64,000 bases of DNA. It comes from Brevibacterium sp. W7.2. GTDB taxonomy: Bacteria > Actinomycetota > Actinomycetes > Actinomycetales > Brevibacteriaceae. The translations under genes and the position numbers were made by a program. Positions 1 to 64,000 of this stretch are shown here, piece by piece. Every line of letters begins with the position of its first letter. The first letter of the stretch is position 1. Location of the stretch: NCBI RefSeq assembly GCF_018137945.1, contig NZ_CP073089.1, forward strand, positions 992,001 through 1,056,000, in the 5' to 3' direction. The notes under the pieces are model-generated. The model made no database searches, was not told the DNA's origin, and was given only the letters and a program-made list of their open reading frames with translations.

Positions 1-436
1 TGCCGGATCATTCCCGACGATCACGAGATGATTGTCTGACGTTTCCGCCGAGGTTATTCCGGTGGCACGTGTGCGATTCCCGCCGGTGCGCGACGATGAG
101 CCGGCACGGTCTCAGTGCCCGGCATTTCGCAGATCGATCTCGGGCCGTCTCCTATTCGCCACCGGCGTCTTCCGTCTCAGGTCAGAGCGGTGCGCGAGGC
201 CCGTCCTCGGGGTGCTGGAAAGCGATCTCGATGCGCAATTGTGATCGCCATATGAACGTCTTGTTAAGGCATTGAAATAAACGCATGAATGCCGCCGCCG
301 TCAATTGCCATTTCGGCCGAAATCCGAGATGAAAGCTGACACACCCTTGTCCGGTGTGCTCCATTCGAATAGGCTCCGAATCAACAAGCGGCAATGACGC
401 CTTGTTAGTCCGCAGAATCCGAAGGAGACAACGGAA
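1..436. other. Upstream region without a supported gene
   Basis: No credible gene is seen here. Short open frames exist on both strands, but none has a ribosome binding site or a recognisable product. The stretch from about 235 to 300 is less GC-rich than the rest and may hold the promoter of the next gene. A perfect palindrome TTTCGGCCGAAA lies near 310, and an imperfect inverted repeat (ACACACC / GGTGTG) lies near 340-360. Either could be an operator, but nothing identifies the protein that would bind. Confidence 0.4.
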
Positions 437-2086
437 ATGCAAGACATATGGCCGGTCCTCATCAATGTGGGCCTTGCAATTCTCATTCTCATCGTCACGT
501 GGATCGTCGCCTCGATCGTCAAATGGGCGATCGGCAAGCTCGTGGCCAAGATCCCGGCTCTGCAGAGAGACGGGCACAACGGCCAGCAGATCGGCCGCTC
601 GGTCGGGCAGATCGCGGGCCTCGTCATCTGGATCCTCGGTCTCATCGCGGTACTCCAGCTGTTCGCCCTCGATCAGGTGCTCACGCCGCTGCAGGGACTG
701 GCGAACGGAATCTTCGGGTTCCTGCCGAACATCATCGGCGCCGGTTTCATCTTCCTCATCGGCTACGTGTTCGCGAAGATCGCCAAACAGCTCGTCGTCA
801 CCGCCCTCGGCACCGTCGATCTCAGCCGGCTGACCTCGAAGTTCCGGTCGATCGGTGATCGCGCGGTCAGCGTCGCGGACTCCGATGGAGGCTTCCGTCG
901 TCCCGGTGGCACATCGCAGCCGACGGCGAACCTCGACCAGGTCAATCCTCAGGGCGCGCCCATGGGTCAGGGCGGACCGGCGGGACCGGGCCAGCCCGGT
1001 GGTCAGCCGCCGCAGGATCAGCCGATGCCGCCGCAGGGTCAGCCCGGCCAGGGTCATCCGGGTCAGGGCCATCCCGGCCAGGGCCATCCGGGCCAGCAGG
1101 GCTACGGTCAGCCGGGGCATCCCGGTCAGCAGGGGCACCCCGGCCAGCAGGGACACCCTGGCCAGCAGGGCTACGGTCAGCCGAACGCGCAGGCCGATGC
1201 GAACGCTCGGGTGGTCAACCTCGTCGGCAATCTCGTCTTCGGAATCATCATCATCGTCGTCTCGATCGCGGCGCTTCAGGTGCTCGGCATCGCAGCTATC
1301 TCCGATCCCGCGCAGCAGATGCTCGAGATGTTCCTCCAGGCGATCCCGCTCATCATCGCCGCGGCGATCCTGCTCACCATCGGCTGGGTGATCGCGAAGT
1401 TCCTCGGCAACCTGCTCGAGGAGATCCTCCGCGGTGTCGGCACCGATAAGGCGATCGACTCGATCGGCATCTTCCCCGCGGGCACGAGCGCGTCGTCGGT
1501 GATCACGAAGATCGTCCAAGTCGCCATCATGATCTTCTTCGCGATCATGGCCACGAGGATGCTCGGCTTCCCCGAGATCACCAACATCCTCAATGAGATC
1601 CTCGCGCTGGGCGGCAGCGTCCTCTTCGGTGCGGTGATCATCGCGGCCGGCTTCCTCATCGCGGCGCTCATCGGAAAGTTCATCACGAACAACATCGCGA
1701 GCAAGGTGCTGCGCTATTCGGCGATCGCTCTGTTCATTGCGATGGGCCTGCGCTACATGGGCATCGCGGACTCGATCATCAACCTCGCGTTCGGTGCCGT
1801 TGTCATCGGTGGAGCCGCCGCCGCGGCACTCGCCTTCGGCCTCGGCGGTCGAGAGGCCGCAGCACGGCTGCTCGGCAAGGTCGAGGATGAGGCGGCCGAC
1901 GTCGTCGAGTCCTCGGTCGGCGATCCGACCGGCGACCGCCTCGGCGGTGCGACCGGCCGCGCTCCCGGTGCCGGTCCGGTCGGCGGTGCCGGCCCAGTCG
2001 GCGGCGGTGCGGCTCCCGGTGCCGGCCCTGGTACGGGCTCGGTCGGTGACGGCCCCCGCAGCGACGGCCCCAACCACAGCGACTGA
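437..2086 (+). CDS. Multi-helix membrane protein, MscS/TM-helix-repeat type
   Basis: Predicted polytopic membrane protein of 549 residues. Hydrophobic segments lie at about residues 5-30, 55-80 and 95-118. After a long linker, more follow at about 258-285, 300-325, 360-375, 390-415, 428-445 and 450-475. The last helix ends in a motif like AFGLGGREAAARLL, which resembles the pore helix of MscS-type mechanosensitive channels, and the amphipathic repeats resemble the conserved TM-helix family. Residues about 155-255 are a Pro/Gly/Gln/His-rich linker with GQ-GHPGQ repeats, and the C-terminal 45 residues are Gly/Pro/Ala-rich. The ATG at 437 is preceded by AAGGAGA at proper spacing. No MscS beta domain is obvious after the last helix, so gating activity is an inference. 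Confidence 0.75.
   Translation: MQDIWPVLINVGLAILILIVTWIVASIVKWAIGKLVAKIPALQRDGHNGQQIGRSVGQIAGLVIWILGLIAVLQLFALDQVLTPLQGLANGIFGFLPNIIGAGFIFLIGYVFAKIAKQLVVTALGTVDLSRLTSKFRSIGDRAVSVADSDGGFRRPGGTSQPTANLDQVNPQGAPMGQGGPAGPGQPGGQPPQDQPMPPQGQPGQGHPGQGHPGQGHPGQQGYGQPGHPGQQGHPGQQGHPGQQGYGQPNAQADANARVVNLVGNLVFGIIIIVVSIAALQVLGIAAISDPAQQMLEMFLQAIPLIIAAAILLTIGWVIAKFLGNLLEEILRGVGTDKAIDSIGIFPAGTSASSVITKIVQVAIMIFFAIMATRMLGFPEITNILNEILALGGSVLFGAVIIAAGFLIAALIGKFITNNIASKVLRYSAIALFIAMGLRYMGIADSIINLAFGAVVIGGAAAAALAFGLGGREAAARLLGKVEDEAADVVESSVGDPTGDRLGGATGRAPGAGPVGGAGPVGGGAAPGAGPGTGSVGDGPRSDGPNHSD
1020..1190 (+). repeat. In-frame tandem repeats coding a GHPGQ linker
   Basis: Degenerate units of 12-24 bp built from CAGGG/CCATCC/CGGGCCAG words repeat through the membrane-protein gene. 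They code for GQPGQ and GHPGQQG units. The repeat keeps the frame, so it is part of the gene and likely length-variable between strains. Confidence 0.8.
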
Positions 2087-2152
2087 ACCTCGTCCGGCTC
2101 GAGCCGCTCGCCGCATTCTCCGCGGGGGCAGCTCGGCCGGAATGGCAGTCAG

Positions 2153-2192
2153 CGGCGCCGGTGTCCGAGAGCGATCTCGGGCACCGGCGCCG
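2153..2192 (+). terminator. Hairpin terminator after the membrane-protein gene
   Basis: Two 18-base arms (2153-2170 and 2175-2192) pair with a single G-T wobble around a GCGA loop and are followed by TTT. The hairpin lies 66 bases after the stop codon and separates the gene from the repeat block downstream. Confidence 0.7.
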
Positions 2193-2200
2193 TTTCGCGC

Positions 2201-2985
2201 GATGGCGCGCCGGATGTGGCGCTTGCGAAAAGTTGTTCTGCAGGCGAGAAGTTCGGGGCGCGCGGGTTCTGCGGGCCAAAAGTAGAACTGCGGGCGATCA
2301 GTCGTCCACAAATCTACTTTTGGCCGACATGGGCCGTGGCGAAGGCGTGTCGTCGCACTGATCGTGTGGCGAGGAGCTGCGCCGTACGGGCAGTGTCGCG
2401 GTAGCCGCGGGCCGCAGCACCGACTGTGTAGTGACTGGCTCGCTGTCGCCCCGCCGCGTCGCACCGATCGGCAATGGCGCGCCGCATGTGGCGATGGCGA
2501 AAAGGTGTTCGGCAGGCGAAAAGTTCGGGGCGCGCAGGTTCTGCGGGCCAAAAGTAGAACTGCGGGCTTTCAGTCGTCCGCAGTTCTACTTTTGGCCGAC
2601 ATGGGCTGTGGCGAAGGTGTGTCGTCGCACCGATCGTGTTGCGAGGCCGCGCCGCACGGGCGGTGTCTCGCGCGGTAGACGCGGGCCGCAGCGCCGATTG
2701 TGTAATGACTGGCTCGCTGTCGCCCGCCGCGTCGCACCGATCGGCAATGGCGCGCCGGATGTGGCGCTGGCGAGAAGTTGTTCTGCTGGCGAGAAGTTCG
2801 GGGTGCGCGTGTTCTGCGGGCCAAAAGTAGAACTGCGGGCGTTTAGTTCCCTGCAGTTTTACTTTTGGCCGACAGGGGCCGTGGAGAAGGTGTGTCGCCG
2901 CGGCGGACCGTGCGGTGGGGGCTGCGCCGCGCCGCACGGGCAGTGTCGCGGCAGCCGCGGGCCGCAGCGCCGACTGTGTAGCGGC
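2201..2985. repeat. Three tandem ~272-bp units, each with a 20-bp-arm hairpin
   Basis: Units begin at about 2202, 2474 and 2747 (spacing 272 and 273) with ATGGCGCGCCG(G/C)ATGTGGCG. The third unit decays after about 2985. Each unit carries an inverted repeat: arms 2274-2293/2306-2325, 2546-2565/2578-2597 and 2819-2838/2851-2870. The middle copy is perfect over 20 bp, and the third differs only by changes that become G-U pairs in RNA. No open frame is conserved between units and no ribosome binding site is seen, so I read this as non-coding. It fills most of the 970-bp gap between flanking genes. Confidence 0.85.
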
Positions 2986-3056
2986 AGACACGACGTTGTC
3001 CGGCCATGTCGCACCGACCGCGGCGCACCACCTGCGCCACAACCCCAGCGGGGGCG

Positions 3057-3773
3057 TCACATGGGGATGGCGGCGACCGTGATGCCCATGACGGCGAGGA
3101 TGCCGGCGGAGACGGCTTCGATCCAGAAGTCGGTGCTGCGGCGCTGGAGGGCAGCGGCGGCGTATCCGGCGATGAGGGCGAGCAGGATCTGGTAGGCGAG
3201 CAGCAGGCCGACGACGATCGCGACGAGGAGCACGTAGTCGGTGCCCGCGGGGGAGGCGGGGACGAGCGTCGGCATGACGGCGAGGAAGAAGAGGCCCGCC
3301 TTGGGGTTGGACAGGGAGGAGAGCAGGCCGCGGCGGTAGGAGATGATCGAGGCGAGCTGGCCCCACGGGTGGGCGCCCTTGGCCGGGGCCACCTCGGCGA
3401 CGAGGTCATCGGCGACGATGTCATCGGTGGCCGCCGCGATCTCGCCGACGGGGCCGAGCGGGGCGGTGCCGCGCAGTTCGCTGCGGATCTTCAGCGCCTG
3501 CCGGGCAGCGAGGACGCCGAGGAAGCAGAGGTAGGCACCGCCGACGATCTTGAGCACGAGGAGCGCCGAGGGGTAGGCGGTGAGGAGTGCGGAGATCCCG
3601 GTGAGCGCGGCGATCATCCAGATCGTCATGCCGGTCGCCGAACCGAGGGAGTAGATGAGCCCGGCCTTGCGGCGCAGTGCCGAGAGACGCACGGTGAGGA
3701 TCGTCTCGGGTCCGGGGGTGACCGCGAGAACGGTGGCGGCGCCGGCGATGGTGATGAGCTCAGGACCGGTCAT
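3057..3773 (-). CDS. LysE/RhtB-family amino-acid exporter
   Basis: Membrane protein of 238 residues of the LysE/RhtB translocator family, which export basic or small amino acids. The N-terminus has the family signature TPGPETILTVRLSALRRKAG at about residues 14-35, and five or six hydrophobic helices follow. The start is ATG at 3773, preceded on the minus strand by CAGGAG. A longer upstream reading frame exists but has no hydrophobic or conserved content. The gene is divergent from a LysR-type regulator, as in lysE-lysG, so regulation by that neighbour is likely. The substrate cannot be read from the sequence. Confidence 0.88.
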   Translation of the reverse strand: MTGPELITIAGAATVLAVTPGPETILTVRLSALRRKAGLIYSLGSATGMTIWMIAALTGISALLTAYPSALLVLKIVGGAYLCFLGVLAARQALKIRSELRGTAPLGPVGEIAAATDDIVADDLVAEVAPAKGAHPWGQLASIISYRRGLLSSLSNPKAGLFFLAVMPTLVPASPAGTDYVLLVAIVVGLLLAYQILLALIAGYAAAALQRRSTDFWIEAVSAGILAVMGITVAAIPM

Positions 3774-3951
3774 GGGACTCCTGTCGGGGTGGTGGTGCGA
3801 GTGCTGGCGAGGACGAACGAGCCGGATGCCGGCCGATTGCGGCCGAGACGCGGCGGCGCGAATCACGCCGATGACCAGTCTGCCGCAGAAAAAGCGTTGC
3901 GAAAAGCAATCATTCTCAAACGATCATCAGGCGGCACCGAACGATCTCGGC

Positions 3952-3957
3952 TACCCT
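3952..3957 (+). promoter_or_regulatory. -10 box TACCCT of the LysR-type gene, leaderless
   Basis: TACCCT ends 6 bases before the ATG at 3964 and no Shine-Dalgarno sequence is present, which predicts transcription starting at the start codon. The 3885-3935 stretch upstream is A-rich, with GCGAAAAGC and ATCATTCTCAAACGATCAT, and may hold the regulator's binding site. Confidence 0.55.
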
Positions 3958-3963
3958 GGACGG

Positions 3964-4863
3964 ATGTGGGACCTCCAGCGCCTGCGCGTGTGGCGGGCCG
4001 TCGTCGCGACCGGCTCGGTCGTCGCCGCCGCGCGCAGCCTCAACTACACCCCGGCCACTGTGAGCCAGCACATCACGACTCTGCAGAAGGCGGTCGGCGC
4101 CGAGCTCTACCGCCGGTCGGGACGCGGGATCGAGATCACCGAACTCGGGCGCCGCCTCGCCGAGGAGTCCTCCGACGTCTTCACCGGCCTCGGCCGCCTC
4201 GACGGCCTCGTCGAGAGCTTTAGCGCCGTCCACCGCCCGCGGATGCGCATCGCGGCGTTCACCTCCTTCAACGCCGTCCTCCTGCCCGACATCATCGGCC
4301 CCGTCGCCCTCGAACACGAGGACCTGCGCTTCGACATCCAGCTCAACGAACCGGCGAAGGTCCGCCGCAGCCACTGCACGATCGAGATCCGCAACGAGGT
4401 CCCCCAGGACGAGGAGGGCAGCCTGCCGGGGATGTCGCGGACCGTGCTCTTCGACGACGACTACCGGGTCGTCGTCTCCGAACGCCATCCCTTCGCCGGC
4501 CGCGACTTCGTGCCGTTCAAGGAGCTCGCCGACGAACGCTGGGTCAACTACGACCTGTGGAACGGTCCGACGAGCCGCGTCGTCGATCTCGCGTGCGCTG
4601 CCGCAGGATTCGAGCCGACGATGTTCGCCGCCTCCGAGGACGACTACGCCGCACTCGCCCTCGTCGCGGCGAACCTCGCCGTGACCGTGCTGCCCCGGCT
4701 CTCGACCGAGCACCTGCCGCCCGGCCTCGTCGCCGTCGACCTCACCGACCCCACCCCGGTGCGCCGCGTCGTCATGCACGTCCGTGACCGTGAAGCCCAC
4801 CTGCCGCACGTGCGGGCCTTCGCCTCCGCCGCCGAGGCGGTCGCCGCCGACCGCTTCCCCTGA
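3964..4863 (+). CDS. LysR-family transcriptional regulator
   Basis: Regulator of 299 residues. The N-terminal winged helix-turn-helix is clear: MWDLQRLRVWRAV, then a recognition region NYTPATVSQHITTLQKAVG at about residues 28-46. A periplasmic-binding-protein-like effector domain follows from about residue 90 to 295. The ATG at 3964 is chosen because the family alignment starts there and a -10 box sits 6 bases upstream. The gene is divergent from the LysE-type exporter, so it probably senses the exported amino acid and activates export, as LysG does. The effector is not deducible. Confidence 0.88.
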   Translation: MWDLQRLRVWRAVVATGSVVAAARSLNYTPATVSQHITTLQKAVGAELYRRSGRGIEITELGRRLAEESSDVFTGLGRLDGLVESFSAVHRPRMRIAAFTSFNAVLLPDIIGPVALEHEDLRFDIQLNEPAKVRRSHCTIEIRNEVPQDEEGSLPGMSRTVLFDDDYRVVVSERHPFAGRDFVPFKELADERWVNYDLWNGPTSRVVDLACAAAGFEPTMFAASEDDYAALALVAANLAVTVLPRLSTEHLPPGLVAVDLTDPTPVRRVVMHVRDREAHLPHVRAFASAAEAVAADRFP

Positions 4864-4920
4864 ACAGTCGTCCGGCTTCCCCCGGACACCGCACCCCGGA
4901 CTGCGGTTGGGGCGCTCCCC

Positions 4921-4970
4921 GAGGTGGATCCCGCTCGACTTCGCGGCGAAAATCGAGCGGGATCCACCTC
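4921..4970. repeat. Perfect 18-bp inverted repeat
   Basis: Arms 4921-4938 and 4953-4970 (GAGGTGGATCCCGCTCGA and its complement) are perfect, and the 14-base loop can itself pair through TCGC/GCGA. There is no T-run, so this is not a textbook terminator although it lies 57 bases after the LysR-type gene. The loop contains the word ACTTCGCG, shared with another intergenic hairpin at 12446. Confidence 0.75.
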
Positions 4971-5068
4971 CGGGAGGCAATTCCCACGGCCGCGCCCCGG
5001 CACCGACCCGCCTCGGCAGCCGCTGCCTCCCTCACAGTCGGCTGAGACCTCCTGAGAGTCCGGTGGGA

Positions 5069-5074
5069 TAGGCT
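5069..5074 (+). promoter_or_regulatory. -10 box TAGGCT of guaB3, leaderless
   Basis: TAGGCT lies 6 bases before the GTG at 5081. This favours GTG 5081 over GTG 5075, which would leave no room for transcription initiation. Confidence 0.5.
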
Positions 5075-5080
5075 GTGCGC

Positions 5081-6214
5081 GTGAGTTCTGAAATCGAGAT
5101 CGGCAAAGGCAAGCGCGGTCGTCGGGGCTATTCGCTCGACGACATCGCCATCATCCCCGCACGTCGCACCCGCGATCCCGAGGATGTCTCCCTGTCCTGG
5201 CAGATCGACGCCTACCACTTCGAGCTGCCGTTCATCGGCGCGCCCATGGACTCGGCGATGTCACCGGACACCGCCATCGCGCTCGGGCGCCTCGGCGGTC
5301 TCGGCGTCCTCGACCTCGAGGGCCTGTGGACCCGCTACGACGATCCCGCCCCGCTGCTCGCCGAGATCGCCCAGCTGCCCTCGGACATGGCGACCTCCCG
5401 GATGCAGGAGCTCTACTCCGCCCCGATCCGCGCCGACCTCATCACCGCCCGCCTCGCGGAGATCCGCGACGCCGGCGTCACCGTCGCCGGGGCCCTGACC
5501 CCGCAGCGCACGCAGCAGTTCTACAAGACGGTCGTCGATGCCGGTGTCGACATCTTCGTCATCCGCGGCACGACCGTCTCGGCCGAACACGTCTCCTCCC
5601 AGGCCGAGCCGCTCAACCTCAAGCAGTTCATCTACGAACTCGACGTCCCCGTCATCGTCGGCGGGGCCGCCACGTACACCGCCGCCCTCCACCTCATGCG
5701 CACGGGCGCTGCCGGCGTCCTCGTCGGCTTCGGCGGGGGAGCGGCGGCGACGACGCGGCGCACGCTCGGCATCCACGCCCCGATGGCCACCGCGATCGCC
5801 GACGTCCACGCCGCCCGCCGCGACTACATGGACGAATCCGGCGGCCGCTACGTCCACGTCATCGCCGACGGCGGTCTGGGCACGAGCGGCGAGATCGTCA
5901 AGGCCTTCGGCGTCGGCGCCGACGCCGTCATGCTCGGCACCGCGCTCGCCCGCGCCACCGAAGCCCCCGGCCGCGGCATGCACTGGGGTGCCGAAGCCCA
6001 CCACCCCGAGCTGCCCCGCGGCCACCGCGTCGAACTCGGCACGGTCGGCAGCCTCGAGCAGGTCCTCTTCGGCCCCGGTCGCACCGCGATCGGCGAACTC
6101 AACCTCGCCGGTGCCCTGCGCCGGGCGCTCGCCACGACCGGTTACGTCGACCTCAAGGAGTTCCAGCGCGTCGACGTCACCGTGTCCCCGTACCAGCCTG
6201 GATCGGTGGTCTGA
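5081..6214 (+). CDS. guaB3: GuaB3-type IMP dehydrogenase/GMP reductase-family protein
   Basis: TIM-barrel protein of 377 residues in the GuaB3 branch of the IMPDH/GMP-reductase superfamily. It has the N-terminal family pattern EIEIGKGKRGRRGYSLDDI and the barrel motifs DSAMSPD, GRLGGLGVLDLEG and HVIADGGLGTSGEI. It lacks the CBS pair and is shorter than IMPDH (~500). The catalytic loop reads GFGGGAAATTR, where IMPDH and GMP reductase carry a Cys before TTR. The Cys is therefore absent here, as I recall for mycobacterial GuaB3. A cyanobacterial GuaB3 has been reported as a GMP reductase; activity of this Cys-less form is open. It heads the guaB3-SURF1-DUF3817-guaA cluster. Confidence 0.88.
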   Translation: MSSEIEIGKGKRGRRGYSLDDIAIIPARRTRDPEDVSLSWQIDAYHFELPFIGAPMDSAMSPDTAIALGRLGGLGVLDLEGLWTRYDDPAPLLAEIAQLPSDMATSRMQELYSAPIRADLITARLAEIRDAGVTVAGALTPQRTQQFYKTVVDAGVDIFVIRGTTVSAEHVSSQAEPLNLKQFIYELDVPVIVGGAATYTAALHLMRTGAAGVLVGFGGGAAATTRRTLGIHAPMATAIADVHAARRDYMDESGGRYVHVIADGGLGTSGEIVKAFGVGADAVMLGTALARATEAPGRGMHWGAEAHHPELPRGHRVELGTVGSLEQVLFGPGRTAIGELNLAGALRRALATTGYVDLKEFQRVDVTVSPYQPGSVV

Positions 6215-6215
6215 T

Positions 6216-7205
6216 CTGTTCCGTCTGGCACTGACTCCCAAATGGCTGGGGTCCCTGGTCTTCGTCCTCGTGCTCGTCAGCTGCTTCGTCGGCCTGTCGG
6301 CCTGGCAGGTCGACCGTGCCCAGCACAAGAACGACGTCGTCTCGGCGACCGACATCGATGAGACGAAGGACTTCAACGAGGTGATGGGCGCTCAGGCTCC
6401 GATGCCCGGCATCCTCGCCGACCAGCGCGTCAGCCTCACCGGCCGGTGGCTGCCCGACGACCAGGTCGTCGTCCCGGGGCGGATCAACGACGGCGAGGAG
6501 GGCTTCTGGGTGGTCACGATGTTCGCCCCCGACGACGCCCGCCTCGGCGAGGGAGCCGTCGCGGACACGACCGGCAAGACGATCGCGATCCCCGTCCTCC
6601 GCGGCTTCACCACCGACGAGGAGACGGCGATGAACTCGCGGGCCCTCGAGGGTCCGGTCGCCCTCGAAGCGCGCATCGGCCCCGTCGAGGGACCTGAACC
6701 CGGCACCGGTCTGCCCGATGGACAGGTGAAGACCGTCTCGACCTCCCAGCTCATCAACCTCTTCCCCGACCTGCTCACGTACTCCGGCTTCCTCATGCCC
6801 GAGACCGCGACCGGGGCGGCCGCCTCGGTGGGCACCGGAGGACTGACCCAGGTCGACACGACGACGACCCGTGACGAGGGCGGCTTCGACGTCCAGTCCG
6901 CGGTCTACGCGATCGAATGGCTGATCTTCGCCGGCATGGCCCTCTACATGTGGTGGCAGCTGCTGCGTGACGACTATGTCAGGACCCGCCTCGGCGAGGC
7001 CGGGGGCAGTGCGAAGGATCCGCAGGCCGGCGGCGACTACGTCATCGTCAAACCCGCAGGCCAAGCCCGGATCGACCCCGAGGTGATGTCCGGGCTGACC
7101 GGACTGCCCGCCCACCGGCACGGTGGAGCGAAACCGCGCAGAGCCGACAGCCAGACCCAGCCCTCCCCGACTGCCAGCACCACGACCGAAGGACCCGAAG
7201 CGTGA
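6216..7205 (+). CDS. SURF1-family protein, probable CTG start
   Basis: SURF1-family protein (cytochrome c oxidase assembly) of about 329 residues. A first membrane helix, LGSLVFVLVLVSCFVGLSAWQVDRAQ, spans about residues 10-30. A soluble loop with LTGRWLPDDQVVVPGR and VLRGF follows, and a second helix lies at about residues 228-248. The family normally begins with a short leader before helix one. In this frame there is no ATG, GTG or TTG between the guaB3 stop and that helix. CTG at 6216, with GGTGG 7 bases upstream and directly after the guaB3 TGA, is the best start. The C-terminal ~45 residues are Pro/Thr/Ala-rich. It overlaps the next gene by 4 bases (GTGA). Confidence 0.85.
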   Translation: MFRLALTPKWLGSLVFVLVLVSCFVGLSAWQVDRAQHKNDVVSATDIDETKDFNEVMGAQAPMPGILADQRVSLTGRWLPDDQVVVPGRINDGEEGFWVVTMFAPDDARLGEGAVADTTGKTIAIPVLRGFTTDEETAMNSRALEGPVALEARIGPVEGPEPGTGLPDGQVKTVSTSQLINLFPDLLTYSGFLMPETATGAAASVGTGGLTQVDTTTTRDEGGFDVQSAVYAIEWLIFAGMALYMWWQLLRDDYVRTRLGEAGGSAKDPQAGGDYVIVKPAGQARIDPEVMSGLTGLPAHRHGGAKPRRADSQTQPSPTASTTTEGPEA

Positions 7206-7639
7206 GCGACCACCCCGAGAACCTCGATTCCCGCCCCGAGGTCGACGAGTCGAACCTGTGGAGCGTCAAGCGCTTCACCTCGGCGCGCAATGCCCTGAAG
7301 TTCTACCGTGTCATGGCGATCATCACCGGCACGATGCTGATGATCCTCACGGTCGAGATGATCTACAAGTACCTCATCGCCCCGGACCCGTCGACGGCGC
7401 TGATGTTCGGTGACTTCAATCTCGCCGCGGCGATCGCGATCAGCCACGGCTGGTGCTATGTCGTCTACCTCATCGGCTGCTTCTGGCTCAATCAGCAGAT
7501 GCGCTGGAGCCTCGGCCGCTACCTCATCCTCGCCCTCGCCGGCGTCGTCCCGGTGATGTCGTTCATCCTCGAACGCCGCATCCACCGCCAGGTCGAAGCC
7601 GAGCTCGCCGCCGCCGTCGTCGTCGCTCCCAGGAGCTGA
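7202..7639 (+). CDS. DUF3817 small membrane protein
   Basis: Membrane protein of 145 residues with three hydrophobic helices (about residues 34-55, 72-98 and 103-122) and the DUF3817 pattern [25 protein letters not shown] and [16 protein letters not shown]. Function is unknown. The GTG start overlaps the SURF1 stop (GTGA), so the two are translationally coupled. In actinobacteria this family commonly sits between SURF1 and guaA, as here, which hints at a role with the respiratory membrane. Confidence 0.85.
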
Positions 7640-7706
7640 GGACCCCCGCCGAGGCGGTCGCCGGGTTCCGTCCGGAGCCGGCGATCCGGTGCGTCCCGCC
7701 GTTGAT

Positions 7707-7712
7707 TAGACT
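7707..7712 (+). promoter_or_regulatory. -10 box TAGACT of guaA
   Basis: TAGACT is followed by TGGGGGC and then the ATG at 7720. The 7-base spacing predicts a leaderless mRNA, although GGGGG could also serve as a weak Shine-Dalgarno in a longer transcript from upstream. Confidence 0.5.
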
Positions 7713-7719
7713 TGGGGGC

Positions 7720-9300
7720 ATGACGAACCCCCAGAGCACACAGGTGCCTCCTGTTCTCGTGGTCGATTTCGGCGCGCAGTACGCGCAGCTCATCGCCCGC
7801 CGGATCCGTGAGGCGGGACTGTATTCCGAGATCATCGCCCATGACGCCCCGGCGGCCGAGTTCGCGGCCAAGAACCCCGTGGCCATCGTGCTCTCCGGCG
7901 GACCCTCGAGCGTCAACGACGAAGCGGCGCCGCCCTTCGACGAGGCGGTCTTCGACCTCGGTGTCCCGACGATGGGCATCTGCTACGGGTTCCAGCTCAT
8001 GTCGACGAGCCTCGGCGGTCGCGTTGCAAAGACCGACAAGCGCGAGTACGGCTCGACCCCGGTCGCCGTCGCCGACCAGGGGGCGCTGCTCGCCGAGACC
8101 CCCGACGCCTACACCGTGTGGATGTCCCACGGGGACTCCGTCGCCGAGGCGCCCGCGGACTTCACCGTCCTCGCCTCGACCCCTGACACCCCGGTCGCGG
8201 CCTTCGAGCACCCCGAGCGGAAGTTCGCCGGCGTCCAGTGGCACCCGGAGGTCCTCCACTCCGAGAACGGGCAGAAGATCCTCGAGAACTTCCTCTACCG
8301 GGTCGCCGGTCTCGAAGCCGACTGGACGAACGAGTCCGTCATCGACGAACAGGTCGACCTCATCCGCCAGCAGGTCGGGGACAAGCAGGTCATCTGCGCG
8401 CTCTCCGGCGGTGTCGACTCCTCGGTCGCCGCCGCGCTCGTCCACAAGGCGATCGGCGATCAGCTCACCTGCGTCTTCGTCGACCACGGACTGCTGCGCG
8501 AAGGCGAACGGGAACAGGTCGAGAACGACTACGTCAACTCGATCGGCGTCCGCCTCGTCACCGTCGACGCCCGTGAGCGGTTCCTCAAGGAGCTCGCCGG
8601 GGTCACCGACCCGGAGGAGAAGCGCAAGATCATCGGGCGCGAATTCATCCGCACCTTCGAGACCGCCGCCGCCGACCTCGTCCTCGAGGCCAAGGACGAA
8701 GGCGAGGAGATCGGCTTCCTCGTCCAGGGCACGCTCTACCCCGACGTCGTCGAATCCGGCGGCGGGTCGGGCACGGCGAACATCAAGAGCCACCACAACG
8801 TCGGCGGGCTGCCCGAGGACATCCAGTTCCAGCTCATCGAGCCCCTGCGCGCCCTGTTCAAGGACGAGGTGCGCGCGATCGGCCGTGAGCTCGGCGTGCC
8901 CGAGGTCATCGTCTCCCGCCAGCCCTTCCCGGGACCGGGCCTGGGCATCCGCATCATCGGCGAGGTCACCGAGGAGCGGCTTGCGATCCTCCGCCGGGCC
9001 GATGCGATCGCCCGTGAGGAGCTGACGAAGGCCGGCCTCGACGGTGAGATCTGGCAGTGCCCGGTCGTCCTCCTCGCCGATGTCCGCTCGGTCGGCGTCC
9101 AGGGTGACGGCCGCACGTACGGCCACCCCGTCGTCCTCCGACCGGTCTCGAGCGAGGATGCGATGACCGCCGACTGGACTCGGATCCCCTATGACACGCT
9201 CTCGGTGATCTCGAACCGGATCACCAACGAGGTCGATGACATCAACCGCGTCGTCCTCGACGTCACCTCGAAGCCTCCGGGCACGATCGAATGGGAGTGA
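7720..9300 (+). CDS. guaA: GMP synthase (glutamine-hydrolysing)
   Basis: Converts XMP to GMP using glutamine and ATP. It is 526 residues, the usual length. The class I glutamine amidotransferase domain (about residues 7-200) has the nucleophile in GICYGFQLM (Cys near residue 89) and the His-Glu pair in VQWHPEV (near 173-176). The ATP-pyrophosphatase domain has the P-loop [14 protein letters not shown] at about residue 228. The GMP-synthase dimerisation domain ends in KPPGTIEWE. An open frame extends upstream, but conservation begins at MTNPQS. It closes the guaB3-SURF1-DUF3817 cluster but has its own promoter. Confidence 0.97.
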
Positions 9301-9341
9301 GCGCCGTCCGTGTGGGGTGACCTCGGGCGTCCACGGGTGCC

Positions 9342-9389
9342 GAGTCAAGCGCTGAGTCGAGCGCTGGGTCGGGCTCTGAGTCGGGCAGT
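9342..9389. repeat. Four 12-bp tandem units after guaA
   Basis: GAGTCAAGCGCT, GAGTCGAGCGCT, GGGTCGGGCTCT and GAGTCGGGCAGT follow each other with an exact 12-bp period, 42 bases after the guaA stop. They resemble the repeat word seen after the DUF1269 gene at 16751. Confidence 0.75.
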
Positions 9390-9429
9390 GCCAAGAAGCG
9401 GAGCGCGATCTGTGCCCTGCCGACAACTC

Positions 9430-9451
9430 CTGAACGGTGTTCAGCTACAGT
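9430..9451 (+). promoter_or_regulatory. BioQ-like operator overlapping the bioY promoter
   Basis: The perfect palindrome CTGAAC-GGT-GTTCAG (9430-9444) is directly followed by the -10 box TACAGT (9446-9451). It matches the corynebacterial BioQ operator, recalled as TGAAC-N3-GTTAC, which controls biotin genes including bioYMN. A -35-like CGACAA lies near 9421, so a bound repressor would block the promoter. The leader to bioY is about 42 bases. Confidence 0.75.
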
Positions 9452-9499
9452 GGGGTCAGCCCGGGTGAGGCCCGGGACGACCCGACCGTTGGAGAACCC

Positions 9500-10144
9500 A
9501 TGACCCACGCAGACAGCACCGCCGCCGCGGGCACCGCTTCGCTCAAGACCCCGAGCCGGGCCGGCGACATCGCGCTCATCGCCGTCTTCGCCGCCCTGCT
9601 CGCGGCGTTCGCGATGCTGCCCCCGATCCCCGTCGGTCCGGTGGGCGTGCCGATCACCCTGCAGACCTTCGCCGTGGCGCTGTGCGGCCTCGTCCTCGGC
9701 CCGTGGCGCGGCGCCGCCGCCGTCGGACTCTACGTCGTCCTCGGGCTGCTCGGACTGCCGATCTTCTCGGGGATGCGCGGCGGCATCGCCGTGCTCGCCG
9801 GCCCGATCGCCGGCTACATCATCTCCTTCACCCTCTACGCGCTGGCCGCCGGATTCGTCGCCCGCTGGGCGCTGCGCCGCTACCGGGGCGTGGCCCTGTG
9901 GGTCGCGATGTTCCTCGGCTCCCTTGGCGCGAGCTTCCTGCTCAACCACCCGCTCGGCATCCTCGGCATGTCGATCAACGGCGACCTCCCGCTCGGCGTC
10001 GCCTTCGCCGCTGACCTCATCTACTGGCCCGGTGACATCATCAAGAACATCCTCGCGGTGTCCGTGGCCCTCCTCATTCACCGGGCCTTCCCCGACATCC
10101 TCCGCCGCCGAGGCGTCCGCCCCCAGATCCCGGACGCCGTGTGA
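9500..10144 (+). CDS. bioY: Biotin transporter BioY (ECF substrate-binding subunit)
   Basis: Integral membrane S-component of 214 residues that captures biotin. Six hydrophobic helices are visible. Family signatures include VPITLQTFAVALCGLVLGPWRGA (about residues 50-72), LGLLGLPIFSGMRGG and GDIIKNILAVSVALLIHRAFPDILRRR at the C-terminus. The ATG at 9500 has TTGGAGAA upstream. bioM and bioN follow with 4- and 8-base overlaps, forming a dedicated three-part importer. The upstream palindrome suggests biotin-dependent repression through a BioQ-type protein. Confidence 0.93.
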   Translation: MTHADSTAAAGTASLKTPSRAGDIALIAVFAALLAAFAMLPPIPVGPVGVPITLQTFAVALCGLVLGPWRGAAAVGLYVVLGLLGLPIFSGMRGGIAVLAGPIAGYIISFTLYALAAGFVARWALRRYRGVALWVAMFLGSLGASFLLNHPLGILGMSINGDLPLGVAFAADLIYWPGDIIKNILAVSVALLIHRAFPDILRRRGVRPQIPDAV

Positions 10145-11046
10145 TCTTCCGCCGCTGCTCATCATCGAACGCCCCACCGCCCGCCGAGGCGGTGCCCGGG
10201 TCCGCCGCAGACCCCGGGTCCGCCTCGGGCTCGGATGATCCGCGGTCGGCCGCCTCGGTGCCGGCCGGATCCACCGCCTCGGTGCCGGCCGGATCCACCC
10301 CTGCCCCGGCGGGGGACCGCCGGGAGATCTCCCTGTCCGGGGTGACGGTCGGGGTCGTCGACGACACCCCCACCGGGGATGCCTTCCGGCCGATCCTCAC
10401 CGACATCGACCTGCGGCTCACCGAGCCCGCGGTCGCCGTCATCGGGGCGAACGGGTCGGGCAAGTCGACCCTGCTCCAGCTGCTCAACGGACTCGTCACC
10501 GCGAACGCCGGACAGGTCCTCATCGACGGCATCGATCCCGCCCGGCGGCCGGGCGAAGTGCGCTCCCACGTCGGCTTCGTCTTCACCGACCCGGCCGCAC
10601 AGCTCGTCATGCCGACCCCGCTCGAGGACATCGAGCTCTCCCTGCGCCGCCGCGTACCCAAGCGCGAACGCCGGGCGGCTGCTCTCGCCGTGCTCGACGA
10701 ACTCGGGATCGCCGACCTCGCCGACCGCAGCGTCTACGAGCTCTCCGGCGGGCAGCGGCAGCTCGTCGCCCTCGCCGCCGTCCTCGCCGTCGACCCGCAG
10801 ATCCTCGTCCTCGACGAACCGACGACCCTGCTCGACCTGCGCAATCGGGAGCGGCTGCGCGCGCGGCTGAACGACCTCGTGGCCCGGCGCGGCGTCCGCA
10901 TCATCGTCTCCACTCACGACCTCGAATTCGCCGGGATCGCCGACCGTGCCATCGTCGTCGAAGCCGGGCGCATCGCCCACGACGGCACCCCCGCCGAGGC
11001 GGTCGCAGCCTACCGGGACATCGTCATGAGCGAGACCCATGACTGA
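10141..11046 (+). CDS. bioM: Biotin ECF transporter ATPase BioM
   Basis: ABC ATPase of the energy-coupling-factor module that powers BioY. Walker A GANGSGKST lies at about residues 102-110, the signature LSGGQRQL near 201, Walker B ILVLDEPTT near 221 and the switch His in STHDLEF near 257. At 301 residues it is longer than usual because of a roughly 58-residue Pro/Ala/Ser-rich N-terminal extension. That extension includes a direct duplication of the peptide SVPAGSTA, coded by a near-perfect repeat around 10237-10290. The start could lie further downstream. The GTG at 10141 overlaps the bioY stop (GTGA). Confidence 0.9.
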   Translation: MIFRRCSSSNAPPPAEAVPGSAADPGSASGSDDPRSAASVPAGSTASVPAGSTPAPAGDRREISLSGVTVGVVDDTPTGDAFRPILTDIDLRLTEPAVAVIGANGSGKSTLLQLLNGLVTANAGQVLIDGIDPARRPGEVRSHVGFVFTDPAAQLVMPTPLEDIELSLRRRVPKRERRAAALAVLDELGIADLADRSVYELSGGQRQLVALAAVLAVDPQILVLDEPTTLLDLRNRERLRARLNDLVARRGVRIIVSTHDLEFAGIADRAIVVEAGRIAHDGTPAEAVAAYRDIVMSETHD

Positions 11047-11788
11047 GGCCCGGCAGACTGGAACTGGGCAGACCCAGGGAAGGCAGACCCAGGGAGGGCA
11101 GACCCAGGGAGGGCAGGCTCGTTCTGGCCGTGAACAGGCCGACCGAGTCCGGGCTGGCCGCACCCGGGCCGGGGTCCGGCGCCGCCCCCAGCTCTTCGGA
11201 ACGGTGAGCCGACAGCGGGGCTGGCTGCACGGGGTGCCGACGGGGTGGAAGCTCGCAGCGATCGCCGTCATCGGTCTCGTCGCGCTGATCTTCCGCGACC
11301 CGATCATCAACTGGTCGATCTTCGCCGTCCTCGTCCTCGTCGGCTTCAACGCCCGCCTGCCCCTCCGGCGATTCGCCCTGACCTGGGCGTATGCGGCGGT
11401 TCTCGTCATCATCGTCATGGTCCTCCAGTTCTTCTTCGGGACCCTGCAGGCCGGTCTGGCCGTGGCCGGAACCGTCTTCGCCTGCGTCCAGGCGGCGCTG
11501 CTGCTCACCCTGACGACGACCGTCGGCCAGCTCCTCGACGCGTTCGCGGCGATCGTCTCCCCGCTGCGCCGCCTCGGCGTCGACACCGAGGTCATCGCCC
11601 TGACCGCCGGACTCATGGTCCGCGCCATCTCGCACATCTCGGGGCTGCTGACCGATGCCGATCGGGCCGCCCGCGCCCGCGGACTCGAGACGAGCCTCAA
11701 GGCCCGAGTCGTGCCCGCGATCCTCCGATCGGTGAAATACGCGCAGGACACAGGTCGCGCCCTCGACGCCCGCGGCATCGTCGACTGA
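11039..11788 (+). CDS. bioN: Biotin ECF transporter membrane coupling protein BioN
   Basis: EcfT-type transmembrane protein of 249 residues that couples BioM to BioY. Hydrophobic helices span about residues 75-150. The two Ala-Arg-Gly coupling motifs are present, RAARARGLE (near residue 215) and GRALDARGIV at the extreme C-terminus. The first 60 residues are a hydrophilic Gln/Gly/Arg-rich extension coded partly by three 15-bp repeats. A later start is possible, but the 8-base overlap with bioM favours ATG 11039. Confidence 0.88.
   Translation: MTEARQTGTGQTQGRQTQGGQTQGGQARSGREQADRVRAGRTRAGVRRRPQLFGTVSRQRGWLHGVPTGWKLAAIAVIGLVALIFRDPIINWSIFAVLVLVGFNARLPLRRFALTWAYAAVLVIIVMVLQFFFGTLQAGLAVAGTVFACVQAALLLTLTTTVGQLLDAFAAIVSPLRRLGVDTEVIALTAGLMVRAISHISGLLTDADRAARARGLETSLKARVVPAILRSVKYAQDTGRALDARGIVD
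11067..11111 (+). repeat. Three 15-bp in-frame repeats in bioN
   Basis: GGCAGACCCAGGGA(A/G) repeats at 11067, 11082 and 11097, coding the five-residue unit QTQGG/R. The repeat keeps frame and lies in the poorly conserved N-terminus. Confidence 0.85.
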
Positions 11789-11879
11789 TCGCCAGCAGAG
11801 ACGCCACCGCGCTGACGTGTCCTCCGGAGTACCGTCGGAACCAGCGGGGCGAGTGACCCCGCGCAGAGGGGAGATGCAC

Positions 11880-12434
11880 ATGAGCGACCACACCGGCACC
11901 GTCCTGCTGGCCATGGACTTCCAGAACGGCATCGCCGGGCCCTTCGCCGAGGCCGAGGTCGTCGCCCGTGCCAAGGACGCGATCGCCCACGCCAGGCAGG
12001 TCGGGATTCCCGTCGTCTGGGTGCACGTGGCGCTGCGACCCGGCTATCCGGAGCTGCCCGAGACCTCACCGTTCATGCGCATCGCCTCCCACGGCGACCT
12101 GTCCGAGGAGAGCGCGGCGACGCAGATCCTCGATGCCATGGGACGCCGAGACGATGAGCTGCTCGTGACGAAGCGCCGCGTCGGGGCATTCAGCGGCAGC
12201 GACCTCGCCGAGGTGCTCCGGGGACTGGGAGCCACCGAGCTCGTCCTCTCCGGGATCGCCACCCGCGGCGTCATCCTCGCCACGATGCGGCAGGCCGCCG
12301 ACCTCGACTATCCCGTGACGATCCTCGCCGACGCCTGCGCCGACCGCGACGAGGAGGTCCACCGGGTCCTCATCGAGAAGGTGCTGCCGTGGCAGGCCGA
12401 TGTCGTCACCGTCGACGAGTGGATCGGGAAGTAA
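11880..12434 (+). CDS. Isochorismatase-superfamily protein lacking the Cys nucleophile
   Basis: Alpha/beta protein of 184 residues of the isochorismatase-like cysteine hydrolase superfamily. The Asp of the triad is in LLAMDFQNG (residue 13) and the Lys in LVTKRRVGAF (near 98). The segment that normally carries the nucleophilic Cys reads SGIATRGVILATMR, so the Cys is missing. Related proteins with GIATSGVVLST exist, so this is a known variant clade and hydrolase activity is doubtful. The ATG at 11880 follows AGGGGAG at good spacing. The role is unknown. Confidence 0.8.
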   Translation: MSDHTGTVLLAMDFQNGIAGPFAEAEVVARAKDAIAHARQVGIPVVWVHVALRPGYPELPETSPFMRIASHGDLSEESAATQILDAMGRRDDELLVTKRRVGAFSGSDLAEVLRGLGATELVLSGIATRGVILATMRQAADLDYPVTILADACADRDEEVHRVLIEKVLPWQADVVTVDEWIGK

Positions 12435-12445
12435 CGCCCCTGCCA

Positions 12446-12517
12446 TCGAGACGGACACTTCGCGTCGAGACCGGCACTGACAACTGTCGGTCTCGACGCG
12501 AAGTGTCCGTCTCGATT
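12446..12517. repeat. Perfect 29-bp inverted repeat
   Basis: Arms 12446-12474 and 12489-12517 are exact complements around a 14-base loop. The arm begins ATCGAGACGGACACTTCGCG. There is no T-run. It lies 12 bases after the isochorismatase-like gene and could end transcription, but the arm is far longer than needed. Its words ACTTCGCG and CGCGAAGTGT recur in other intergenic repeats of the window. Confidence 0.9.
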
Positions 12518-12597
12518 TCAGGGAGACCCAAGCTGCGGCCCATGACCTGCGGGTTGAGCCGCCGCGAGCACGCGAATCCGTGTGTGCGTGGTCCTGT

Positions 12598-12603
12598 TAC
12601 GGT
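12598..12603 (+). promoter_or_regulatory. -10 box TACGGT before the small membrane protein
   Basis: TACGGT lies 32 bases before the ATG at 12635. A start about 7 bases downstream would give a short leader with the ribosome binding site AGAGAGGA. Confidence 0.4.
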
Positions 12604-12634
12604 GGAAGCGGACCGCAACCGAAGAGAGGATCGC

Positions 12635-12976
12635 ATGCCCTTGGTCATCATCGCCGCTCTGTTCCTCTCCGTCATCAGCGTCGGCCGCAACGGACAGAGC
12701 GTGCCCGAGACCGCGAGCGCATTGTCATCCGTCCAGGTCATCGCCGCAATCCTCGCTGGTGCGGGACTGTGGGTGAGCCTGCGGCGGAAGGTTCGAGCAG
12801 TCCCGGCCGACCGGTTCGCGCTCCTCGGGGCTCTCGTCTGTCTCGTCGTCATGATGACCCTCAGCAGCGGCATCGTCTCGCCGATCGCGATCTACGCCAC
12901 TGCGCTGCCCCTTTCGTTCTACGTCGCGTGGCTGGTCACCCGTGCGCAGGGCGCGAACGCTGACGGCACGGAGTGA
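12635..12976 (+). CDS. Small hydrophobic membrane protein, unknown function
   Basis: I do not recognise a family. The 113 residues hold a hydrophobic N-terminus (about 1-15), then helices at about 28-48, 62-82 and 85-103, with a short charged loop RRKVRAVPADR between. The ATG at 12635 has AGAGAGGA 5 bases upstream. It converges with the mannosyltransferase gene, leaving 60 bases between stops. Confidence 0.6.
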   Translation: MPLVIIAALFLSVISVGRNGQSVPETASALSSVQVIAAILAGAGLWVSLRRKVRAVPADRFALLGALVCLVVMMTLSSGIVSPIAIYATALPLSFYVAWLVTRAQGANADGTE

Positions 12977-13036
12977 GCCGCAGCCGGGTGCGTTGGCCGG
13001 GTGCGCAGCCTGCCACCGGCACTGGCGGCCGGATCG

Positions 13037-14218
13037 TCAGCGGGTCGAGGTGCCCTCCGCGCCCGCCCAGGCGAGGACGTTGAAGCTGCGGCCCATCACC
13101 TGCGGGGTGGGATTCTCGATCGCGCGGGAGTAGTGGCCGACGAGCTGGGAGCACACGCTCTTCCACGAGCGGGACAGCACCTGCTGGCGTCCGGCGACGC
13201 CGAAGGCCCGGCGCTTGGCCTCGTCGCCGAGGAGATCGACGACGTGCTGGCGCATCGCGGCGAGGTCCTTCGGCGCATACAGCCACCCGGTGTGCGAGGA
13301 GTCGACGAGGTCGAGGGGACCGCCGCGGGCGGGAGCGATGACCGGCACTTCCGAGGCCATAGCCTCCTGGATCGTCTGGCAGAACGTCTCGAGCTCACCG
13401 GGAGCGACCATGAGATCGAAGCTCGCGACCGCCTGGGCGAGGGCGTCCCCGCCGAGGAAGCCCGCGAAGTGCGCCTTCGGCAGCAGACGCTCGAGCTTCG
13501 ACCGCCACGGACCGTCGCCGACGATGACGAGCTTGGCATCGGGCACATCGGCGAGCACGCTGAGGTCCTCGACCTGCTTCTCCGCGGCGAGGCGACCGAC
13601 GAAGCCGATGATCCGCTCCCCGTTCGGAGCCACCGAGCGCCGCCACTGCTCGGAGCGGTGGCTGGGGTCGAAGCGGCTCGAGTCGACTCCGCGGGCCCAG
13701 TGATCGACCTCGGCGACGCCGAGGCCCTGGAGCTGCGCGATCGTGTACGACGACGGTGCGAGCGTGAGGGAGGCGTGCTGGTGGATGTTGCGCACGTGGG
13801 TCCACAGCATCGCCTCGATGCCGTGCATCCCGTAGCGCGCGGCGTAGGCGGGCACCTCGGTCTGGTAGATCGCCACGGTCGGCAGGTCGAGGCTCTGCGC
13901 GGCGAGCACCCCGCGCCAGCCGAGGACGAAGGGACTGGCGAGATGGACGACGTCGGGGGCGAACTTCTCGAGCAGACGCCGGATGCGGGTGACGCCGCCG
14001 GGAGCGACGCGGATGCGCCGATACTTCGGCAGGGCGATCGAGGGGACGCGCACGATCCTCGCCCCCGACACCTCCTTGGGGCCGTCGCGGCGAGTGCCCG
14101 GAGCGATGACGAGGACCTCGTCGCCGCGATCGGACAGATGCTCGAGGACCCGCAGGAGTGAGTGGGTGACCCCGTTCATGTTGGGGAGGAAGGATTCTGC
14201 AATGATCGCTACTCTCAC
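13037..14218 (-). CDS. GT4 glycosyltransferase, PimB/MgtA-type mannosyltransferase
   Basis: Family GT4 enzyme of about 393 residues. The N-terminal half opens with VRVAIIAESFLPNMNGVTHSLLRVLEHL and has the acceptor-site region HLASPFVLGWRG. The nucleotide-sugar half has GFVGRLAAEKQVEDL, IVGDGPWRSKLE and the retaining-enzyme motif ELETFCQTIQEAMASEVPVIAP (E-x7-E). Close relatives are GDP-mannose-dependent alpha-mannosyltransferases acting on phosphatidylinositol or glucuronosyl diacylglycerol, so a role in cell-envelope mannolipids is likely. GTG 14218 is chosen because conservation starts there; GTG 14251 is an alternative. Divergent from the LemA-like gene. Confidence 0.87.
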   Translation of the reverse strand: MRVAIIAESFLPNMNGVTHSLLRVLEHLSDRGDEVLVIAPGTRRDGPKEVSGARIVRVPSIALPKYRRIRVAPGGVTRIRRLLEKFAPDVVHLASPFVLGWRGVLAAQSLDLPTVAIYQTEVPAYAARYGMHGIEAMLWTHVRNIHQHASLTLAPSSYTIAQLQGLGVAEVDHWARGVDSSRFDPSHRSEQWRRSVAPNGERIIGFVGRLAAEKQVEDLSVLADVPDAKLVIVGDGPWRSKLERLLPKAHFAGFLGGDALAQAVASFDLMVAPGELETFCQTIQEAMASEVPVIAPARGGPLDLVDSSHTGWLYAPKDLAAMRQHVVDLLGDEAKRRAFGVAGRQQVLSRSWKSVCSQLVGHYSRAIENPTPQVMGRSFNVLAWAGAEGTSTR

Positions 14219-14347
14219 AGCACTCAGTCCACGCCGCCAGAGTGAAGACACGGCGACGGACAGGCGACGTGTCGGCGACCACTGTCGGAAATCGACCCGG
14301 CCAGGTGACCGGGGGTCGACGCGTTCGCGACGAGGGTGAACCCTGCG

Positions 14348-14353
14348 TAAACT
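14348..14353 (+). promoter_or_regulatory. -10 box TAAACT before the LemA-like gene
   Basis: TAAACT lies 56 bases before the GTG at 14410 and gives a short leader that contains GAGAGGAG as the ribosome binding site. Confidence 0.4.
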
Positions 14354-14409
14354 TGAACCGCCGAGGCGGTGGCCGGCACCTCGGTCGACCGCACGTGAGA
14401 GGAGCCCGG

Positions 14410-15084
14410 GTGTTCTGGACCATCGTCACCGCCGGTGCGGTCTCGGTTCTCGTCGTCGCCGCGGTCATGCTCATCATCCTCCGGTTCAACCAGCTCTCGA
14501 TGGCCCGCTCCCTCTGCGACGAGGCGAAACGTCAGCTCGTCGTCGAACTCCGCGCCCGTCATGCCCTTGTCCCCGCCTATCTCGGGACCCTCCAGCAGGT
14601 GACGACGCGCGATCTCGCCCCGCTCGAACTCGCGCTCGCCTCCGCCGAACGCGCCCCGTTCGGCCCCCGCGGCGCGGCCGCGGAGAACGCCCTGACGGCG
14701 GAGATCAACGATGCCGCCGCCCTCCCGGGACGCCGCGCCGAGGCGACCGGCGGACCCGACGCCTCAACGGGGATGCGCGACGAACTCGACATGACCGTCC
14801 AGCTGCTCCACGGTCAGCTCAGCGTCCTCTCCGAGCGCATCATCGCCGTCTCCCGGCTCTACAACGCCAACGTCGACCGCTACCACCACCAGCGCCGCCG
14901 CACGCTCTCGCGCCTCTTCGGTCGGGTCTTCACCCCGCGGGAGCACTTCACCGAGGCGCTCGCGGACTCCGCCGTGCCCCGCACAACGGACAGGACAGTG
15001 ACCCGCGGACCGGGGACGACCACCTCGGCGCGCGATGCGGACAGCGCCGACCAGGGACCGGAACGGGGAGTGGTCGAGGCGTGA
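14410..15084 (+). CDS. LemA-like membrane-anchored protein
   Basis: Protein of 224 residues with one N-terminal membrane helix (FWTIVTAGAVSVLVVAAVMLIIL, residues 2-24). A mostly alpha-helical, probably coiled-coil domain follows, with the LemA-like pattern RFNQLSMARSLCDEAKRQLVVELRARHALVPAYL and later SRLYNANVDRYHH. The C-terminal 50 residues are disordered. The GTG at 14410 has GAGAGGAG upstream; longer upstream frames are not hydrophobic or conserved. It overlaps truA by 4 bases (GTGA). Function of LemA proteins is unclear. Confidence 0.72.
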   Translation: MFWTIVTAGAVSVLVVAAVMLIILRFNQLSMARSLCDEAKRQLVVELRARHALVPAYLGTLQQVTTRDLAPLELALASAERAPFGPRGAAAENALTAEINDAAALPGRRAEATGGPDASTGMRDELDMTVQLLHGQLSVLSERIIAVSRLYNANVDRYHHQRRRTLSRLFGRVFTPREHFTEALADSAVPRTTDRTVTRGPGTTTSARDADSADQGPERGVVEA

Positions 15085-15935
15085 CCCGCTTCCGCCTCGA
15101 CCTCGGCTACCGGGGCACGGACTTCCACGGCTGGGCGAAGCAGCCGGGCCTGCGCACCGTGCAGGGCAGCCTTGAGGACGGGCTCGCCCGGGTCACCGGC
15201 ACCGAGGTGGCCACCGTCGTCGCCGGCCGCACCGACGCCGGCGTCCACGCCCGGCGTCAGGTCGTCCACATCGACGTCGACGAGGCCGGCCTGGCCAAGC
15301 TCATCGGACGGTCGGGGCGCTCACCGGAGCAGGCCCTGCTCTCGCGCCTGCGCGGGGTGCTCACCGTCGACGGCTCCGACGACCTCGTCATCCACGCCGT
15401 GACCGAGGTGCCCGCCGACTTCGACGCCCGCTTCTCCGCACTGTGGCGCTCCTACCAGTACCGTCTCGCCGACCACCGGTCGTTCCTCGACCCGCTGCTC
15501 ACCGCGATGACGCCCCGGCACAAGGGGGAGCTCGATGCCGAGGCGATGGCCGAGGCCGCGCACGAGGCGCGCGGACTCCACGACTTCCTCCCGTTCTGCA
15601 AGCCCCGGGACGGGGCGACGACGATCCGCACCCTCCACGACCTCGATGTCGCCCGCGACCAAGACGCCGTCATCACGATCGACCTCCGCGCCGACGCGTT
15701 CTGCCATCACATGGTCCGCGCGCTCGTCGGCGGCCTCATCCGCGTCGGGTCGGGGGCGTGGCCGGTGACCCGGCCCGCGGAACTCCTCGCCGAGGCGGAC
15801 GCCGGGATCACCGCGACCGGACCGATGCACGTCACCCCGGCCCACGGTCTCGTCCTCACCGGGGTCGGCTACCCGGATCCGGCCGACTACGCGGCCCGGG
15901 CCGCGCAGACGATGGCCCGCCGCGACCTCGGCTGA
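15081..15935 (+). CDS. truA: tRNA pseudouridine(38-40) synthase TruA
   Basis: Modifies U38-U40 in the tRNA anticodon arm. The 284 residues show the TruA pattern FRLDLGYRGTDFHGWAKQP at the N-terminus, the catalytic Asp in AGRTDAGVHARRQ (near residue 52), the RSYQYRL strand near residue 130 and DAFCHHMVRALVGGLIRVG near 210. The GTG at 15081 overlaps the LemA-like stop. The length is slightly above typical because of small loop insertions. Confidence 0.94.
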   Translation: MTRFRLDLGYRGTDFHGWAKQPGLRTVQGSLEDGLARVTGTEVATVVAGRTDAGVHARRQVVHIDVDEAGLAKLIGRSGRSPEQALLSRLRGVLTVDGSDDLVIHAVTEVPADFDARFSALWRSYQYRLADHRSFLDPLLTAMTPRHKGELDAEAMAEAAHEARGLHDFLPFCKPRDGATTIRTLHDLDVARDQDAVITIDLRADAFCHHMVRALVGGLIRVGSGAWPVTRPAELLAEADAGITATGPMHVTPAHGLVLTGVGYPDPADYAARAAQTMARRDLG

Positions 15936-15940
15936 GCAGG

Positions 15941-16000
15941 AGCCGGGTCGGTCGAGCAACGACCGGGTCGGCTGAGCAGCGGCCGGGTCGGTCGAGCGAC
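15941..16000. repeat. Three 20-bp tandem units after truA
   Basis: Units of exactly 20 bp (15941, 15961, 15981) share CCGGGTCGG(T/C)(C/T)GAGC. A partial unit GCTGAGCAGG overlaps the truA stop codon. No coding sense is apparent. Confidence 0.8.
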
Positions 16001-16158
16001 TCTGACCGCCCCCTGGGAAAACAATCCGTCTTGATGACCCGTCATTGACCCTTTACTACAGGGATGGTGGAGTTCTCAGTACCCCACCGACCCCGATGGG
16101 GCGTTCCATCCCCACCCTCGCGGCTGACCGAGCCGCGTGGAGAAAGCAGGTGCGTGTC

Positions 16159-16752
16159 ATGTCAGAAACCAACATCATTCTCCTCACCTGGGACAACTCA
16201 GGATCCGCCTATGAAGCCTTCAGCAAGTTCCGCGACCTCGACTCCGAGGCGCTCTCGATCGTCGCCTCGGCGGTCGTCGAACGCAATGACAAGGGCCAGC
16301 TGCGGGTCACCGACGGTCAGGACAACGACCTCGGCCTCTCGACCCTCGGCGGGGGCGGCATCGGCGCGCTCATCGGCGTCCTCGGCGGACCGCTCGGGAT
16401 GCTCCTCGGCTTCGCCGCCGGTGCGCTCATCGGCTCGACGGTCGACGCGGAGCGCTCCTTCGACGCCGAGGACGCGCTCTCCGTGTTCAGTGCGGCTCTG
16501 CCGGCGGGGAAGACCGGTGTGATCGCCGAGGTCGTCGAATCCGATCCCACCGTCCTCGACGACTTCGCGAAGTCGACCGGTGCGACGCTGCTGCGCCGTC
16601 CCGAGGACGAAGTGCTCGACGAGGTCGCCGCGGCCGAGGACGCCGCCTACGCCGCCGCCGAAGCCGCGCGTCAGAAGGTCAAGGAGGAGAAGAAGGCCGA
16701 ACGCAAGGAGAAGCGCCAGGAGCGCATCGACAAGATCAAGGCGAAGCTCTGA
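16159..16752 (+). CDS. DUF1269-type protein with a glycine-rich hydrophobic core
   Basis: Protein of 197 residues matching the DUF1269 pattern: an N-terminal ferredoxin-like part (IILLTWDNSGSAYEAFSKF, then VVERNDKGQLRVTD), a Gly-rich hydrophobic hairpin (GGGGIGALIGVLGGPLGMLLGFAAGALIG, about residues 72-100), and a second alpha/beta part. The C-terminal 45 residues are a strongly charged Lys/Glu/Arg helix, probably a coiled coil. The ATG at 16159 has AAGCAGG upstream. Function is unknown; relatives are thought to associate with membranes. Confidence 0.78.
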   Translation: MSETNIILLTWDNSGSAYEAFSKFRDLDSEALSIVASAVVERNDKGQLRVTDGQDNDLGLSTLGGGGIGALIGVLGGPLGMLLGFAAGALIGSTVDAERSFDAEDALSVFSAALPAGKTGVIAEVVESDPTVLDDFAKSTGATLLRRPEDEVLDEVAAAEDAAYAAAEAARQKVKEEKKAERKEKRQERIDKIKAKL

Positions 16753-16830
16753 GCCCGACTTATGCTGAGCCTGGCTCGCGCAGAGCCGGACTCGCACTGA
16801 GTCTGGCTCGCGCTGGGCCCGACTCGCGCT
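16751..16830. repeat. Five 16-bp tandem units at a stop codon
   Basis: Units at 16751, 16767, 16783, 16799 and 16815 share GAG(C/T)C(C/T)GGCTCGCGCT with an exact 16-bp period. The first unit includes part of the DUF1269 gene's stop codon. The word GAGTCGGGCTC also appears in the 9342 repeat. Confidence 0.82.
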
Positions 16831-16985
16831 GAGCTCAGACGGCGGCGCACGGCCCGAACGCCGGGTCGTGCGCCGCTCTCCGTGCCCAGGGCGGCGGCCC
16901 GACAGCGCGGTTTCCGACTGCTGTCCTTGTCGTCATCGGTCGCGATTTTGAGAGGAATCCTCTTCCCAGGTGTGAGAATCCTGTG

Positions 16986-16991
16986 TAGATT
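16986..16991 (+). promoter_or_regulatory. -10 box TAGATT upstream of the 5'-nucleotidase
   Basis: TAGATT lies in an AT-richer pocket 111 bases before the ATG at 17102. Just upstream is the palindrome GAGGAATCCTC (near 16953-16963), a possible operator. The rest of the 349-bp gap holds only the tandem repeat and a leader of about 100 bases. Confidence 0.4.
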
Positions 16992-17101
16992 CACGTACAC
17001 GTCACTCATCGTTCGCTTCGCTGCGACACGATGATCACGCTCGTTCCTCTTCTCCTCCCGCCGCCCGGCGGCGGACGCCACGACCACAAGGATGCGAATC
17101 T

Positions 17102-19696
17102 ATGTCGAAGCTTCTTCCCAAGGTGCTCGCCGCCGGCGCCGCCGTCTCGCTGCTGACGCTGCCCGGAACCGCGCCGGTCGCCGCGGCCGGACTCGGAGAG
17201 TCCTCAACGACCTCGACCCAGGAGCCGACCGACGACAGCGCACCGGCAGAGACCGGTGCATCGGATCCCGGTGACGCCTCGCCTGCCCCGACGACTGCCC
17301 CGACCGCCGATCCCAATGCCGCTTCGGCCGGCACGAAGGTCCAGCTCATGGGGATCACCGACTTCCACGGTCGGATCTCCGAAGCCGGAGCCCAGGTCGC
17401 CTCGGTGGTCGAAGAGGAGCGCGCGAAGTTCGCAGCCGAGGACAACGCCGCCGGTACCGCCTTCATCGCCGCCGGTGACAGCATCGGCGCCTCGACCTAC
17501 GTGTCGTCCTCGCAGGAGGATTCGCCGACGATCGACGTCCTCAACGCGATCGGACTCCAGGGCTCGGCCACGGGCAACCACGAATACGACAGGGGCATCG
17601 ACGACCTCACCGGCCGCGTCGTCTCGGAAGCCGACTTCCCGTACCTCGCCGCGAACGTCTACGACAAGGGCACGACCGACGTCGTCGACGGTCTCGAGGA
17701 CTACACGACGCTCGACGTCGGAGGTGTGAAGATCGCCGTCATCGGGGTCGTCACCCAGGACACCACCTCACTCGTCTCCCCGGCGGGCATCGCCAACGTC
17801 GACTTCGGCGACCCGACGGACGCCGTCAACCGCGTCGTCGGTGAGATCGAGGCCCTGCCGGAGGATCAGCAGCCGGACATGACGGTCGTCGAGGCCCACC
17901 TCGGCGCCTCTGCCACCGACAGCCTCGAGGCCGCGGAGGCCTCGAACGCGGAGTTCAAGAAGCTCGTCACCGAGGCCGATGCCTCCGTCGACGCCCTGCT
18001 CACCGGTCATACGCACCTCGCATCGAACTTCAACGCCCCCGTCCCCGGCGACCCCGAGCGCACGCGGCCGGTTCTCCAGGCGGGGAACTACGGCTCCTAT
18101 GTCGGGCAGATCAAGCTCGAATCCGACGGTGCGGGCAATTGGACGACATCGAGTTCGGATCTGCTGTCGACCGAGGACAAGGACTACGCCTCGCCGGTCG
18201 TCGACGAGGTGAAGCAGATCGTCGCCGACGCCGAGGAGCAGGCGAAGGGTCCGGGCTCCGTCGTCGAGGGCACGATCACCGAGGACATCACGCGCGCGTT
18301 CACCGAGGACGGTGCGGAGGACCGCGGGGCGGAGTCGACGCTCGGCAACCTCGTCGCCGACTCCCTCAAGGACGGGGTCGAGGACTCCCAGCTCGCGCCC
18401 GCGGACTTCGGCATCACCAACCCCGGCGGACTGCGCACGGATCTCAAGTGCGACGACATCTACAACAACGAGCAGCCGTGCGAGGTCACGGCCGCCGAAC
18501 TCAACGCGGTGCTGCCGTTCGCCAACGACCACGGCGTCGTGACGATGAAGGGCGCCGACGTCATCGGTCTCTTCGAAGAGCAGTGGCAGCCCGACGGCGC
18601 CTCGCGCCCGTTCCTCCACCTCGGCATCTCCAAGGAGCTCGACGTCGTCTACGATTCGACCGCGGCCCGCGGCGAACGCGTGAAGTCGGTCAAGGTCAAC
18701 GGTGAGGAGATCGATCCGAACCGGGACTACCGCGTCGCGACCCTGAGCTTCCTCGCCGCCGGCGGTGACAACTTCTCCTCCTTCGCGAAGGGGTCGTTCG
18801 AGCTCTCGGGCCTCACGGACTTCGAGACGTGGACGAACTACTTCCAGAAGAACTCGCCGGTGGCGCCCGACAAGTCCGAACGGCAGGCCGACGCGGCCCA
18901 GGACGTCATCAGCACCGGTGACGTCACCGCCGAGCTGACCGCCCCGGCCGACGGCATCGCCCCAGGTGCCAGCGGAGACTTCGTCCTGAAGTCGGATTCG
19001 AAGGGCGAGGTGCCCGGACCCATCGACGTCACCGTCGACGTGCCCGAGGGCTACAGCGTCGAGGCGGGGACCCCGCAGTCGGCGACGGCCAAGGCGTCTG
19101 CCGCCGAGGCGGGGGCCCAGGCCGCTGCCGCGACGATCACGCTCGACGGGATCCCGGCCGGGACGAGCGAGGTTCCGATCACCGTCACCGCACCCGAGGA
19201 CGCCTCCGGTGAAGTCACCGTGACGACGACGCTGCAGGCGGGCGAGGCCGACTGGTGGGACAACAACCCGATGCCGCTGCCGCACCCGTTCGAGGCGACG
19301 GCGCAGATCGTCGGCGGGTCCGGTTCCGATGCCGGAGCCGACGCCGACGGCGGCAGTGCGGATGCTGATGGCGGCAGTGCCGATGGCTCGGATCAGGGCG
19401 GTTCGGACGCGTCGTCGAACGGCGGCAGCGCCGACAGCTCGGACCAGGGCGCCTCGGATGCGAACGGTGCGAACGCTTCCGCAGACGGTGCGAACGCCTC
19501 GTCGAACGGCGGGGGAGCGGGCTCGGGTGCCGGTTCGGACTCGGCGTCGAACGCGTCCGGCTCGAAGGATGGCGGTGACCTGCCGCGCACCGGTTTCGAG
19601 GCCCTCAATCTCGTCGCCACCGCACTTGCACTCATCGTCGCCGGCGGCGCTGCCATCGCCGTGGTGCGGCGCAGGAAGGCGAACATCAGCATCTGA
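17102..19696 (+). CDS. Cell-wall-anchored 5'-nucleotidase / UDP-sugar hydrolase
   Basis: Secreted enzyme of 864 residues. A signal peptide (residues 1-28, ending VAAAG) is followed by a Thr/Pro/Asp-rich linker and a metallophosphoesterase domain with GITDFHGRI, AAGDSIG, GNHEYDRG and LTGHTH. The 5'-nucleotidase substrate domain has NPGGLRTDL, LPFANDHG and AGGDNFSSF. After an immunoglobulin-like segment comes a Ser/Asp/Gly/Ala-rich repeat stalk (about 740-825), then the sortase signal LPRTG (near 827), a hydrophobic helix and VVRRRK. It is therefore probably displayed on the wall to release phosphate and nucleosides from nucleotides. The stalk repeats are likely variable. Confidence 0.92.
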   Translation: MSKLLPKVLAAGAAVSLLTLPGTAPVAAAGLGESSTTSTQEPTDDSAPAETGASDPGDASPAPTTAPTADPNAASAGTKVQLMGITDFHGRISEAGAQVASVVEEERAKFAAEDNAAGTAFIAAGDSIGASTYVSSSQEDSPTIDVLNAIGLQGSATGNHEYDRGIDDLTGRVVSEADFPYLAANVYDKGTTDVVDGLEDYTTLDVGGVKIAVIGVVTQDTTSLVSPAGIANVDFGDPTDAVNRVVGEIEALPEDQQPDMTVVEAHLGASATDSLEAAEASNAEFKKLVTEADASVDALLTGHTHLASNFNAPVPGDPERTRPVLQAGNYGSYVGQIKLESDGAGNWTTSSSDLLSTEDKDYASPVVDEVKQIVADAEEQAKGPGSVVEGTITEDITRAFTEDGAEDRGAESTLGNLVADSLKDGVEDSQLAPADFGITNPGGLRTDLKCDDIYNNEQPCEVTAAELNAVLPFANDHGVVTMKGADVIGLFEEQWQPDGASRPFLHLGISKELDVVYDSTAARGERVKSVKVNGEEIDPNRDYRVATLSFLAAGGDNFSSFAKGSFELSGLTDFETWTNYFQKNSPVAPDKSERQADAAQDVISTGDVTAELTAPADGIAPGASGDFVLKSDSKGEVPGPIDVTVDVPEGYSVEAGTPQSATAKASAAEAGAQAAAATITLDGIPAGTSEVPITVTAPEDASGEVTVTTTLQAGEADWWDNNPMPLPHPFEATAQIVGGSGSDAGADADGGSADADGGSADGSDQGGSDASSNGGSADSSDQGASDANGANASADGANASSNGGGAGSGAGSDSASNASGSKDGGDLPRTGFEALNLVATALALIVAGGAAIAVVRRRKANISI

Positions 19697-19823
19697 GAAT
19701 GAGAGCGCTCAGCCCGTGACACGAGTGCTGCGGGGGCGCGGTGAGCGCCGCTGGTTTACGCCGGGCGCCGTCGCCGCTGGCGCGACGTGAGCCGTGACCA
19801 GGACTGAGCGCAGCGCTTGGATG

Positions 19824-19855
19824 AGGGGCCGGGGAGTGATCTCCCCGGCCCCTCG
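19824..19855 (+). terminator. Hairpin terminator after the 5'-nucleotidase
   Basis: Fourteen-base perfect arms (19824-19837, 19842-19855) flank the loop TGAT. The hairpin separates the nucleotidase from the convergent membrane-protein pair and may serve both strands. Confidence 0.8.
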
Positions 19856-20134
19856 CTGTCCTCTCGACTGACTATCTCATCCCGATTGTTGCTGTTGCCC
19901 CGACGCAGCCGCTGTACGCCGGAGTGCGTCGTTGTTCTCCGGACGTCGTCACTGGTGTCCGGACTGCTCCGCCGCAGGACGCCCCGTCGCCACAGGCAGA
20001 CGCCGCTGACATCGGGACTCGTCCAGACGTCGCAGTCGTCGGGACCGTCCGGACGAGACGTGGCCGCCGGTGCCAGGATGTGATCGCCGGTGACAGGGCA
20101 TTGCCGTCGTCATCATTCTGCGTTCGCGGCAGGG
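19856..20134. other. Intergenic gap, nothing recognised
   Basis: GC-rich sequence between convergent genes. Short frames here lack ribosome binding sites and have no recognisable product. I see no repeat or hairpin beyond the terminator at its left edge. Confidence 0.5.
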
Positions 20135-22492
20135 TCAGTTGGACGACTGACGGTCGCCGGAGGTTCCGGCGTCCTCGCGACCGGCCGGCGCTTCGGCGCC
20201 GACCGACGCACCGCGGTGCGTCGCCGACCTCGCACGAGCGTCAGCGCCATCCGACGCGTCACCGTCAGCGGAGACCCCGTCAGCGCCACCGGACGCCCCA
20301 CCGAGACCCGGCGTTGCGCGCCCGGAGCCCGCGGTCGCCTCGGCGCGGGGGTGCGTCTCGAGATGGGCGAGGACGGGGACGAGGAAGAGGATGCCGACGG
20401 CGGGGACGACGATTCCGGAGTCGTTGATGAAGGTGCCGACGCCGAGGAGGATCGCGAGGCTGATCATCGCCGCGCGCAGCAGCGGGAAGCGCGCGTAGAG
20501 GTCGGTGAGTCCGTGCATCGAGAAGCGCGCGGGGGTGAGCGCGACCCAGAACACGGCGATGATGATGAGCGGCAGGATGACCGTCATCCACGACTGCGTG
20601 AGGATGTCGATGTTCATGTCGATCTTGCGCGCGAGCACCCCGAGGGCCTCACCGTTGATGAGCGAGTCGAAGAAGCGGCCGAAGTGCGTGCGCTGGGCAG
20701 CCGGGCGCAGCCAGTCGAGGAAGAGGACGAGGAGCATGACGAAGCCGGCGATGCCGACCGTGAGGCCGAGACGTTTGACCGAGAAGCGGATGCCCGCCGA
20801 GGCGAGGGCGAGGTAGGCGACGCCGATGATGAGCGTGGGCACCGACCCGAACTTAGTGCCGAGCCCCGGAGCGGCGAGCAGCACGCAGGAGAGGAGGACG
20901 GGCACGAGGACGATCGCCAGTCGCGTCAGCGGTCGTCTTGCGAGGGAGGCGAAGCCGGCGACGGCGAGCAGCAGGGCGCAGCAGTAGAGCGCGAGCGCGG
21001 AGTTGCCGATCCCGTAGAACCGGGAGGCGATGAGGAGGGGCTCGCCGAGGAGGGTCGACATCTGCAGCTGCGAGCCGGTGATGACGTCGTAGGCGAGCAC
21101 GCCCACCGTGACGGCGGAGACGAAGAGGACGGGGCCGAGCTGCGAACGGCGCCACGGCCCGAGGAGGGCGAGTGCTCCGAGCACGACGGACCACCCGACG
21201 AGCGCACCGAGCATCGCGATGTCCGGGTTCGTCGCCCGCTCCCACGGGAGGACGTTGACGAGGTACGTCGACACGGGCATCGCCGCGAAGACGACGCCGA
21301 GGCGGTACGCCGTGGAGTGGACGAGCTCGCGATGGCGGCGACGGAGGAACCACGCGAGGGCGAGCAGCCCGGCCATGAGCGAGGCGACGACGGGGAAGAA
21401 CCACGTCGAGATCTCGTTCTGCGTCGTCACCGCGACCTGCCGGTCGAGCACCGACTGGAAGCGCGACTCCCACGACCCGCCGGGGTTCGATGTCATCGGC
21501 GCCCCGGCGACGTTGCCCATCGTCTCCCCGCCGCTCAGCTGGACGAGCGTGGGCGCGATGTCGGGCACCTGGATGAGCCCCGGCTGCCGTGTCGACGAGG
21601 AGGTGAGGAGTCCGGGCTCGGCCCCGGGTTCGAGCATCATCGTCGCCTGCATCGAGGACCCGTCGTGGGTGCCGTCGGCGATCGAGGCGAAGATGATCGG
21701 CGAGGTGCCCTCGCCGATGCCGGCCGCCGGGTCGGCGCCGAGCCAGCCGGTCGCGGTGAGGATCGCCCCGACCCGACGGTCGAGGTCTTTGAGCGAGTAG
21801 CCGTCGGCCTCCGAATTGCCGAGGTCGACGATGGCGAGCTCGCCGGATTCCGACGCCGAGGCGGCCCGGAGGCCGATGTCGTCGGCGATCGGCTCCCACT
21901 GGCCGATGCGACCGCTCGGATCGGCCGCGGCGATCGCAGCTCCCGGACCGTAGGCGGAGATCGCCGGGACGGCTTCGGCGAGACCGCCGAGGGCGGCATC
22001 GTAGTTGTCCCCGCGTGCGACCTGCTGAAAGACGTCCCAGTCGGCGACCCAGCCGTCGAGGGGCGGTTGGGGCTTGCGGCACTGCTGCCGCGGTTCGTCG
22101 GCTGCACGGCGGCCCGATCCCACGGCGAGCCACCCGTCGACGGGGCAGCTGACGGAGCGGACGCTGCGCGGGGTCATCGTCCCGATCTGCGAGGACTGCA
22201 TCATCGCCCAGAGGTTCGGAGTCGTCTGCGGGTCGAGGTCCTCGAACGTGAACCCCGAGGTGCCGATGAGGATCGGGGCGTTCTCCGCGGGGCGGGGGGC
22301 GTCGGCGCTCCGGCCGGAACCTGCCGCCTGCGCGGCGCTCGCGGTGCTCGCGGTGTGCGCGGAGTGGCCGGCACCGGCAGCCTGCCCTGTACCGACAGCC
22401 TGCCCGGCCTGCGGCAGGCCGGTGATGAGGACGAGGGCGGCCAGCGCCCCGAGGAGGACGCGCAGCAGCCACGGACGCACGGCAGCGCTCAT
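20135..22492 (-). CDS. Membrane protein with degenerate phosphatase-like ectodomain, paralogue B
   Basis: Unrecognised 785-residue protein, paralogous to its upstream neighbour. A signal or anchor helix (residues 5-30) precedes an extracytoplasmic part of about 330 residues. That part echoes the alkaline-phosphatase/sulfatase fold: ILIGTSGFTFEDLDPQTTPNLWAMM at its start and VPDIAPTLVQLSGG at its end. The usual metal-binding Asp-Gly and Asp-His motifs are not visible. About ten hydrophobic helices follow, with a conserved loop SQLQMSTLLGEPLLIASRFYGIGN and DWLRPAAQRTHFGRFFDSL. The C-terminal 75 residues are disordered. It overlaps the upstream gene by 4 bases (ATGA). Confidence 0.8.
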   Translation of the reverse strand: MSAAVRPWLLRVLLGALAALVLITGLPQAGQAVGTGQAAGAGHSAHTASTASAAQAAGSGRSADAPRPAENAPILIGTSGFTFEDLDPQTTPNLWAMMQSSQIGTMTPRSVRSVSCPVDGWLAVGSGRRAADEPRQQCRKPQPPLDGWVADWDVFQQVARGDNYDAALGGLAEAVPAISAYGPGAAIAAADPSGRIGQWEPIADDIGLRAASASESGELAIVDLGNSEADGYSLKDLDRRVGAILTATGWLGADPAAGIGEGTSPIIFASIADGTHDGSSMQATMMLEPGAEPGLLTSSSTRQPGLIQVPDIAPTLVQLSGGETMGNVAGAPMTSNPGGSWESRFQSVLDRQVAVTTQNEISTWFFPVVASLMAGLLALAWFLRRRHRELVHSTAYRLGVVFAAMPVSTYLVNVLPWERATNPDIAMLGALVGWSVVLGALALLGPWRRSQLGPVLFVSAVTVGVLAYDVITGSQLQMSTLLGEPLLIASRFYGIGNSALALYCCALLLAVAGFASLARRPLTRLAIVLVPVLLSCVLLAAPGLGTKFGSVPTLIIGVAYLALASAGIRFSVKRLGLTVGIAGFVMLLVLFLDWLRPAAQRTHFGRFFDSLINGEALGVLARKIDMNIDILTQSWMTVILPLIIIAVFWVALTPARFSMHGLTDLYARFPLLRAAMISLAILLGVGTFINDSGIVVPAVGILFLVPVLAHLETHPRAEATAGSGRATPGLGGASGGADGVSADGDASDGADARARSATHRGASVGAEAPAGREDAGTSGDRQSSN

Positions 22493-25062
22493 CGGCCCGG
22501 TTCCCGGGTCGCGTCGGCGGCGGACGTGAGGAGGGCGGCGGCACCGCGTGTCGTGTCAGTGCCGTGTGGGACGGTGAGGTCATCGGCGCAGAGGGCGAGG
22601 AGGTAGGGCAGGAGGACCATGGCGCCGGTGGAGGGCACGGCGATGCCGGAGTCCGTGAGCACGAGGCCGACGGTGAGCCCGGTGACGGCGGCGAGGAAGC
22701 CGAAGTGGACGTCCTCGTCGGTGAAGACCTCGGGCAGGCGTCCCCGCCAGTGGTCGAGGAACCGCGCGGTCCGGGTCGGCCCCTGGAACCGGGGGAAGTG
22801 GAGGAGGTAGCGGAGGAAGACGAGGATCGCGATGATCGCGAGAGGGGTGACGATCGACAGCGCCGGATTCACCTGGATGATGTGGAGGTTCGCGCTGAGC
22901 TTGCGACCGACGACCTGCAGCGCCTCTCCGGTGACGAGCTGGTCGAAGAAGTTCCCGAAATGAGAGCGGCTGCCGGCCGGTCGCAGCCAGTCGAGGAACG
23001 CGATGCCGATGAGCGCCGCCAGTGACGCGACGCCGATGAGTCCGAGCCGCAGCAGCGAGAGCCGGATGCGGCTGACGAGGGCGAGGAGGACGAGGAGACC
23101 GGCGAGGGTGGCGATCGTGCCGCCGAACTTCGCTCCCCACGACGGGTTCCCGGAGACGAACACCGCAGCCAGGCCGATGACGGCAGGGACGATGAGGACG
23201 AGCCGCTGGTGGCCTGCGGCACGCAGGCGGGAGACGAGGAGGCCGAGGAAGACGAAGAGGCTCGCGATGAAGATCGCAGCGCCCTGATTGCCGAGACCGT
23301 AGTAGCGGCCGCCGACGATCGGGTTGTAGCCGAGCAGCGAATTCGCCTGCAGCCGCGACCCGGTCGCCAGGTCGACGGCGATGATGACGACGGTGAGGAG
23401 GGAGAGCGCGGCGACGCGTCCCCGCCACGTCCGACCCCACGGCGGGAGCAGGGAGAGGAGGAGCATCGCGGCGGCCCCGAGAGCCACGGAGAGGAAGAGA
23501 CCGAACTGCGGGTGCGGGAACCGCGCCCACGGCAGCAGTCCCGCGAGGAACGCCCCCATGGGAATCGTCGCGAGGACGAAGGCGATCCACGCCAGCGTGC
23601 GGTGGACCCAGGCGCCGGTGGTCGGGGCCGGCGCAGCGGCGGCGAGTCCGGCACTGCCGGTGTCCGGGGCCTCCGCGGTGGGCGCTGTGATCGCGCGACC
23701 GCTCCGGTCCGGGTGACCGGTCAGGTCGGCGCGACGGGCGATGGCGCCGCGGAGGCCTGGGGCCCAGCGGTCGATGAAGATCGTGCTGAGCAGAAGCCCG
23801 CAGAGGATGACGAGGACGTAGAAGGCGATGTCGAGGAAGAGGGAGAACGTCGAGAGGTTCTCGTAGACGAACTCCGATTTCGTCGCCTCGGTCTCGAGGT
23901 CGAGGCGACGGTCCTCCGGTGACGCCGATGACGGGGTGACGTCGAGGGAGATCCCGCTCGGGGAGTCGATGCCGAGGCGCTCGAGGATGCCCGGGGCGAG
24001 GTCGGTGATCTGGAGCAGACCCTCCGTCCGCGTCGACGCCGAGGAGAGCGTGCCCGGAACGAAACCGGGTCCCGAGGCGAGGAAGGCCCGCAGCCGGGGA
24101 GAACTCGAACTGTCACCGAGACCGGCGATGATGACAGTCGGCTCCGCCTCCGACTGGGAGCGCAGCTGCTCGAGCCGATCGCCGAGGCGGCGGTCGGCCT
24201 CCTCGACGGAGGCGCGCCGGTCGTAGTCGGTGGGCACGGTGTAGGAGTAGTTGGGGATCGGGTCGAACAGCCACGAACGGGAGCCGATCGATCCGAGATC
24301 GACGAGTGCGAGGCGGCAGTTCGCCGCGATCGCGTCCTCGGTGTAATTGCCGATCTGCCCGTTCTCATCGGCGACGGCGTACGCCGCACCCGGACCCTCG
24401 GCGGCGACGCAGGCGTCGAGGCCGGCAGGCGCGCCTGCCTCACCGACGAGGCGGGAGAGCATTCCGTAGTCGACGGTGTAGCCGGTGCCCTGGTTCGGCT
24501 CCCTGACGGCGTCGAAGTCGGGAATCGTCGCAGGCACCGTCTCTCCGGGACGGGTGAGGAGACTTTCATCACCCTCAGGCCCTTCGGCGACCTCGACCTC
24601 GTCGTCGGCGGCCGGATCGGTGCTCGTCGACGGGGCGATGAGGGCAGGGCAGCGGGCAGGGTTGTCGACGTCGGGTTCGTGAGGGGGACCCGCCTCGGCG
24701 CGGGCACCGGATCCGAAGGACAGCCAGCCCGATGCCGGGCACGTCGCGGACCCGATCGTGCGGACGTTGAGGTTCGCCGCCGCCCCGGTGCGGAAGACCT
24801 CGAAGAGATTCGGAGTCCGCTCCGGATCGATGTCTCCTATGGTCAGACCCGGTATGCCGAAGACAACCGTCTTGCTTTCGGCGGCAGCGGCAGCGCTGTC
24901 ACCGGAGTCGGCCGGCGCCTCGGCGGGGGGTGTCGGAGTCGACTGCGCCCACGCGGGAGATGACGCGGGGGAGACGAAGAGTGCCACGAGCCCGACGATG
25001 ATCCCCAGCACCAGGAGCCGGTGGGAGGGAAGGCGGCGGGGCAGGACGGATTGAGGCGGCAC
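22489..25062 (-). CDS. Membrane protein with degenerate phosphatase-like ectodomain, paralogue A
   Basis: Unrecognised 857-residue protein with the same architecture as its downstream paralogue. A signal peptide ends near PAWAQ (residue 40). The ectodomain begins VVFGIPGLTIGDIDPERTPNLFEVF and includes CPASGWLSFGSGARAE; it ends near residue 380 with ITDLAPGILERLGID. Roughly ten hydrophobic helices follow, with the shared loop SRLQANSLLGYNPIVGGRYYGLGN and DWLRPAGSRSHFGNFFDQL. In true phosphatases of this fold the first strand ends in Asp-Gly; here it is Pro-Gly. Similar GRF/YxGxGN membrane proteins of unknown role occur in actinobacteria (from memory). GTG 25062 is chosen because a -10 box lies 6 bases upstream. 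Confidence 0.82.
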   Translation of the reverse strand: MPPQSVLPRRLPSHRLLVLGIIVGLVALFVSPASSPAWAQSTPTPPAEAPADSGDSAAAAAESKTVVFGIPGLTIGDIDPERTPNLFEVFRTGAAANLNVRTIGSATCPASGWLSFGSGARAEAGPPHEPDVDNPARCPALIAPSTSTDPAADDEVEVAEGPEGDESLLTRPGETVPATIPDFDAVREPNQGTGYTVDYGMLSRLVGEAGAPAGLDACVAAEGPGAAYAVADENGQIGNYTEDAIAANCRLALVDLGSIGSRSWLFDPIPNYSYTVPTDYDRRASVEEADRRLGDRLEQLRSQSEAEPTVIIAGLGDSSSSPRLRAFLASGPGFVPGTLSSASTRTEGLLQITDLAPGILERLGIDSPSGISLDVTPSSASPEDRRLDLETEATKSEFVYENLSTFSLFLDIAFYVLVILCGLLLSTIFIDRWAPGLRGAIARRADLTGHPDRSGRAITAPTAEAPDTGSAGLAAAAPAPTTGAWVHRTLAWIAFVLATIPMGAFLAGLLPWARFPHPQFGLFLSVALGAAAMLLLSLLPPWGRTWRGRVAALSLLTVVIIAVDLATGSRLQANSLLGYNPIVGGRYYGLGNQGAAIFIASLFVFLGLLVSRLRAAGHQRLVLIVPAVIGLAAVFVSGNPSWGAKFGGTIATLAGLLVLLALVSRIRLSLLRLGLIGVASLAALIGIAFLDWLRPAGSRSHFGNFFDQLVTGEALQVVGRKLSANLHIIQVNPALSIVTPLAIIAILVFLRYLLHFPRFQGPTRTARFLDHWRGRLPEVFTDEDVHFGFLAAVTGLTVGLVLTDSGIAVPSTGAMVLLPYLLALCADDLTVPHGTDTTRGAAALLTSAADATREPGR

Positions 25063-25068
25063 AGGACA

Positions 25069-25074
25069 ATGGTA
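25069..25074 (-). promoter_or_regulatory. -10 box TACCAT of the paired membrane-protein genes
   Basis: On the minus strand TACCAT lies 6 bases before the GTG at 25062 and no Shine-Dalgarno is present, which predicts a leaderless two-gene mRNA. Confidence 0.5.
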
Positions 25075-25329
25075 TCGGGTGCGGCATTTCCCCCTCCTGA
25101 CCCCGACCTGGACGTTTGCTCACCGGGCCGCGGGGCATGTATATTTGATTGTCGTTGTGTGCGCTCGTCGTGCTCCCTTGCATAGCCTCTTGCGTTGCAG
25201 GCCCGTAGGTGGGGAAGCACTCGACGAACGGACCCGATTGAAGACAGACAGTGTTCGGACGCATCAGCCTCACGACCCGATGAGTCCGCCCAGGCACTGG
25301 CCCCATGAGATACGAAAAGAAGGCTACTT
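25075..25329 (+). other. rplM upstream region and leader
   Basis: No gene is seen. An AT-rich pocket (ATGTATATTTGATTG, near 25137-25152) and TAGCCT (near 25184) are candidate promoter elements for rplM. The transcript would carry a 130-180-base leader, long enough for ribosomal-protein feedback control, but I could not identify a known leader structure. GAAGG just before the TTG at 25330 is the ribosome binding site. Confidence 0.4.
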
Positions 25330-25773
25330 TTGCGTACGTACACCCCCAAGCCCGGCGATGTCGAGCGCCAGTGGCACGTCATCGACGCCACTGACGTTGT
25401 GCTCGGTCGTCTTGCCACCCAGGTTGCACGCCTGCTGCGCGGCAAGCACAAGACCACGTTCGCCCCGCACATCGATTCCGGTGACTTCGTCATCATCATC
25501 AACGCCGACAAGGTCGCGCTGACCGGCGCGAAGCTCGAGCAGAAGCGCGCTTACCACCACTCGGGCTACCCGGGCGGCCTCAAGAGCGTCAACTACGCCG
25601 AGCTGCTCGCGTCGAACCCCGAGCGCGCAGTCGAGAAGGCTGTCGCCGGCATGGTTCCGAAGACTCGCCTCGGACGCGCCCAGATGCGGAAACTCAAGGT
25701 CTACGCGGGCGCCGAGCACCCGCACGCCTCGCAGAACCCGCAGCCGTACGAACTCAACCAGGTCGCGCAGTAA
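25330..25773 (+). CDS. rplM: 50S ribosomal protein L13
   Basis: Large-subunit protein of 147 residues, standard length. The L13 pattern is plain: [38 protein letters not shown], then [19 protein letters not shown] and [12 protein letters not shown], and [18 protein letters not shown]. It starts with TTG at 25330, 7 bases after AAGAAGG. It is followed 34 bases later by rpsI, the usual L13-S9 pair. Confidence 0.98.
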
Positions 25774-25807
25774 GCGCGCTTGAGTCACAGAGATACCGAG
25801 GAGAACC

Positions 25808-26311
25808 GTGGCTGACACCGCCAACGCGACCGAAGTCGAAGAACTGACCGAATACACCTCCGAGACCCCCGCAGACGCCGGCCTGGGCGACCAGACCGCC
25901 GGTGGACGCGGACAGTCCCTCACCGCCCCCGGCAACGGAGTGGGCCGCCGCAAGCAGGCGATCGCCCGCGTCCGCCTCATCCCGGGCTCCGGCGAGTGGA
26001 CGATCAACGGACGCACTCTCGAGGAGTACTTCCCGAACAAGCTGCACCAGCAGCTCGTCAACGAGCCATTCCGCCTGCTCGACCTCGAAGGCCGCTTCGA
26101 CGTCGTCGTGCGCATCTCGGGCGGCGGACCCTCCGGACAGGCCGGTGCCGTCCGTCTGGGCATCGCTCGTTCGCTCAACCAGATCGACGCTGAGTCGAAC
26201 CGCCCCGAACTGAAGAAGGCAGGCTTCCTGCGCCGCGACGCTCGCGTCAAGGAACGCAAGAAGGCCGGTCTCAAGAAGGCCCGCAAGGCTCCGCAGTTCT
26301 CGAAGCGCTGA
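25808..26311 (+). CDS. rpsI: 30S ribosomal protein S9
   Basis: Small-subunit protein of 167 residues whose C-terminal tail reaches the ribosomal P site. The first ~45 residues are an acidic, probably disordered actinobacterial extension. The S9 core begins [19 protein letters not shown] and includes [22 protein letters not shown]. It ends with the invariant basic tail [12 protein letters not shown]. The GTG at 25808 has GAGGAGA upstream. Confidence 0.98.
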
Positions 26312-26365
26312 TCCGCTCGCACCGTCTGCGCATGGTCTGCCACTGATGCGCAGTCGGCGGCGCAC

Positions 26366-26395
26366 GTGCGGCCCCGAACCCGTTCGGGGCCGCAC
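26366..26395 (+). terminator. Hairpin terminator after rpsI
   Basis: Perfect 14-base arms (26366-26379 and 26382-26395), GTGCGGCCCCGAAC and complement, separated by two bases and followed by TTCGTGC. It lies 55 bases after the rpsI stop codon. Confidence 0.82.
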
Positions 26396-26491
26396 TTCGT
26401 GCATTCACCGCCGAATGGTCACCGCGCGCTCCTCAACGCGCAGATGACCATCGACTAACATCGAAACGAACCTTGAGGAAAGGACTTGCCC

Positions 26492-27844
26492 ATGGCCAGA
26501 CTCTTCGGTACCGACGGAGTGCGCGGACTCGCCAATCGCGACATCACCGCGAAGCTCGCGCTCCAGCTCTCCGTCGCCGCCTCCCGCGTGCTCACCCGCT
26601 CCTGGGACGGCGACCGCCGCCCCTTCGCCGTGATCGGACGCGACACCCGCGTCTCGGGAGAGTTCCTCTCCGCGGCCACGAGTGCGGGCATCGCCTCGGC
26701 AGGTGTGGACGTCCTCGACGCGGGCATGCTGCCCACCCCGGGCATCGCCAGCGTCGTCAAGGACACCGGAGCGGCCTTCGGCGTCGTCATCTCCGCCTCC
26801 CACAACCCCATGCCCGACAACGGCATCAAGTTCTTCGCCGCCGGCGGCACGAAGCTCGACGATGCCGTCGAGGACGCGATCCTCGACATCCTCGACCAGG
26901 AGTGGGAGCGCCCCATCGGCTCCGACGTCGGCCGCATCTCCCGATACCCGGCCGCCGCCGACGAATACACCGAGAAGCTCGTCCGCTCGATCGCGCCCGA
27001 CGGCGTGCGCCCCCTCTCGGGCCTCAAGGTCGTCGCCGACTGCGCTCACGGCGCCGCGTCGATCGTCGGTCCCGCCGCACTCCGTCAGGCCGGGGCCGAG
27101 GTCATCGTCTCCGCCGCCGAACCCGACGGCCTCAACATCAACGACGGTGTCGGGTCGACCCACCTCGAATCCCTCCAGCGCCTCGTCGTCGAGACCCAGT
27201 CCGACCTCGGCGTCGCCTTCGACGGTGACGCCGACCGCTGCCTCGCCGTCGACTCCCTCGGCCGCGTCGTCAACGGCGACCAGCTCATGGGCATCCTCGC
27301 GATCGGACTCAAGGAGCTCGGCGAACTGCGGGGGAACACGCTCGTCACCACAGTGATGTCGAACCTCGGACTGCGCCTGGCGATGGACAAGCACGGCATC
27401 AGCACGGTGCAGACGGCCGTCGGCGACCGCTACGTCCTCGAGCGGATGCTCGCCGATGACTTCGCGCTCGGCGGAGAGCAGTCCGGTCACGTCCTCATGC
27501 TCGATCACGGCACGACCGGTGACGGCGTGCAGACAGCCCTGCACCTGATGAAGCGGATGGCCGACGCGAAGCGGACCCTGGCCGATCTCGCCGCCGAGAT
27601 CCCACAGCTGCCGCAGGCGCTCGTCAACGTCAAGGGCGTCGACAAGCACCGTGTCGACATCCCGGAGGTCGCCGCCGAGGTGGCCGCCGTGGAGACTGAA
27701 CTCAACGGCACCGGCCGGGTGCTGCTGCGCGCCTCGGGCACCGAACCCCTCATCCGCGTCATGGTCGAGGCCGAGACCGAAGAGGTCTCCCAGGTCCAGG
27801 CCGAGCGCCTCGCCGCCGTCGTCAAGGAGCACCTCGCGCTCTGA
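26492..27844 (+). CDS. glmM: Phosphoglucosamine mutase
   Basis: Interconverts glucosamine-6-P and glucosamine-1-P on the way to UDP-GlcNAc for peptidoglycan. It is 450 residues, the usual length. Visible are ARLFGTDGVRGLAN at the N-terminus, the phosphoserine loop SASHNPMPDNGIKFF (Ser near residue 102), the metal loop FDGDADRCLAV near 245, the sugar-binding GGEQSGH near 330 and the phosphate-binding RASGTEPLIRVMVE at the end. ATG 26492 is preferred over TTG 26486 because of its spacing from AAAGGA. Confidence 0.97.
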   Translation: MARLFGTDGVRGLANRDITAKLALQLSVAASRVLTRSWDGDRRPFAVIGRDTRVSGEFLSAATSAGIASAGVDVLDAGMLPTPGIASVVKDTGAAFGVVISASHNPMPDNGIKFFAAGGTKLDDAVEDAILDILDQEWERPIGSDVGRISRYPAAADEYTEKLVRSIAPDGVRPLSGLKVVADCAHGAASIVGPAALRQAGAEVIVSAAEPDGLNINDGVGSTHLESLQRLVVETQSDLGVAFDGDADRCLAVDSLGRVVNGDQLMGILAIGLKELGELRGNTLVTTVMSNLGLRLAMDKHGISTVQTAVGDRYVLERMLADDFALGGEQSGHVLMLDHGTTGDGVQTALHLMKRMADAKRTLADLAAEIPQLPQALVNVKGVDKHRVDIPEVAAEVAAVETELNGTGRVLLRASGTEPLIRVMVEAETEEVSQVQAERLAAVVKEHLAL

Positions 27845-27859
27845 GCGCACAATGACGAC

Positions 27860-27897
27860 GAGGGGCCCTGCAGCAGATCTCTGCTGCAGGGCCCCTC
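27860..27897. terminator. Bidirectional hairpin terminator, glmM / phnE
   Basis: Perfect 17-base arms (27860-27876, 27881-27897) around ATCT lie between the convergent ends of glmM and phnE. There is no long T-run, as is common in actinobacteria. Confidence 0.82.
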
Positions 27898-27972
27898 AAT
27901 CATTCACGCTGGACGGTCGCACCGCCTCGGCGGGCGACCTGTCTCAGCGATCGCCTCGGTGGGATCATCCCC

Positions 27973-28830
27973 TCACAGGGCGAGCTTCTTGCGCACGCCG
28001 GCGGAGAAGAGGTCGACGGCGATGATGAGCACGAGCACGATGAGGATGTAGGTGAGCATCGAGTCGAACTGGAACGACTTGATCGCCTGGTTGATGAGCA
28101 GTCCGATGCCGCCGGCCCCGACGAGGCCGAGGACGAGCGAGGACCGGACATTGACGTCGAACCGGTAGAGGAGCAGCCCGAAGAGCTGGGGGACGACCTG
28201 CGGGAACGTCGCGTTCGCGACGATCTGTCCACGGGAGGCCCCGGCGGTCTTCAGCGCCTCCGACGGCCCCGGATCGATCTCCTCGATCGCCTCCGACCAC
28301 AGCTTGCCCATGACTCCCGTGTTGTGGAAGATGAGCGCGAGCACGCCGGGGAAGGGCCCGAGGCCGACCGCGGTGACGAAGACGAGCGCGAAGACGATGT
28401 CGGGCACCGCGCGGAGGAACGACATGATCGAGCGCGCGATCTGGTAGACGAACCGGTTCGGTGACGTCGTGCGCGATCCGAGCACCGCGAGCAGCGCCGA
28501 GGTGGGGATCGACAGGGTTGTGCCGAGCAGGCCGATCCACAGGGTGATGCCCGTGGCCTCGATGCCGGGCCACAGCGTGTCCTCCCAGCTGAGGTTCGGC
28601 GGGAATGCCTCGGAGAGGAAGTTGATCATCCCTTGGCGACCGTCGAGGAGGGTGACGAACGAGAAGTCCGTCTCCCGGATCGCGACGACGTGGAGGAGGA
28701 CGATGACGACGATCGCCGTCGCCAGCTGCCACCCGCCGAAGCGGCGGATAGGCGGCTGGAGCGCTGAGGTCGTGTTCCTCAGCGGCACGGTCCGCAGGGT
28801 GGTGCCGCGGGTGTCGGGAATCGTCTTCAT
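27973..28830 (-). CDS. phnE: Phosphonate ABC transporter permease PhnE
   Basis: Inner-membrane permease of 285 residues of the phosphonate importer. Six hydrophobic helices are visible, with the PhnE features WPGIEATGITLWIGLLGTTLSIPTSALLAVLGS and SFLRAVPDIVFALVFVTAVGLGPFPGVLAL. The EAA-type loop for ATPase contact is EALKTAGASRGQIVANATFPQVVPQ (about residue 190). It abuts phnC with no gap (TAGATG). A single permease implies a homodimer. Confidence 0.93.
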   Translation of the reverse strand: MKTIPDTRGTTLRTVPLRNTTSALQPPIRRFGGWQLATAIVVIVLLHVVAIRETDFSFVTLLDGRQGMINFLSEAFPPNLSWEDTLWPGIEATGITLWIGLLGTTLSIPTSALLAVLGSRTTSPNRFVYQIARSIMSFLRAVPDIVFALVFVTAVGLGPFPGVLALIFHNTGVMGKLWSEAIEEIDPGPSEALKTAGASRGQIVANATFPQVVPQLFGLLLYRFDVNVRSSLVLGLVGAGGIGLLINQAIKSFQFDSMLTYILIVLVLIIAVDLFSAGVRKKLAL

Positions 28831-29625
28831 CTACTCGTCCTCCGCGATCGGGGCGGTCGTGTAGAGGGAGGTGATCGCCTCGGCGGAGACCTCCTCGGAG
28901 GTGCCCCGCAGCACGATCTCCCCGGACTGCAGGCCGATGATCGTATCGGCGAACTCCCGGGCGAGATCCGGCTGATGGAGGACGGCGGCGACGGCGAGGC
29001 CCTCGTTGTGCGCGAGATCGCGCAGCAGGGACATCACCGTGCGCGCGGCCTGCGGGTCGAGGGCGGCGACGGGTTCGTCGGCCAGCAGCACCTCGGCGCC
29101 CTGGCACAATGCCCGGGCGACTGCCACACGCTGCTGCTGACCGCCCGAGAGCGTGCCGGCCCGGTCGGTCGCCCGGTCGGCGAGACCGACGCGGTCGAGG
29201 GCGACCATGGCCTCCCGGCGGATCGCCGCCGGGAAGAGCCACGGATGGAGCGAGGCGAGGCTCGACATCCGGCCCAGCGCTCCCGCGCACACGTTGTCGA
29301 GCACCGAGCGGCGGGCGACGAGGTGGATCTTCTGGAACACCATGGCCGGGCGGCCGTGGCTGCCGCCGACCTCGATGTCCCCGCTCTGGTAGGGAGTGAG
29401 ACCGGCGACGGCACGCAGCGTCGTCGACTTGCCCGAGCCGTTGGCGCCGAGGAACGCGAGCAGCTCACCGGGGGCGACGCTGAAGCTGACATCGTCGAGC
29501 ACCCGCTTCGACCCGAAGGACACCGCGAGGCCGTCCACCCGGAGCAGGGGAGGCGCCGAGTCGTCGCTTCCCGCTGACCCGGCCGCCTCCTCGGCGGACG
29601 CGGGCTTCACGGTCTTCGTCGCCAT
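28831..29625 (-). CDS. phnC: Phosphonate ABC transporter ATPase PhnC
   Basis: ATPase of about 264 residues. Walker A is GANGSGKST (near residue 52), the signature LSGGQQQRVAVAR (near 155), Walker B VLLADEPVAALD (near 177) and the switch His in AVLHQPDLA. ATG 29625 is preferred because GAGGA lies 9 bases upstream; GTG 29631, overlapping the phnD stop as GTGA, is the alternative. The C-terminus IVLRGTSEEVSAEAITSLYT is typical of PhnC. Cotranscribed with phnD and phnE. Confidence 0.93.
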   Translation of the reverse strand: MATKTVKPASAEEAAGSAGSDDSAPPLLRVDGLAVSFGSKRVLDDVSFSVAPGELLAFLGANGSGKSTTLRAVAGLTPYQSGDIEVGGSHGRPAMVFQKIHLVARRSVLDNVCAGALGRMSSLASLHPWLFPAAIRREAMVALDRVGLADRATDRAGTLSGGQQQRVAVARALCQGAEVLLADEPVAALDPQAARTVMSLLRDLAHNEGLAVAAVLHQPDLAREFADTIIGLQSGEIVLRGTSEEVSAEAITSLYTTAPIAEDE

Positions 29626-29627
29626 GC

Positions 29628-30533
29628 TCACACGTCCTCTTCGGTGAGGTTCATCGTCTCCGCGAGGTCGAACAGCGGCTGGTAGGTCGACTTGTCGACC
29701 TCGATGAGCTGGCCGGCCGGGGTGACACCGAGGTAGCCGGCAACCTCTTCGAGGTCATCGGCGGGCATGTTGAGCAGGGCGTCCTTGACGGCGGCCTTGA
29801 ACTCGGGGTCGGCGTCGGCGCGGACGGTCATCGGGTCGTTCGGGATGGGATCGGACTGCCAGATCTGACGGAAGTCCTCTTCGTTGAAGGTGCCCTCCTT
29901 GATCGCGGTGCCCATCGTCTGCGAGTTGATCTGCGCGGCGTCGACGGCGCCGTTGGTCAGGGCGAGCAGCGACTCGGGGTGGCCGCCGGCGTAGTTGAGG
30001 TTGATGTCGGATTCGGCGATGTTCGCCTCGGCGAGCGCGAAGCGGGGGAGGGCGTCACCCGAGGTCGAGCCCACGCTGCCGAGCGCGAGGTCCTTGCCGC
30101 GCAGGTCTTCGAGCGTCTCGATGTCGGAGTCCTTGGCGACCCAGATGCCGCCGGTGTAGGAGCTGAGCTCACCGTCGGCGGTGCCGAAGGACACGAGCGG
30201 TTCGGCGCCGGCGCGCTCGGAGGCGAAGACGTAGCCGAGCGGGCCGAACTGGCCGATGTCGAGCTTGCCGTTCTCCATGGCGAGCACCTCGGCGGAGTAG
30301 TCCTCGAGGACCTGGACCTCGACCTCGCAGTCGAGGGCCTCACCGAGGGAGGCGCCGACAGCCTGGTAGGCGGGTTCGAGCTTCTGCGGATCCTCGAACG
30401 GCTCGATGCCGAACGTGATCTTGCCGTCGGGGCACGTGGCCGATTCGGCCTCCGCGGCCGGAGTGCAGCCGGCGAGGACGACGGGGGCGAGGACGAGAGC
30501 GGCGGTGGCAAGGGCGATATGAGAGCGTTTCAT
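29628..30533 (-). CDS. phnD: Phosphonate-binding lipoprotein PhnD
   Basis: Substrate-binding protein of 301 residues. The signal peptide ends in the lipobox VVLAGC (Cys near residue 23), so it is membrane-tethered. The PhnD/SsuA-like fold shows ITFGIEPFEDPQKLEPAYQAV, DIGQFGPLGYVFASERAGAEPL, DLRGKDLALGSVGSTSGDALPR and GGHPESLLALTNGAVDAAQINSQT, the last being the phosphonate-binding region. The ATG has GAAGGA upstream. Neighbours suggest an organophosphonate ligand such as aminoethylphosphonate or an N-alkyl form. Confidence 0.92.
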   Translation of the reverse strand: MKRSHIALATAALVLAPVVLAGCTPAAEAESATCPDGKITFGIEPFEDPQKLEPAYQAVGASLGEALDCEVEVQVLEDYSAEVLAMENGKLDIGQFGPLGYVFASERAGAEPLVSFGTADGELSSYTGGIWVAKDSDIETLEDLRGKDLALGSVGSTSGDALPRFALAEANIAESDINLNYAGGHPESLLALTNGAVDAAQINSQTMGTAIKEGTFNEEDFRQIWQSDPIPNDPMTVRADADPEFKAAVKDALLNMPADDLEEVAGYLGVTPAGQLIEVDKSTYQPLFDLAETMNLTEEDV

Positions 30534-30727
30534 GGCGATCCTTCTGGTGTGTGGTGGTTGGTGTCTGGTGATCGGTGCGTGGTGACGGGGTCGATTGCGG
30601 GCAGGACGGAGTTGTGGACAGGACTGTGGTGTGGACGGACAGGGTCTGGTCAGGACGGAGTTCGGTCAGGTCAGGTCTGTGGGCACGGGCGGGCAGGGCG
30701 CGGCAGTCTCTGCCGTGCCCTGCCTCC
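30534..30727. other. Repetitive G/T-rich gap between phnD and the oxidoreductase
   Basis: The plus strand is strikingly G/T-rich, with overlapping words such as GGTGTGTGGTGG, GTGGACAGGACTGTGGTGTGGACGG and GGTCAGGACGGAGTTCGGTCAGGTCAGG. The transcribed minus strand is therefore C/A-rich and unlikely to fold, which may keep the phnD leader open. No gene or clear promoter is seen. Confidence 0.5.
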
Positions 30728-31876
30728 TCAGGCGGCGGGGCGGTCGGCGCGGCGGATGCCGGCGAGGGTGCGCTCGGCGAGTCCGAAGGCGATGGTCATC
30801 CCGATCCCGGTCGCCACGGTCGCGACCGTGGTCCGCTCATCGACGGACTCGACGATGAGCGGGCGGGACTCGCTCGAGGCGTAGACCCCCTGCCAGCGCT
30901 GGCGGATCGAGAACCCGGTGGGCTGATCGAGGACGGCGGCCGCCTCGGCGAGCAGGACCTCCGTCGTCGATTCGGGCAGGAACGGGTCGACGTTCTCCCC
31001 GTAGACGTGGGAGTCGCCGATGATGATCGTCCCGTCGGGCCGGGGTCCGAACATGACGTTCGCGCCGACCGCGAGGAGTTCGGGAGCGCTGCGGGCGACC
31101 TCGTCGCGGACCGCCTCGGCGGCGGGCATCGTGGCGAACGCGTCGTAGCGCAGCAGCGAGGTGCGGGAGAGGATCGCGGCATCGGTGCGGATGTGCTCCG
31201 GGGTCGCGGCCAGGGCCATCGACAGCGCGCATTCGACGAGGCCCGCCTCGGCGGCGAGCTCGGGGAAGAGCGCGGGCAGCTGGTGCCCCGTGCAGACGAT
31301 GACGTGGTCGGCGGTGAACGTGCCCCGGTTGGTCTCGACGACGCCGTCGCCCACCCGACCGACCCGGACTCCGGTGCGGAGCTCGATCGCCGAGGCGGCC
31401 GCCAGGGTCTGCGCGATCCGCGGTGCCGCGGTGCGCGGGTCGACCCGGAGGTCGGCCGTGAGGTGGGCGCCGCCGACGGCGCCGCGCAGGCGAGCGTGCG
31501 GGTCACCGGTGACGGCGGTGGCGAGCCGTTCGGGGGTGAGGAGGTCGATGGCGCCGGGCGCCTTGGACAGTCGTGCCTGTTCGAGCACGGCCATCTGCGC
31601 GTGGGAGGTGGCGACGACGTACGCCCCGGTCTCCGCGGCCCAGAAGCCGGACTCGGCGGCCGCGGCGATCCACTGGTCGCGGCCGGCGGAGGCGAGCTCG
31701 GCGAACTCGTCGGTCTGACCGGTGATGCAGGCATGTCCGAAATTGCGCACCGAGGCACCGCGCGGGGCGGTGTCGACGTCGAGGATCGTCACCGAATGCC
31801 CCCGCCGGGCAGCGGCCCGAGCGTGGGCGAGACCGACGATGCCGGCCCCGACGACGATGATGTGAGAATGGTTCAT
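30728..31876 (-). CDS. Phosphonate-associated FAD-dependent oxidoreductase
   Basis: D-amino-acid-oxidase-like flavoprotein of 382 residues. The FAD-binding loop is HIIVVGAGIVGLAHARAAARRGHSVTILD at the N-terminus, and the C-terminal FAD contact VATVATGIGMTIAFGLAERTLAG follows. It fits the family labelled TIGR03364, found beside phosphonate genes. Members (recalled as PbfD) have been reported to oxidise N-methylated aminoethylphosphonate. ATG 31876 is preferred over longer starts because conservation begins there. Neighbours are phnDCE downstream and a divergent GntR regulator and PhnX-like hydrolase, so the product is probably phosphonoacetaldehyde (inference). Confidence 0.85.
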   Translation of the reverse strand: MNHSHIIVVGAGIVGLAHARAAARRGHSVTILDVDTAPRGASVRNFGHACITGQTDEFAELASAGRDQWIAAAAESGFWAAETGAYVVATSHAQMAVLEQARLSKAPGAIDLLTPERLATAVTGDPHARLRGAVGGAHLTADLRVDPRTAAPRIAQTLAAASAIELRTGVRVGRVGDGVVETNRGTFTADHVIVCTGHQLPALFPELAAEAGLVECALSMALAATPEHIRTDAAILSRTSLLRYDAFATMPAAEAVRDEVARSAPELLAVGANVMFGPRPDGTIIIGDSHVYGENVDPFLPESTTEVLLAEAAAVLDQPTGFSIRQRWQGVYASSESRPLIVESVDERTTVATVATGIGMTIAFGLAERTLAGIRRADRPAA

Positions 31877-31927
31877 GCCTCGAGACTGCCGTGTCGGGAA
31901 CGTCTGGGACAAGCCGATTCGGGGCAT

Positions 31928-31958
31928 GTATATATAAGTTGTTGAGCCGTTCATATAC
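31928..31958. promoter_or_regulatory. Candidate GntR operator in the divergent phosphonate promoter
   Basis: Six-base arms GTATAT (31928-31933) and ATATAC (31953-31958) form an inverted repeat inside an AT-rich island that is exceptional for this window. It lies 52 bases upstream of the oxidoreductase and 84 bases upstream of the GntR gene, a good place for one operator to control both directions. Confidence 0.5.
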
Positions 31959-32028
31959 GATCCCGCAGAGTCAGAATCTGTTCACCCGGCGTTCAAACGA
32001 GATGCCGGTCGGGACGTGGGGAGTGGGT

Positions 32029-32034
32029 TAGGGT
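32029..32034 (+). promoter_or_regulatory. -10 box TAGGGT of the GntR gene, leaderless
   Basis: TAGGGT ends 7 bases before the ATG at 32042 and no Shine-Dalgarno is present. Confidence 0.5.
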
Positions 32035-32041
32035 CGAACCT

Positions 32042-32818
32042 ATGATGACAAGTTCTCGTTCACCTATGGAGCCGCGCACCGCGCTGCACCGGGTCATCGG
32101 CGACGAACTCCGCGCGCGGATCACCGATGGCCGCCTGCCGATCGGAGCCGCAGTCCCGAGCGAAGCCGAGCTGTGTCGTGAGTTCTCCGTCTCCCGCGGC
32201 CCGGTGCGCCAGGCGCTGTCGGCGCTGCGGGCCGAGGGGATCATCGCCGGCGGACAGGGGGCGGTCGCGCACGTCGTCGGCTCGATCCCGACGCAGTCGA
32301 TGACGAGCTTCCTCTCGTTCTCCGAGTGGGCGCATTCGACGAACCGGACCCCGGGCCAGCGCACGGTCGAACTCGCCAAGCGCGCGGCGAACCAGGACGT
32401 CGCGCTCAACCTCGGCGTCCCGGTCGGAGAGCTCGTCGTCGAGATCATCCGCCTCCGCCTCCTCGACGAGGTGCCCGTCATGGTCGAGCGCACGGCGTTC
32501 ACCCTCGACGCGGGACGCCACCTCTTCGACTTCGACACCGACAGCGGGTCGATCTTCGCCCACCTCAAAGCCAACGACGTCGAACTCGTCGCCGCCCGGC
32601 ACACCTTCGACGCGATCGCCGCAGGCGACGTCGACGCCGAACTTCTCGACGTCCCCGTCGGTTCGCCGCTGCTGCGCGAACGGCGCATCACCTCGACCGG
32701 GTCGGGCGTGCCCGTCGAGTACTCCGACGACCACTATCTGCCCGACCAGGTCACGTTCACGATCAACAACACCGCGGGGGCGGCGAACTCCGTCGTCCGC
32801 CTCATTCCCGACACCTGA
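32042..32818 (+). CDS. GntR/HutC-family regulator of the phosphonate genes
   Basis: Regulator of 258 residues. The winged helix-turn-helix (about residues 12-75) has IGAAVPSEAELCREFSVSRGPVRQALSALRAEGII, and the UTRA effector domain (about 95-245) has LRLLDEVPVMVERTAF and RRITSTGSGVPVEYSDDHYLPDQVTFTI. HutC-type regulators beside phosphonate genes commonly sense an intermediate or substrate. It lies 22 bases upstream of the PhnX-like hydrolase (likely one operon) and is divergent from the oxidoreductase and phnDCE. Confidence 0.9.
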   Translation: MMTSSRSPMEPRTALHRVIGDELRARITDGRLPIGAAVPSEAELCREFSVSRGPVRQALSALRAEGIIAGGQGAVAHVVGSIPTQSMTSFLSFSEWAHSTNRTPGQRTVELAKRAANQDVALNLGVPVGELVVEIIRLRLLDEVPVMVERTAFTLDAGRHLFDFDTDSGSIFAHLKANDVELVAARHTFDAIAAGDVDAELLDVPVGSPLLRERRITSTGSGVPVEYSDDHYLPDQVTFTINNTAGAANSVVRLIPDT

Positions 32819-32840
32819 CACTCACTCAAGGAGCACACCC

Positions 32841-33530
32841 ATGACCACCATCGAACTCGCCGTCTTCGACATGGCCGGCACCACCCTCAACGAACACGGC
32901 GACGTCTACCGCGCACTGCGCCAGAGCGTCGAGGAGAACGGCGTCGAGGTCTCCGACGAGAACCTCCAGACGTGGATGGGCGCGGACAAGGTCGAGGCGA
33001 TCCGCAGCCTGCTCCGCCTCGGCGGGCACGCCGGCGACGAGGCGACGGTGGCGGCCTCGTTCGACCGCTTCCGCGCGCTACTCCGCGACTTCTATGCAGC
33101 GACCCCGCCCGAGCCGCTGCCCGGCATCCCCGAGGCGCTCGCCGAACTCCGCTGCAACGGCGTCAAGGTGGCGCTGACGACGGGGTTCTCGACCGATGTC
33201 GCCGGGCCTCTGCTCGAGGGACTCGGCTGGGCGACGGGGGAGGACGGCAACCTCGACGCGGTCGTCTGCTCCGATGAGGTCGCCGCCGGGCGCCCCTACC
33301 CGTACATGATCCAGCGCGCGATGGAGCGCACCGGCACGAAGGACGTGGCCGCGGTGCTCGTCGCCGGTGACACCGTCGTCGACGTCGAGGCCGGAGCCGC
33401 CGCCGGCGCCGGTGTCGTCCTCGGGGTCGAGACCGGCAAACTCACCGCCGCCGACTTCGCGGCGCAGGACGGGGCGCAGTCCCTGCCCTCGGTCGCCGAG
33501 ATCCCGCAGTACCTCGGCCTCCGCGACTGA
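32841..33530 (+). CDS. PhnX-like phosphonatase, HAD superfamily
   Basis: HAD-superfamily hydrolase of 229 residues of the phosphonatase-like group labelled TIGR03351. Motif I is FDMAGTTLNEHG (nucleophile Asp near residue 9). The cap has WMGADKVEAI, whose Lys matches the Schiff-base Lys region of phosphonoacetaldehyde hydrolase. SDEVAAGRPYPYMI and the acidic motif VAGDTVVDVEAGAAAG follow. It is expected to cleave the C-P bond of phosphonoacetaldehyde to acetaldehyde and phosphate, the step after the oxidoreductase; substrate identity is inferred. AAGGAG precedes the ATG at 32841. Confidence 0.87.
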   Translation: MTTIELAVFDMAGTTLNEHGDVYRALRQSVEENGVEVSDENLQTWMGADKVEAIRSLLRLGGHAGDEATVAASFDRFRALLRDFYAATPPEPLPGIPEALAELRCNGVKVALTTGFSTDVAGPLLEGLGWATGEDGNLDAVVCSDEVAAGRPYPYMIQRAMERTGTKDVAAVLVAGDTVVDVEAGAAAGAGVVLGVETGKLTAADFAAQDGAQSLPSVAEIPQYLGLRD

Positions 33531-33658
33531 GGGGCTCCCAACGCGCCGCAGCCCGGCCGCCGGCGCCGCAGCCCGGCCGGGCTTCCCGCGTGGGGCCGTC
33601 CGCGCCGTACCCCGCCGCCCGGTGCCTTCAGCTCCGCACACCTCCTCCCGGGTTCTTC

Positions 33659-33780
33659 TGCTCGTTCAACAGTTGGCGCGAATAAATGGTCCCCAAAGGC
33701 CGCTTTTTCGCGCCAACTGTTGAACGAGGGACTTCGGGTTCGGCGAAGCGCTGACATTCACGCGAAGTGTTGAGCGACAG
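33659..33780. repeat. Direct repeat copy 1 with a 21-bp-arm hairpin
   Basis: About 122 bp. It begins with perfect 21-base arms (33661-33681 and 33708-33728, CTCGTTCAACAGTTGGCGCGA) and ends with ATTCACGCGAAGTGTTGAGCG. The same sequence recurs at 34919-35044, the two copies bracketing one gene. Between 33531 and 33659 there is only GC-rich sequence with a duplicated GCCGCAGCCCGGCC word. Confidence 0.85.
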
Positions 33781-33833
33781 CCTGCACCGAAGCCCACTAC
33801 CAGCCCTGAAAATTGCGCGACCTGTGCACTCAA

Positions 33834-33876
33834 GTGACAAGTTATCCACAGATTGATCCAGAGGTATTGTCACAGT
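33834..33876 (+). promoter_or_regulatory. Promoter region of the DUF559 gene with a DnaA-box match
   Basis: GTGACA and TGTCAC form a spaced inverted repeat flanking TTATCCACA (33842-33850), an exact DnaA-box match. TATTGT follows as a possible -10. Only one box is present, so this is a possible regulatory site and not an origin. Confidence 0.4.
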
Positions 33877-33901
33877 GCTGTCTTTTGATCACTCTTGATG
33901 C

Positions 33902-34903
33902 ATGTTCATATGCATGAGCGCTGCGGAGCTGAGAACGGCAGGCCTGAGCGAGTACGACATTCTCAGAGCCGAGAAGTGCTGCCTGCGGCGCGTCCGCCGG
34001 GGAATCTACGTCGTCACCAAGTCATGTGCGGTGGATGCTCACCGGTTCGTCTCGAACGTCGCTGCGGATGACGCCACCGACCTCCCTCGCGAGACAGAAG
34101 GGCAGCTCAAGCGCAACGAAGATCTGCGCATCCTGGTCCGGTCGTACGTCGGCAAGATTCTGCCGCACGCGGTGTTCTCCCACCGCAGTGCGCTCATCAT
34201 CCACGGACTCGCTGTCCCCTACATCGAGCATGAGCGTGATGTGTTCGCCGAGTCAGTCCATCAACGGTGTGGTCTGCGCAGGCCGTCGATGCAGGTGAGG
34301 CGCCGCTCGCTCGACGAGCGAGACATCGTCCGTGTCGACGGGATTCCGGTCACCTCAGTCCTCCGCACTCTGTTCGATCTCGCGCGGGACTATCCGCTCG
34401 CCCTCGCTGTCGCTGCGATCGACGACGCTCTGCATCGATCGGTCATCACCGAGGCACAGCTCCAGACCTACGTCGCCGACCATCCCGTGCGCACCCGGCA
34501 GCGACGGATCGACACAGTGATGGAGAACGTCGACGGGCGTCGCGAATCGGTGGGAGAGTCGATCACCGCAGTCCGCTTCGTGGAGTTCTCCGTTCCGGGG
34601 GTCGAACCGCAGGTCGTCATCGTCGACGAGAACGGCCGGTTCGTCGCACGCACCGACTTCGCGAACAGGCAGGCCAAGGTGGTTGCCGAGTTCGATGGCG
34701 CAGGGAAGTACCACCTCAAAGGTGTGGACCCGAAGAAGGCATTCGAGCAGGAGCGGCGCAGAGAGTACGCCCTCCGCAATCTCGGATACGAGGTATTTCG
34801 ACTGACGTGGCAGGACCTCTTCGCCGCGACCCAGTTTCTCCGAATCAAAGCGGCGATCGAACGACGGACACCACCGCGGCCTGTACGCTCAACCGCAGGC
34901 TGA
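33902..34903 (+). CDS. AbiEi-like / DUF559 orphan protein
   Basis: Protein of 333 residues. The N-terminus resembles the winged-helix domain of AbiEi antitoxins (AAELRTAGLSEYDILRAEKCCLRRVRRGIYVV). The C-terminus resembles DUF559, a Vsr/PD-(D/E)XK nuclease-like fold: GESITAVRFVEF, RTDFAN, VVAEFDGAGKYH and LRNLGYEVFRLTWQDLF, with candidate active residues Glu, Asp, Glu and Lys. No AbiEii toxin is adjacent. Codon use is less GC-biased than in neighbours and flanking direct repeats suggest acquisition as a unit. ATG 33914 is an alternative start; neither has a clear ribosome binding site. Confidence 0.78.
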   Translation: MFICMSAAELRTAGLSEYDILRAEKCCLRRVRRGIYVVTKSCAVDAHRFVSNVAADDATDLPRETEGQLKRNEDLRILVRSYVGKILPHAVFSHRSALIIHGLAVPYIEHERDVFAESVHQRCGLRRPSMQVRRRSLDERDIVRVDGIPVTSVLRTLFDLARDYPLALAVAAIDDALHRSVITEAQLQTYVADHPVRTRQRRIDTVMENVDGRRESVGESITAVRFVEFSVPGVEPQVVIVDENGRFVARTDFANRQAKVVAEFDGAGKYHLKGVDPKKAFEQERRREYALRNLGYEVFRLTWQDLFAATQFLRIKAAIERRTPPRPVRSTAG

Positions 34904-34918
34904 GTGCCGCTGCCCGTG

Positions 34919-35044
34919 CTCTGCTCAATCAACAGTTAACGCGAAAATGTGGTCTCCAAAGGCCACATTTTCGCGCCAACTGCTGAGCGAGGGAGTTCGG
35001 GCTCGGGGAAGCGCTGATATTCACGCGAAATGTTGAGCGACAGC
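34919..35044. repeat. Direct repeat copy 2 with a long hairpin
   Basis: Second copy of the 33659 repeat. Inner arms 34941-34952/34963-34974 (GCGAAAATGTGG and complement) are perfect, and outer arms 34921-34940/34975-34991 pair with a few mismatches. The tail ATTCACGCGAAATGTTGAGCGACAGC matches copy 1 with one change. Confidence 0.85.
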
Positions 35045-35146
35045 GCGCCGCGCAACCTGCCCGGGCTCCCCGCTCCGCAACTCCGCACTCTTTAACTCGT
35101 CCGGGCACCCCTCGCTCTGCTAACCGCTCGGGCCCCTTCCCGGGCC

Positions 35147-37009
35147 TCAGCTGGCGGAGAACTGCGTCGCGTAGAGCTCCGCGTAGCGGCCGCCGCGGGA
35201 GAGCAGTTCGGAGTGCGAGCCGGATTCGACGATGCGACCGTCTTCGACGACGAGGATCGTGTCGGCCTGCCGGATCGTCGAGAGCCGGTGGGCGATGACG
35301 AGCGCGGTGCGCCCCGACATCGCCTGCGTCAGCGCCTGCTGGACGGCCGCCTCGTTCGTCGAATCGAGCGCCGAGGTGGCCTCGTCGAGCACGACGATCT
35401 CCGGGGCTGCGAGCAGCATCCGCGCGATCGTCAGGCGCTGGCGCTCGCCGCCGGAGAGGCGGTAGCCGCGTTCGCCGACGACGGTGTCGAGGCCGTCGGG
35501 CAGGCTCGCGATGACGGTGTGCAGCTGCGCCCGGTCGAGGGCGTCGGCGAGTTCCGCCTCGGTGGCATCGGGCTTCGCGAGGAGCAGGTTCGAGCGGATC
35601 GACTCGTGGAAGACGTGACCGTCCTGGGTGACGACGCCGACGGTGCGGCGCAGCGTCTCGGCGGAGAGCTCGCGGACATCGACGCCGCCGATCGTGATCG
35701 CCCCCTTCGTCACGTCGTAGAGGCGCGGCAGGAGGGAGGCGATCGTCGACTTGCCGGCCCCCGAGGACCCGACGAGGGCGACGGTGTGCCCGGCCGGGAT
35801 CGTGAAGTCGAGGTCGTGGAGGACCTCCTGCCCGCCGCGGGAGTCGAGGACGGAGACGTCCTCGAGGCTCGCGAGGCTGACCTGCTGCGCGCTCGGGTAC
35901 GCGAAGCTGACATCGTCGAAGCGGATGTCGAGGCCGGTCGCCGGCAGCTCCTTGGGCTGGGTCGGCTGCTTGATGAAGGGCACGAGGTCGAGGATCTCGA
36001 AGACCCGCTGGAAGCTGACGACCGCGCTCATGATGTCGAGTCGGGCGTTCGCGAGCATCGTCAGCGGCGTGTAGAGCCGGGTGAGCAGGAGCGCGAGGGT
36101 GACGACCTGACCGGCGTTGAGATTGCCGAGGACGGCCTGGGCGCCGCCGATGCCGTAGACGAGAGCGAGGGCGAGGGCGGAGACGAGGGTGAGCGAGGAG
36201 ACGAACGTCGACTGGAGCATCGCGACCTTGACGCCGATGTCGCGGACCTGACCGGCGCGATCGGCGAACTCTCGGTTCTCCGTGGCCGGATTGCCGAAGA
36301 GCTTGATGAGGGTGGCGCCGCCCGCGGAGAACCGCTCGGTCATCCGCGTCGACATGTCCGCGCTGTTCTCCGCGGCCTGGAACTGCAGGGACGCGAGCTT
36401 CCCGCTGAGCAGCCTGGTGGGAATGATGAAGAGCGGGAGCAGGAGGATCGACAGGGCGGTGACCTGCCAGGAGATCGTCACCATCACGCCGACGGTGAGG
36501 ATGAGCGAGACGATGTTCGACACGATCCCCGACAGGGTGTTCGAGAACGCCCGCTGCGCACCGATGACATCGGTGTTGAGGCGGGAGACGAGTGCGCCGG
36601 TGCGGGTGCGGTTGAAGAACGCGATCGGCATCGACTGCACGTGTTCGTAGACGGCCGTGCGCAGGTCGAAGATGAGGCCCTCGCCGATCTGCGAGGACAG
36701 GTAGCGGTTGGAGATGCTGATCGCGGCATCGGCGATCGCCAGGGCCCCGATGGCCACGGCGATCCACACGACCGTGGCGACGGGGCCGCCCCCGGTGATC
36801 GCATTGACGACGTCACCGGCGAGGACGGGGTTGAGCACGCCGATGATCGCCGATCCGACGGAGAGGGTGAGGAAGACGGCGAGCTTCTTCTTGTGCCGCT
36901 TGGCGAAGCCGACGATCCGCCGGTAGGTGCCCGGCTGGATCTTCGTGTCCGGGGTGCGCTTGTTCTTCACCGAGGTGTACATCAGTCGGTGGGCTGACTG
37001 CATGCTCAT
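35147..37009 (-). CDS. ABC exporter, fused membrane and ATPase domains
   Basis: Half-transporter of 620 residues of the MsbA/LmrA multidrug type. The membrane domain (about residues 25-340) has the intracellular loop MPIAFFNRTRTGALVSRLNTDV. The nucleotide-binding domain has Walker A GSSGAGKST (near 418), the signature LSGGERQRLTIAR (near 520), Walker B IVVLDEATSALD and the switch IAHRLSTIRQAD. ATG 37009 is chosen from conservation, with GAGGCC upstream; ATG 37003 is an alternative. It works as a homodimer. The substrate is unknown and there is no adjacent partner or regulator. Confidence 0.92.
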   Translation of the reverse strand: MSMQSAHRLMYTSVKNKRTPDTKIQPGTYRRIVGFAKRHKKKLAVFLTLSVGSAIIGVLNPVLAGDVVNAITGGGPVATVVWIAVAIGALAIADAAISISNRYLSSQIGEGLIFDLRTAVYEHVQSMPIAFFNRTRTGALVSRLNTDVIGAQRAFSNTLSGIVSNIVSLILTVGVMVTISWQVTALSILLLPLFIIPTRLLSGKLASLQFQAAENSADMSTRMTERFSAGGATLIKLFGNPATENREFADRAGQVRDIGVKVAMLQSTFVSSLTLVSALALALVYGIGGAQAVLGNLNAGQVVTLALLLTRLYTPLTMLANARLDIMSAVVSFQRVFEILDLVPFIKQPTQPKELPATGLDIRFDDVSFAYPSAQQVSLASLEDVSVLDSRGGQEVLHDLDFTIPAGHTVALVGSSGAGKSTIASLLPRLYDVTKGAITIGGVDVRELSAETLRRTVGVVTQDGHVFHESIRSNLLLAKPDATEAELADALDRAQLHTVIASLPDGLDTVVGERGYRLSGGERQRLTIARMLLAAPEIVVLDEATSALDSTNEAAVQQALTQAMSGRTALVIAHRLSTIRQADTILVVEDGRIVESGSHSELLSRGGRYAELYATQFSAS

Positions 37010-37178
37010 CGTGGCCTCATTTCCTCTTCTCGCCCCTCGGCGTCGCGTGCTCGTGATCGCGCAGCGGCCCGGGCGAAGGCGCATCGCCTCCTCGGAGATC
37101 TCAAACTGTGCACCCTGTGCAACTATTTGCGCGGCGATTCTATTTCCGAGAATCGCAGGAGATGCCCCGCCGAGGCGG

Positions 37179-38216
37179 TCAGAGCTTGCGCAGCTGCACC
37201 TTGCGGATCGTGTGGTCGGCGGACTTGTGGAGGACGAGGTCGGCGCGGCCGCGGCTGGGCAGGACGTTCTCCCGGAGGTTGGGGAAGTTGATCGAGTCCC
37301 AGATCTCCGTCGCCAGCGTCACCGCCTCGTCGTCGCTGAGCTTCGAGTACCGGTGGAAGTAGGAGTCGGGGTCCTGGAACGCGCCGTGCTTGAGCTTGAG
37401 GAAGCGGGAGACGTACCACTCGCGGATGTCGCGGGAACGAGCATCGACGTAGACGGTGAAGTCGAAGTAGTCGCTCGTCGACAGGCCCACGGTGCCATCG
37501 GGGCGGGGCCGGGCCGGCTGGAGGACGTTGAGGCCCTCGACGATGAGGACATCGGGGGAGCGGACGACCACCTCGGCGCCGGGAACGATGTCGTACGTGT
37601 GATGGGAGTACACGGGCGCGCGGACCTCGGGGGCACCGGACTTCACGGCCGAGAGGAACCGGAGGAGCCTGCGGCGATCGTACGACTCGGGGAAGCCCTT
37701 GCGTCCGCCCAGGTGACGGCGTTCGAGCTCGGCGTTGGGGTAGAGGAAGCCGTCGGTGGTGATGAGCTCGACGCGCGGGGTGTCGGGCCACCGGGCGAGG
37801 AGCTCGCGGAGCACGCGCGCCGTCGTCGACTTGCCGACCGCGACCGACCCGGCGACGCCGATGACGAACGGGGTGCGCTTGGCGTCCTGCGGTTCGAGCC
37901 CGAGCTCGTGGAGGGGGGAGAAGAACTCCCGCGTCATCTGGTGCTTGCCCTGCCGGGCGGAGACGTAGAGGTTGAGCAGGCGGGAGAGCGGCAGGTAGAC
38001 CTGAGCCACCTCGTCGAGGTCGATGCGGTCGCCGAGGCCGCGCAGCCGCTCGATGTCGCGCTGGGTCAGCGGCAGCGGCGTCGACTGCGCGAGCTTCCCC
38101 CACACCTCGCGGTCGAACTCCCAGAACGGCGAGCTCGGCTGGTCCTCGATCTTCTTCGCGGTGTTGAGTCCGGCGAGGCGGCGCGCACGGTCCAGCTGGG
38201 GGTCGACATGAGGCAT
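37179..38216 (-). CDS. coaA: Pantothenate kinase type I
   Basis: Phosphorylates pantothenate in the first step of coenzyme A synthesis. It is 345 residues, slightly longer than E. coli CoaA. Visible are [13 protein letters not shown] near residue 30, the P-loop [17 protein letters not shown] near 118, [43 protein letters not shown] and the C-terminal [28 protein letters not shown] 38216 is preferred over upstream alternatives by conservation; a weak -10 (CACAAT) lies 7 bases before it. Divergent from glmS. Confidence 0.95.
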
Positions 38217-38470
38217 GGGGACAATTGTGTCATGCGTCATGTGAGGTGCCGTGCGCACCCGGTCATCGGCAGCGTCCTCGCCGAGGCGGGGGAGGCGGTC
38301 GTCACGGCCGTGCGGTCGGGCGGTCGCCTCGGTGGGATGCCCCCGTTCACACCCGCGTCGTGCCCCTGGTCACGCCCCCGCAGTGCCCCCGGTCACGGCC
38401 GCGCAGTGGGGCCGGTCACCTCGGCGGGAGAGCGGGGGACCCGGTGAGCGGTGGGCTTGACGCGGCCCAG
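38217..38470. other. coaA-glmS divergent gap
   Basis: No gene is recognised in this 254-bp gap. It contains the GCCGAGGCGG word (38276), and 38345-38430 repeats GGTCAC-CCCCCGCAGTG variants several times on a GC-rich background. Confidence 0.45.
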
Positions 38471-38476
38471 TAAAAT
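38471..38476 (+). promoter_or_regulatory. -10 box TAAAAT of glmS, leaderless
   Basis: TAAAAT lies 7 bases before the ATG at 38484 and no Shine-Dalgarno is present. It is the closest match to a strong -10 element seen in the window. Confidence 0.6.
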
Positions 38477-38483
38477 TCTGCTC

Positions 38484-40358
38484 ATGTGTGGAATCGTAGG
38501 TTATGTCTCCAGTGCGCCGGTCGCCGATGTCGACCATACTGCGCTCGACGTTGTGCTCGCCGGTCTCAAACGGCTCGAATACCGAGGATATGACTCCGCT
38601 GGAGTCGCCCTCGTCACCCCCGATGGCGAACTCGCCACGGCGAAGAAGGCAGGCAAGCTCTCCAACCTGACCGATGACCTCGAGGCGAACGAGCTGCCGC
38701 TCGCGCAGACGGGCATCGGACACACCCGGTGGGCGACCCACGGCGGACCGACCGACGTCAATGCCCACCCCCATGTCGCCGACGGAGGGCGCCTCGCGCT
38801 CATCCACAACGGCATCATCGAGAACTTCGCGCAGCTCAAGGCTCCGCTCGTCGCCGAGGGCTTCGAGTTCACCTCGGAGACCGACACCGAGGTGGCCGCC
38901 GCGCAACTCGCGAAGAACTACCGCGCCACCGGCGACCTCACCGCCGCGATGCGCGAGACCGCGCAGCAGCTCGAGGGCGCGTTCACCCTGCTCGCCGTCC
39001 ACGCCGACCTGCCCGGCACCGTCGTCGCCGCGCGCCGCAACTCGCCGCTGGTCATCGGCCTCGGCGAGGGGGAGAACTTCCTCGGCTCCGACGTCGCCGC
39101 ATTCATCGACTACACGCGCACAGCCGTGGAGATCGGCCAGGACGAGGTCGTGACGATCACGCCCGACTCGGTCGTCATCACCGACCTCGCCGGCAAGGTC
39201 GTGCCCGGTGAGCAGTTCGAGGTCGACTGGGACACCGCCTCGGCGGAGAAGGGCGGATTCTCCTCCTTCATGGACAAGGAGATCCACGATCAGCCGCAGG
39301 CCGTCGGCGACACCCTGCTCGGGCGCTTCGACACCGACGGCAAGCTCTCCCTCGACGAGATGAACATCGACGAGGCCGTGCTCAAGACGATCGACAAAAT
39401 CGTCGTCGTCGCGTGCGGCACCGCCGCCTACGCCGGTCAGGTCGCGAAGTACGCGATCGAGCACTGGTGCCGGATCCCCGTCGAGGTCGAACTCGCCCAC
39501 GAGTTCCGCTACCGGGATCCCGTCGTCAACGAGAAGACGCTCATCGTCGCGATCTCCCAGTCGGGCGAGACGATGGACACGATCATGGCCGTCCGCCACG
39601 CCCGCCAGCAGGGCGCGAAGGTCATCGCGATCTGCAACACCTTCGGCTCGACGATCCCGCGCGAATCCGACGCCGTGCTCTACACGCACGCCGGACCGGA
39701 GATCGCCGTGGCCTCGACGAAGGCGTTCCTCTCGCAGGTCGTCGCCTGCTACCTGCTCGGCCTCTACCTCGCGCAGCTGCGCGGGAACAAGTTCCGCGAC
39801 GAGATCTCGCTCATCCTCAAGGAGCTGCAGACGATCCCGGAGAAGATCCAGCGGATCCTCGACGAGGGCAAGGACCAGGTCCTCGAGCTCGCGCGGCGCA
39901 ACGAGGACGTCGGCTCGGTGCTCTTCCTCGGCCGCCACGTCGGCTACCCGGTCGCGATGGAGGGCGCGCTCAAGCTCAAGGAGCTCGCCTACATCCACGC
40001 CGAGGGCTTCGCCGCCGGTGAGCTCAAGCACGGCCCGATCGCGCTCATCGACGACGGCCAGCTCGTCATCATCGTCGTGCCGTCGAAGCGCGGCCGCGAC
40101 TCGCTCCACGCGAAGGTGATCTCGAACATCCAGGAGGTCCGCGCCCGCGGTGCGAACACCGTGGTCATCGCCGAGGAGGGTGACGAGGAGGTGCGCGAGT
40201 TCGCGTCCGAGGTCATCTACGTCCCCGAGACGACGACGCTCATGGCGCCGCTGCTGACCACCGTGCCGCTGCAGATCTTCGCGATGGAGCTCGCGACGGC
40301 GAAGGGACTCGACGTCGACCAGCCCCGCAACCTCGCGAAGTCCGTCACCGTCGAATGA
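38484..40358 (+). CDS. glmS: Glutamine-fructose-6-phosphate aminotransferase
   Basis: Makes glucosamine-6-phosphate from fructose-6-P and glutamine. It is 624 residues, standard length. The glutaminase domain starts MCGIVGYVSS with the nucleophile at Cys2 and has TRWATHGGPTDVNAHPH. Two sugar-isomerase domains follow, with ACGTAAYAGQVAKY, ISQSGETMDTIMAVRHA and KELAYIHAEGFAAGELKHGPIALI. It ends with the catalytic tail DQPRNLAKSVTVE. ATG 38484 is fixed because the catalytic Cys must be residue 2. A terminator follows at 40365. Confidence 0.97.
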   Translation: MCGIVGYVSSAPVADVDHTALDVVLAGLKRLEYRGYDSAGVALVTPDGELATAKKAGKLSNLTDDLEANELPLAQTGIGHTRWATHGGPTDVNAHPHVADGGRLALIHNGIIENFAQLKAPLVAEGFEFTSETDTEVAAAQLAKNYRATGDLTAAMRETAQQLEGAFTLLAVHADLPGTVVAARRNSPLVIGLGEGENFLGSDVAAFIDYTRTAVEIGQDEVVTITPDSVVITDLAGKVVPGEQFEVDWDTASAEKGGFSSFMDKEIHDQPQAVGDTLLGRFDTDGKLSLDEMNIDEAVLKTIDKIVVVACGTAAYAGQVAKYAIEHWCRIPVEVELAHEFRYRDPVVNEKTLIVAISQSGETMDTIMAVRHARQQGAKVIAICNTFGSTIPRESDAVLYTHAGPEIAVASTKAFLSQVVACYLLGLYLAQLRGNKFRDEISLILKELQTIPEKIQRILDEGKDQVLELARRNEDVGSVLFLGRHVGYPVAMEGALKLKELAYIHAEGFAAGELKHGPIALIDDGQLVIIVVPSKRGRDSLHAKVISNIQEVRARGANTVVIAEEGDEEVREFASEVIYVPETTTLMAPLLTTVPLQIFAMELATAKGLDVDQPRNLAKSVTVE

Positions 40359-40364
40359 CGCATC

Positions 40365-40403
40365 CTCGAGCCCGGGCCGCGCATGATGCGGCCCGGGCTC
40401 GAG
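40365..40403 (+). terminator. Hairpin terminator after glmS
   Basis: Perfect 16-base arms (40365-40380, 40388-40403; CTCGAGCCCGGGCCGC) around GCATGAT, 7 bases after the stop codon. Confidence 0.82.
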
Positions 40404-40478
40404 TCGCACACTGACCGGGCGCACGCTGATCAGTCGCACGGCACGCATTCGTGCAGGACGGCCCGCATCCGGGCCGCA

Positions 40479-40550
40479 CTGGAGAACATCCGCACTGGAG
40501 AACGTCGGACCGGAGAACGTCGGATCGAAGAACTGTCACTCTGGAGAACA
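40479..40550 (+). repeat. GGAGAAC repeats in the acpS leader
   Basis: CTGGAGAACATCCG, CTGGAGAACGTCGG, CCGGAGAACGTCGG, a decayed CGAAGAACTGTC and CTGGAGAACAGG follow at 14-17-bp spacing. Each core resembles a Shine-Dalgarno sequence; the true one, AGGGGAGG, follows just before the acpS ATG. Confidence 0.75.
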
Positions 40551-40559
40551 GGGGAGGCC

Positions 40560-40982
40560 ATGGCCATTCTGGGAATCGGCACCGACATCGCCGATGTGCC
40601 GCGCTTCGCCGAGCACATCGAACGCGTGCCGGAACTCCTCGACCGCCTCCTCACCCCTGCCGAACAGCTCAAGCGCAACGGGAAGCGCCGCACGGACGCA
40701 TCCCTGGCGGCGCGGTTCTCCGCGAAGGAGGCGCTGAAGAAGGCGATCGGGTTCCCCGGCTGGCTGCCATGGCAGTCCGCCGAGGTGGTTCCCGCCCGCT
40801 CCGGTGCCCCCTCGTTCCGCCTGCGCGGGCTCGTCCTCGAGCACTTCCGCCTCATCGGCGGCACGAACCTCCACCTCTCGATCACCCACGACGCGAACGT
40901 GACGATGACCTTCGTCATCGCCGAGGGTGAGGGGCCGTCGCTTAGCCCCGGCGTCGAGTGGGACGCGAAGCACTTCGGCTAG
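40560..40982 (+). CDS. acpS: Holo-[acyl-carrier-protein] synthase
   Basis: Transfers phosphopantetheine from CoA to acyl carrier protein. The 140 residues show ILGIGTDIADVPRF (metal-binding Asp near residue 9), the motif RFSAKEALKKAIGF (Glu near 60) and LHLSITHDANVTMTFVIAE. The ATG at 40560 follows AGGGGAGG. It lies in the glmS-to-alr region, the usual actinobacterial place. Confidence 0.93.
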   Translation: MAILGIGTDIADVPRFAEHIERVPELLDRLLTPAEQLKRNGKRRTDASLAARFSAKEALKKAIGFPGWLPWQSAEVVPARSGAPSFRLRGLVLEHFRLIGGTNLHLSITHDANVTMTFVIAEGEGPSLSPGVEWDAKHFG

Positions 40983-41062
40983 ACGCTCGGCCCGGCGCCC
41001 GCAGTCGCCGGCGCCCGCGCCCCGGGCCCCTGCGCCCCGGCGTCCGGCCGGTGCCACCGAAT

Positions 41063-41115
41063 CGAGGTCGCAAAGTGTCGATCTCCGACTCGCACATCGA
41101 CACTCTGCGTCCTTG
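41063..41115. repeat. Imperfect 20-bp inverted repeat
   Basis: Arms 41063-41082 and 41096-41115 match at 17 of 20 positions (CGAGGTCGCAAAGTGTCGAT and complement). It lies between acpS and the amidohydrolase, has no T-run, and its CGCAAAGTGTC word resembles CGCGAAGTGTC in the 12446 repeat. Confidence 0.7.
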
Positions 41116-41147
41116 AAATCGGTCCCGGAGCTCGCCGCGGGGAGGAA

Positions 41148-41153
41148 TAGACT
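41148..41153 (+). promoter_or_regulatory. -10 box TAGACT of the amidohydrolase, leaderless
   Basis: TAGACT lies 6 bases before the ATG at 41160. GGAGG at 41141 is too far for the ATG and overlaps the promoter. Confidence 0.5.
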
Positions 41154-41159
41154 CATCCC

Positions 41160-42560
41160 ATGACCTCCGCCGCCGACTCCCGCGACCCCGAATCCCCTGC
41201 GTCCGCCACCGAAGCCGCGTCCGCCGACTCCTCCGCCGCGTCCACCCCCGCGGCGGCCTTCCCGGACACCCCCGCGTCCACCACCTCGGCGGCCTTCCCG
41301 AACACCTCGGCGGAGCCCCTCTCGGACACAGCCGCAGCCGGCCTCCCCACCCCCGCCGACGCCGCGGCCATCGCCGGCGACCTCGTCGCCCTGCGCCGGG
41401 CCCTCCACGCGAATCCGGAGGTCGGCCTCGACCTGCCCGCGACGCAGGCCCTCGTCAGGGACGCCATCGCCGATCTCGACGTCGAGCTCACCGCGGGCCA
41501 CGCGCTGTCCTCCTTCGTCGCCGTCCTCCGCGGCGGCAAGCGCACCGCGGACTCGACCGGCGTCGTGCCCGCGGTCCTCCTCCGCGGTGACATGGACGCC
41601 CTCCCCATCACCGAGGCGACCGGCTTCGACTTCGCCGCGACGAACGGGAACATGCACGCGTGCGGCCACGACCTCCACACCGCCGGACTCGTCGGGGCGC
41701 TGCGCCTCCTCCACGACACGCGCGCCGAGCTGCCCGGCGACGTCGTCGTCATGTTCCAACCCGGCGAAGAGGGCTACGACGGTGCCGGGCGGATGCTCGA
41801 CGAAGGCGTCCTCGACGCGGCCGGACCGCGGGTCAGAGCCGCCTACGGCATCCACGTCTCCGCTGATCAGGACCTCGGCGTCGGCTCCTCCCGGCGAGGG
41901 TCGTACATGGCCGCGTTCGCGAAGATGACGATCACCGTCCGCGGATTGGGCACGCACGCCTCCCGCCCGGCCAGCGGCCGCGATCCCATCGAAGTCGGGG
42001 CGATGCTCGTCGGCCAGCTCCAGGAGTACGTCACCCGCCGCTTCGACATCTTCGACCCCATAGTCGTCACCGTCGGCCAGTTCAACGGCGGCACCGCCCC
42101 CAACGTCATCCCCGACTACGCCACCCTCGTCGTCAGCGTGCGCACGTTCTCCGACGAGGTGACGACCCGCGCCGAGGCGGAGCTGCCCCACCTCGTCACC
42201 ACGCTCGTCGCTGCGCACGGGCTCGAAGCCGACGTCGACTACGAGCGGATCCTCCCGCCGACGATCAACGACGACGCCGAGGCGGACTTCTTCCTCGCGA
42301 CCTTCGCCGACCTCTTCGGCGCCGACCGTACCGTCACCAGGGCGAACCCGCTGCCGGGGTCCGAGGACTTCTCCCGTGTGCTCGCCGAGGTGCCCGGCGC
42401 CTACGGGCACTTCGGCGTCGCCCTGCCCACCCTGCCCGTCGCCGAGCGCGAAGCCAACCACTCACCGCGTGCCCGGCACAGCGACGAGGGCCTGGCCGAC
42501 CAGGCGCTCTTCCTCGCCCACCTCGCCGGGCGGAAGCTCAAGCAGCTGGCGGGGGAGTGA
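41160..42560 (+). CDS. M20-family amidohydrolase
   Basis: Zinc-dependent amidohydrolase of 466 residues, of the type that deacylates N-acyl amino acids or indole-acetyl conjugates. The first ~60 residues are low-complexity Ala/Ser/Thr/Pro. The catalytic domain has RRALHANPEVGLDLPAT, LLRGDMDALPI, MHACGHDLHTAGL, MFQPGEEGYDGA and AAYGIHVSA. The dimerisation domain begins near GLGTHASRPASGRDPIEVGA, and the last metal ligand lies in REANHSPRARHSDEGL. The substrate is not deducible. It has its own predicted promoter inside the wall and tRNA gene series. Confidence 0.9.
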   Translation: MTSAADSRDPESPASATEAASADSSAASTPAAAFPDTPASTTSAAFPNTSAEPLSDTAAAGLPTPADAAAIAGDLVALRRALHANPEVGLDLPATQALVRDAIADLDVELTAGHALSSFVAVLRGGKRTADSTGVVPAVLLRGDMDALPITEATGFDFAATNGNMHACGHDLHTAGLVGALRLLHDTRAELPGDVVVMFQPGEEGYDGAGRMLDEGVLDAAGPRVRAAYGIHVSADQDLGVGSSRRGSYMAAFAKMTITVRGLGTHASRPASGRDPIEVGAMLVGQLQEYVTRRFDIFDPIVVTVGQFNGGTAPNVIPDYATLVVSVRTFSDEVTTRAEAELPHLVTTLVAAHGLEADVDYERILPPTINDDAEADFFLATFADLFGADRTVTRANPLPGSEDFSRVLAEVPGAYGHFGVALPTLPVAEREANHSPRARHSDEGLADQALFLAHLAGRKLKQLAGE

Positions 42561-42567
42561 GTCGACG

Positions 42568-44088
42568 ATGAGCACGTTCGCGTATCCGAGTCAGGTGATC
42601 AGGGACGCCGAGGTGCCCCTCCTCGAGGCAGGCGTCCCGCTCATGGCGCGGGCCGCCGGTGCTCTCGCTCGGTATGCCGCGCAGACCCTGCGCTCGACGC
42701 GCGGACAGATCGCCGGATCGCGGGTGTGCGTGCTCGCCGGCCCCGGCAACAACGCCGGCGACGCGCTCTTCGCCGCCGCCTCCCTGGCCCGCCGCGGTGC
42801 CCTCGTCGATGTCATCACCCTCTTCGACCGCACCCATGCCGAGGGACTGACCGCCGCACAGCGTGCGGGAGCAGCTGTCCTCGCCGCCGGTGAGACCGCC
42901 CACGCGGAGGCGCTCACGGCACTCGATCGCGCCGACCTCGTCCTCGACGGCATCCTCGGCACGGGCGGCCGCCGCGGACTGCCGGACTCCGTCACCGCGC
43001 TCATCCGCAACTGGCGGGCCGGCGACCCGACCGGCTCGGTCATCGCCGTCGACGTCCCCTCCGACCTCGACACCTCTGCCGACTCCGCGCCCGATTCCCG
43101 CATCCACGCCGATGCCACGCTGACGTTCGGCGGTCTCAAGGCCGATCTCGTCGACCCCCGGGCCGCCGCCTTCACCGGGGCCGTCGATGTCGTCGACATC
43201 GGGCTCGATCTCGACCCCGCCGAGGCGGTCGCCGAGGTCCTCGACATCGGCGACCTCATCGCCGAGTTCCCCCGCCCCGTCGCCGCCGATCACAAGTACT
43301 CCCGTGGGGTCCTCGGCGTCGTCGCGGGGTCCGCGATGTACCCGGGCGCGGGCGTGCTCACCTCGGGTGCGGCGGTGAACACGGCGGCCGGTATGGTCCG
43401 CTACCTCGGCGACGGCGAGGTCGGGGATCGGATCCTCGACCGGCACGCCGAGGTGGTCCTCGCCGCCGGTCGCATCGATGCCCTCGTCGTCGGGTCGGGG
43501 GATCCCGAGCAGGGGTTCGTCGAGGCCGCGCTCGGCGCGATCGCCGAGACGACGGTGCCGCTCGTCCTCGACGCCGGAGCCCTCGACCTCGTCGGACACG
43601 ACGAGCCCGATGCGAACCGACCGGTCGTCCTCACGCCGCACGCCGGTGAGCTCTCCCGCCTCCTCAGCCGCCTCCTCGGCGAGATCATCACCTCCCGACG
43701 GGTCGCGGCGGACCCCCTGCACTGGGCGCGGAAGGCCGCAGCGGTGACCGGGCACGTCGTCCTCCTCAAAGGCGCGCAGACGGTCATCGCGTGTCCCGAC
43801 GGCTTCGCGGTGCTCCCGTCGCCGGGGCCGGCGAGCCTCGCGACGGCCGGGTCCGGCGACGTCCTCACCGGCATCATCGGCACCCTGCTCGCCGCGGCGC
43901 AGGCCGAGCGGCGTACCCGTGGCGAGGACGGACCGATGCCTGCGCGCGCCGCCGCGCACACGGCCGGCCTCGGCGTGCTGCTCCACAATGCGGCCGGGGA
44001 GCTGTCGATCAACGCCGAACAGCTCGTCACCGCGACCGGCACGGTGACGACCGCCCTCGTCCACGGGGACGGTATCCTTGTCCAGTGA
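42568..44088 (+). CDS. nnr: Bifunctional NAD(P)H-hydrate epimerase / dehydratase
   Basis: Repairs hydrated NAD(P)H. The 506 residues fuse the YjeF_N epimerase domain (about 1-215, with VLAGPGNNAGDALFAA and DGILGTGGRRGL) to the ADP/ATP-dependent dehydratase (about 235-500). The dehydratase has HKYSRGVLGVVAGS, GAAVNTAAGMVRYLG, VLTPHAGELSRLL, VVLLKGAQTVIACPDG and ATAGSGDVLTGIIG. The ATG at 42568 lies 7 bases after the amidohydrolase stop. Its stop overlaps the alr GTG (GTGA). Confidence 0.94.
   Translation: MSTFAYPSQVIRDAEVPLLEAGVPLMARAAGALARYAAQTLRSTRGQIAGSRVCVLAGPGNNAGDALFAAASLARRGALVDVITLFDRTHAEGLTAAQRAGAAVLAAGETAHAEALTALDRADLVLDGILGTGGRRGLPDSVTALIRNWRAGDPTGSVIAVDVPSDLDTSADSAPDSRIHADATLTFGGLKADLVDPRAAAFTGAVDVVDIGLDLDPAEAVAEVLDIGDLIAEFPRPVAADHKYSRGVLGVVAGSAMYPGAGVLTSGAAVNTAAGMVRYLGDGEVGDRILDRHAEVVLAAGRIDALVVGSGDPEQGFVEAALGAIAETTVPLVLDAGALDLVGHDEPDANRPVVLTPHAGELSRLLSRLLGEIITSRRVAADPLHWARKAAAVTGHVVLLKGAQTVIACPDGFAVLPSPGPASLATAGSGDVLTGIIGTLLAAAQAERRTRGEDGPMPARAAAHTAGLGVLLHNAAGELSINAEQLVTATGTVTTALVHGDGILVQ
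44073..44078 (+). promoter_or_regulatory. -10 box TATCCT of alr inside the nnr gene end
   Basis: TATCCT ends 6 bases before the alr GTG (44085). alr can therefore be read both by coupling to nnr and from its own leaderless promoter. Confidence 0.45.
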
Positions 44089-45323
44089 CTTCTCGCGAAT
44101 CCCAGGGCTCTGTCGTCAGAGCTGAGATCGATGCGGCCGCCCTGCGCGCCAATGCCGCCGTCCTCGCTGCGGGAATCGCGCCGGCCAGACTCAAATGCGT
44201 CGTCAAGGCCAATGCGTATGGGCACGGCGTCGACATCGTCGCGACCGCCCTCCACGCCGCCGGACACCGGGAGTTCTGCGTCGCCACCCTCGACGAGGCG
44301 CTGCATCTGCGCGACCTCCTCGGTCCCGATGCGGACATCATGGCCTGGCTCTACGGTCCCGAGTCCGACCTCGACGCCCCGCTGCACGCCGACATCGCCC
44401 TCGGTGTGTCCACGCTCGGGGCCCTCGACCGGATCCTCGAGGCGACCGAGCGGACGGGCACGACCGCGCGGATCCACCTCAAGATCGACAGCGGGCTCGG
44501 ACGCAACGGGCTGACGCCCGACGATGTCGCCGCCGTGCTCGCGAAGCTCAGGGACTGCGCCGCCGCGGACCGCCCCCGCCTCGTCGTCGCCGGGGTCATG
44601 AGCCACTTCGCCGTCGCCGACGAACCCGACCGCCCCGAAACCGCGCAGCAGCAGCAGGTCTTCGACGCCGTGCGCGACGACCTCGTCGCCGTCCTCGACG
44701 CCGCCGGCGGTCGCCTCGGCGAAGTCGACGATCTCGACATCCACATCGCGAACTCTCCGGCCGCGCTCACCCTCCGGCCCGTGCCCGGCACCGCGGCCCG
44801 GGTCGGGCTCGCCCTCTACGGGCTCTCCCCGCTCGAGGACCGGTCGGCTCGGGATCTCGGGCTCACCCCGGTCATGCGCCTCGTCTCGGAGGTCGTCAAC
44901 GTCAAAGACATCCCCGCAGGTCACGGGGCCTCCTACGGGCTGACCTACACCGCGGAGACCGACACGCGGTTCGCTCTCGTCCCCGGCGGGTACGGCGACG
45001 GTCTGCCGCGGTCGGCGTCGAACCGCGCCGCGGTGACGATCCGCGGGCAGCGCTTCCCCGTCATCGGGCGCATCGCCATGGACCAGTTCATCGTCGACGT
45101 CGGCGACGCCGAGGTGGCTGTCGGCGACGAGGTCGTCATCTTCGGCCCCGACGGCCCGAGCGCCGACGAGTGGGGTGCGTGGGCGGACACGATCAACTAC
45201 GAGATCGTCACGCGCATCAGCGCCCGCGTCGACCGCCTCGGCGTCGACGTCACCCGAGCCGATGTCGACGTCGACGGCAGCGGCGTCGACATCGTCGCCG
45301 GCGGGCGTGAGGGGGCGGCATGA
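44085..45323 (+). CDS. alr: Alanine racemase
   Basis: PLP enzyme making D-alanine for peptidoglycan. The 412 residues show the PLP-Lys motif CVVKANAYGHG (Lys near residue 40), IHLKIDSGLGRNGL, VMSHFAVADEPD, ANSPAALTL and GASYGLTY with the second catalytic Tyr. The substrate loop GRIAMDQFIVDVG follows. It ends with ISARVDRL and an Asp/Val-rich tail of about 30 residues. GTG 44085 is preferred because of the overlap with nnr and the upstream -10 box. Confidence 0.95.
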   Translation: MTSRESQGSVVRAEIDAAALRANAAVLAAGIAPARLKCVVKANAYGHGVDIVATALHAAGHREFCVATLDEALHLRDLLGPDADIMAWLYGPESDLDAPLHADIALGVSTLGALDRILEATERTGTTARIHLKIDSGLGRNGLTPDDVAAVLAKLRDCAAADRPRLVVAGVMSHFAVADEPDRPETAQQQQVFDAVRDDLVAVLDAAGGRLGEVDDLDIHIANSPAALTLRPVPGTAARVGLALYGLSPLEDRSARDLGLTPVMRLVSEVVNVKDIPAGHGASYGLTYTAETDTRFALVPGGYGDGLPRSASNRAAVTIRGQRFPVIGRIAMDQFIVDVGDAEVAVGDEVVIFGPDGPSADEWGAWADTINYEIVTRISARVDRLGVDVTRADVDVDGSGVDIVAGGREGAA

Positions 45324-45952
45324 GGATCCGCGTCACCTCCCTGGAGCGGATGCGCGCCCTCGCCGAGGCGGTCGCCGGGCAGCTGCGCGCCGGTGACCTG
45401 CTCATCCTCACCGGCGATCTCGGGGCGGGGAAGACGACGTTCACGCAGTCCCTCGGCGCCGGCCTCGGAGTCGCGGGGCGGATCACCTCGCCGACGTTCG
45501 TCATCGCGCGCGAGCACCCGTCGACCCACGGCGGGCCCGCGCTCGTCCACGTCGATGCCTACCGCCTCGGTGCCGCCGAGGAGCTCTCCGACCTCGACCT
45601 CGACTCGGAGCTCGAGGAGTCGGTGACCGTCGTCGAGTGGGGCGAGGGACTGGCCGAGCAGCTGAGCGCCGACTATCTCGATCTCACGATCACCCATCCC
45701 GGCACCGCCGATGCGGACGACCCTGATTCGTTGGACGCCGGGGCGGGCAGCGCTGACTCAGGCAGCGCCGAGGCGACCGGCGACTTCGACCTCGACGATC
45801 CCGCCGATGACGACTACCTCGTCGATGAGAACCGCACCGTCGACGTCGTCGGCCACGGGCCCGGATGGGAGCGCCGCCTCGGTGGCCTCGCCACGGCGAT
45901 CCGCACCGCCGGATTCGACGTCGCCGATGCTCCCGGGGACGACGGGTCGTAA
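45320..45952 (+). CDS. tsaE: tRNA t6A synthesis ATPase TsaE
   Basis: P-loop partner of TsaB-TsaD in threonylcarbamoyl-adenosine modification of tRNA. Visible are LTGDLGAGKTTFTQSLGAGLG (near residue 33), SPTFVIAREHPS, HVDAYRLGAAEEL and VVEWGEGLAEQL. At 210 residues it is longer than usual (~150). An acidic Asp/Ala/Ser/Gly-rich insert (about 133-175) precedes the C-terminal strand VDVVGHGPGWERRL. The ATG overlaps the alr stop (ATGA). Confidence 0.92.
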   Translation: MRIRVTSLERMRALAEAVAGQLRAGDLLILTGDLGAGKTTFTQSLGAGLGVAGRITSPTFVIAREHPSTHGGPALVHVDAYRLGAAEELSDLDLDSELEESVTVVEWGEGLAEQLSADYLDLTITHPGTADADDPDSLDAGAGSADSGSAEATGDFDLDDPADDDYLVDENRTVDVVGHGPGWERRLGGLATAIRTAGFDVADAPGDDGS

Positions 45953-45964
45953 GGAGGACCACGC

Positions 45965-46693
45965 ATGATCATTCTCGGAATCGACACCTCACAGGCCGCC
46001 TCGGTGGCGCTCGTCGACACCGACTCGGGGGAGGTGCTCGCGGCGGAACAGGCCGATGACCAGCGCCGACACGTCGAGTTCATCGGACCGGCGCTCGAGC
46101 GCGTGCTCGCCCATCCCGCGGTGCCCGACCTCGTCGTCACCGGCACCGGGCCGGGGCCGTTCACCGGTCTGCGGGTCGGCATCGCCGCGGGCATCGCCGT
46201 CGGTCTCGCGCGCGGCATCCCCGTTCACGGCCTCCATTCGCAGGCGGCGATCGCCGAGGAGTTCCGCCGGCTGCTCGTGCCTCCCGATGCTGGTGACACC
46301 GGCACGTCGGGCTTCATCGGCGGTGACTCGGGACTCGTCCTCATCGCCGGGGACGCGCGCCGCAAGGAGGTCTACGCGAGCGTGTACTCGCCCGCCGCCG
46401 AACTCGTCGCCGGTCCCCTCGTCGCGAAACCCGCCGACCTCGCCGCGGAGTTGACCGCCCTCGGCGTCGACGACGCGGCGGTCGGCGAGCGTCTCGGGCG
46501 CGGCTTCGCCCTCTACTCCGACCTCCTCGGCGCCTCGACCCGATCCGACATCGTCGACCCGCGGGCCGAGTTCCTCGCCTTCGCCGCCGCCCGTGAGCTC
46601 GCGGCGGGCCGGGAGCTCGGCGAACCGGTCCCCGAATACCTCCGCGAGCCCGATGCCGCTGCGACGCCCGTGCGCCAGAGCACGCTCAAGTAG
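45965..46693 (+). CDS. tsaB: tRNA t6A synthesis protein TsaB
   Basis: ASKHA-fold scaffold that pairs with TsaD. The 242 residues show MIILGIDTSQAASVALVD, LAHPAVPDLVVTGTGPGPFTGLRVGIAAGIAVGLARGIPVHGL and VLIAGDARRKEVYASVY. The strong ribosome binding site AAGGAGGA follows the tsaE stop directly. rimI follows 6 bases later. Confidence 0.94.
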   Translation: MIILGIDTSQAASVALVDTDSGEVLAAEQADDQRRHVEFIGPALERVLAHPAVPDLVVTGTGPGPFTGLRVGIAAGIAVGLARGIPVHGLHSQAAIAEEFRRLLVPPDAGDTGTSGFIGGDSGLVLIAGDARRKEVYASVYSPAAELVAGPLVAKPADLAAELTALGVDDAAVGERLGRGFALYSDLLGASTRSDIVDPRAEFLAFAAARELAAGRELGEPVPEYLREPDAAATPVRQSTLK

Positions 46694-46699
46694 CCGTCG

Positions 46700-47197
46700 A
46701 TGCTCCCCGTGCAGATCGCCGACCTTCCCTGGTGGGACCTCGCCGAGGTGGCCGAGGCCGATGCGCGCATCTTCGGCCCCACCGCCTGGACCGTCCAGTA
46801 CTACTGGGCGGTGCGGGCCCAACAGGGCACGGCGATGTTCGCCGCGCGTCTCCCGGAGGTCGGGGAGGACGAGACGGTGACCGGTGGGCCTCCCGATCAT
46901 GCGTCTTCTGGAGAGCTCGCGGGCTGGGTGGTCATGTCGGCGATCGGCGCGGAAGCCGATGTCATGACGATCGCGACTACCGAGGCGGCCCGCGGACGCG
47001 GGGTCGGTCGCAGTCTCCTCGCCGCTGGGCTCGACTGGGCGGCCCGTCAGGGTGCCGAGGTCGTCCACCTCGAGGTCGCCGACGGCAATGACGCGGCGCT
47101 CGGTCTCTATCGGTCGCTCGGCTTCGAGGAATGGGGCAGGCGCCCCGACTACTATCCGGGCGCCGACGCGATCCTCATGCGCCGTAGCCTGCGCTAG
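46700..47197 (+). CDS. rimI: GNAT N-acetyltransferase RimI-like
   Basis: Acetyltransferase of 165 residues; RimI acetylates the N-terminus of ribosomal protein S18. The acetyl-CoA motif RGRGVGRSLLAAGLDWA lies near residue 98, followed by VVHLEVADGNDAALGLYRSLGFEEWGRRPDYY, the RimI-type end with the catalytic Tyr region. The assignment rests on both the fold and its position directly after tsaB. Confidence 0.87.
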   Translation: MLPVQIADLPWWDLAEVAEADARIFGPTAWTVQYYWAVRAQQGTAMFAARLPEVGEDETVTGGPPDHASSGELAGWVVMSAIGAEADVMTIATTEAARGRGVGRSLLAAGLDWAARQGAEVVHLEVADGNDAALGLYRSLGFEEWGRRPDYYPGADAILMRRSLR

Positions 47198-47240
47198 CGA
47201 CGTCGCCTCGAGCGAATGAGCCCGCGGCCTGACGCGGGTC

Positions 47241-47885
47241 TTACGCGACCGGCGCGGACCGGTCGGTGAGCTCGGAGAGCAGCGCCCCGTTGAGGTCGAA
47301 GGCCCGCAGCGTCTCGGCGATGACGGCCTCTTCGTCGCCGTCGGTCGCCGCGACCTCGTCGAGACGACCGCGATAGGCGTCCTTGTACGGTTTTCCCTTG
47401 CCCAGTGCGGTGAAGTCCCACATCGTCAGCGCCTCCTCGGGAAGGCCGTAATGCCTGCCCATGAGGGTGCCGATCGCCTGTCCGCCGGAGAGATCGCCGA
47501 GGTAGCGGGTGTAATGGTGCGCGATCATCTGCTCGGGGGTGCCGAGGGCGGCGAGATGATCGGCATAGGCCCGGGCACTCGTCGTCACCGCGATCCCGGA
47601 GACGTCGATGCCGTCGACGCGATCGAGGGCGGCGAGGTCGGCGCTGATCCGCGCGGAGCGCTCGAGCCGGGGGTCGTGGAACGGGGCGAACACCGGATCG
47701 GCGGCGAAGTCACGGGCCCGTGCCTCGAGGGCTGCGTAGATGACCTCGTACTGCGTGAGCAGCGTCGCGTATGCGACCGCATCGAGCCGGCCCTCCATGA
47801 GCTCGACCATGAAGTCCGTGTGCTCGACCTCGTCGTGGATCGTCGCCGTGCTGCCCTTGAGACGAGCGGAGAACGGGTCGGTCAT
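47241..47885 (-). CDS. Heme oxygenase, HmuO-like
   Basis: Degrades heme to biliverdin, CO and iron. The 214 residues show the proximal-His region STATIHDEVEHTDFM (His near residue 17), a heme-pocket stretch HHYTRYLGDLSGGQAIG with the distal-helix glycines (near 133-147), and DLNGALLSEL at the end. The length fits HmuO (~215). The start ATG 47885 has AGAGGAG upstream, with a minus-strand -10 TAGACT near 47917-47922. I see no IdeR box in front of it. It lies against the strand of the surrounding tsa genes. Confidence 0.92.
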   Translation of the reverse strand: MTDPFSARLKGSTATIHDEVEHTDFMVELMEGRLDAVAYATLLTQYEVIYAALEARARDFAADPVFAPFHDPRLERSARISADLAALDRVDGIDVSGIAVTTSARAYADHLAALGTPEQMIAHHYTRYLGDLSGGQAIGTLMGRHYGLPEEALTMWDFTALGKGKPYKDAYRGRLDEVAATDGDEEAVIAETLRAFDLNGALLSELTDRSAPVA

Positions 47886-48003
47886 GGCTGCTCCTCTGAT
47901 GTCGCCGGGTGGACAGAGTCTATCGCGGCAGGCTCCGTGAGCGCTGGGTTCGCACCGCCTCCATCCTCAACCCGACCTGAGGACGGAGGACCGCCTCGGC
48001 GAG

Positions 48004-48009
48004 TAGGGT
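48004..48009 (+). promoter_or_regulatory. -10 box TAGGGT of the aldo-keto reductase, leaderless
   Basis: TAGGGT lies 6 bases before the ATG at 48016. GGAGG between them could also act as a short-spaced Shine-Dalgarno. Confidence 0.45.
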
Positions 48010-48015
48010 GGAGGC

Positions 48016-48963
48016 ATGACACGAGTGCAACTGGCAGACACGAATCTCATGGTTCACCCCCTGCAGCTGGGCGGCAATCCGTTCGGGTGGGGCGCTGATC
48101 GGGACGAGAGCTTCGCCGTCCTCGATGCCTACGCCGAGGCGGGAGGCAATTTCATCGACACCGCCGATGCCTACTCGGTCTGGGTCGAGGGCAACTCGGG
48201 TGGGGAGTCGGAGACGATCATCGGCGAATGGATGGCCGCCCGCGGCAACCGCGACGAGATGGTCATCGCGACGAAGGTCGGCATGCTCCCGAAGCAGAAG
48301 GGGCTCGACCCGGTCAACATCCGTGAGGCCCTCGATGCCTCACTGCGTCGGCTCGGCACGGACCGCGTCGACCTCTACTACGCGCACATCGATGACGAGA
48401 AGGTCGACCAGGTCGCCGTCGCGGAGACGTTCGACGCGCTCGTCCGCTCGGGCAAGGTCAGCTACCTCGGCGCCTCGAACTTCTCCCTCGACCGGCTGAA
48501 GTCGGCGATGAAGATCAGCGAGAAGTACTCGCTCGCGCACTACCGGGTCGTCCAGGACAAGTTCAACCTCGTCTCCCGGGCCGCCGTCGATGCCGACAAG
48601 CAGGAGTACCTCCGCAGCCGCGGCATCGCCGAACTGCCCTACCACTCGCTGGCCTCGGGCTTCCTCACCGGCAAGCACACCGGCGGAGACGCCACCGGCA
48701 GCGTCCGCGGTGAACGGGTCGGAGACCTCCTCGATGACCAGAACGCCCTCCGCGCCCTCGAAGTCCTCCACGATGTCGCCGCCTCCCACGATGCGTCGAT
48801 GACCGCGACCGCGATCGCCTGGCAGCTCAGCCATGACTTCATTCCCTCGACGATCGCCTCGGCGCGGGTGCCCGAGCAGCTCACCGAGCTCCTCGCCGGC
48901 ACCGAGCTCACCCTCACCGATGCCGAGATCGCGCAGCTCGACGACGCGTGGGCCGACGCATGA
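48016..48963 (+). CDS. Aldo/keto reductase
   Basis: NADPH-dependent oxidoreductase of 315 residues. The catalytic tetrad is visible: Asp and Tyr in FIDTADAYSVW (near residues 47-55), Lys in VIATKVGML (near 85) and His in YYAHIDDEK (near 118). The cofactor site includes GASNFSLDRLKS and the C-terminal STIASARVPEQLTEL. The family acts on many carbonyls and the substrate is unknown. It starts a tight run of four overlapping genes ending at the NUDIX hydrolase. Confidence 0.92.
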   Translation: MTRVQLADTNLMVHPLQLGGNPFGWGADRDESFAVLDAYAEAGGNFIDTADAYSVWVEGNSGGESETIIGEWMAARGNRDEMVIATKVGMLPKQKGLDPVNIREALDASLRRLGTDRVDLYYAHIDDEKVDQVAVAETFDALVRSGKVSYLGASNFSLDRLKSAMKISEKYSLAHYRVVQDKFNLVSRAAVDADKQEYLRSRGIAELPYHSLASGFLTGKHTGGDATGSVRGERVGDLLDDQNALRALEVLHDVAASHDASMTATAIAWQLSHDFIPSTIASARVPEQLTELLAGTELTLTDAEIAQLDDAWADA

Positions 48964-49628
48964 TCGCGCCCGATCCGCGCCTTGTGACCTGGGAGAACGG
49001 CACCGACCTCGTCATCGAGCTGCCGCTGACGGTGACGCCGGCGGCGGCGTGGGCACGCCTGACCGACGGGGAGCGCGCCGGTGACTGGTTCGCTCCCTTC
49101 ACCGTCGACGGCGACTCCGTGTCCTTCGACCTCGGCGTCTCCGAACTCGGGCAGACCGAACTCGTCGGGGAGATCCTCAGCTGCGAGGACGAGGAGCACG
49201 TCCTCGTCGAGTTCGTCGAATTCGGCGTCCTCGGCATCCAGCTGCTGCCCGTCGCGGTCGATGCCGCCGCCGCGTCTGCTGACCCGTCGCTGGGTCCGGA
49301 GGCGGCGACCGTGGCTGCCGCGGATGAGACCGACGGCACCGTCCTCGTGTTCACCCAGTCGGCCACCGACGCCGAGGCGGCCCGCCAGAAGGCCGCCGAC
49401 TTCGGTCCGATGTGGGACACGCACCTGCGGATGTTCGCCCGCAGCCTCGGCGTCGAGGCGCCTGAGGCCGACGACGACGACCTGCTGCGCACGTACGCCG
49501 ACCTCGAACTCGAGGTCGATGACGCCGCTGAGGACGACCTCGGCGATCCGGATCTCGACGATCTCGGGACCGCTGAACCGGAGGACGCCCGCGTCGGCGA
49601 GCCGCACCGCGGTACGGAGAGCCGATGA
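48960..49628 (+). CDS. START/AHSA1-like (SRPBCC) protein with acidic tail
   Basis: Protein of 222 residues. The core (about 1-170) fits the helix-grip SRPBCC fold: [31 protein letters not shown] at the start and [24 protein letters not shown] in the long C-terminal helix. A low-complexity Ala/Asp stretch interrupts the fold near residue 105. The last 50 residues are very acidic. The ATG overlaps the reductase stop, and its own stop overlaps tsaD (both ATGA). Function is unknown. Confidence 0.78.
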
Positions 49629-50704
49629 GCGACCCCCTCGTCCTCGGCATCGAATCCTCGTGCGACGAGACCGGGGTCGGCATCGTGCGCGGGCGCACGC
49701 TGCTGACGAACACGGTGTCGTCGTCGATGGACGACCATATCCGGTTCGGCGGAGTCGTCCCCGAGGTCGCCTCCCGCGCCCACGTCCAGGCGATCGGTCC
49801 CGCGATCGTCGCCGCGTGCGATGAGGCCGGGGTCGCCCTCGGCGATCTCGACGCGATCGCGGTGACCGCAGGACCCGGACTGTCCGGGGCGCTCATGGTC
49901 GGCGTGGGCGCCGCGAAGGGACTGGCCACGGCGCTTGGGCTGCCGCTCTACGGCGTCAACCATCTCGCCGCCCACGTCGCCGTCGACCTCGTCGCCGACG
50001 ACATCGACGGTCTGCGGACGCCGACGATCGCCCTGCTCGTCTCGGGCGGGCACACGGAGATCCTCCGCATCGGCGACATCGTCGACGACATCGAGCTCCT
50101 CGGGGCGACGATCGACGATGCCGCCGGTGAGGCGTTCGACAAGACTGCTCGGCTGCTCGGGCTGAGCTACCCCGGGGGCCCGAACATCTCGAAGGCCGCG
50201 CTCGGCCTCCTCGACGGCACGGGTGTGCCCGGTGACCGCACGGCGGTGCGGTTCCCGCGCGGGCTTGCGAAGAAGGACGATCTGCGCGATCCCGAGCGTC
50301 GGTTCAACTTCTCCTTCTCCGGGCTCAAGACTGCGGCCCTGCGTGAGGTGACGAAGGCTGAGGCACTCGGCAGCGACCTGAGGGTGGCCGACATCGCCGC
50401 CGGGTTCGAAGACGCCGTCGTCGACGTCCTCGTGACGAAGACCCTACTCGCCGCCTCTGACACGGGCATCGACCACGTCGTCCTCGGGGGCGGGGTGGCG
50501 GCGAACGCGCACCTGCGCGAGGTGCTGGCCGCCCGCTGCGCCGAGGCGGGTGTGACACTGAGGGTGCCTCCGCTCAGCCTCTGCACCGACAACGGGGCGA
50601 TGGTCGCCGCACTCGGTGCGGAACTCGTCTCCCGCGGTGCCGCCCCGAGCGATCTCGGCTTGGCCGCGGTCTCGTCGTTGGATGTCGATGATGTCCTCGT
50701 CTGA
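49625..50704 (+). CDS. tsaD: tRNA t6A transferase TsaD
   Basis: Transfers threonylcarbamoyl to A37 of tRNA. The 359 residues show [15 protein letters not shown], the metal motif [12 protein letters not shown] (H-x3-H near residue 113), [63 protein letters not shown] and [13 protein letters not shown]. The length is standard. It is separated from tsaE/tsaB/rimI by the heme oxygenase, reductase and SRPBCC genes. Confidence 0.97.
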
Positions 50705-51275
50705 CGGAGCCCGACGCTCTGACGAGGCCCCGGAAGACGCGACCGCGAACCACTCCGGTGAGGCCTCCTCGCCCGCCCGGTCAGAGCGCCTGCCCGACTC
50801 CCTGCCGCCTCGGCGCTCGGGTGACGGGTGGACCGTCGGCTCCGACGGAGAGAAGCACTGGGGTCTCAACGGCGCGGCCGGACTCATGCTCATCGACCCC
50901 GATCGCGGAGTGCTCATGCAGCACCGGGCGCTGTGGTCGGTGGCCGGCGGCACGTGGGGATTCCCCGGCGGGGCCCGCGACATGGGGGAGTCGGCGATCG
51001 ATGCCGCGATCCGCGAATCCCACGAGGAGGCGGGTGTGCCCGATCCCGAGGGCAACGACTTCACGATCGTCGACTGCCATGTCCTCAACCTCGGCACATG
51101 GTCGTACACGACGGTCATCGCGAAGACCCTGCGGCACCTCGAGCCGGTGATCAACGATCCTGAGAGCATCGAGCTGCGCTGGGTGCCGCTCGACGAACTC
51201 CGCGACCTCGATCTCCACCCGGGGGTGGAGGCGAGCCTGCCGGAACTCGAAGAGCTCCTCGCCCCGCACCTCTAG
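50691..51275 (+). CDS. NUDIX hydrolase
   Basis: Hydrolase of 194 residues acting on nucleoside-diphosphate-linked substrates. After a disordered N-terminus (about 1-50), the NUDIX box reads [24 protein letters not shown], matching G-x5-E-x7-RE-U-x-EE-x-[21 protein letters not shown] follows near the end. The start overlaps the tsaD end by 14 bases (ATG 50691). The substrate is unknown; it could be mutagenic nucleotides, as in MutT. Confidence 0.87.
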
Positions 51276-51297
51276 GCAGCCCGCACCTCTAGGCAGC
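51264..51297. repeat. 17-bp perfect duplication at the NUDIX stop codon
   Basis: CCGCACCTCTAGGCAGC occurs twice in tandem (51264 and 51281). The first copy includes the TAG stop codon of the NUDIX gene. Confidence 0.9.
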
Positions 51298-51323
51298 CCC
51301 GGCCCGCGAGCAGGCCCCGCGCC

Positions 51324-52451
51324 TCACACGTACGAGGTGCGCAGATCCCGGATGAGCGAGCGCGTCACTTCGGTGAGCGATCCGGTCGTGTGGAACACGT
51401 CCTGCAGGCGCTGGTAGGGCACCCCGCGCGCCATGAGATCGCTGATCGAGGCGAGCTCGCGCGCGCATCCGAGCCTCTCGGCCACCGGCGCCAGACGGAC
51501 GAGCTCGTCGGCGATGCACTCGGTGACGAGCCGCTCATCGGCTTGCGCGTTCTCGATGATGATCGCGTCCATCCCGTACCGCGCCGCCCGCCACTTGTTC
51601 TCGTCGTGGAACCAGTCGGGCATCGTCGGCAGGGTCTCTCCGGCGTCGAGGCGGGCGGAGAAGTCGTCGATGAGGCACTGGATGAACGCGGTCATCGCGG
51701 TGATCTCCTCGAGCGTCGGCAGCCCGTCGCACACCCGCACCTCGACGGTGCCCCAGTTCGGCGCGGGCCGGATGTCCCAGCGGATCTCGTTGAGATGGTC
51801 GATGATGCCGGTCGTGAGCATGTCGTCGACGTACTTCTCATACGCCGCCCACGAATCGAACTGGAACGGCAGACCGGCCGTCGGCAGCTGCTGGAACATC
51901 ATCGCCCGATTCGACGCGTACCCGGTGTCCGTCCCGCCCCAGAACGGGGAGGAGGCGCTGAGCGCCTGCAGGTGGGGGACGTAGGCGAGGAGCGCGTTGA
52001 TGATCGGCAGGACCTTGTCGCGCGAATCGACGCCGACGTGGACGTGGACGCCGAAGATCAGCATGTTCCGACCCCACCACTGCGTGCGGTCGACGAGTTC
52101 GAGGTACCGGTCCTTCGCCCGCACCTCCTGCGTCTGCCACTGGGCGAACGGGTGGGTGCCCGCCGACATCAGCTCGATGCCGCGATCCTCCGTCAGCGTC
52201 CGCAGCGCGCCCATCGAGGTCGCGAGGTCCTCGGCGACACCGGACACCGTCGTCTGCACATCGGTGACGAGCTCGATCGTGTTCGTCAGCATCTCGCCGA
52301 CGATCCGCTTCTCGAATGCGGGTGCGCGGTCGGCGACATCGGCCAGCAGGCTCTCCGCTGCGGGGGTGAGATCGAGACTCTCCCCGTCGAGGAGAGCCAG
52401 TTCCCATTCGACACCGAGGGTGGAACGGGGTGAACGTGCGAAATCGACCAT
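51324..52451 (-). CDS. GCS2-type glutamate-cysteine ligase-like enzyme
   Basis: ATP-dependent carboxylate-amine ligase of 375 residues of the YbdK/GCS2 family. Visible are RSTLGVEWELALLDGES, LMSAGTHPFAQWQ, GVHVHVGVDSRDKVLPIIN, SASSPFWGGTDTGYASNRAMM, WDIRPAPNWGTVEVRVCDGLPTLEE and FHDENKWRAARYGMDA. Members are weak gamma-glutamylcysteine ligases or act on other substrates; a role in low-molecular-weight thiols is possible but unproven. ATG 52451 is chosen for conservation and the -10 box 6 bases upstream. Confidence 0.9.
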   Translation of the reverse strand: MVDFARSPRSTLGVEWELALLDGESLDLTPAAESLLADVADRAPAFEKRIVGEMLTNTIELVTDVQTTVSGVAEDLATSMGALRTLTEDRGIELMSAGTHPFAQWQTQEVRAKDRYLELVDRTQWWGRNMLIFGVHVHVGVDSRDKVLPIINALLAYVPHLQALSASSPFWGGTDTGYASNRAMMFQQLPTAGLPFQFDSWAAYEKYVDDMLTTGIIDHLNEIRWDIRPAPNWGTVEVRVCDGLPTLEEITAMTAFIQCLIDDFSARLDAGETLPTMPDWFHDENKWRAARYGMDAIIIENAQADERLVTECIADELVRLAPVAERLGCARELASISDLMARGVPYQRLQDVFHTTGSLTEVTRSLIRDLRTSYV

Positions 52452-52457
52452 GGATCG

Positions 52458-52463
52458 ATCATA
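52458..52463 (-). promoter_or_regulatory. -10 box TATGAT of the GCS2-type gene, leaderless
   Basis: On the minus strand TATGAT lies 6 bases before the ATG at 52451 and no ribosome binding site is present. Confidence 0.55.
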
Positions 52464-52566
52464 GTGGCGCGCGTCCCCGACTCGAGACGCCGTCTTGCCC
52501 ACACGGGCATGAGATCGGTCTCCCACCCGCCGGCCGAGCGCGCGGACCGGGTTCAGGTGCGCCCAC

Positions 52567-52572
52567 TAGCAT
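52567..52572 (+). promoter_or_regulatory. -10 box TAGCAT of the NagZ-like gene, leaderless
   Basis: TAGCAT lies 6 bases before the ATG at 52579. GGGAG between them is short for a Shine-Dalgarno. Confidence 0.45.
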
Positions 52573-52578
52573 GGGAGC

Positions 52579-54204
52579 ATGCCAACACGTCTCACCCTCA
52601 CGGCACTGACCGCGGCACTCACCCTTGTCCTCGCCGGCTGTTCCGGCGGCAGCGCGGGGGAAACGGATGCCACGACGGATCCCTCGAGCGCCGAGGCGGG
52701 GGCGAGCTCGGCCGCCCCCACGAGCGCGCCGACGAGCGCGCCCCCGGCCCAGCCTGAGGACTTCGCCGACGAGGCCGCCGAGATCGTCGACTCCTTCTCC
52801 GACGAGCAGCTCGCCGGGTCCCTCATCATCGGCACCTGGGCCGGAGCGGGCTCCCAGGGCGCGGTCGACATGGTCAGGCAGAACAGCCTCGGCGGGGTCA
52901 TCGTCATGGCCGACAACCTCACGGAGACCCCCACGGCCGACGAGGTGAGCGCCCTGACCAAGGACATCGCCGGCGCGCGGACCACGGGCCAGCCGGTGTC
53001 GATCGGCGTCGATCAGGAAGGCGGCCCGGTCTCGCGCCTGAGCACCGCGGCGCTGCCGTTCCCGCCGCTCATGGCGCTTGCCGCCACCGGGGACGGGCAG
53101 CTGACGACGACGGCGACGACGGTGCAGGCGCGCAACCTCACCGACCTCGGCTTCACGATCGACTTCGCCCCCGACTCCGATGTCACGGTCGGACCCGAGG
53201 ACGTCGCGATCAACGTGCGCTCGGCCGGCAGCGACCCCAAGGCCGTCGCCGAGGTGGTCGCCCAGGCCGTCGACGGCTACGAAGCGGGTGGGGTCGCGAG
53301 CTCCGCGAAGCACTTCCCCGGCCACGGTCGCCTCACCGTCGACTCGCATGAGAGCCTGCCGGTGTCGGAGAAGTCGATCGACGAGCTCGAGAGCACGGAC
53401 CTGCTGCCCTTCAAGTCCGCGGTCGAGGCCGGGGTGCCGCTCGTGATGATGGGCCACATCGGGCTGCCGGACGCGAAGACGACCCCGGCGAGCCTCAACC
53501 CGGACGCCTACGCGGCGATGCGCGACAAGCTCGGCTTCGACGGGGTCGCGATCACCGATGCGCTCAACATGGAGGCCGTGCCCCAGAACGAGAACGGCGG
53601 GGAGACCGTGACCGCGCTCAAGGCCGGCGCCGACCTCGCGCTCATGCCCCCGGACGCCGCAGCCGCACAGAAGGCGATCGTCGCGGCGCTGGGGGATGGG
53701 ACGCTGACGAAGGACGACCTCGTCGAGAAGTCCCGCCGGGTCGTTGCGATGCAGCTGGCCACCGCGGAGACGCAGAAGGGCGTTGCGGGGTCTGACGCCG
53801 GCGCTGAGGATCCCGAGGCCGTGCTCACCGAGGTCGCCGAGAAGTCGCTGACCGTGCTCAAGGGCGACTGCGAGTTCGCGGGCACCGAGTCGATCTCGAT
53901 CGTCGGCGGCAGCGAGAAGGAGAAGGCCGCCCTGGGCAAGGCGGCCGAGTCCGCGGGGCTGACCGTCGGCTCCGGTGGGACGACGGTGAGTCTGAGTCCG
54001 AAGACCTCCGCCGAGGTGGCCGTCGGCACCGCTGCCCCGTGGACGATGCGCAGCACCACGGCGAAGACCGCGGTGACCGCCTACGATTCCAATCCCTACG
54101 CGCTCGAGGCGGTCGCGAAGTGGCTCAAGGGCGACCTCACCGCCACAGGATCGCTGCCGGTCAACTACGACGGCAGCGACGCAGCGCCGTCGTGCAGTGG
54201 GTGA
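52579..54204 (+). CDS. GH3 beta-N-acetylhexosaminidase lipoprotein, NagZ-like
   Basis: Probably removes GlcNAc from cell-wall fragments. The 541 residues start with a signal peptide and lipobox VLAGC (Cys near residue 21), then a Thr/Ser/Pro-rich linker. The GH3 barrel has GVDQEGGPVSRL, FTIDFAPDSDV, SSAKHFPGHGRLTVDSHESLP (substrate motif, near residue 250) and GVAITDALNMEAV with the nucleophile Asp near 322. A C-terminal alpha/beta domain follows (about 410-530). It is outside the membrane, unlike cytosolic NagZ of Gram-negatives. It ends 1 base before the convergent lipoprotein gene. Confidence 0.9.
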   Translation: MPTRLTLTALTAALTLVLAGCSGGSAGETDATTDPSSAEAGASSAAPTSAPTSAPPAQPEDFADEAAEIVDSFSDEQLAGSLIIGTWAGAGSQGAVDMVRQNSLGGVIVMADNLTETPTADEVSALTKDIAGARTTGQPVSIGVDQEGGPVSRLSTAALPFPPLMALAATGDGQLTTTATTVQARNLTDLGFTIDFAPDSDVTVGPEDVAINVRSAGSDPKAVAEVVAQAVDGYEAGGVASSAKHFPGHGRLTVDSHESLPVSEKSIDELESTDLLPFKSAVEAGVPLVMMGHIGLPDAKTTPASLNPDAYAAMRDKLGFDGVAITDALNMEAVPQNENGGETVTALKAGADLALMPPDAAAAQKAIVAALGDGTLTKDDLVEKSRRVVAMQLATAETQKGVAGSDAGAEDPEAVLTEVAEKSLTVLKGDCEFAGTESISIVGGSEKEKAALGKAAESAGLTVGSGGTTVSLSPKTSAEVAVGTAAPWTMRSTTAKTAVTAYDSNPYALEAVAKWLKGDLTATGSLPVNYDGSDAAPSCSG

Positions 54205-54205
54205 G

Positions 54206-55252
54206 TCAGTCGAGCTGCTTGCCGTACGCGGCGGCGATGTCGTCGAGGACGGTGCCCAGCGCGAGGTAGCCCTGCCCGCGCATCCACGCCTCGAAGTCGA
54301 CGGGGTGGACATTGCCGGCCTCGACTGCGGGGATGGCCTGCCAGATCGGTGAGGCCGCGACCTCATCGACGACGCCCTCCTCGGTGCTGTAGACGAAGAT
54401 GTGGTCGCCGAGGCTGCCCGGCAGCAGCTCGAGGCTCGTCTCGACGTAGCCGCCCTCGCCGACGCTCGTGCCCTCGGCCGGCGGAGCGAACGTCAGTCCG
54501 GCGTCGGTCATCGCAACCCCGGCGTTCGTCTCCTCCATCATCACGCGCACCTCGTCGGGTCGCAGGCGCACCTGCGAGACCGGCTTGGCCGCTTCGGGAT
54601 CGTCGGCGAGCTGCGCCTTGAGGTCGGCGGCGCGGGACTCGTAGGCCCGGGCGGCCTCATCCATCTCCGCGGTGCGGTCGAGTGCGGCCCCGACCTGGGC
54701 GGCAAGGCCCTTGGGGTCCTGCTCGCCGACGACGACGGGCACCGTCGGTGCGATGTCGGAGTACTCGTCGAACATCGTGTCGTCGAGGCCGGCACCGCCC
54801 GAGGCGTTCATGAGGATGAGGTCGGGTTCGAGCGCGGCCACGAACTCGAGGTCGATCTCCTCGTCGGAGTCTCCGATGCGCGTGACCGAGTCGTCGTCGA
54901 GGCCGACGTAGTCGGGCAGTCCCGCGAACGACATCGGCGAGCCGACGGGCGTGACTCCGGCTGCGACGCTCGAGTCGAGGAGCGCCGTCGACGTGACGAC
55001 GACCCGTTCGTAGTCGGTCGGGGCCTCGAAGGTGCCGAGCTCGGTCTTCACGGAGTAGGTGTCCGCCGAGGCGGCCCCCGCTGTCTCCGCGTCGGTGCCG
55101 CACCCGCTGAGGACACTGACCGTGAGCACGGCGGCCGACAGCGCGAGGCTGCCGCGCACGGCTGAGAGCCGACCCGATCGCGTCGGGCAACGGCGGGCGC
55201 TGTCGGGACGGGAGCCGGTGGGCAGGGAGCCGGATGGCAGGGTCTCGGGCAC
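54206..55252 (-). CDS. Iron-siderophore ABC transporter binding lipoprotein
   Basis: FepB/FhuD-type binding protein of 348 residues. After an unusually long basic N-terminus comes a hydrophobic stretch and lipobox VLSGC (near residue 51). The two-lobe fold shows YERVVVTSTALLDSSVAAGVTPVG, LEFVAALEPDLILMNASGG, YSDIAPTVPVV, DEVRVMMEETNAGVAMTDAG and WQAIPAVEAGNVHPVDFEAW. GTG 55252 follows AGAGGA at 7 bases. A DtxR/IdeR-like box upstream predicts iron repression. Permease and ATPase genes are not adjacent. Confidence 0.9.
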   Translation of the reverse strand: MPETLPSGSLPTGSRPDSARRCPTRSGRLSAVRGSLALSAAVLTVSVLSGCGTDAETAGAASADTYSVKTELGTFEAPTDYERVVVTSTALLDSSVAAGVTPVGSPMSFAGLPDYVGLDDDSVTRIGDSDEEIDLEFVAALEPDLILMNASGGAGLDDTMFDEYSDIAPTVPVVVGEQDPKGLAAQVGAALDRTAEMDEAARAYESRAADLKAQLADDPEAAKPVSQVRLRPDEVRVMMEETNAGVAMTDAGLTFAPPAEGTSVGEGGYVETSLELLPGSLGDHIFVYSTEEGVVDEVAASPIWQAIPAVEAGNVHPVDFEAWMRGQGYLALGTVLDDIAAAYGKQLD

Positions 55253-55289
55253 GGAGCAGTCCTCTTTCGTCCTCAGGGAATCGGCGTGC

Positions 55290-55308
55290 AAGATTAGCCT
55301 AGCCTCAG
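55290..55308 (-). promoter_or_regulatory. DtxR/IdeR-like iron box
   Basis: Read on the minus strand, TGAGGCTAGGCTAATCTTG resembles the iron box TTAGGTTAGGCTAACCTAA at 13 of 19 positions by eye. It sits 38 bases upstream of the siderophore-binding protein start, in the promoter position. Confidence 0.7.
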
Positions 55309-55381
55309 CTGCGGGACGGATGGCCCTGCGCATCGATGAATGAGACGAGCCGCACACCCTGCCCCTCACCGCACCGCGGAA

Positions 55382-56005
55382 TCACCGCATCCGGGGGTCC
55401 TCGGTGGGGTCGGCGTACTGCTGCGGGCAGCCGTCGGTCTGCGCCTCCGGCCGGAGCTCGTAGTGCCACGCCTCGTTGCCGTAGATCTGGCACAGCCCGA
55501 AGTCGGCGCCGTGCTGGGAGAGCCAGCTCGAGGCGTCCATCGGGCCGATGTCGACGGCATCTCCGGACACGTGCGGCGAGGTCTCGGGGGTGGCGACCCA
55601 CCGTGCGGCTTCGGCCTTCGACCCGTAGGTGGAGACGGCGTCGTCGAGCAGACCGGCCTGGTAGGCCGCCGATCGCCGCCCGCTGTTGACGGTGAACGTC
55701 ACGCCGTCGAGGCGCGCGGACTCGGCGGCCGCGGTCACCGCTGTGCGCAGATCGGCGTCGAGCCCGGAGATGCCCGGCAGTTCGGTGTCGGTGATGCGGG
55801 CGTCGTCGGGCAGGGCGCCGTTGTCGGTGTCGCGGACGTTCGCGTCGATCGACGCCCCGACTCCCGCCTCGCCGGTCTGGGACTCCGCCTGCACCGCGCA
55901 GCCGGCGAGGGCGGCGACGAGCAGGACGGCGAGTCCGACGGCCACGGCGAAGACGCCGAGGCGGTCGGTGGCGGTTGGGACGGATGCTGCGGTTCTCGTG
56001 GTCAT
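55382..56005 (-). CDS. VanY-like D-Ala-D-Ala carboxypeptidase lipoprotein
   Basis: M15B-type zinc peptidase of 207 residues that trims peptidoglycan stem peptides. The signal sequence ends in ALAGC (Cys near residue 36), a likely lipid anchor. Zinc and catalytic motifs are visible: SGRRSAAYQAGLLDD, SPHVSGDAVDIG (His and Asp ligands) and EAWHYEL (catalytic Glu and His ligand). It is divergent from a two-component system, an arrangement like vanY with vanR-vanS. Confidence 0.9.
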   Translation of the reverse strand: MTTRTAASVPTATDRLGVFAVAVGLAVLLVAALAGCAVQAESQTGEAGVGASIDANVRDTDNGALPDDARITDTELPGISGLDADLRTAVTAAAESARLDGVTFTVNSGRRSAAYQAGLLDDAVSTYGSKAEAARWVATPETSPHVSGDAVDIGPMDASSWLSQHGADFGLCQIYGNEAWHYELRPEAQTDGCPQQYADPTEDPRMR

Positions 56006-56079
56006 GCCTTCAGTCAACGCAGTCGACTGTTGCCGGAGCGTATGCGGAAATCGATATGTTCGCGATACATCCGGGCCAT

Positions 56080-56085
56080 TACGCT
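56080..56085 (+). promoter_or_regulatory. -10 box TACGCT of the response-regulator gene, leaderless
   Basis: TACGCT lies 7 bases before the ATG at 56093. The 87-bp divergent region also holds the partially symmetric TATGCGGAAATCGATATGTTCGCGATA, which may bind the regulator. Confidence 0.5.
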
Positions 56086-56092
56086 GATCCCT

Positions 56093-56779
56093 ATGCGCGT
56101 ACTGATCGTCGAGGACGAACCCGAGATGGCCGAGGCCGTCCGCAGCGGTCTCCGCCTGGAGGCCATCGCCGCCGACATCGCCGGCGACGGTGACCAGGCG
56201 CTCGAGATGCTCGCGGTCAACGACTACGACATCGCCGTGCTCGACCGTGACATCCCCGGACCCTCCGGCGACGAGGTGGCCCGCCAGATCGTCGCCGCCG
56301 GCACCGGCATGCCGATCCTCATGCTCACCGCCGCCGATCGCCTCGACGACAAGACGACGGGGTTCGCCCTCGGCGCGGACGACTACCTGACGAAGCCCTT
56401 CGAACTCGCCGAGCTCGTGCTGCGTCTGCGCTCCCTCGACCGGCGCCGGTCCCAGCACCGGGCGCCGGTGCTCGAGGTCGCGGGTCTTCGCCTCGACCCG
56501 TTCCGCCGGGAGATCTACCGTGACGGCCGGTATGTCGCTCTCACCCGCAAGCAGTTCGCGGTGCTCGAGGTGCTCATGCGCGCCGACGGCGGAGTCGTCA
56601 GCGCCGAGGAGCTGCTCGAGAAGGCCTGGGACGAGAACGCCGACCCGTTCACCAATGCCGTGCGGATCACGGTCTCGGCCCTGCGCAAGCGCCTCGGCGA
56701 GCCCTGGCTCATCGCGACGGTGCCCGGCGTCGGCTATCGCATCGCGGACCCGAGCGCCGAGGCGGCCGACCGTGGCTGA
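56093..56779 (+). CDS. OmpR/PhoB-family response regulator, VanR-like
   Basis: DNA-binding regulator of 228 residues. The receiver domain starts MRVLIVEDEPEMAEAV; the phosphorylation Asp is in IAVLDRDIPGPSGDEVA (near residue 51), and the Thr and Lys switch residues are in LMLTAADRLDD and DYLTKPFELAELVLRLR. The C-terminal winged helix has LTRKQFAVLEVLMRADGGVVSAEELLEKAWDENADPFTNAVRITVSALRKRLG. It overlaps the kinase gene by 8 bases and is divergent from the VanY-like gene, its probable target. Confidence 0.92.
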   Translation: MRVLIVEDEPEMAEAVRSGLRLEAIAADIAGDGDQALEMLAVNDYDIAVLDRDIPGPSGDEVARQIVAAGTGMPILMLTAADRLDDKTTGFALGADDYLTKPFELAELVLRLRSLDRRRSQHRAPVLEVAGLRLDPFRREIYRDGRYVALTRKQFAVLEVLMRADGGVVSAEELLEKAWDENADPFTNAVRITVSALRKRLGEPWLIATVPGVGYRIADPSAEAADRG

Positions 56780-57983
56780 GCCGCGACCCCGCGGACTGAG
56801 CGTCCGGTGGCAGCTGACGCTCAGCTACGCCGGGTTCCTCATCGTCGCCGGCATCCTCCTGCTCGCCGTCGTCTGGATCTTCCTCCTGCGCTATGTCCCC
56901 AACGTGCCGATCAGCGCCCCCGACGGCTTCGTCCCCAATCGCTCCGATCTGCAGCGGGCGTTCTTCCCCGCCGCGGCGGCGACCTTGGGGTTCCTCCTCG
57001 TCGTCGGGCTGGCCGGAGGATGGTTCCTCGCCGGCCGCATGCTCACCCCGCTGGCGAGGATCACCCGGGCGGCCCGGGCGGTGTCCGCCGGCGAGTTCTC
57101 CCACCGCATCCGGATGAGCGGGCGCCAGGATGAGATCCGGGAGCTCGCCGACGTCTTCGATGCGATGCTCACCCGGGTCGAGGCCCACGTCGCCGAACAG
57201 CAGCGCTTCGCCGCGAACGCCTCCCATGAGCTGCGGACCCCGCTGGCCATCACGCAGGCGGTCCTCGATGTCGCGCAGCGCGAGCCCGACCGCGAGCACA
57301 GCGCCGATCTCGCTCAGCTGCGCGCGGTCAACGACCGTGCGATCGCGCTCACCGAGGCGCTCCTCCTGCTCAGCCGCGCCGGCAATGAGATCCGCGACGT
57401 CGAGCCGGTCGACCTCTCCCTCCTCGCCGAGGATGCCGTGGAGACCCTGCTGCCGTTCGCCGAATCGCGGGGGATCGACGTCGAATTCGACACCCAGCCG
57501 GCCACAGCGCTGGGGTCGCCGGTGCTGCTGTCCCAGGTGGTGACGAACCTCGTCCACAACGCCATCGTCCACAACCTCCCGGCCGGCGGCTCGCTGCGCG
57601 TGCGCACAGGCCGGCAGCCGGCACCGGACGGCACCGGTCCGTGGGCGTGGGTGAGCGTCGAGAACACCGGAGCGGTCATCAGCCCCGAAGCGGTTGCGAC
57701 CCTCACCGAACCGTTCCAGCGCGGCGGCAGGCGCACCCGCGACAGCAGCCACGCAGGGGTCGGCCTCGGCCTCGCGATCGTCGCGCGCATCGTCGCCACC
57801 CATCGCGGCCGTCTCACCCTCACCCCGCTGGCCGGCGGGGGACTCCGCGTCGACGTCGGCCTGCCCGCAGCCCACCAGCCGGTTCAGGGGCGGAGCATAG
57901 CGGACCGCGGCACGGATGCTCAGCTGCCGGTGGCGATCCCGCGGCCCGGGTCGGAGGACCAGCCGGACCAGCTCGCCGAGTAG
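56772..57983 (+). CDS. Sensor histidine kinase, VanS-like
   Basis: Membrane kinase of 403 residues. Two helices lie at about residues 15-38 and 63-86, with a short extracellular loop of about 25 residues. Then comes a HAMP linker (GRMLTPLARITRAARAVSAGEFSHRI), the H-box NASHELRTPLAITQ (His near 155), the N-box NLVHNAIVHN and the G-box GVGLGLAIVARIVATHRGRLTLTPL. The last 64 bases overlap the convergent sulfurtransferase gene on the other strand, coding an unconserved tail. GTG 56772 overlaps the regulator gene. Confidence 0.9.
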   Translation: MAEPRPRGLSVRWQLTLSYAGFLIVAGILLLAVVWIFLLRYVPNVPISAPDGFVPNRSDLQRAFFPAAAATLGFLLVVGLAGGWFLAGRMLTPLARITRAARAVSAGEFSHRIRMSGRQDEIRELADVFDAMLTRVEAHVAEQQRFAANASHELRTPLAITQAVLDVAQREPDREHSADLAQLRAVNDRAIALTEALLLLSRAGNEIRDVEPVDLSLLAEDAVETLLPFAESRGIDVEFDTQPATALGSPVLLSQVVTNLVHNAIVHNLPAGGSLRVRTGRQPAPDGTGPWAWVSVENTGAVISPEAVATLTEPFQRGGRRTRDSSHAGVGLGLAIVARIVATHRGRLTLTPLAGGGLRVDVGLPAAHQPVQGRSIADRGTDAQLPVAIPRPGSEDQPDQLAE

Positions 57984-58753
57984 AGGCTCGAGCCGACCCC
58001 GAGGGTCGCGAGCACCATCGCGTTGTGGCACGCGGTGACCCCGGATCCGCAGTAGACGGCGACCGACTCCTCGAGGGCGCCGAGGTCGCCGAAGCGCTCG
58101 CGGAGGTCGACCTCGGAGAGGATGTAGCCGTCGGCGGTGTTCTCCGTCGCCGGGGCGTTCCGCGCTCCGGGAATGTGGCCGGCGACCGCGTCGAGGGGTT
58201 CGGTCTCCCCGCGGAACCGCTCGGGGGCGCGGGCGTCGAGGAGCACGCCGTCCCAGGACTCGGCGGTGTCGGCGTCGATGACGGGCATCGACCCGGGAGT
58301 GATGACGACGGTGGAGGGGGCGACGGCTGCGGCCTCACCGAATTCGAGGTCGCCGCCGGCGGAGACCCAGGCGTCGATCCCGCCGTCGAGGACACGGGCG
58401 TGCAGTCCCGCCCAACGCAGCAGCCACCAGGCTCGCGCCGCGCCGAGTCCGGAGTTGTCGTCATAGACGACGACCTCCGTCTCCGGGGTGATGCCCCAGG
58501 TCCGGACCGTGGTCTGGAACTGCTCGGGACTCGGCAGGGGGTGGCGCCCGGCGCGCGGATCGGTCTGACCGTGATCGGCGAGGTCGGTGTCGAGGTCGAC
58601 GTAGAGCGCGTGCGGCAGGTGACCGCGTGCGAAGTCGTCCCGGCCATCGGGTTTGAGCTGGGTCCAGCGGACGTCGAGCAGCCTCGGCGGGGTCCGGCCC
58701 ATCGTCTGGGTGAGGAGCTCTTGCGCGGTGATGAGGACATCGGTTCGGGTCAT
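57920..58753 (-). CDS. Thiosulfate/3-mercaptopyruvate sulfurtransferase
   Basis: Two-rhodanese-domain sulfurtransferase of 277 residues. The N-terminal inactive repeat has LLDVRWTQLKPDGRDDFARGHLPHALYVDLDTDLAD, and the active repeat has the loop YCGSGVTACHNAMVLATLG (Cys near residue 235). It ends WSGWSSDPGRGIATGS, typical of the family. CGSGVTA favours 3-mercaptopyruvate or thiosulfate as donor. The start ATG 58753 has AAGGAGA upstream. Confidence 0.92.
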   Translation of the reverse strand: MTRTDVLITAQELLTQTMGRTPPRLLDVRWTQLKPDGRDDFARGHLPHALYVDLDTDLADHGQTDPRAGRHPLPSPEQFQTTVRTWGITPETEVVVYDDNSGLGAARAWWLLRWAGLHARVLDGGIDAWVSAGGDLEFGEAAAVAPSTVVITPGSMPVIDADTAESWDGVLLDARAPERFRGETEPLDAVAGHIPGARNAPATENTADGYILSEVDLRERFGDLGALEESVAVYCGSGVTACHNAMVLATLGVGSSLYSASWSGWSSDPGRGIATGS

Positions 58754-58814
58754 CGGATCTCCTTGGCTCGGGTCGATCTCCTGCGATCGCCTCCGCTGCT
58801 GACTCTACGTCCCC

Positions 58815-60068
58815 TCAGGACTCCGGGGCAGTCCCGGGTGCCGTGAACGGCTGGGTGAGGAGGACGACGTGCTTGTCGCCGAGGCGGGTGAAGACGAGGG
58901 TGGCGCGCTCGCCCTTCGGCAGCTTGAGCTGGCGTCGCACCTGGTCGGGGACGATGTCGGCGCCGCGCTTCTTGATGACGACCGAGCCGATGCCGCGGGC
59001 GATGAGCTCCTTGCGCAGGCTCGGGATCTTCGCCGGGAGGACATCGACGATCTCGTACGCGGTGACCCCTGCCGCGGCCGGTCCGGTCGGGGCGACATCG
59101 GTCGTGAGGTAGGCGATCGACGGGTTGAGCCGGCGCGCCTGCAGGGGACCGGTGAGCGCCGTGACGAGCCCCGCGCGGACGATCGCGCCGTCGGGTTCGA
59201 GGAGATACTCGCCGAGGCGGCCGATGCCGTCCTCGTCGGCCGCCGGCACATCGTCCTCGTGGACGAGGAGGGTGCGCTCGCCCATGACGAGCGCGCTGCG
59301 CCCGGGCCGCTGCCGGGCCGCTCCGAAGTAGAGGCAGACCTCGACGACGTCGCCGTCGTGGGAGACCCACTGGGCCTCCGCGCCTGCGGGAATGAGGTCA
59401 TGGTCGAGGGCGGGGCCCAGCTTGACCCCGGCCGCATGGGCCTTCGCCGCGCGGTCGACGACCCAGGTCAGGGACGGGGAGAATTCGTCGGGGTCGGCGA
59501 TGCGCGCGGTCGCCCCGCGGGCATTCGCGCGACCGACGCGGCGGCGAGCCGGATCGAACCACAGGGCGTCGGCGCCGACGATCTCCGCGTGCTCGGCCAG
59601 CCCGTGCGCGACCTCGGCGCCGGGCAGGTGACGGAGGTTGAAGGCGGCGATCGCGGCGGTGACCTCGTCGGCGTCGACGGCGCGGACCTCGGCGCCGAGG
59701 CCGGCGAACGCGAACGCATCGAAGCCGATCCCGCAGCCGAGGTCGGCGATGCGGACGGGGGAGTCGGAGCCGTCGGCCCGCCCGGCGGCGAGCAGCCGCT
59801 GCGCGTGGTGGGCGGCGACGGGCAGGCGGGTGGCCTGGGCGAGGCCGTCACGGGTGAAGAGCATCTCCGCGGCGTAAGGACCGAGCTTGCCGACGGCCTC
59901 CGTGCGCAGCTGCGCCTGCGTGAGCAGGGCCGCGGTCACCTCGGCGGAGAACCCCTCCTTGCGCAGCGCCGCTGAGCGGGCGAGATCGCCTGTGGGCAGA
60001 TCATCGATCCGGTCGAGACGGTCGAGGACGGAGACGTCGAGGAGTTCGGCCAGAGTCGTGCGATCCAT
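58815..60068 (-). CDS. Class I SAM methyltransferase with THUMP-like domain
   Basis: Protein of 417 residues. An N-terminal helical part (about 1-95) precedes a Rossmann methyltransferase core with IADLGCGIGFDAFAFAGLGAEVRAVDAD (SAM-binding motif near residue 107) and LWFDPARR. A C-terminal THUMP-like domain ends near IGSVVIKKRGADIVPDQVRRQLKLPKG. This actinobacterial family has no assigned substrate; RNA is likely given the THUMP-like part. It is divergent from ksgA. Confidence 0.85.
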   Translation of the reverse strand: MDRTTLAELLDVSVLDRLDRIDDLPTGDLARSAALRKEGFSAEVTAALLTQAQLRTEAVGKLGPYAAEMLFTRDGLAQATRLPVAAHHAQRLLAAGRADGSDSPVRIADLGCGIGFDAFAFAGLGAEVRAVDADEVTAAIAAFNLRHLPGAEVAHGLAEHAEIVGADALWFDPARRRVGRANARGATARIADPDEFSPSLTWVVDRAAKAHAAGVKLGPALDHDLIPAGAEAQWVSHDGDVVEVCLYFGAARQRPGRSALVMGERTLLVHEDDVPAADEDGIGRLGEYLLEPDGAIVRAGLVTALTGPLQARRLNPSIAYLTTDVAPTGPAAAGVTAYEIVDVLPAKIPSLRKELIARGIGSVVIKKRGADIVPDQVRRQLKLPKGERATLVFTRLGDKHVVLLTQPFTAPGTAPES

Positions 60069-60075
60069 GGGGGCC

Positions 60076-60081
60076 AGCCTA
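60076..60081 (-). promoter_or_regulatory. -10 box TAGGCT of the THUMP-like methyltransferase, leaderless
   Basis: On the minus strand TAGGCT lies 7 bases before the ATG at 60068. No Shine-Dalgarno is present (the intervening bases are GGCCCCC). Confidence 0.55.
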
Positions 60082-60154
60082 ACGTTTCCGGGTCACCCGC
60101 AGGTCACGGGGGATCACGGGCACCGTCACGGCGAGCGTTCCCGAGACCGTGAGG

Positions 60155-60160
60155 TAGGTT
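60155..60160 (+). promoter_or_regulatory. -10 box TAGGTT of ksgA, leaderless
   Basis: TAGGTT lies 7 bases before the GTG at 60168. Together with the box at 60076 it forms a compact divergent promoter pair in the 99-bp gap. Confidence 0.55.
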
Positions 60161-60167
60161 GTTGGGT

Positions 60168-61079
60168 GTGACGTTACTGACCGCACGCGACATCCGCGAC
60201 ATCGCCGCTGACATCGGTCTGCGCCCGACGAAGCAGAAGGGCCAGAACTTCGTCATCGACCCCAACACCGTGCGCTCGATCGTCGCGGCCGCCGACCTCG
60301 CCGGGGCGCAGAACGTCGTCGAGATCGGCCCCGGACTCGGGTCGCTCACCCTCGGCCTGCTCGAGGCCGGCCATGCCGTCACCGCTGTCGAGATCGACGA
60401 GGTGCTCGCCGCCCGCCTGCCCGCGACGATCGCGGAGTTCGCGCCGGAGGCCGTCGACCGGTTCGATCTCGTCGGCGCCGACGCACTCAAGGTCACCGAG
60501 CTGCCGCAGGCCCCGGACGCGCTCGTGGCGAATCTGCCCTACAACGTCGCCGTGCCCGTCCTCCTCCACTTCCTCGAGATCTTCCCGAGCCTGAGGACCG
60601 TCCTCGTCATGGTCCAGCTCGAGGTCGCCGAGCGCCTCGCCGCCGGGCCCGGCTCGCGGACCTACGGCGTGCCGAGCGTCAAGGCCCAGTGGTACGGCGA
60701 GGTCGGACTGGCCGGGCGGATCGGCAAGAACGTCTTCTGGCCGGCCCCGAACATCGACTCGGGACTCGTCCGCATCGACGTCACCCGCAGCGACCGGGAT
60801 CCCGCCGAGCGCACGCGCCTCTTCTCCCTCGTCGACGCCGCGTTCGCGCAGCGCCGCAAGACCCTGCGTGCGGCCCTGGCGACGTGGGCCGGCAGCCCGG
60901 CACGCGCCGAGGAGGTCCTCCGCGCCGCCGACATCGACCCGCGCACCCGGGGTGAGGCGCTCGGCGTCGCCGACTTCGCACGCCTCGCCGCCGCCGAGGC
61001 CCGACTCGCCGCCGATGACAGCCGTCCGGCAGCGGAACAGAGCCCGGACGCCAGCCCGGAGGGCGGTCGCTCCGCATGA
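60168..61079 (+). CDS. ksgA: 16S rRNA dimethyladenosine transferase
   Basis: Dimethylates A1518 and A1519 of 16S rRNA. The 303 residues show [36 protein letters not shown] (SAM motif near residue 45), [11 protein letters not shown], the catalytic [17 protein letters not shown] (NLPY near 122), [29 protein letters not shown] and the [12 protein letters not shown] region. GTG 60168 is favoured over upstream starts by the -10 box. ispE follows with a 4-base overlap. Confidence 0.96.
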
Positions 61080-62026
61080 CCGAGCAGCTGTCCCCGCGTC
61101 CCGGCGCCCCGACCCCGGTGAGAGTGCGCGCACCGGGGAAGATCAACGTCCACCTCGGCGTCGGCGGAGTCGGCGCGGACGGCTACCACGAGCTCGCGAC
61201 GGTCTTCCAGGCCCTCGACCTCACCGAGACGCTCACCCTCATCCCCGGCGGGACGGGGGCGATCATCGTCCGGGGGCGCTACGCCGATGACACTGTGCCG
61301 CGCGGGGAGACGAACCTCGCCCGCCGTGCCGTCGACCTCCTCATCAGCACCTTCGAAGCCGAGCGCGACGTCGATGCGCTGCGCGGGCTCGACATCGTCA
61401 TCGACAAGCAGGTGCCCGTCTCCGGGGGGATGGGCGGGGGCTCCGCCGATGCTGCAGCGGCCCTCACCGGTGCCGCGCACCTCATCGGGGGAGTCGAGAC
61501 CGAGGTGCTCGCCGACCTCGCCGTCGACATCGGCGCCGACGTCCCGTTCCTCCTGCGCGGGGGCACGGCGATCGGCCACGGCCGCGGGGAGAAGCTCAGC
61601 CCCGTCCTCACCCGCGGGACCTTCCACTGGGTGATGGCCACCTCGGCGGGACAGCTCTCGACGCCTGCGGTCTACGGCCGCTTTGACGAACTCACCCCCG
61701 ACCCGGGCCCGGCCGAGGTCCCGCCGGAGGTGCTCAAGGCGCTCGCCGCCGGTGACGTCGACGCGCTCGCGGCCGCCGCCGGCAACGACCTCACCGAGGC
61801 GGCGGTGTCCTTCCGGCCGGAACTCGCCGAGGTGCTCGAGGCCGGGCGGGAGGCCGGTGCGGTCCTGCCCCTGCTCAGCGGTTCGGGTCCGACGATCGGG
61901 TTCCTCGCCCGCGACGCCCACCACGCCCTCGACCTCGCCGTCCTCCTCCAGGCCACGCGGGGAGTCAAGGAAGCGCTGCGGACGACGGGTCCCGCGGCGG
62001 GCGCCCACGTGGTGCCGAGCGGCTGA
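61076..62026 (+). CDS. ispE: 4-diphosphocytidyl-2-C-methyl-D-erythritol kinase
   Basis: GHMP kinase of the MEP isoprenoid pathway. The 316 residues show [35 protein letters not shown] at the start, the ATP-binding glycine loop [16 protein letters not shown] (near residue 122) and [15 protein letters not shown] near the C-terminus. The ATG overlaps the ksgA stop (ATGA), the conserved ksgA-ispE coupling. Confidence 0.96.
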
Positions 62027-62757
62027 TGGCCGCCGACTCAAACCCGCCGTCGCGGGAGAACCTCCACGGTCAGGTCCTCGAGGCGATCGGACGCGACATC
62101 GTCTCCGAGGCGCTGCCCCCGGGCGTCGTCGTCAAGACCGAGGAGCTGCGCGCCCGCTACGACGTCTCGCTCTCGGTCATCCGGGAGGCCGTGCGCGTCC
62201 TCGAATCCCTCGGCATGGTTCGACCGGTGCGCCGGCTCGGTCTCGTCATCCTCGCGATGTCGGAGTGGACGATCCTCGATCCGCTCGTCGTCCGCTGGCG
62301 GATGGCGGTCCGTCCCGCCCGTCAGCTGCGGTCGCTGACCGAGTTGCGGGTGGCGATCGAGCCCGAGGCCGCGGGTCTCGCGGCGACCTATGCCGACGCC
62401 GAGGCGGCCGAAGAGATCATGCGCTTAGCCGCGCGGATGCGGGCGGCAGGGCGGACCGGTGACGTGAGCGCCTTCCTCGATGCCGATGCCGCGTTCCACC
62501 GCGCTGTCCTGCGCGCCGGCGGCAATGAGCTCTTCGCGTCGTTCGACACCGTCGTCGCCGAGATCCTCGCCGGTCGCACCGCGGAGGGGCTGCAGCCGCA
62601 GTTCCCCCATCCCGATGCGCTCCAGTGGCACTTCGACGTCGCCGATGCGATCGGCGGTGAGGAGCCGGACCGGGCCCGGCAGGCGATGGCGAAGATCGTC
62701 GCGAAGGCCTACGACGAGATGTCCTCGGTCTGGGACGGCGAGCCCCGGCGGACGTGA
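62026..62757 (+). CDS. GntR/FadR-family (FCD) regulator
   Basis: Regulator of 243 residues. The winged helix-turn-helix (about 12-72) has VVVKTEELRARYDVSLSVIREAVRVLESLGMV, and the FCD effector domain (about 90-230) has the metal-binding pattern LRVAIEPEAAG, FLDADAAFHRAVLRAGGN and HFDVADAIGG. The start overlaps the ispE stop by one base. It converges with a gluconate-type permease gene, so it probably controls sugar-acid uptake and use. Confidence 0.9.
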   Translation: MAADSNPPSRENLHGQVLEAIGRDIVSEALPPGVVVKTEELRARYDVSLSVIREAVRVLESLGMVRPVRRLGLVILAMSEWTILDPLVVRWRMAVRPARQLRSLTELRVAIEPEAAGLAATYADAEAAEEIMRLAARMRAAGRTGDVSAFLDADAAFHRAVLRAGGNELFASFDTVVAEILAGRTAEGLQPQFPHPDALQWHFDVADAIGGEEPDRARQAMAKIVAKAYDEMSSVWDGEPRRT

Positions 62758-62800
62758 GAGGCCAGCGCCGCAGAACGCGCTGAGGCCCGCGCGCCTCTCA
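62755..62800. terminator. Weak hairpin between convergent regulator and permease
   Basis: TGAGAGGC (62755-62762, beginning at the regulator stop codon) pairs with GCCTCTCA (62793-62800). The loop contains CAGAACGCGCTGA, a copy of the permease gene's 3' end (near 62827). Confidence 0.4.
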
Positions 62801-62824
62801 GCACGCGGGAAGGCTCGCCGCGCC

Positions 62825-64000
62825 TCAGAACGCGCTGACGACGGCGTAGAGGATGAGGCTGAAGGCGAAGCCGACGACGCCGAGGAGCGCCTGCCCGACC
62901 GTCCACGTCTTCAGCGTCGTCTTCGTGTCCATGCCGAAGAACCGGGAGACGAGCCAGAAGCCCGAGTCGTTGACGTGGCTGGCGAAGACGGAGCCGGCGG
63001 CGAGGGCGAGGACGATCGCGACGACCTGGAGGCTCGAGAAGTCCGGGTTGCCGACGACGATCGGCTGGACGAGCGCGGCGGCCGTGGTCAGCGCCACGGT
63101 CGCCGACCCCTGGGCGACGCGGACGATGGCGGCGATGAGGAATCCGGCGACGATGACCGGCAGGCCGAGCGCGGCGAGGGAGTCGGCGATCGAGTCGCCG
63201 ATGCCGCTGGCCCGCAGCACCCCGCCGAACATGCCGCCGGCCCCGGTGATGAGGACGATCGAGCACACCGGTCCGAGTGCGGAGTCGACGATCGAGTCGA
63301 CGAGCGAGCGGCTCTTGTTCTTCCGCCACCCGAGCAGCCACATCGCCGCGAGCACGGTGATGAGCAGCGCGATCGGCGTCTCGCCGAGCATCCGCAGGCT
63401 CGTCACCAGCGTGGATTCGCCGTCGACCCAGCCTGCCTCGGCGGCGAAGCCGAGTCCGGTGTTGAAGAAGATGAGGATGAGGGGGAGGACGAGGAGGGTG
63501 ATGACGGTGGTCAGGCTCGGTGTCGACTTGAAGCTCGCATACTCGTCGTCGCCGCCGGCGGAGAGGATCGTCGGCACGGGAACGTCGAAGCGCCGGCCGA
63601 TGAAGAGACCGAAGAGGTACCCGCACAGGTACCACGCGGGGATCGCGATGAGGATGCCGCAGATGAGGACGAGACCGACATTGGCGCCGAGGAGACCGGA
63701 GGCGGCGACGGGACCCGGGTGCGGGGGCACGAAGATGTGCATCGCGGAGAACGCCATCGCCGCGGGCATCGCGTAGAGGAGCAGCGACCCGCCGAGGCGG
63801 CGCGCGACGGTGAAGATGATCGGGAGCATGACGACGAGGCCGGCGTCGAAGAAGATCGGGAACCCGAAGAGCAGGGACGTCACCCCGAGGGCGAGTGGGG
63901 CGCGCTTCTCGCCGAAGGCCCTGATGAGACGGTCGGTGAGCACCTCGGCTCCGCCGGAGAGCTCGAGGAGGCGCCCGAGCATCGCCCCGAGTCCGACGAG
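62825..64000 (-). CDS. Gluconate:H+ symporter GntP-family permease, 5' end outside window
   Basis: At least 391 residues of a GntP-type permease, open through the window edge; a family member is about 450 residues, so roughly 60 N-terminal residues are missing. Visible are LGAMLGRLLELSGGAEVL, FGFPIFFDAGLVVMLPIIF, HIFVPPHPGPVAASGLLGAN, GAGGMFGGVLRASGIG and ASHVNDSGFWLVSRFFGMDTKTTLKTWTVGQALLG, with about ten hydrophobic helices. An ATG at 63982 is internal, because conserved residues continue upstream of it. It transports gluconate or a related sugar acid. Confidence 0.93.
   Translation of the reverse strand, partial: LVGLGAMLGRLLELSGGAEVLTDRLIRAFGEKRAPLALGVTSLLFGFPIFFDAGLVVMLPIIFTVARRLGGSLLLYAMPAAMAFSAMHIFVPPHPGPVAASGLLGANVGLVLICGILIAIPAWYLCGYLFGLFIGRRFDVPVPTILSAGGDDEYASFKSTPSLTTVITLLVLPLILIFFNTGLGFAAEAGWVDGESTLVTSLRMLGETPIALLITVLAAMWLLGWRKNKSRSLVDSIVDSALGPVCSIVLITGAGGMFGGVLRASGIGDSIADSLAALGLPVIVAGFLIAAIVRVAQGSATVALTTAAALVQPIVVGNPDFSSLQVVAIVLALAAGSVFASHVNDSGFWLVSRFFGMDTKTTLKTWTVGQALLGVVGFAFSLILYAVVSAF

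What the first reader, a model, noticed from the sequence alone, without database searches (positions are those of the whole stretch)
20135..25062. Tandem pair of large membrane proteins with phosphatase-like but metal-site-poor ectodomains
Two adjacent, overlapping genes code for proteins of 857 and 785 residues with the same order: signal, ~330-residue ectodomain, ~10 helices. The ectodomain starts like alkaline-phosphatase/sulfatase enzymes (DIDPERTPNL, DLDPQTTPNL) and ends with their DIAPTL-type helix. The expected Asp-Gly metal ligand is Pro-Gly in one copy and Ser-Gly in the other, and no Asp-His pair is seen. The membrane half keeps two shared loops: LLG-x-RYYGxGN and DWLRPA-x-HFGxFFD. 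This fits a pseudoenzyme-plus-transporter or envelope-polymer machine built as a heterodimer. I know no assigned function.
Basis: partly seen in the sequence, partly recalled or inferred. Interest (0 to 1): 0.72.

Follow-up and report, generated by a model that had tools for sequence, protein, structure and literature searches.

The report
Twin glycan transferases with dead-phosphatase heads
Two overlapping genes of a Brevibacterium encode sister membrane proteins whose outer domain is predicted to be phosphatase-shaped but lacks the metal site, while their membrane half keeps one nearly invariant set of residues and likely moves sugars from a lipid carrier onto the cell envelope.

Summary
In detail: two overlapping minus-strand genes encode homologous 857- and 785-residue proteins with a signal anchor, an ectodomain predicted to have the alkaline-phosphatase fold, and 11 further helices by hydropathy. 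The metal site is incomplete in both copies and in all 198 sequences aligned. The conserved centre is the membrane half: Asp, Arg, Asn, His, Arg and Asp residues, predicted to face outward, are kept in 192-198 of 198 sequences from Actinomycetota, Bacillota and a few others. Neither protein matches a Pfam or NCBIfam model. In several actinobacterial lineages the gene lies with steA, steB, murJ, a glycosyltransferase and a WecA/MraY-like gene; some relatives are fused to a GT2 glycosyltransferase. In the host's order, presence of the family and of the WecA/MraY-like gene agrees in 144 of 149 genomes. This genome carries that operon elsewhere, without a family gene in it. Best reading: an outer-face lipid-linked-glycan transferase (polymerase or ligase) with a dead phosphatase head, kept as a tandem pair in 51 of 51 Brevibacterium genomes that have it; in some paired lineages one copy has lost an otherwise invariant residue. 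Evidence that the membrane half has the WaaL/Wzy fold is weak (one Foldseek hit; profile tests inconclusive).

The parts
22489..25062 (-). Copy B, P0002, 857 aa: signal anchor, pseudo-phosphatase ectodomain, 11 helices
20135..22492 (-). Copy A, P0001, 785 aa, same architecture; overlaps copy B by 4 nt (ATGA)
23923..24885 (-). Copy B ectodomain (residues 60-380), predicted alkaline-phosphatase-superfamily fold, metal site incomplete (Pro71, Asp317-Ser318)
21473..22297 (-). Copy A ectodomain (residues 66-340), same predicted fold, metal site incomplete (Ser79, Asp273-Gly274)
22567..23862 (-). Copy B membrane half (residues 401-832)
20351..21412 (-). Copy A membrane half (residues 361-714)
23287..23373 (-). 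Copy B outer loop 1, Asp564 to Asn592, with Arg586 (GGRYYGLGN)
21002..21088 (-). Copy A outer loop 1, Asp469 to Asn497, with Arg491 (ASRFYGIGN)
22900..22992 (-). Copy B outer loop 2, Asp691 to Lys721, with His701 and Arg720
20624..20716 (-). Copy A outer loop 2, Asp593 to Lys623, with His603 and Arg622

Best explanation
The two genes encode sister membrane proteins that likely act as a paired glycosyltransferase: the membrane half would take a glycan from an undecaprenyl-diphosphate-type carrier at the outer face and polymerise it or attach it to the envelope, and the metal-less phosphatase-shaped head would bind the substrate or partner rather than cut it. Shown here: homology of the copies, the incomplete metal site, the nearly invariant residues, genomic context and co-inheritance. 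Predicted: folds and topology. Inferred: the lipid-linked donor (from a WecA/MraY-like enzyme, GT4/GT2 glycosyltransferases and a second MurJ flippase as partners), the transfer reaction, pairing as a heterodimer, and a link to septal wall work through SteA/SteB.
For: (1) Asp469, Arg491, Gly494, Asn497, Gly545, His603, Arg622 and Asp691 are kept in 192 to 198 of 198 aligned sequences; hydropathy with the ectodomain outside places them at or beyond the outer ends of helices. CAZy's survey reports outer-face conserved residues in all its diphospholipid-sugar transferase families, and two Args plus a His in O-antigen ligase (PMC10920833, section 11 read; introduction passages). (2) Foldseek lists WaaL 7tpg_B among the 50 rows shown for copy A, the only entry there outside the alkaline-phosphatase superfamily (prob 0.98, E 0.024). 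(3) In 40 actinobacterial loci that I chose from the hits, genes similar to the L041 reference genes are present as follows: steA and mctB/steB in 14, a WecA/MraY-like gene in 15, MurJ in 13 (references named). (4) A GT2 domain is recorded in 23 of 120 listed relatives, N-terminal in the two re-scanned. GT4 matches 25 of 55 upstream-neighbour proteins in mostly Bacillota loci. (5) In 149 genomes of the order, family and WecA/MraY-like gene are both present in 89, both absent in 55, family alone in 5, the other alone in 0. (6) This genome has steA, steB, the WecA/MraY-like gene, murJ, two GT4-type genes and pyrG together.
Against: The WaaL match is weak (TM-score 0.38 by target, rmsd 13.3) and absent from copy B's 50 rows. 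Profile comparison with Wzy_C proteins gave 0.1-45% depending on the alignment, against 91-97% for the FtsW/Wzy_C positive control; Wzy_C against PMT_2 also reached 45%; one family alignment matched FtsW at 88-95% and PMT_2 at 20%. No Pfam hit, so none to Wzy_C. The pair is not inside the SteA operon in this genome. In the loci of mostly Bacillota, steA was seen once in 80 short loci. Six of 57 Brevibacterium genomes lack both genes, so the pathway is dispensable. No glycan product is known to me. One single-copy relative in a steA/murJ locus (L038) has lost several of the conserved residues.
Confidence: 0.55

Rival explanations
1. A transporter or flippase for an envelope lipid, with the dead ectodomain as a substrate gate.
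For: Eleven helices after a soluble ectodomain; envelope-gene neighbours.
Against: Where the operon is conserved it already has a MurJ flippase near the family gene. The conserved residues are acid, base and Arg, predicted at the outer face. The only transporters in the shown fold rows have prob 0.08-0.14 (URAT1 and BmrCD). MFS and MurJ profiles give 0.1-3.2%.
Confidence: 0.15
2. A scaffold or regulator of SteA/SteB-controlled wall cleavage, with no catalysis of its own.
For: steA and steB present in 14 of 40 chosen loci; SteAB positions a wall hydrolase at the septum in mycobacteria (PMC12977500, abstract and section 10 read).
Against: In mostly Bacillota loci steA appeared once in 80 (loci of at most 8 kb, so distant genes are missed). 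Nearly invariant His, Arg and Asp residues suggest chemistry.
Confidence: 0.12
3. A phosphotransferase of the LtaS or GPI-ethanolamine-phosphate type that uses the ectodomain with a changed metal site.
For: Same fold class as LtaS, YejM and NPP; a Ser or Thr stands at the nucleophile column in 82 of 101 A3 rows and the Asp of the Asp-His pair in 71 of 101. A paper title in a search listing calls the related YejM a metalloenzyme (PMC7576196, listing and start of abstract only).
Against: No sequence of 198 has the first Asp together with the Asp-His pair, and none has the first Asp together with the second Asp. The nucleophile column is not Ser/Thr in most of the 59 mostly Bacillota rows.
Confidence: 0.08

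Closest known systems
O-antigen ligase WaaL / Wzy polymerases (GT-C type, CAZy GT119-GT135)
   Same: Polytopic; conserved Arg, His and Asp predicted on the outer face; a long outer loop near the C-terminus; neighbours that would make lipid-linked glycans (PMC10920833). One Foldseek match.
   Different: No Pfam match; profile similarity inconclusive; carries an alkaline-phosphatase-fold ectodomain; sometimes tandem or fused in pairs.
Alkaline phosphatase superfamily (iPGM, NPP)
   Different: Metal ligands incomplete; nucleophile column not conserved across phyla.
YejM/PbgA, LtaS
   Same: Membrane proteins with a sulfatase-like outer domain; YejM/PbgA and LtaS chains appear in the Foldseek lists.
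   Different: PbgA has five helices (passage); here one helix precedes and eleven follow the domain. That helices precede the domain in PbgA and LtaS is recalled.
SteA/SteB cell-separation system
   Same: Shared locus in several actinobacterial lineages, and the operon is present in this genome.
   Different: The family is not SteA or SteB and its role there is unknown. The abstract and section 10 of PMC12977500 do not mention it; other sections were not read.

Membership tests
Alkaline phosphatase superfamily (catalytic) | Core fold | tested here: met
Alkaline phosphatase superfamily (catalytic) | Two-metal site (first Asp plus Asp-His pair; that these are ligands is recalled) | tested here: not met
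   0 of 198 have all three; 46 of 198 have the first Asp; 3 of 198 have the aligned Asp-His pair
Alkaline phosphatase superfamily (catalytic) | Ser/Thr nucleophile | tested here: inconclusive
   Ser/Thr in 82 of 101 A3 rows but scattered residues in the 59 mostly Bacillota rows; the alignment is less sure there
O-antigen ligase / Wzy, GT-C clan GT-C1 | GT-C fold of the membrane half | tested here: inconclusive
O-antigen ligase / Wzy, GT-C clan GT-C1 | Conserved Arg plus His/Asp on the outer face and a long outer loop near the C-terminus | tested here: met
   the outer side is deduced from hydropathy, not measured
O-antigen ligase / Wzy, GT-C clan GT-C1 | Profile relationship to Wzy_C or FtsW/RodA families | tested here: inconclusive
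   hhalign 0.1-45% with Wzy_C and 0.1-95% with FtsW depending on alignment; positive control 91-97%
Wzy_C family, Pfam PF04932 | Match to the Pfam model | tested here: not met
   0 Pfam families at E 0.1 for both copies
O-antigen ligase / Wzy | Transfer of lipid-diphosphate-linked glycan | not testable with these tools
   needs bench work

The most novel reading that the evidence does not exclude
An unnamed family spanning Actinomycetota and Bacillota is the outer-face polymerase or ligase of an undescribed envelope-glycan pathway that is encoded with the SteAB division system, its own WecA/MraY-like starter and a second MurJ. Its dead phosphatase head reads the phosphate-bearing acceptor, and in several lineages it works as an asymmetric pair in which one copy has decayed.
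Probability: 0.35. Interest if true: 0.85.

Novelty: new variant of a known kind. Interest (0 to 1): 0.66.

Why it matters
It gives a likely step to a widespread orphan family (115 of 296 sampled actinomycetote genomes) whose two members here match no Pfam or NCBIfam model. It also points to a hidden lipid-linked glycan pathway tied to cell-separation genes, which bears on why SteA/SteB loci are conserved beyond the mycobacteria. The all-or-none pairing in Brevibacterium, and the decay of one copy in some other pairs, make an asymmetric membrane transferase testable.

Tried and rejected
Transporter, scaffold and plain phosphatase readings were weighed and ranked lower (see rivals). The WaaL/Wzy homology test by hhalign was repeated with several alignments. 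The first looked specific (45% for the A3 membrane half against 0.2-1.6% for four control families), fell with a second Wzy_C set (0.1-30%), and one alignment favoured FtsW (88-95%); I call it inconclusive. PDB sequence searches found no significant relative of the membrane half (best stretch there E 0.59). The viral fold library gave two phosphatase-superfamily hits and otherwise E above 0.2. VIA lists were filled by the ectodomain, so the membrane half is barely tested there. The idea that every pair has one dead copy was rejected: the L043 and L052 pairs keep all listed residues in both copies. That degeneration needs a pair was also rejected: L038 is single and degenerate. Eight paper searches showed me no description of this family in the open-licence library; I saw listings, and opened four papers, of which I read abstracts, named sections or passages only.

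Full report
What is there. The window lies in a 3.86 Mb one-contig genome; the closest relative of copy B is 97% identical and named Brevibacterium casei. Two minus-strand genes, 22489-25062 (copy B, P0002) and 20135-22492 (copy A, P0001), overlap by ATGA. Upstream, in the opposite direction, lie ORFs that I read as rplM (25330-25773), rpsI (25808-26311) and glmM (26486-27844); these names are recalled from the translations. Downstream, convergent, is an LPXTG 5'-nucleotidase-like gene at 17102-19696. So the pair looks like its own two-gene unit, and no further copy was found in the genome. Neither protein has a Pfam or NCBIfam match at E 0.1.

The membrane half. Hydropathy gives 11 helices after the ectodomain plus the N-terminal anchor. 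With the ectodomain outside, the stretches Asp469-Asn497, Gly545-Gly549, Asp593-Lys623 and Asp691 are at or beyond outer ends of helices. Kept as in P0001: Asp469 193, Arg491 197, Gly494 198, Asn497 196, Gly545 198, His603 195, Arg622 193, Asp691 192 of 198 (gaps count as misses). In CAZy's diphospholipid-sugar transferases all conserved residues are on the outer face, and O-antigen ligase uses two Args for the diphosphate and a His for the acceptor (PMC10920833, section 11 and introduction passages). Foldseek lists WaaL 7tpg_B for copy A at E 0.024, prob 0.98, TM-score 0.38, rmsd 13.3, and not in copy B's 50 rows. Profile-profile tests were unstable: 13-45% with a first Wzy_C set, except 0.5-4% for a trimmed Bacillota version; 0.1-30% with a second set; 0.1-11% with FtsW in most runs but 88-95% in one; PMT_2 mostly under 5% but 20% in one; MFS and MurJ 0.1-3.2%. 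Controls gave 91-97% (FtsW against Wzy_C) and up to 45% (Wzy_C against PMT_2). The GT-C assignment is therefore an inference, not a result.

Distribution. The profile hits 115 of 296 sampled actinomycetote genomes (88 of 247 near-complete ones) and 94 of 149 of the order. A motif scan of named genomes hit at least 119 stretches, of which 80 were listed, by title mostly Bacillota with a few Armatimonadota, Actinomycetota and unplaced bacteria; all 80 loci held a family ORF. In the genus, 51 of 57 genomes have the family. Reading the listed rows, all 51 show both copies on one strand of one contig, about 2 kb apart; 6 lack both.

Context. I chose 40 actinobacterial loci of up to 20 kb from the hits. 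By similarity to reference genes of locus L041, steA and mctB (SteB, PF11382) are present in 14, MurJ in 13 and a gene of about 280-360 residues in 15; two MurJ matches, and the steA and mctB of L045, are on the other strand from the family gene. The 280-360-residue gene matches PF00953 (WecA/MraY) in 5 of the 11 members scanned (of 15; best E 3.7e-8; the L041 member is below Pfam's cut-off) and has DDxxG, NLxNLLD and GDAGANxLG stretches; that these are WecA/MraY motifs is recalled. In six of the 25 family-bearing genomes among the 41 searched for MurJ, one MurJ lies about 1.2-1.4 kb upstream, and all six have at least one further MurJ. Other lineages place the family next to a GT4/LPG-synthase fusion, to murA and ATP-synthase genes, or to parB (one representative of each scanned). 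GT2 domains are recorded in 23 of 120 listed rows. In the mostly Bacillota loci, GT4 matches 25 of 55 upstream-neighbour proteins (46 immediate, 9 of 21 second ones). In this genome nadK, recN, steA, steB, the WecA/MraY-like gene, murJ, two GT4-type genes, pyrG and xerD lie together about 0.55 Mb away, and no family gene was found there. Its WecA/MraY-like gene has no Pfam hit of its own but is found by the A7 profile at E 1.4e-63; the second GT4-type gene is a weak match.

Co-inheritance. Across the same 149 genomes, both genes are present in 89 and absent in 55; the family alone occurs in 5 (one of 89% completeness, three of 580 contigs or more, one of good quality), the WecA/MraY-like gene alone in 0 (Fisher p 2e-35, which ignores shared ancestry). 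Both are missing together in at least three Brevibacterium genomes and in single members of families f72 and f75 whose other listed members have both or the family, so joint loss happened more than once. As a comparison, family against Wzy_C agrees in 55 of 100 genomes. The genus-wide test of the WecA/MraY-like gene failed for a machine error.

The pair. On the tree, copy A groups with its relatives from Saxibacter and Spelaeicoccus, while copy B is a separate long branch outside the copy A clade (some deeper forks open). Tandem or fused copies recur in other lineages: L043, L046, L052, Syntrophomonas L136, and fusions in Promicromonospora and Oerskovia. One copy departs from the conserved set in the six Promicromonospora-type first halves examined (Asn497 to Asp, Gly549 to Arg, His603 lost), the Oerskovia first half (Arg622 to Thr), one copy in each of L136 and L123 (Arg622 to Thr or Ile), one L046 copy (Lys623 to Arg, Gly693 to Ser), and mildly in copy B (Asn690 to Thr). 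Two other pairs keep everything in both copies. This favours an asymmetric partnership in some lineages; it does not prove a heterodimer.

Verdict. The head is a pseudoenzyme by its residues; the working part is most likely the membrane half, in a lipid-linked-glycan pathway. The parts of the SteAB paper that I read (PMC12977500, abstract and section 10) do not mention the family.

Noticed in passing
G000:C1:1553500-1573400 (L384): nadK-recN-steA-steB-WecA/MraY-like-murJ-GT4-GT4-pyrG-xerD region of this genome, lacking the family gene that sits in such a locus elsewhere
   Followed up: yes
window 13037-14251 (-): ORF with similarity to the GT4 glycosyltransferase of the operon (E 9.6e-10)
   Followed up: no
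window 17102-19696 (+): LPXTG-anchored 5'-nucleotidase-like protein, convergent with the pair
   Followed up: no
window 28831-31954 (-): Phosphonate-type ABC transporter genes (ATPase, binding protein) and a TIGR03364 (HpnW) FAD oxidoreductase, probably a phosphonate-use cluster
   Followed up: no
L038:8940-11399: Single-copy relative in a steA/murJ locus that has lost the Asn497, Gly549, His603 and Asp691 equivalents
   Followed up: partly
P0316, P0226, P0227: Three actinobacterial relatives have an Asp-His pair at the aligned place in the head, though not the first Asp
   Followed up: no
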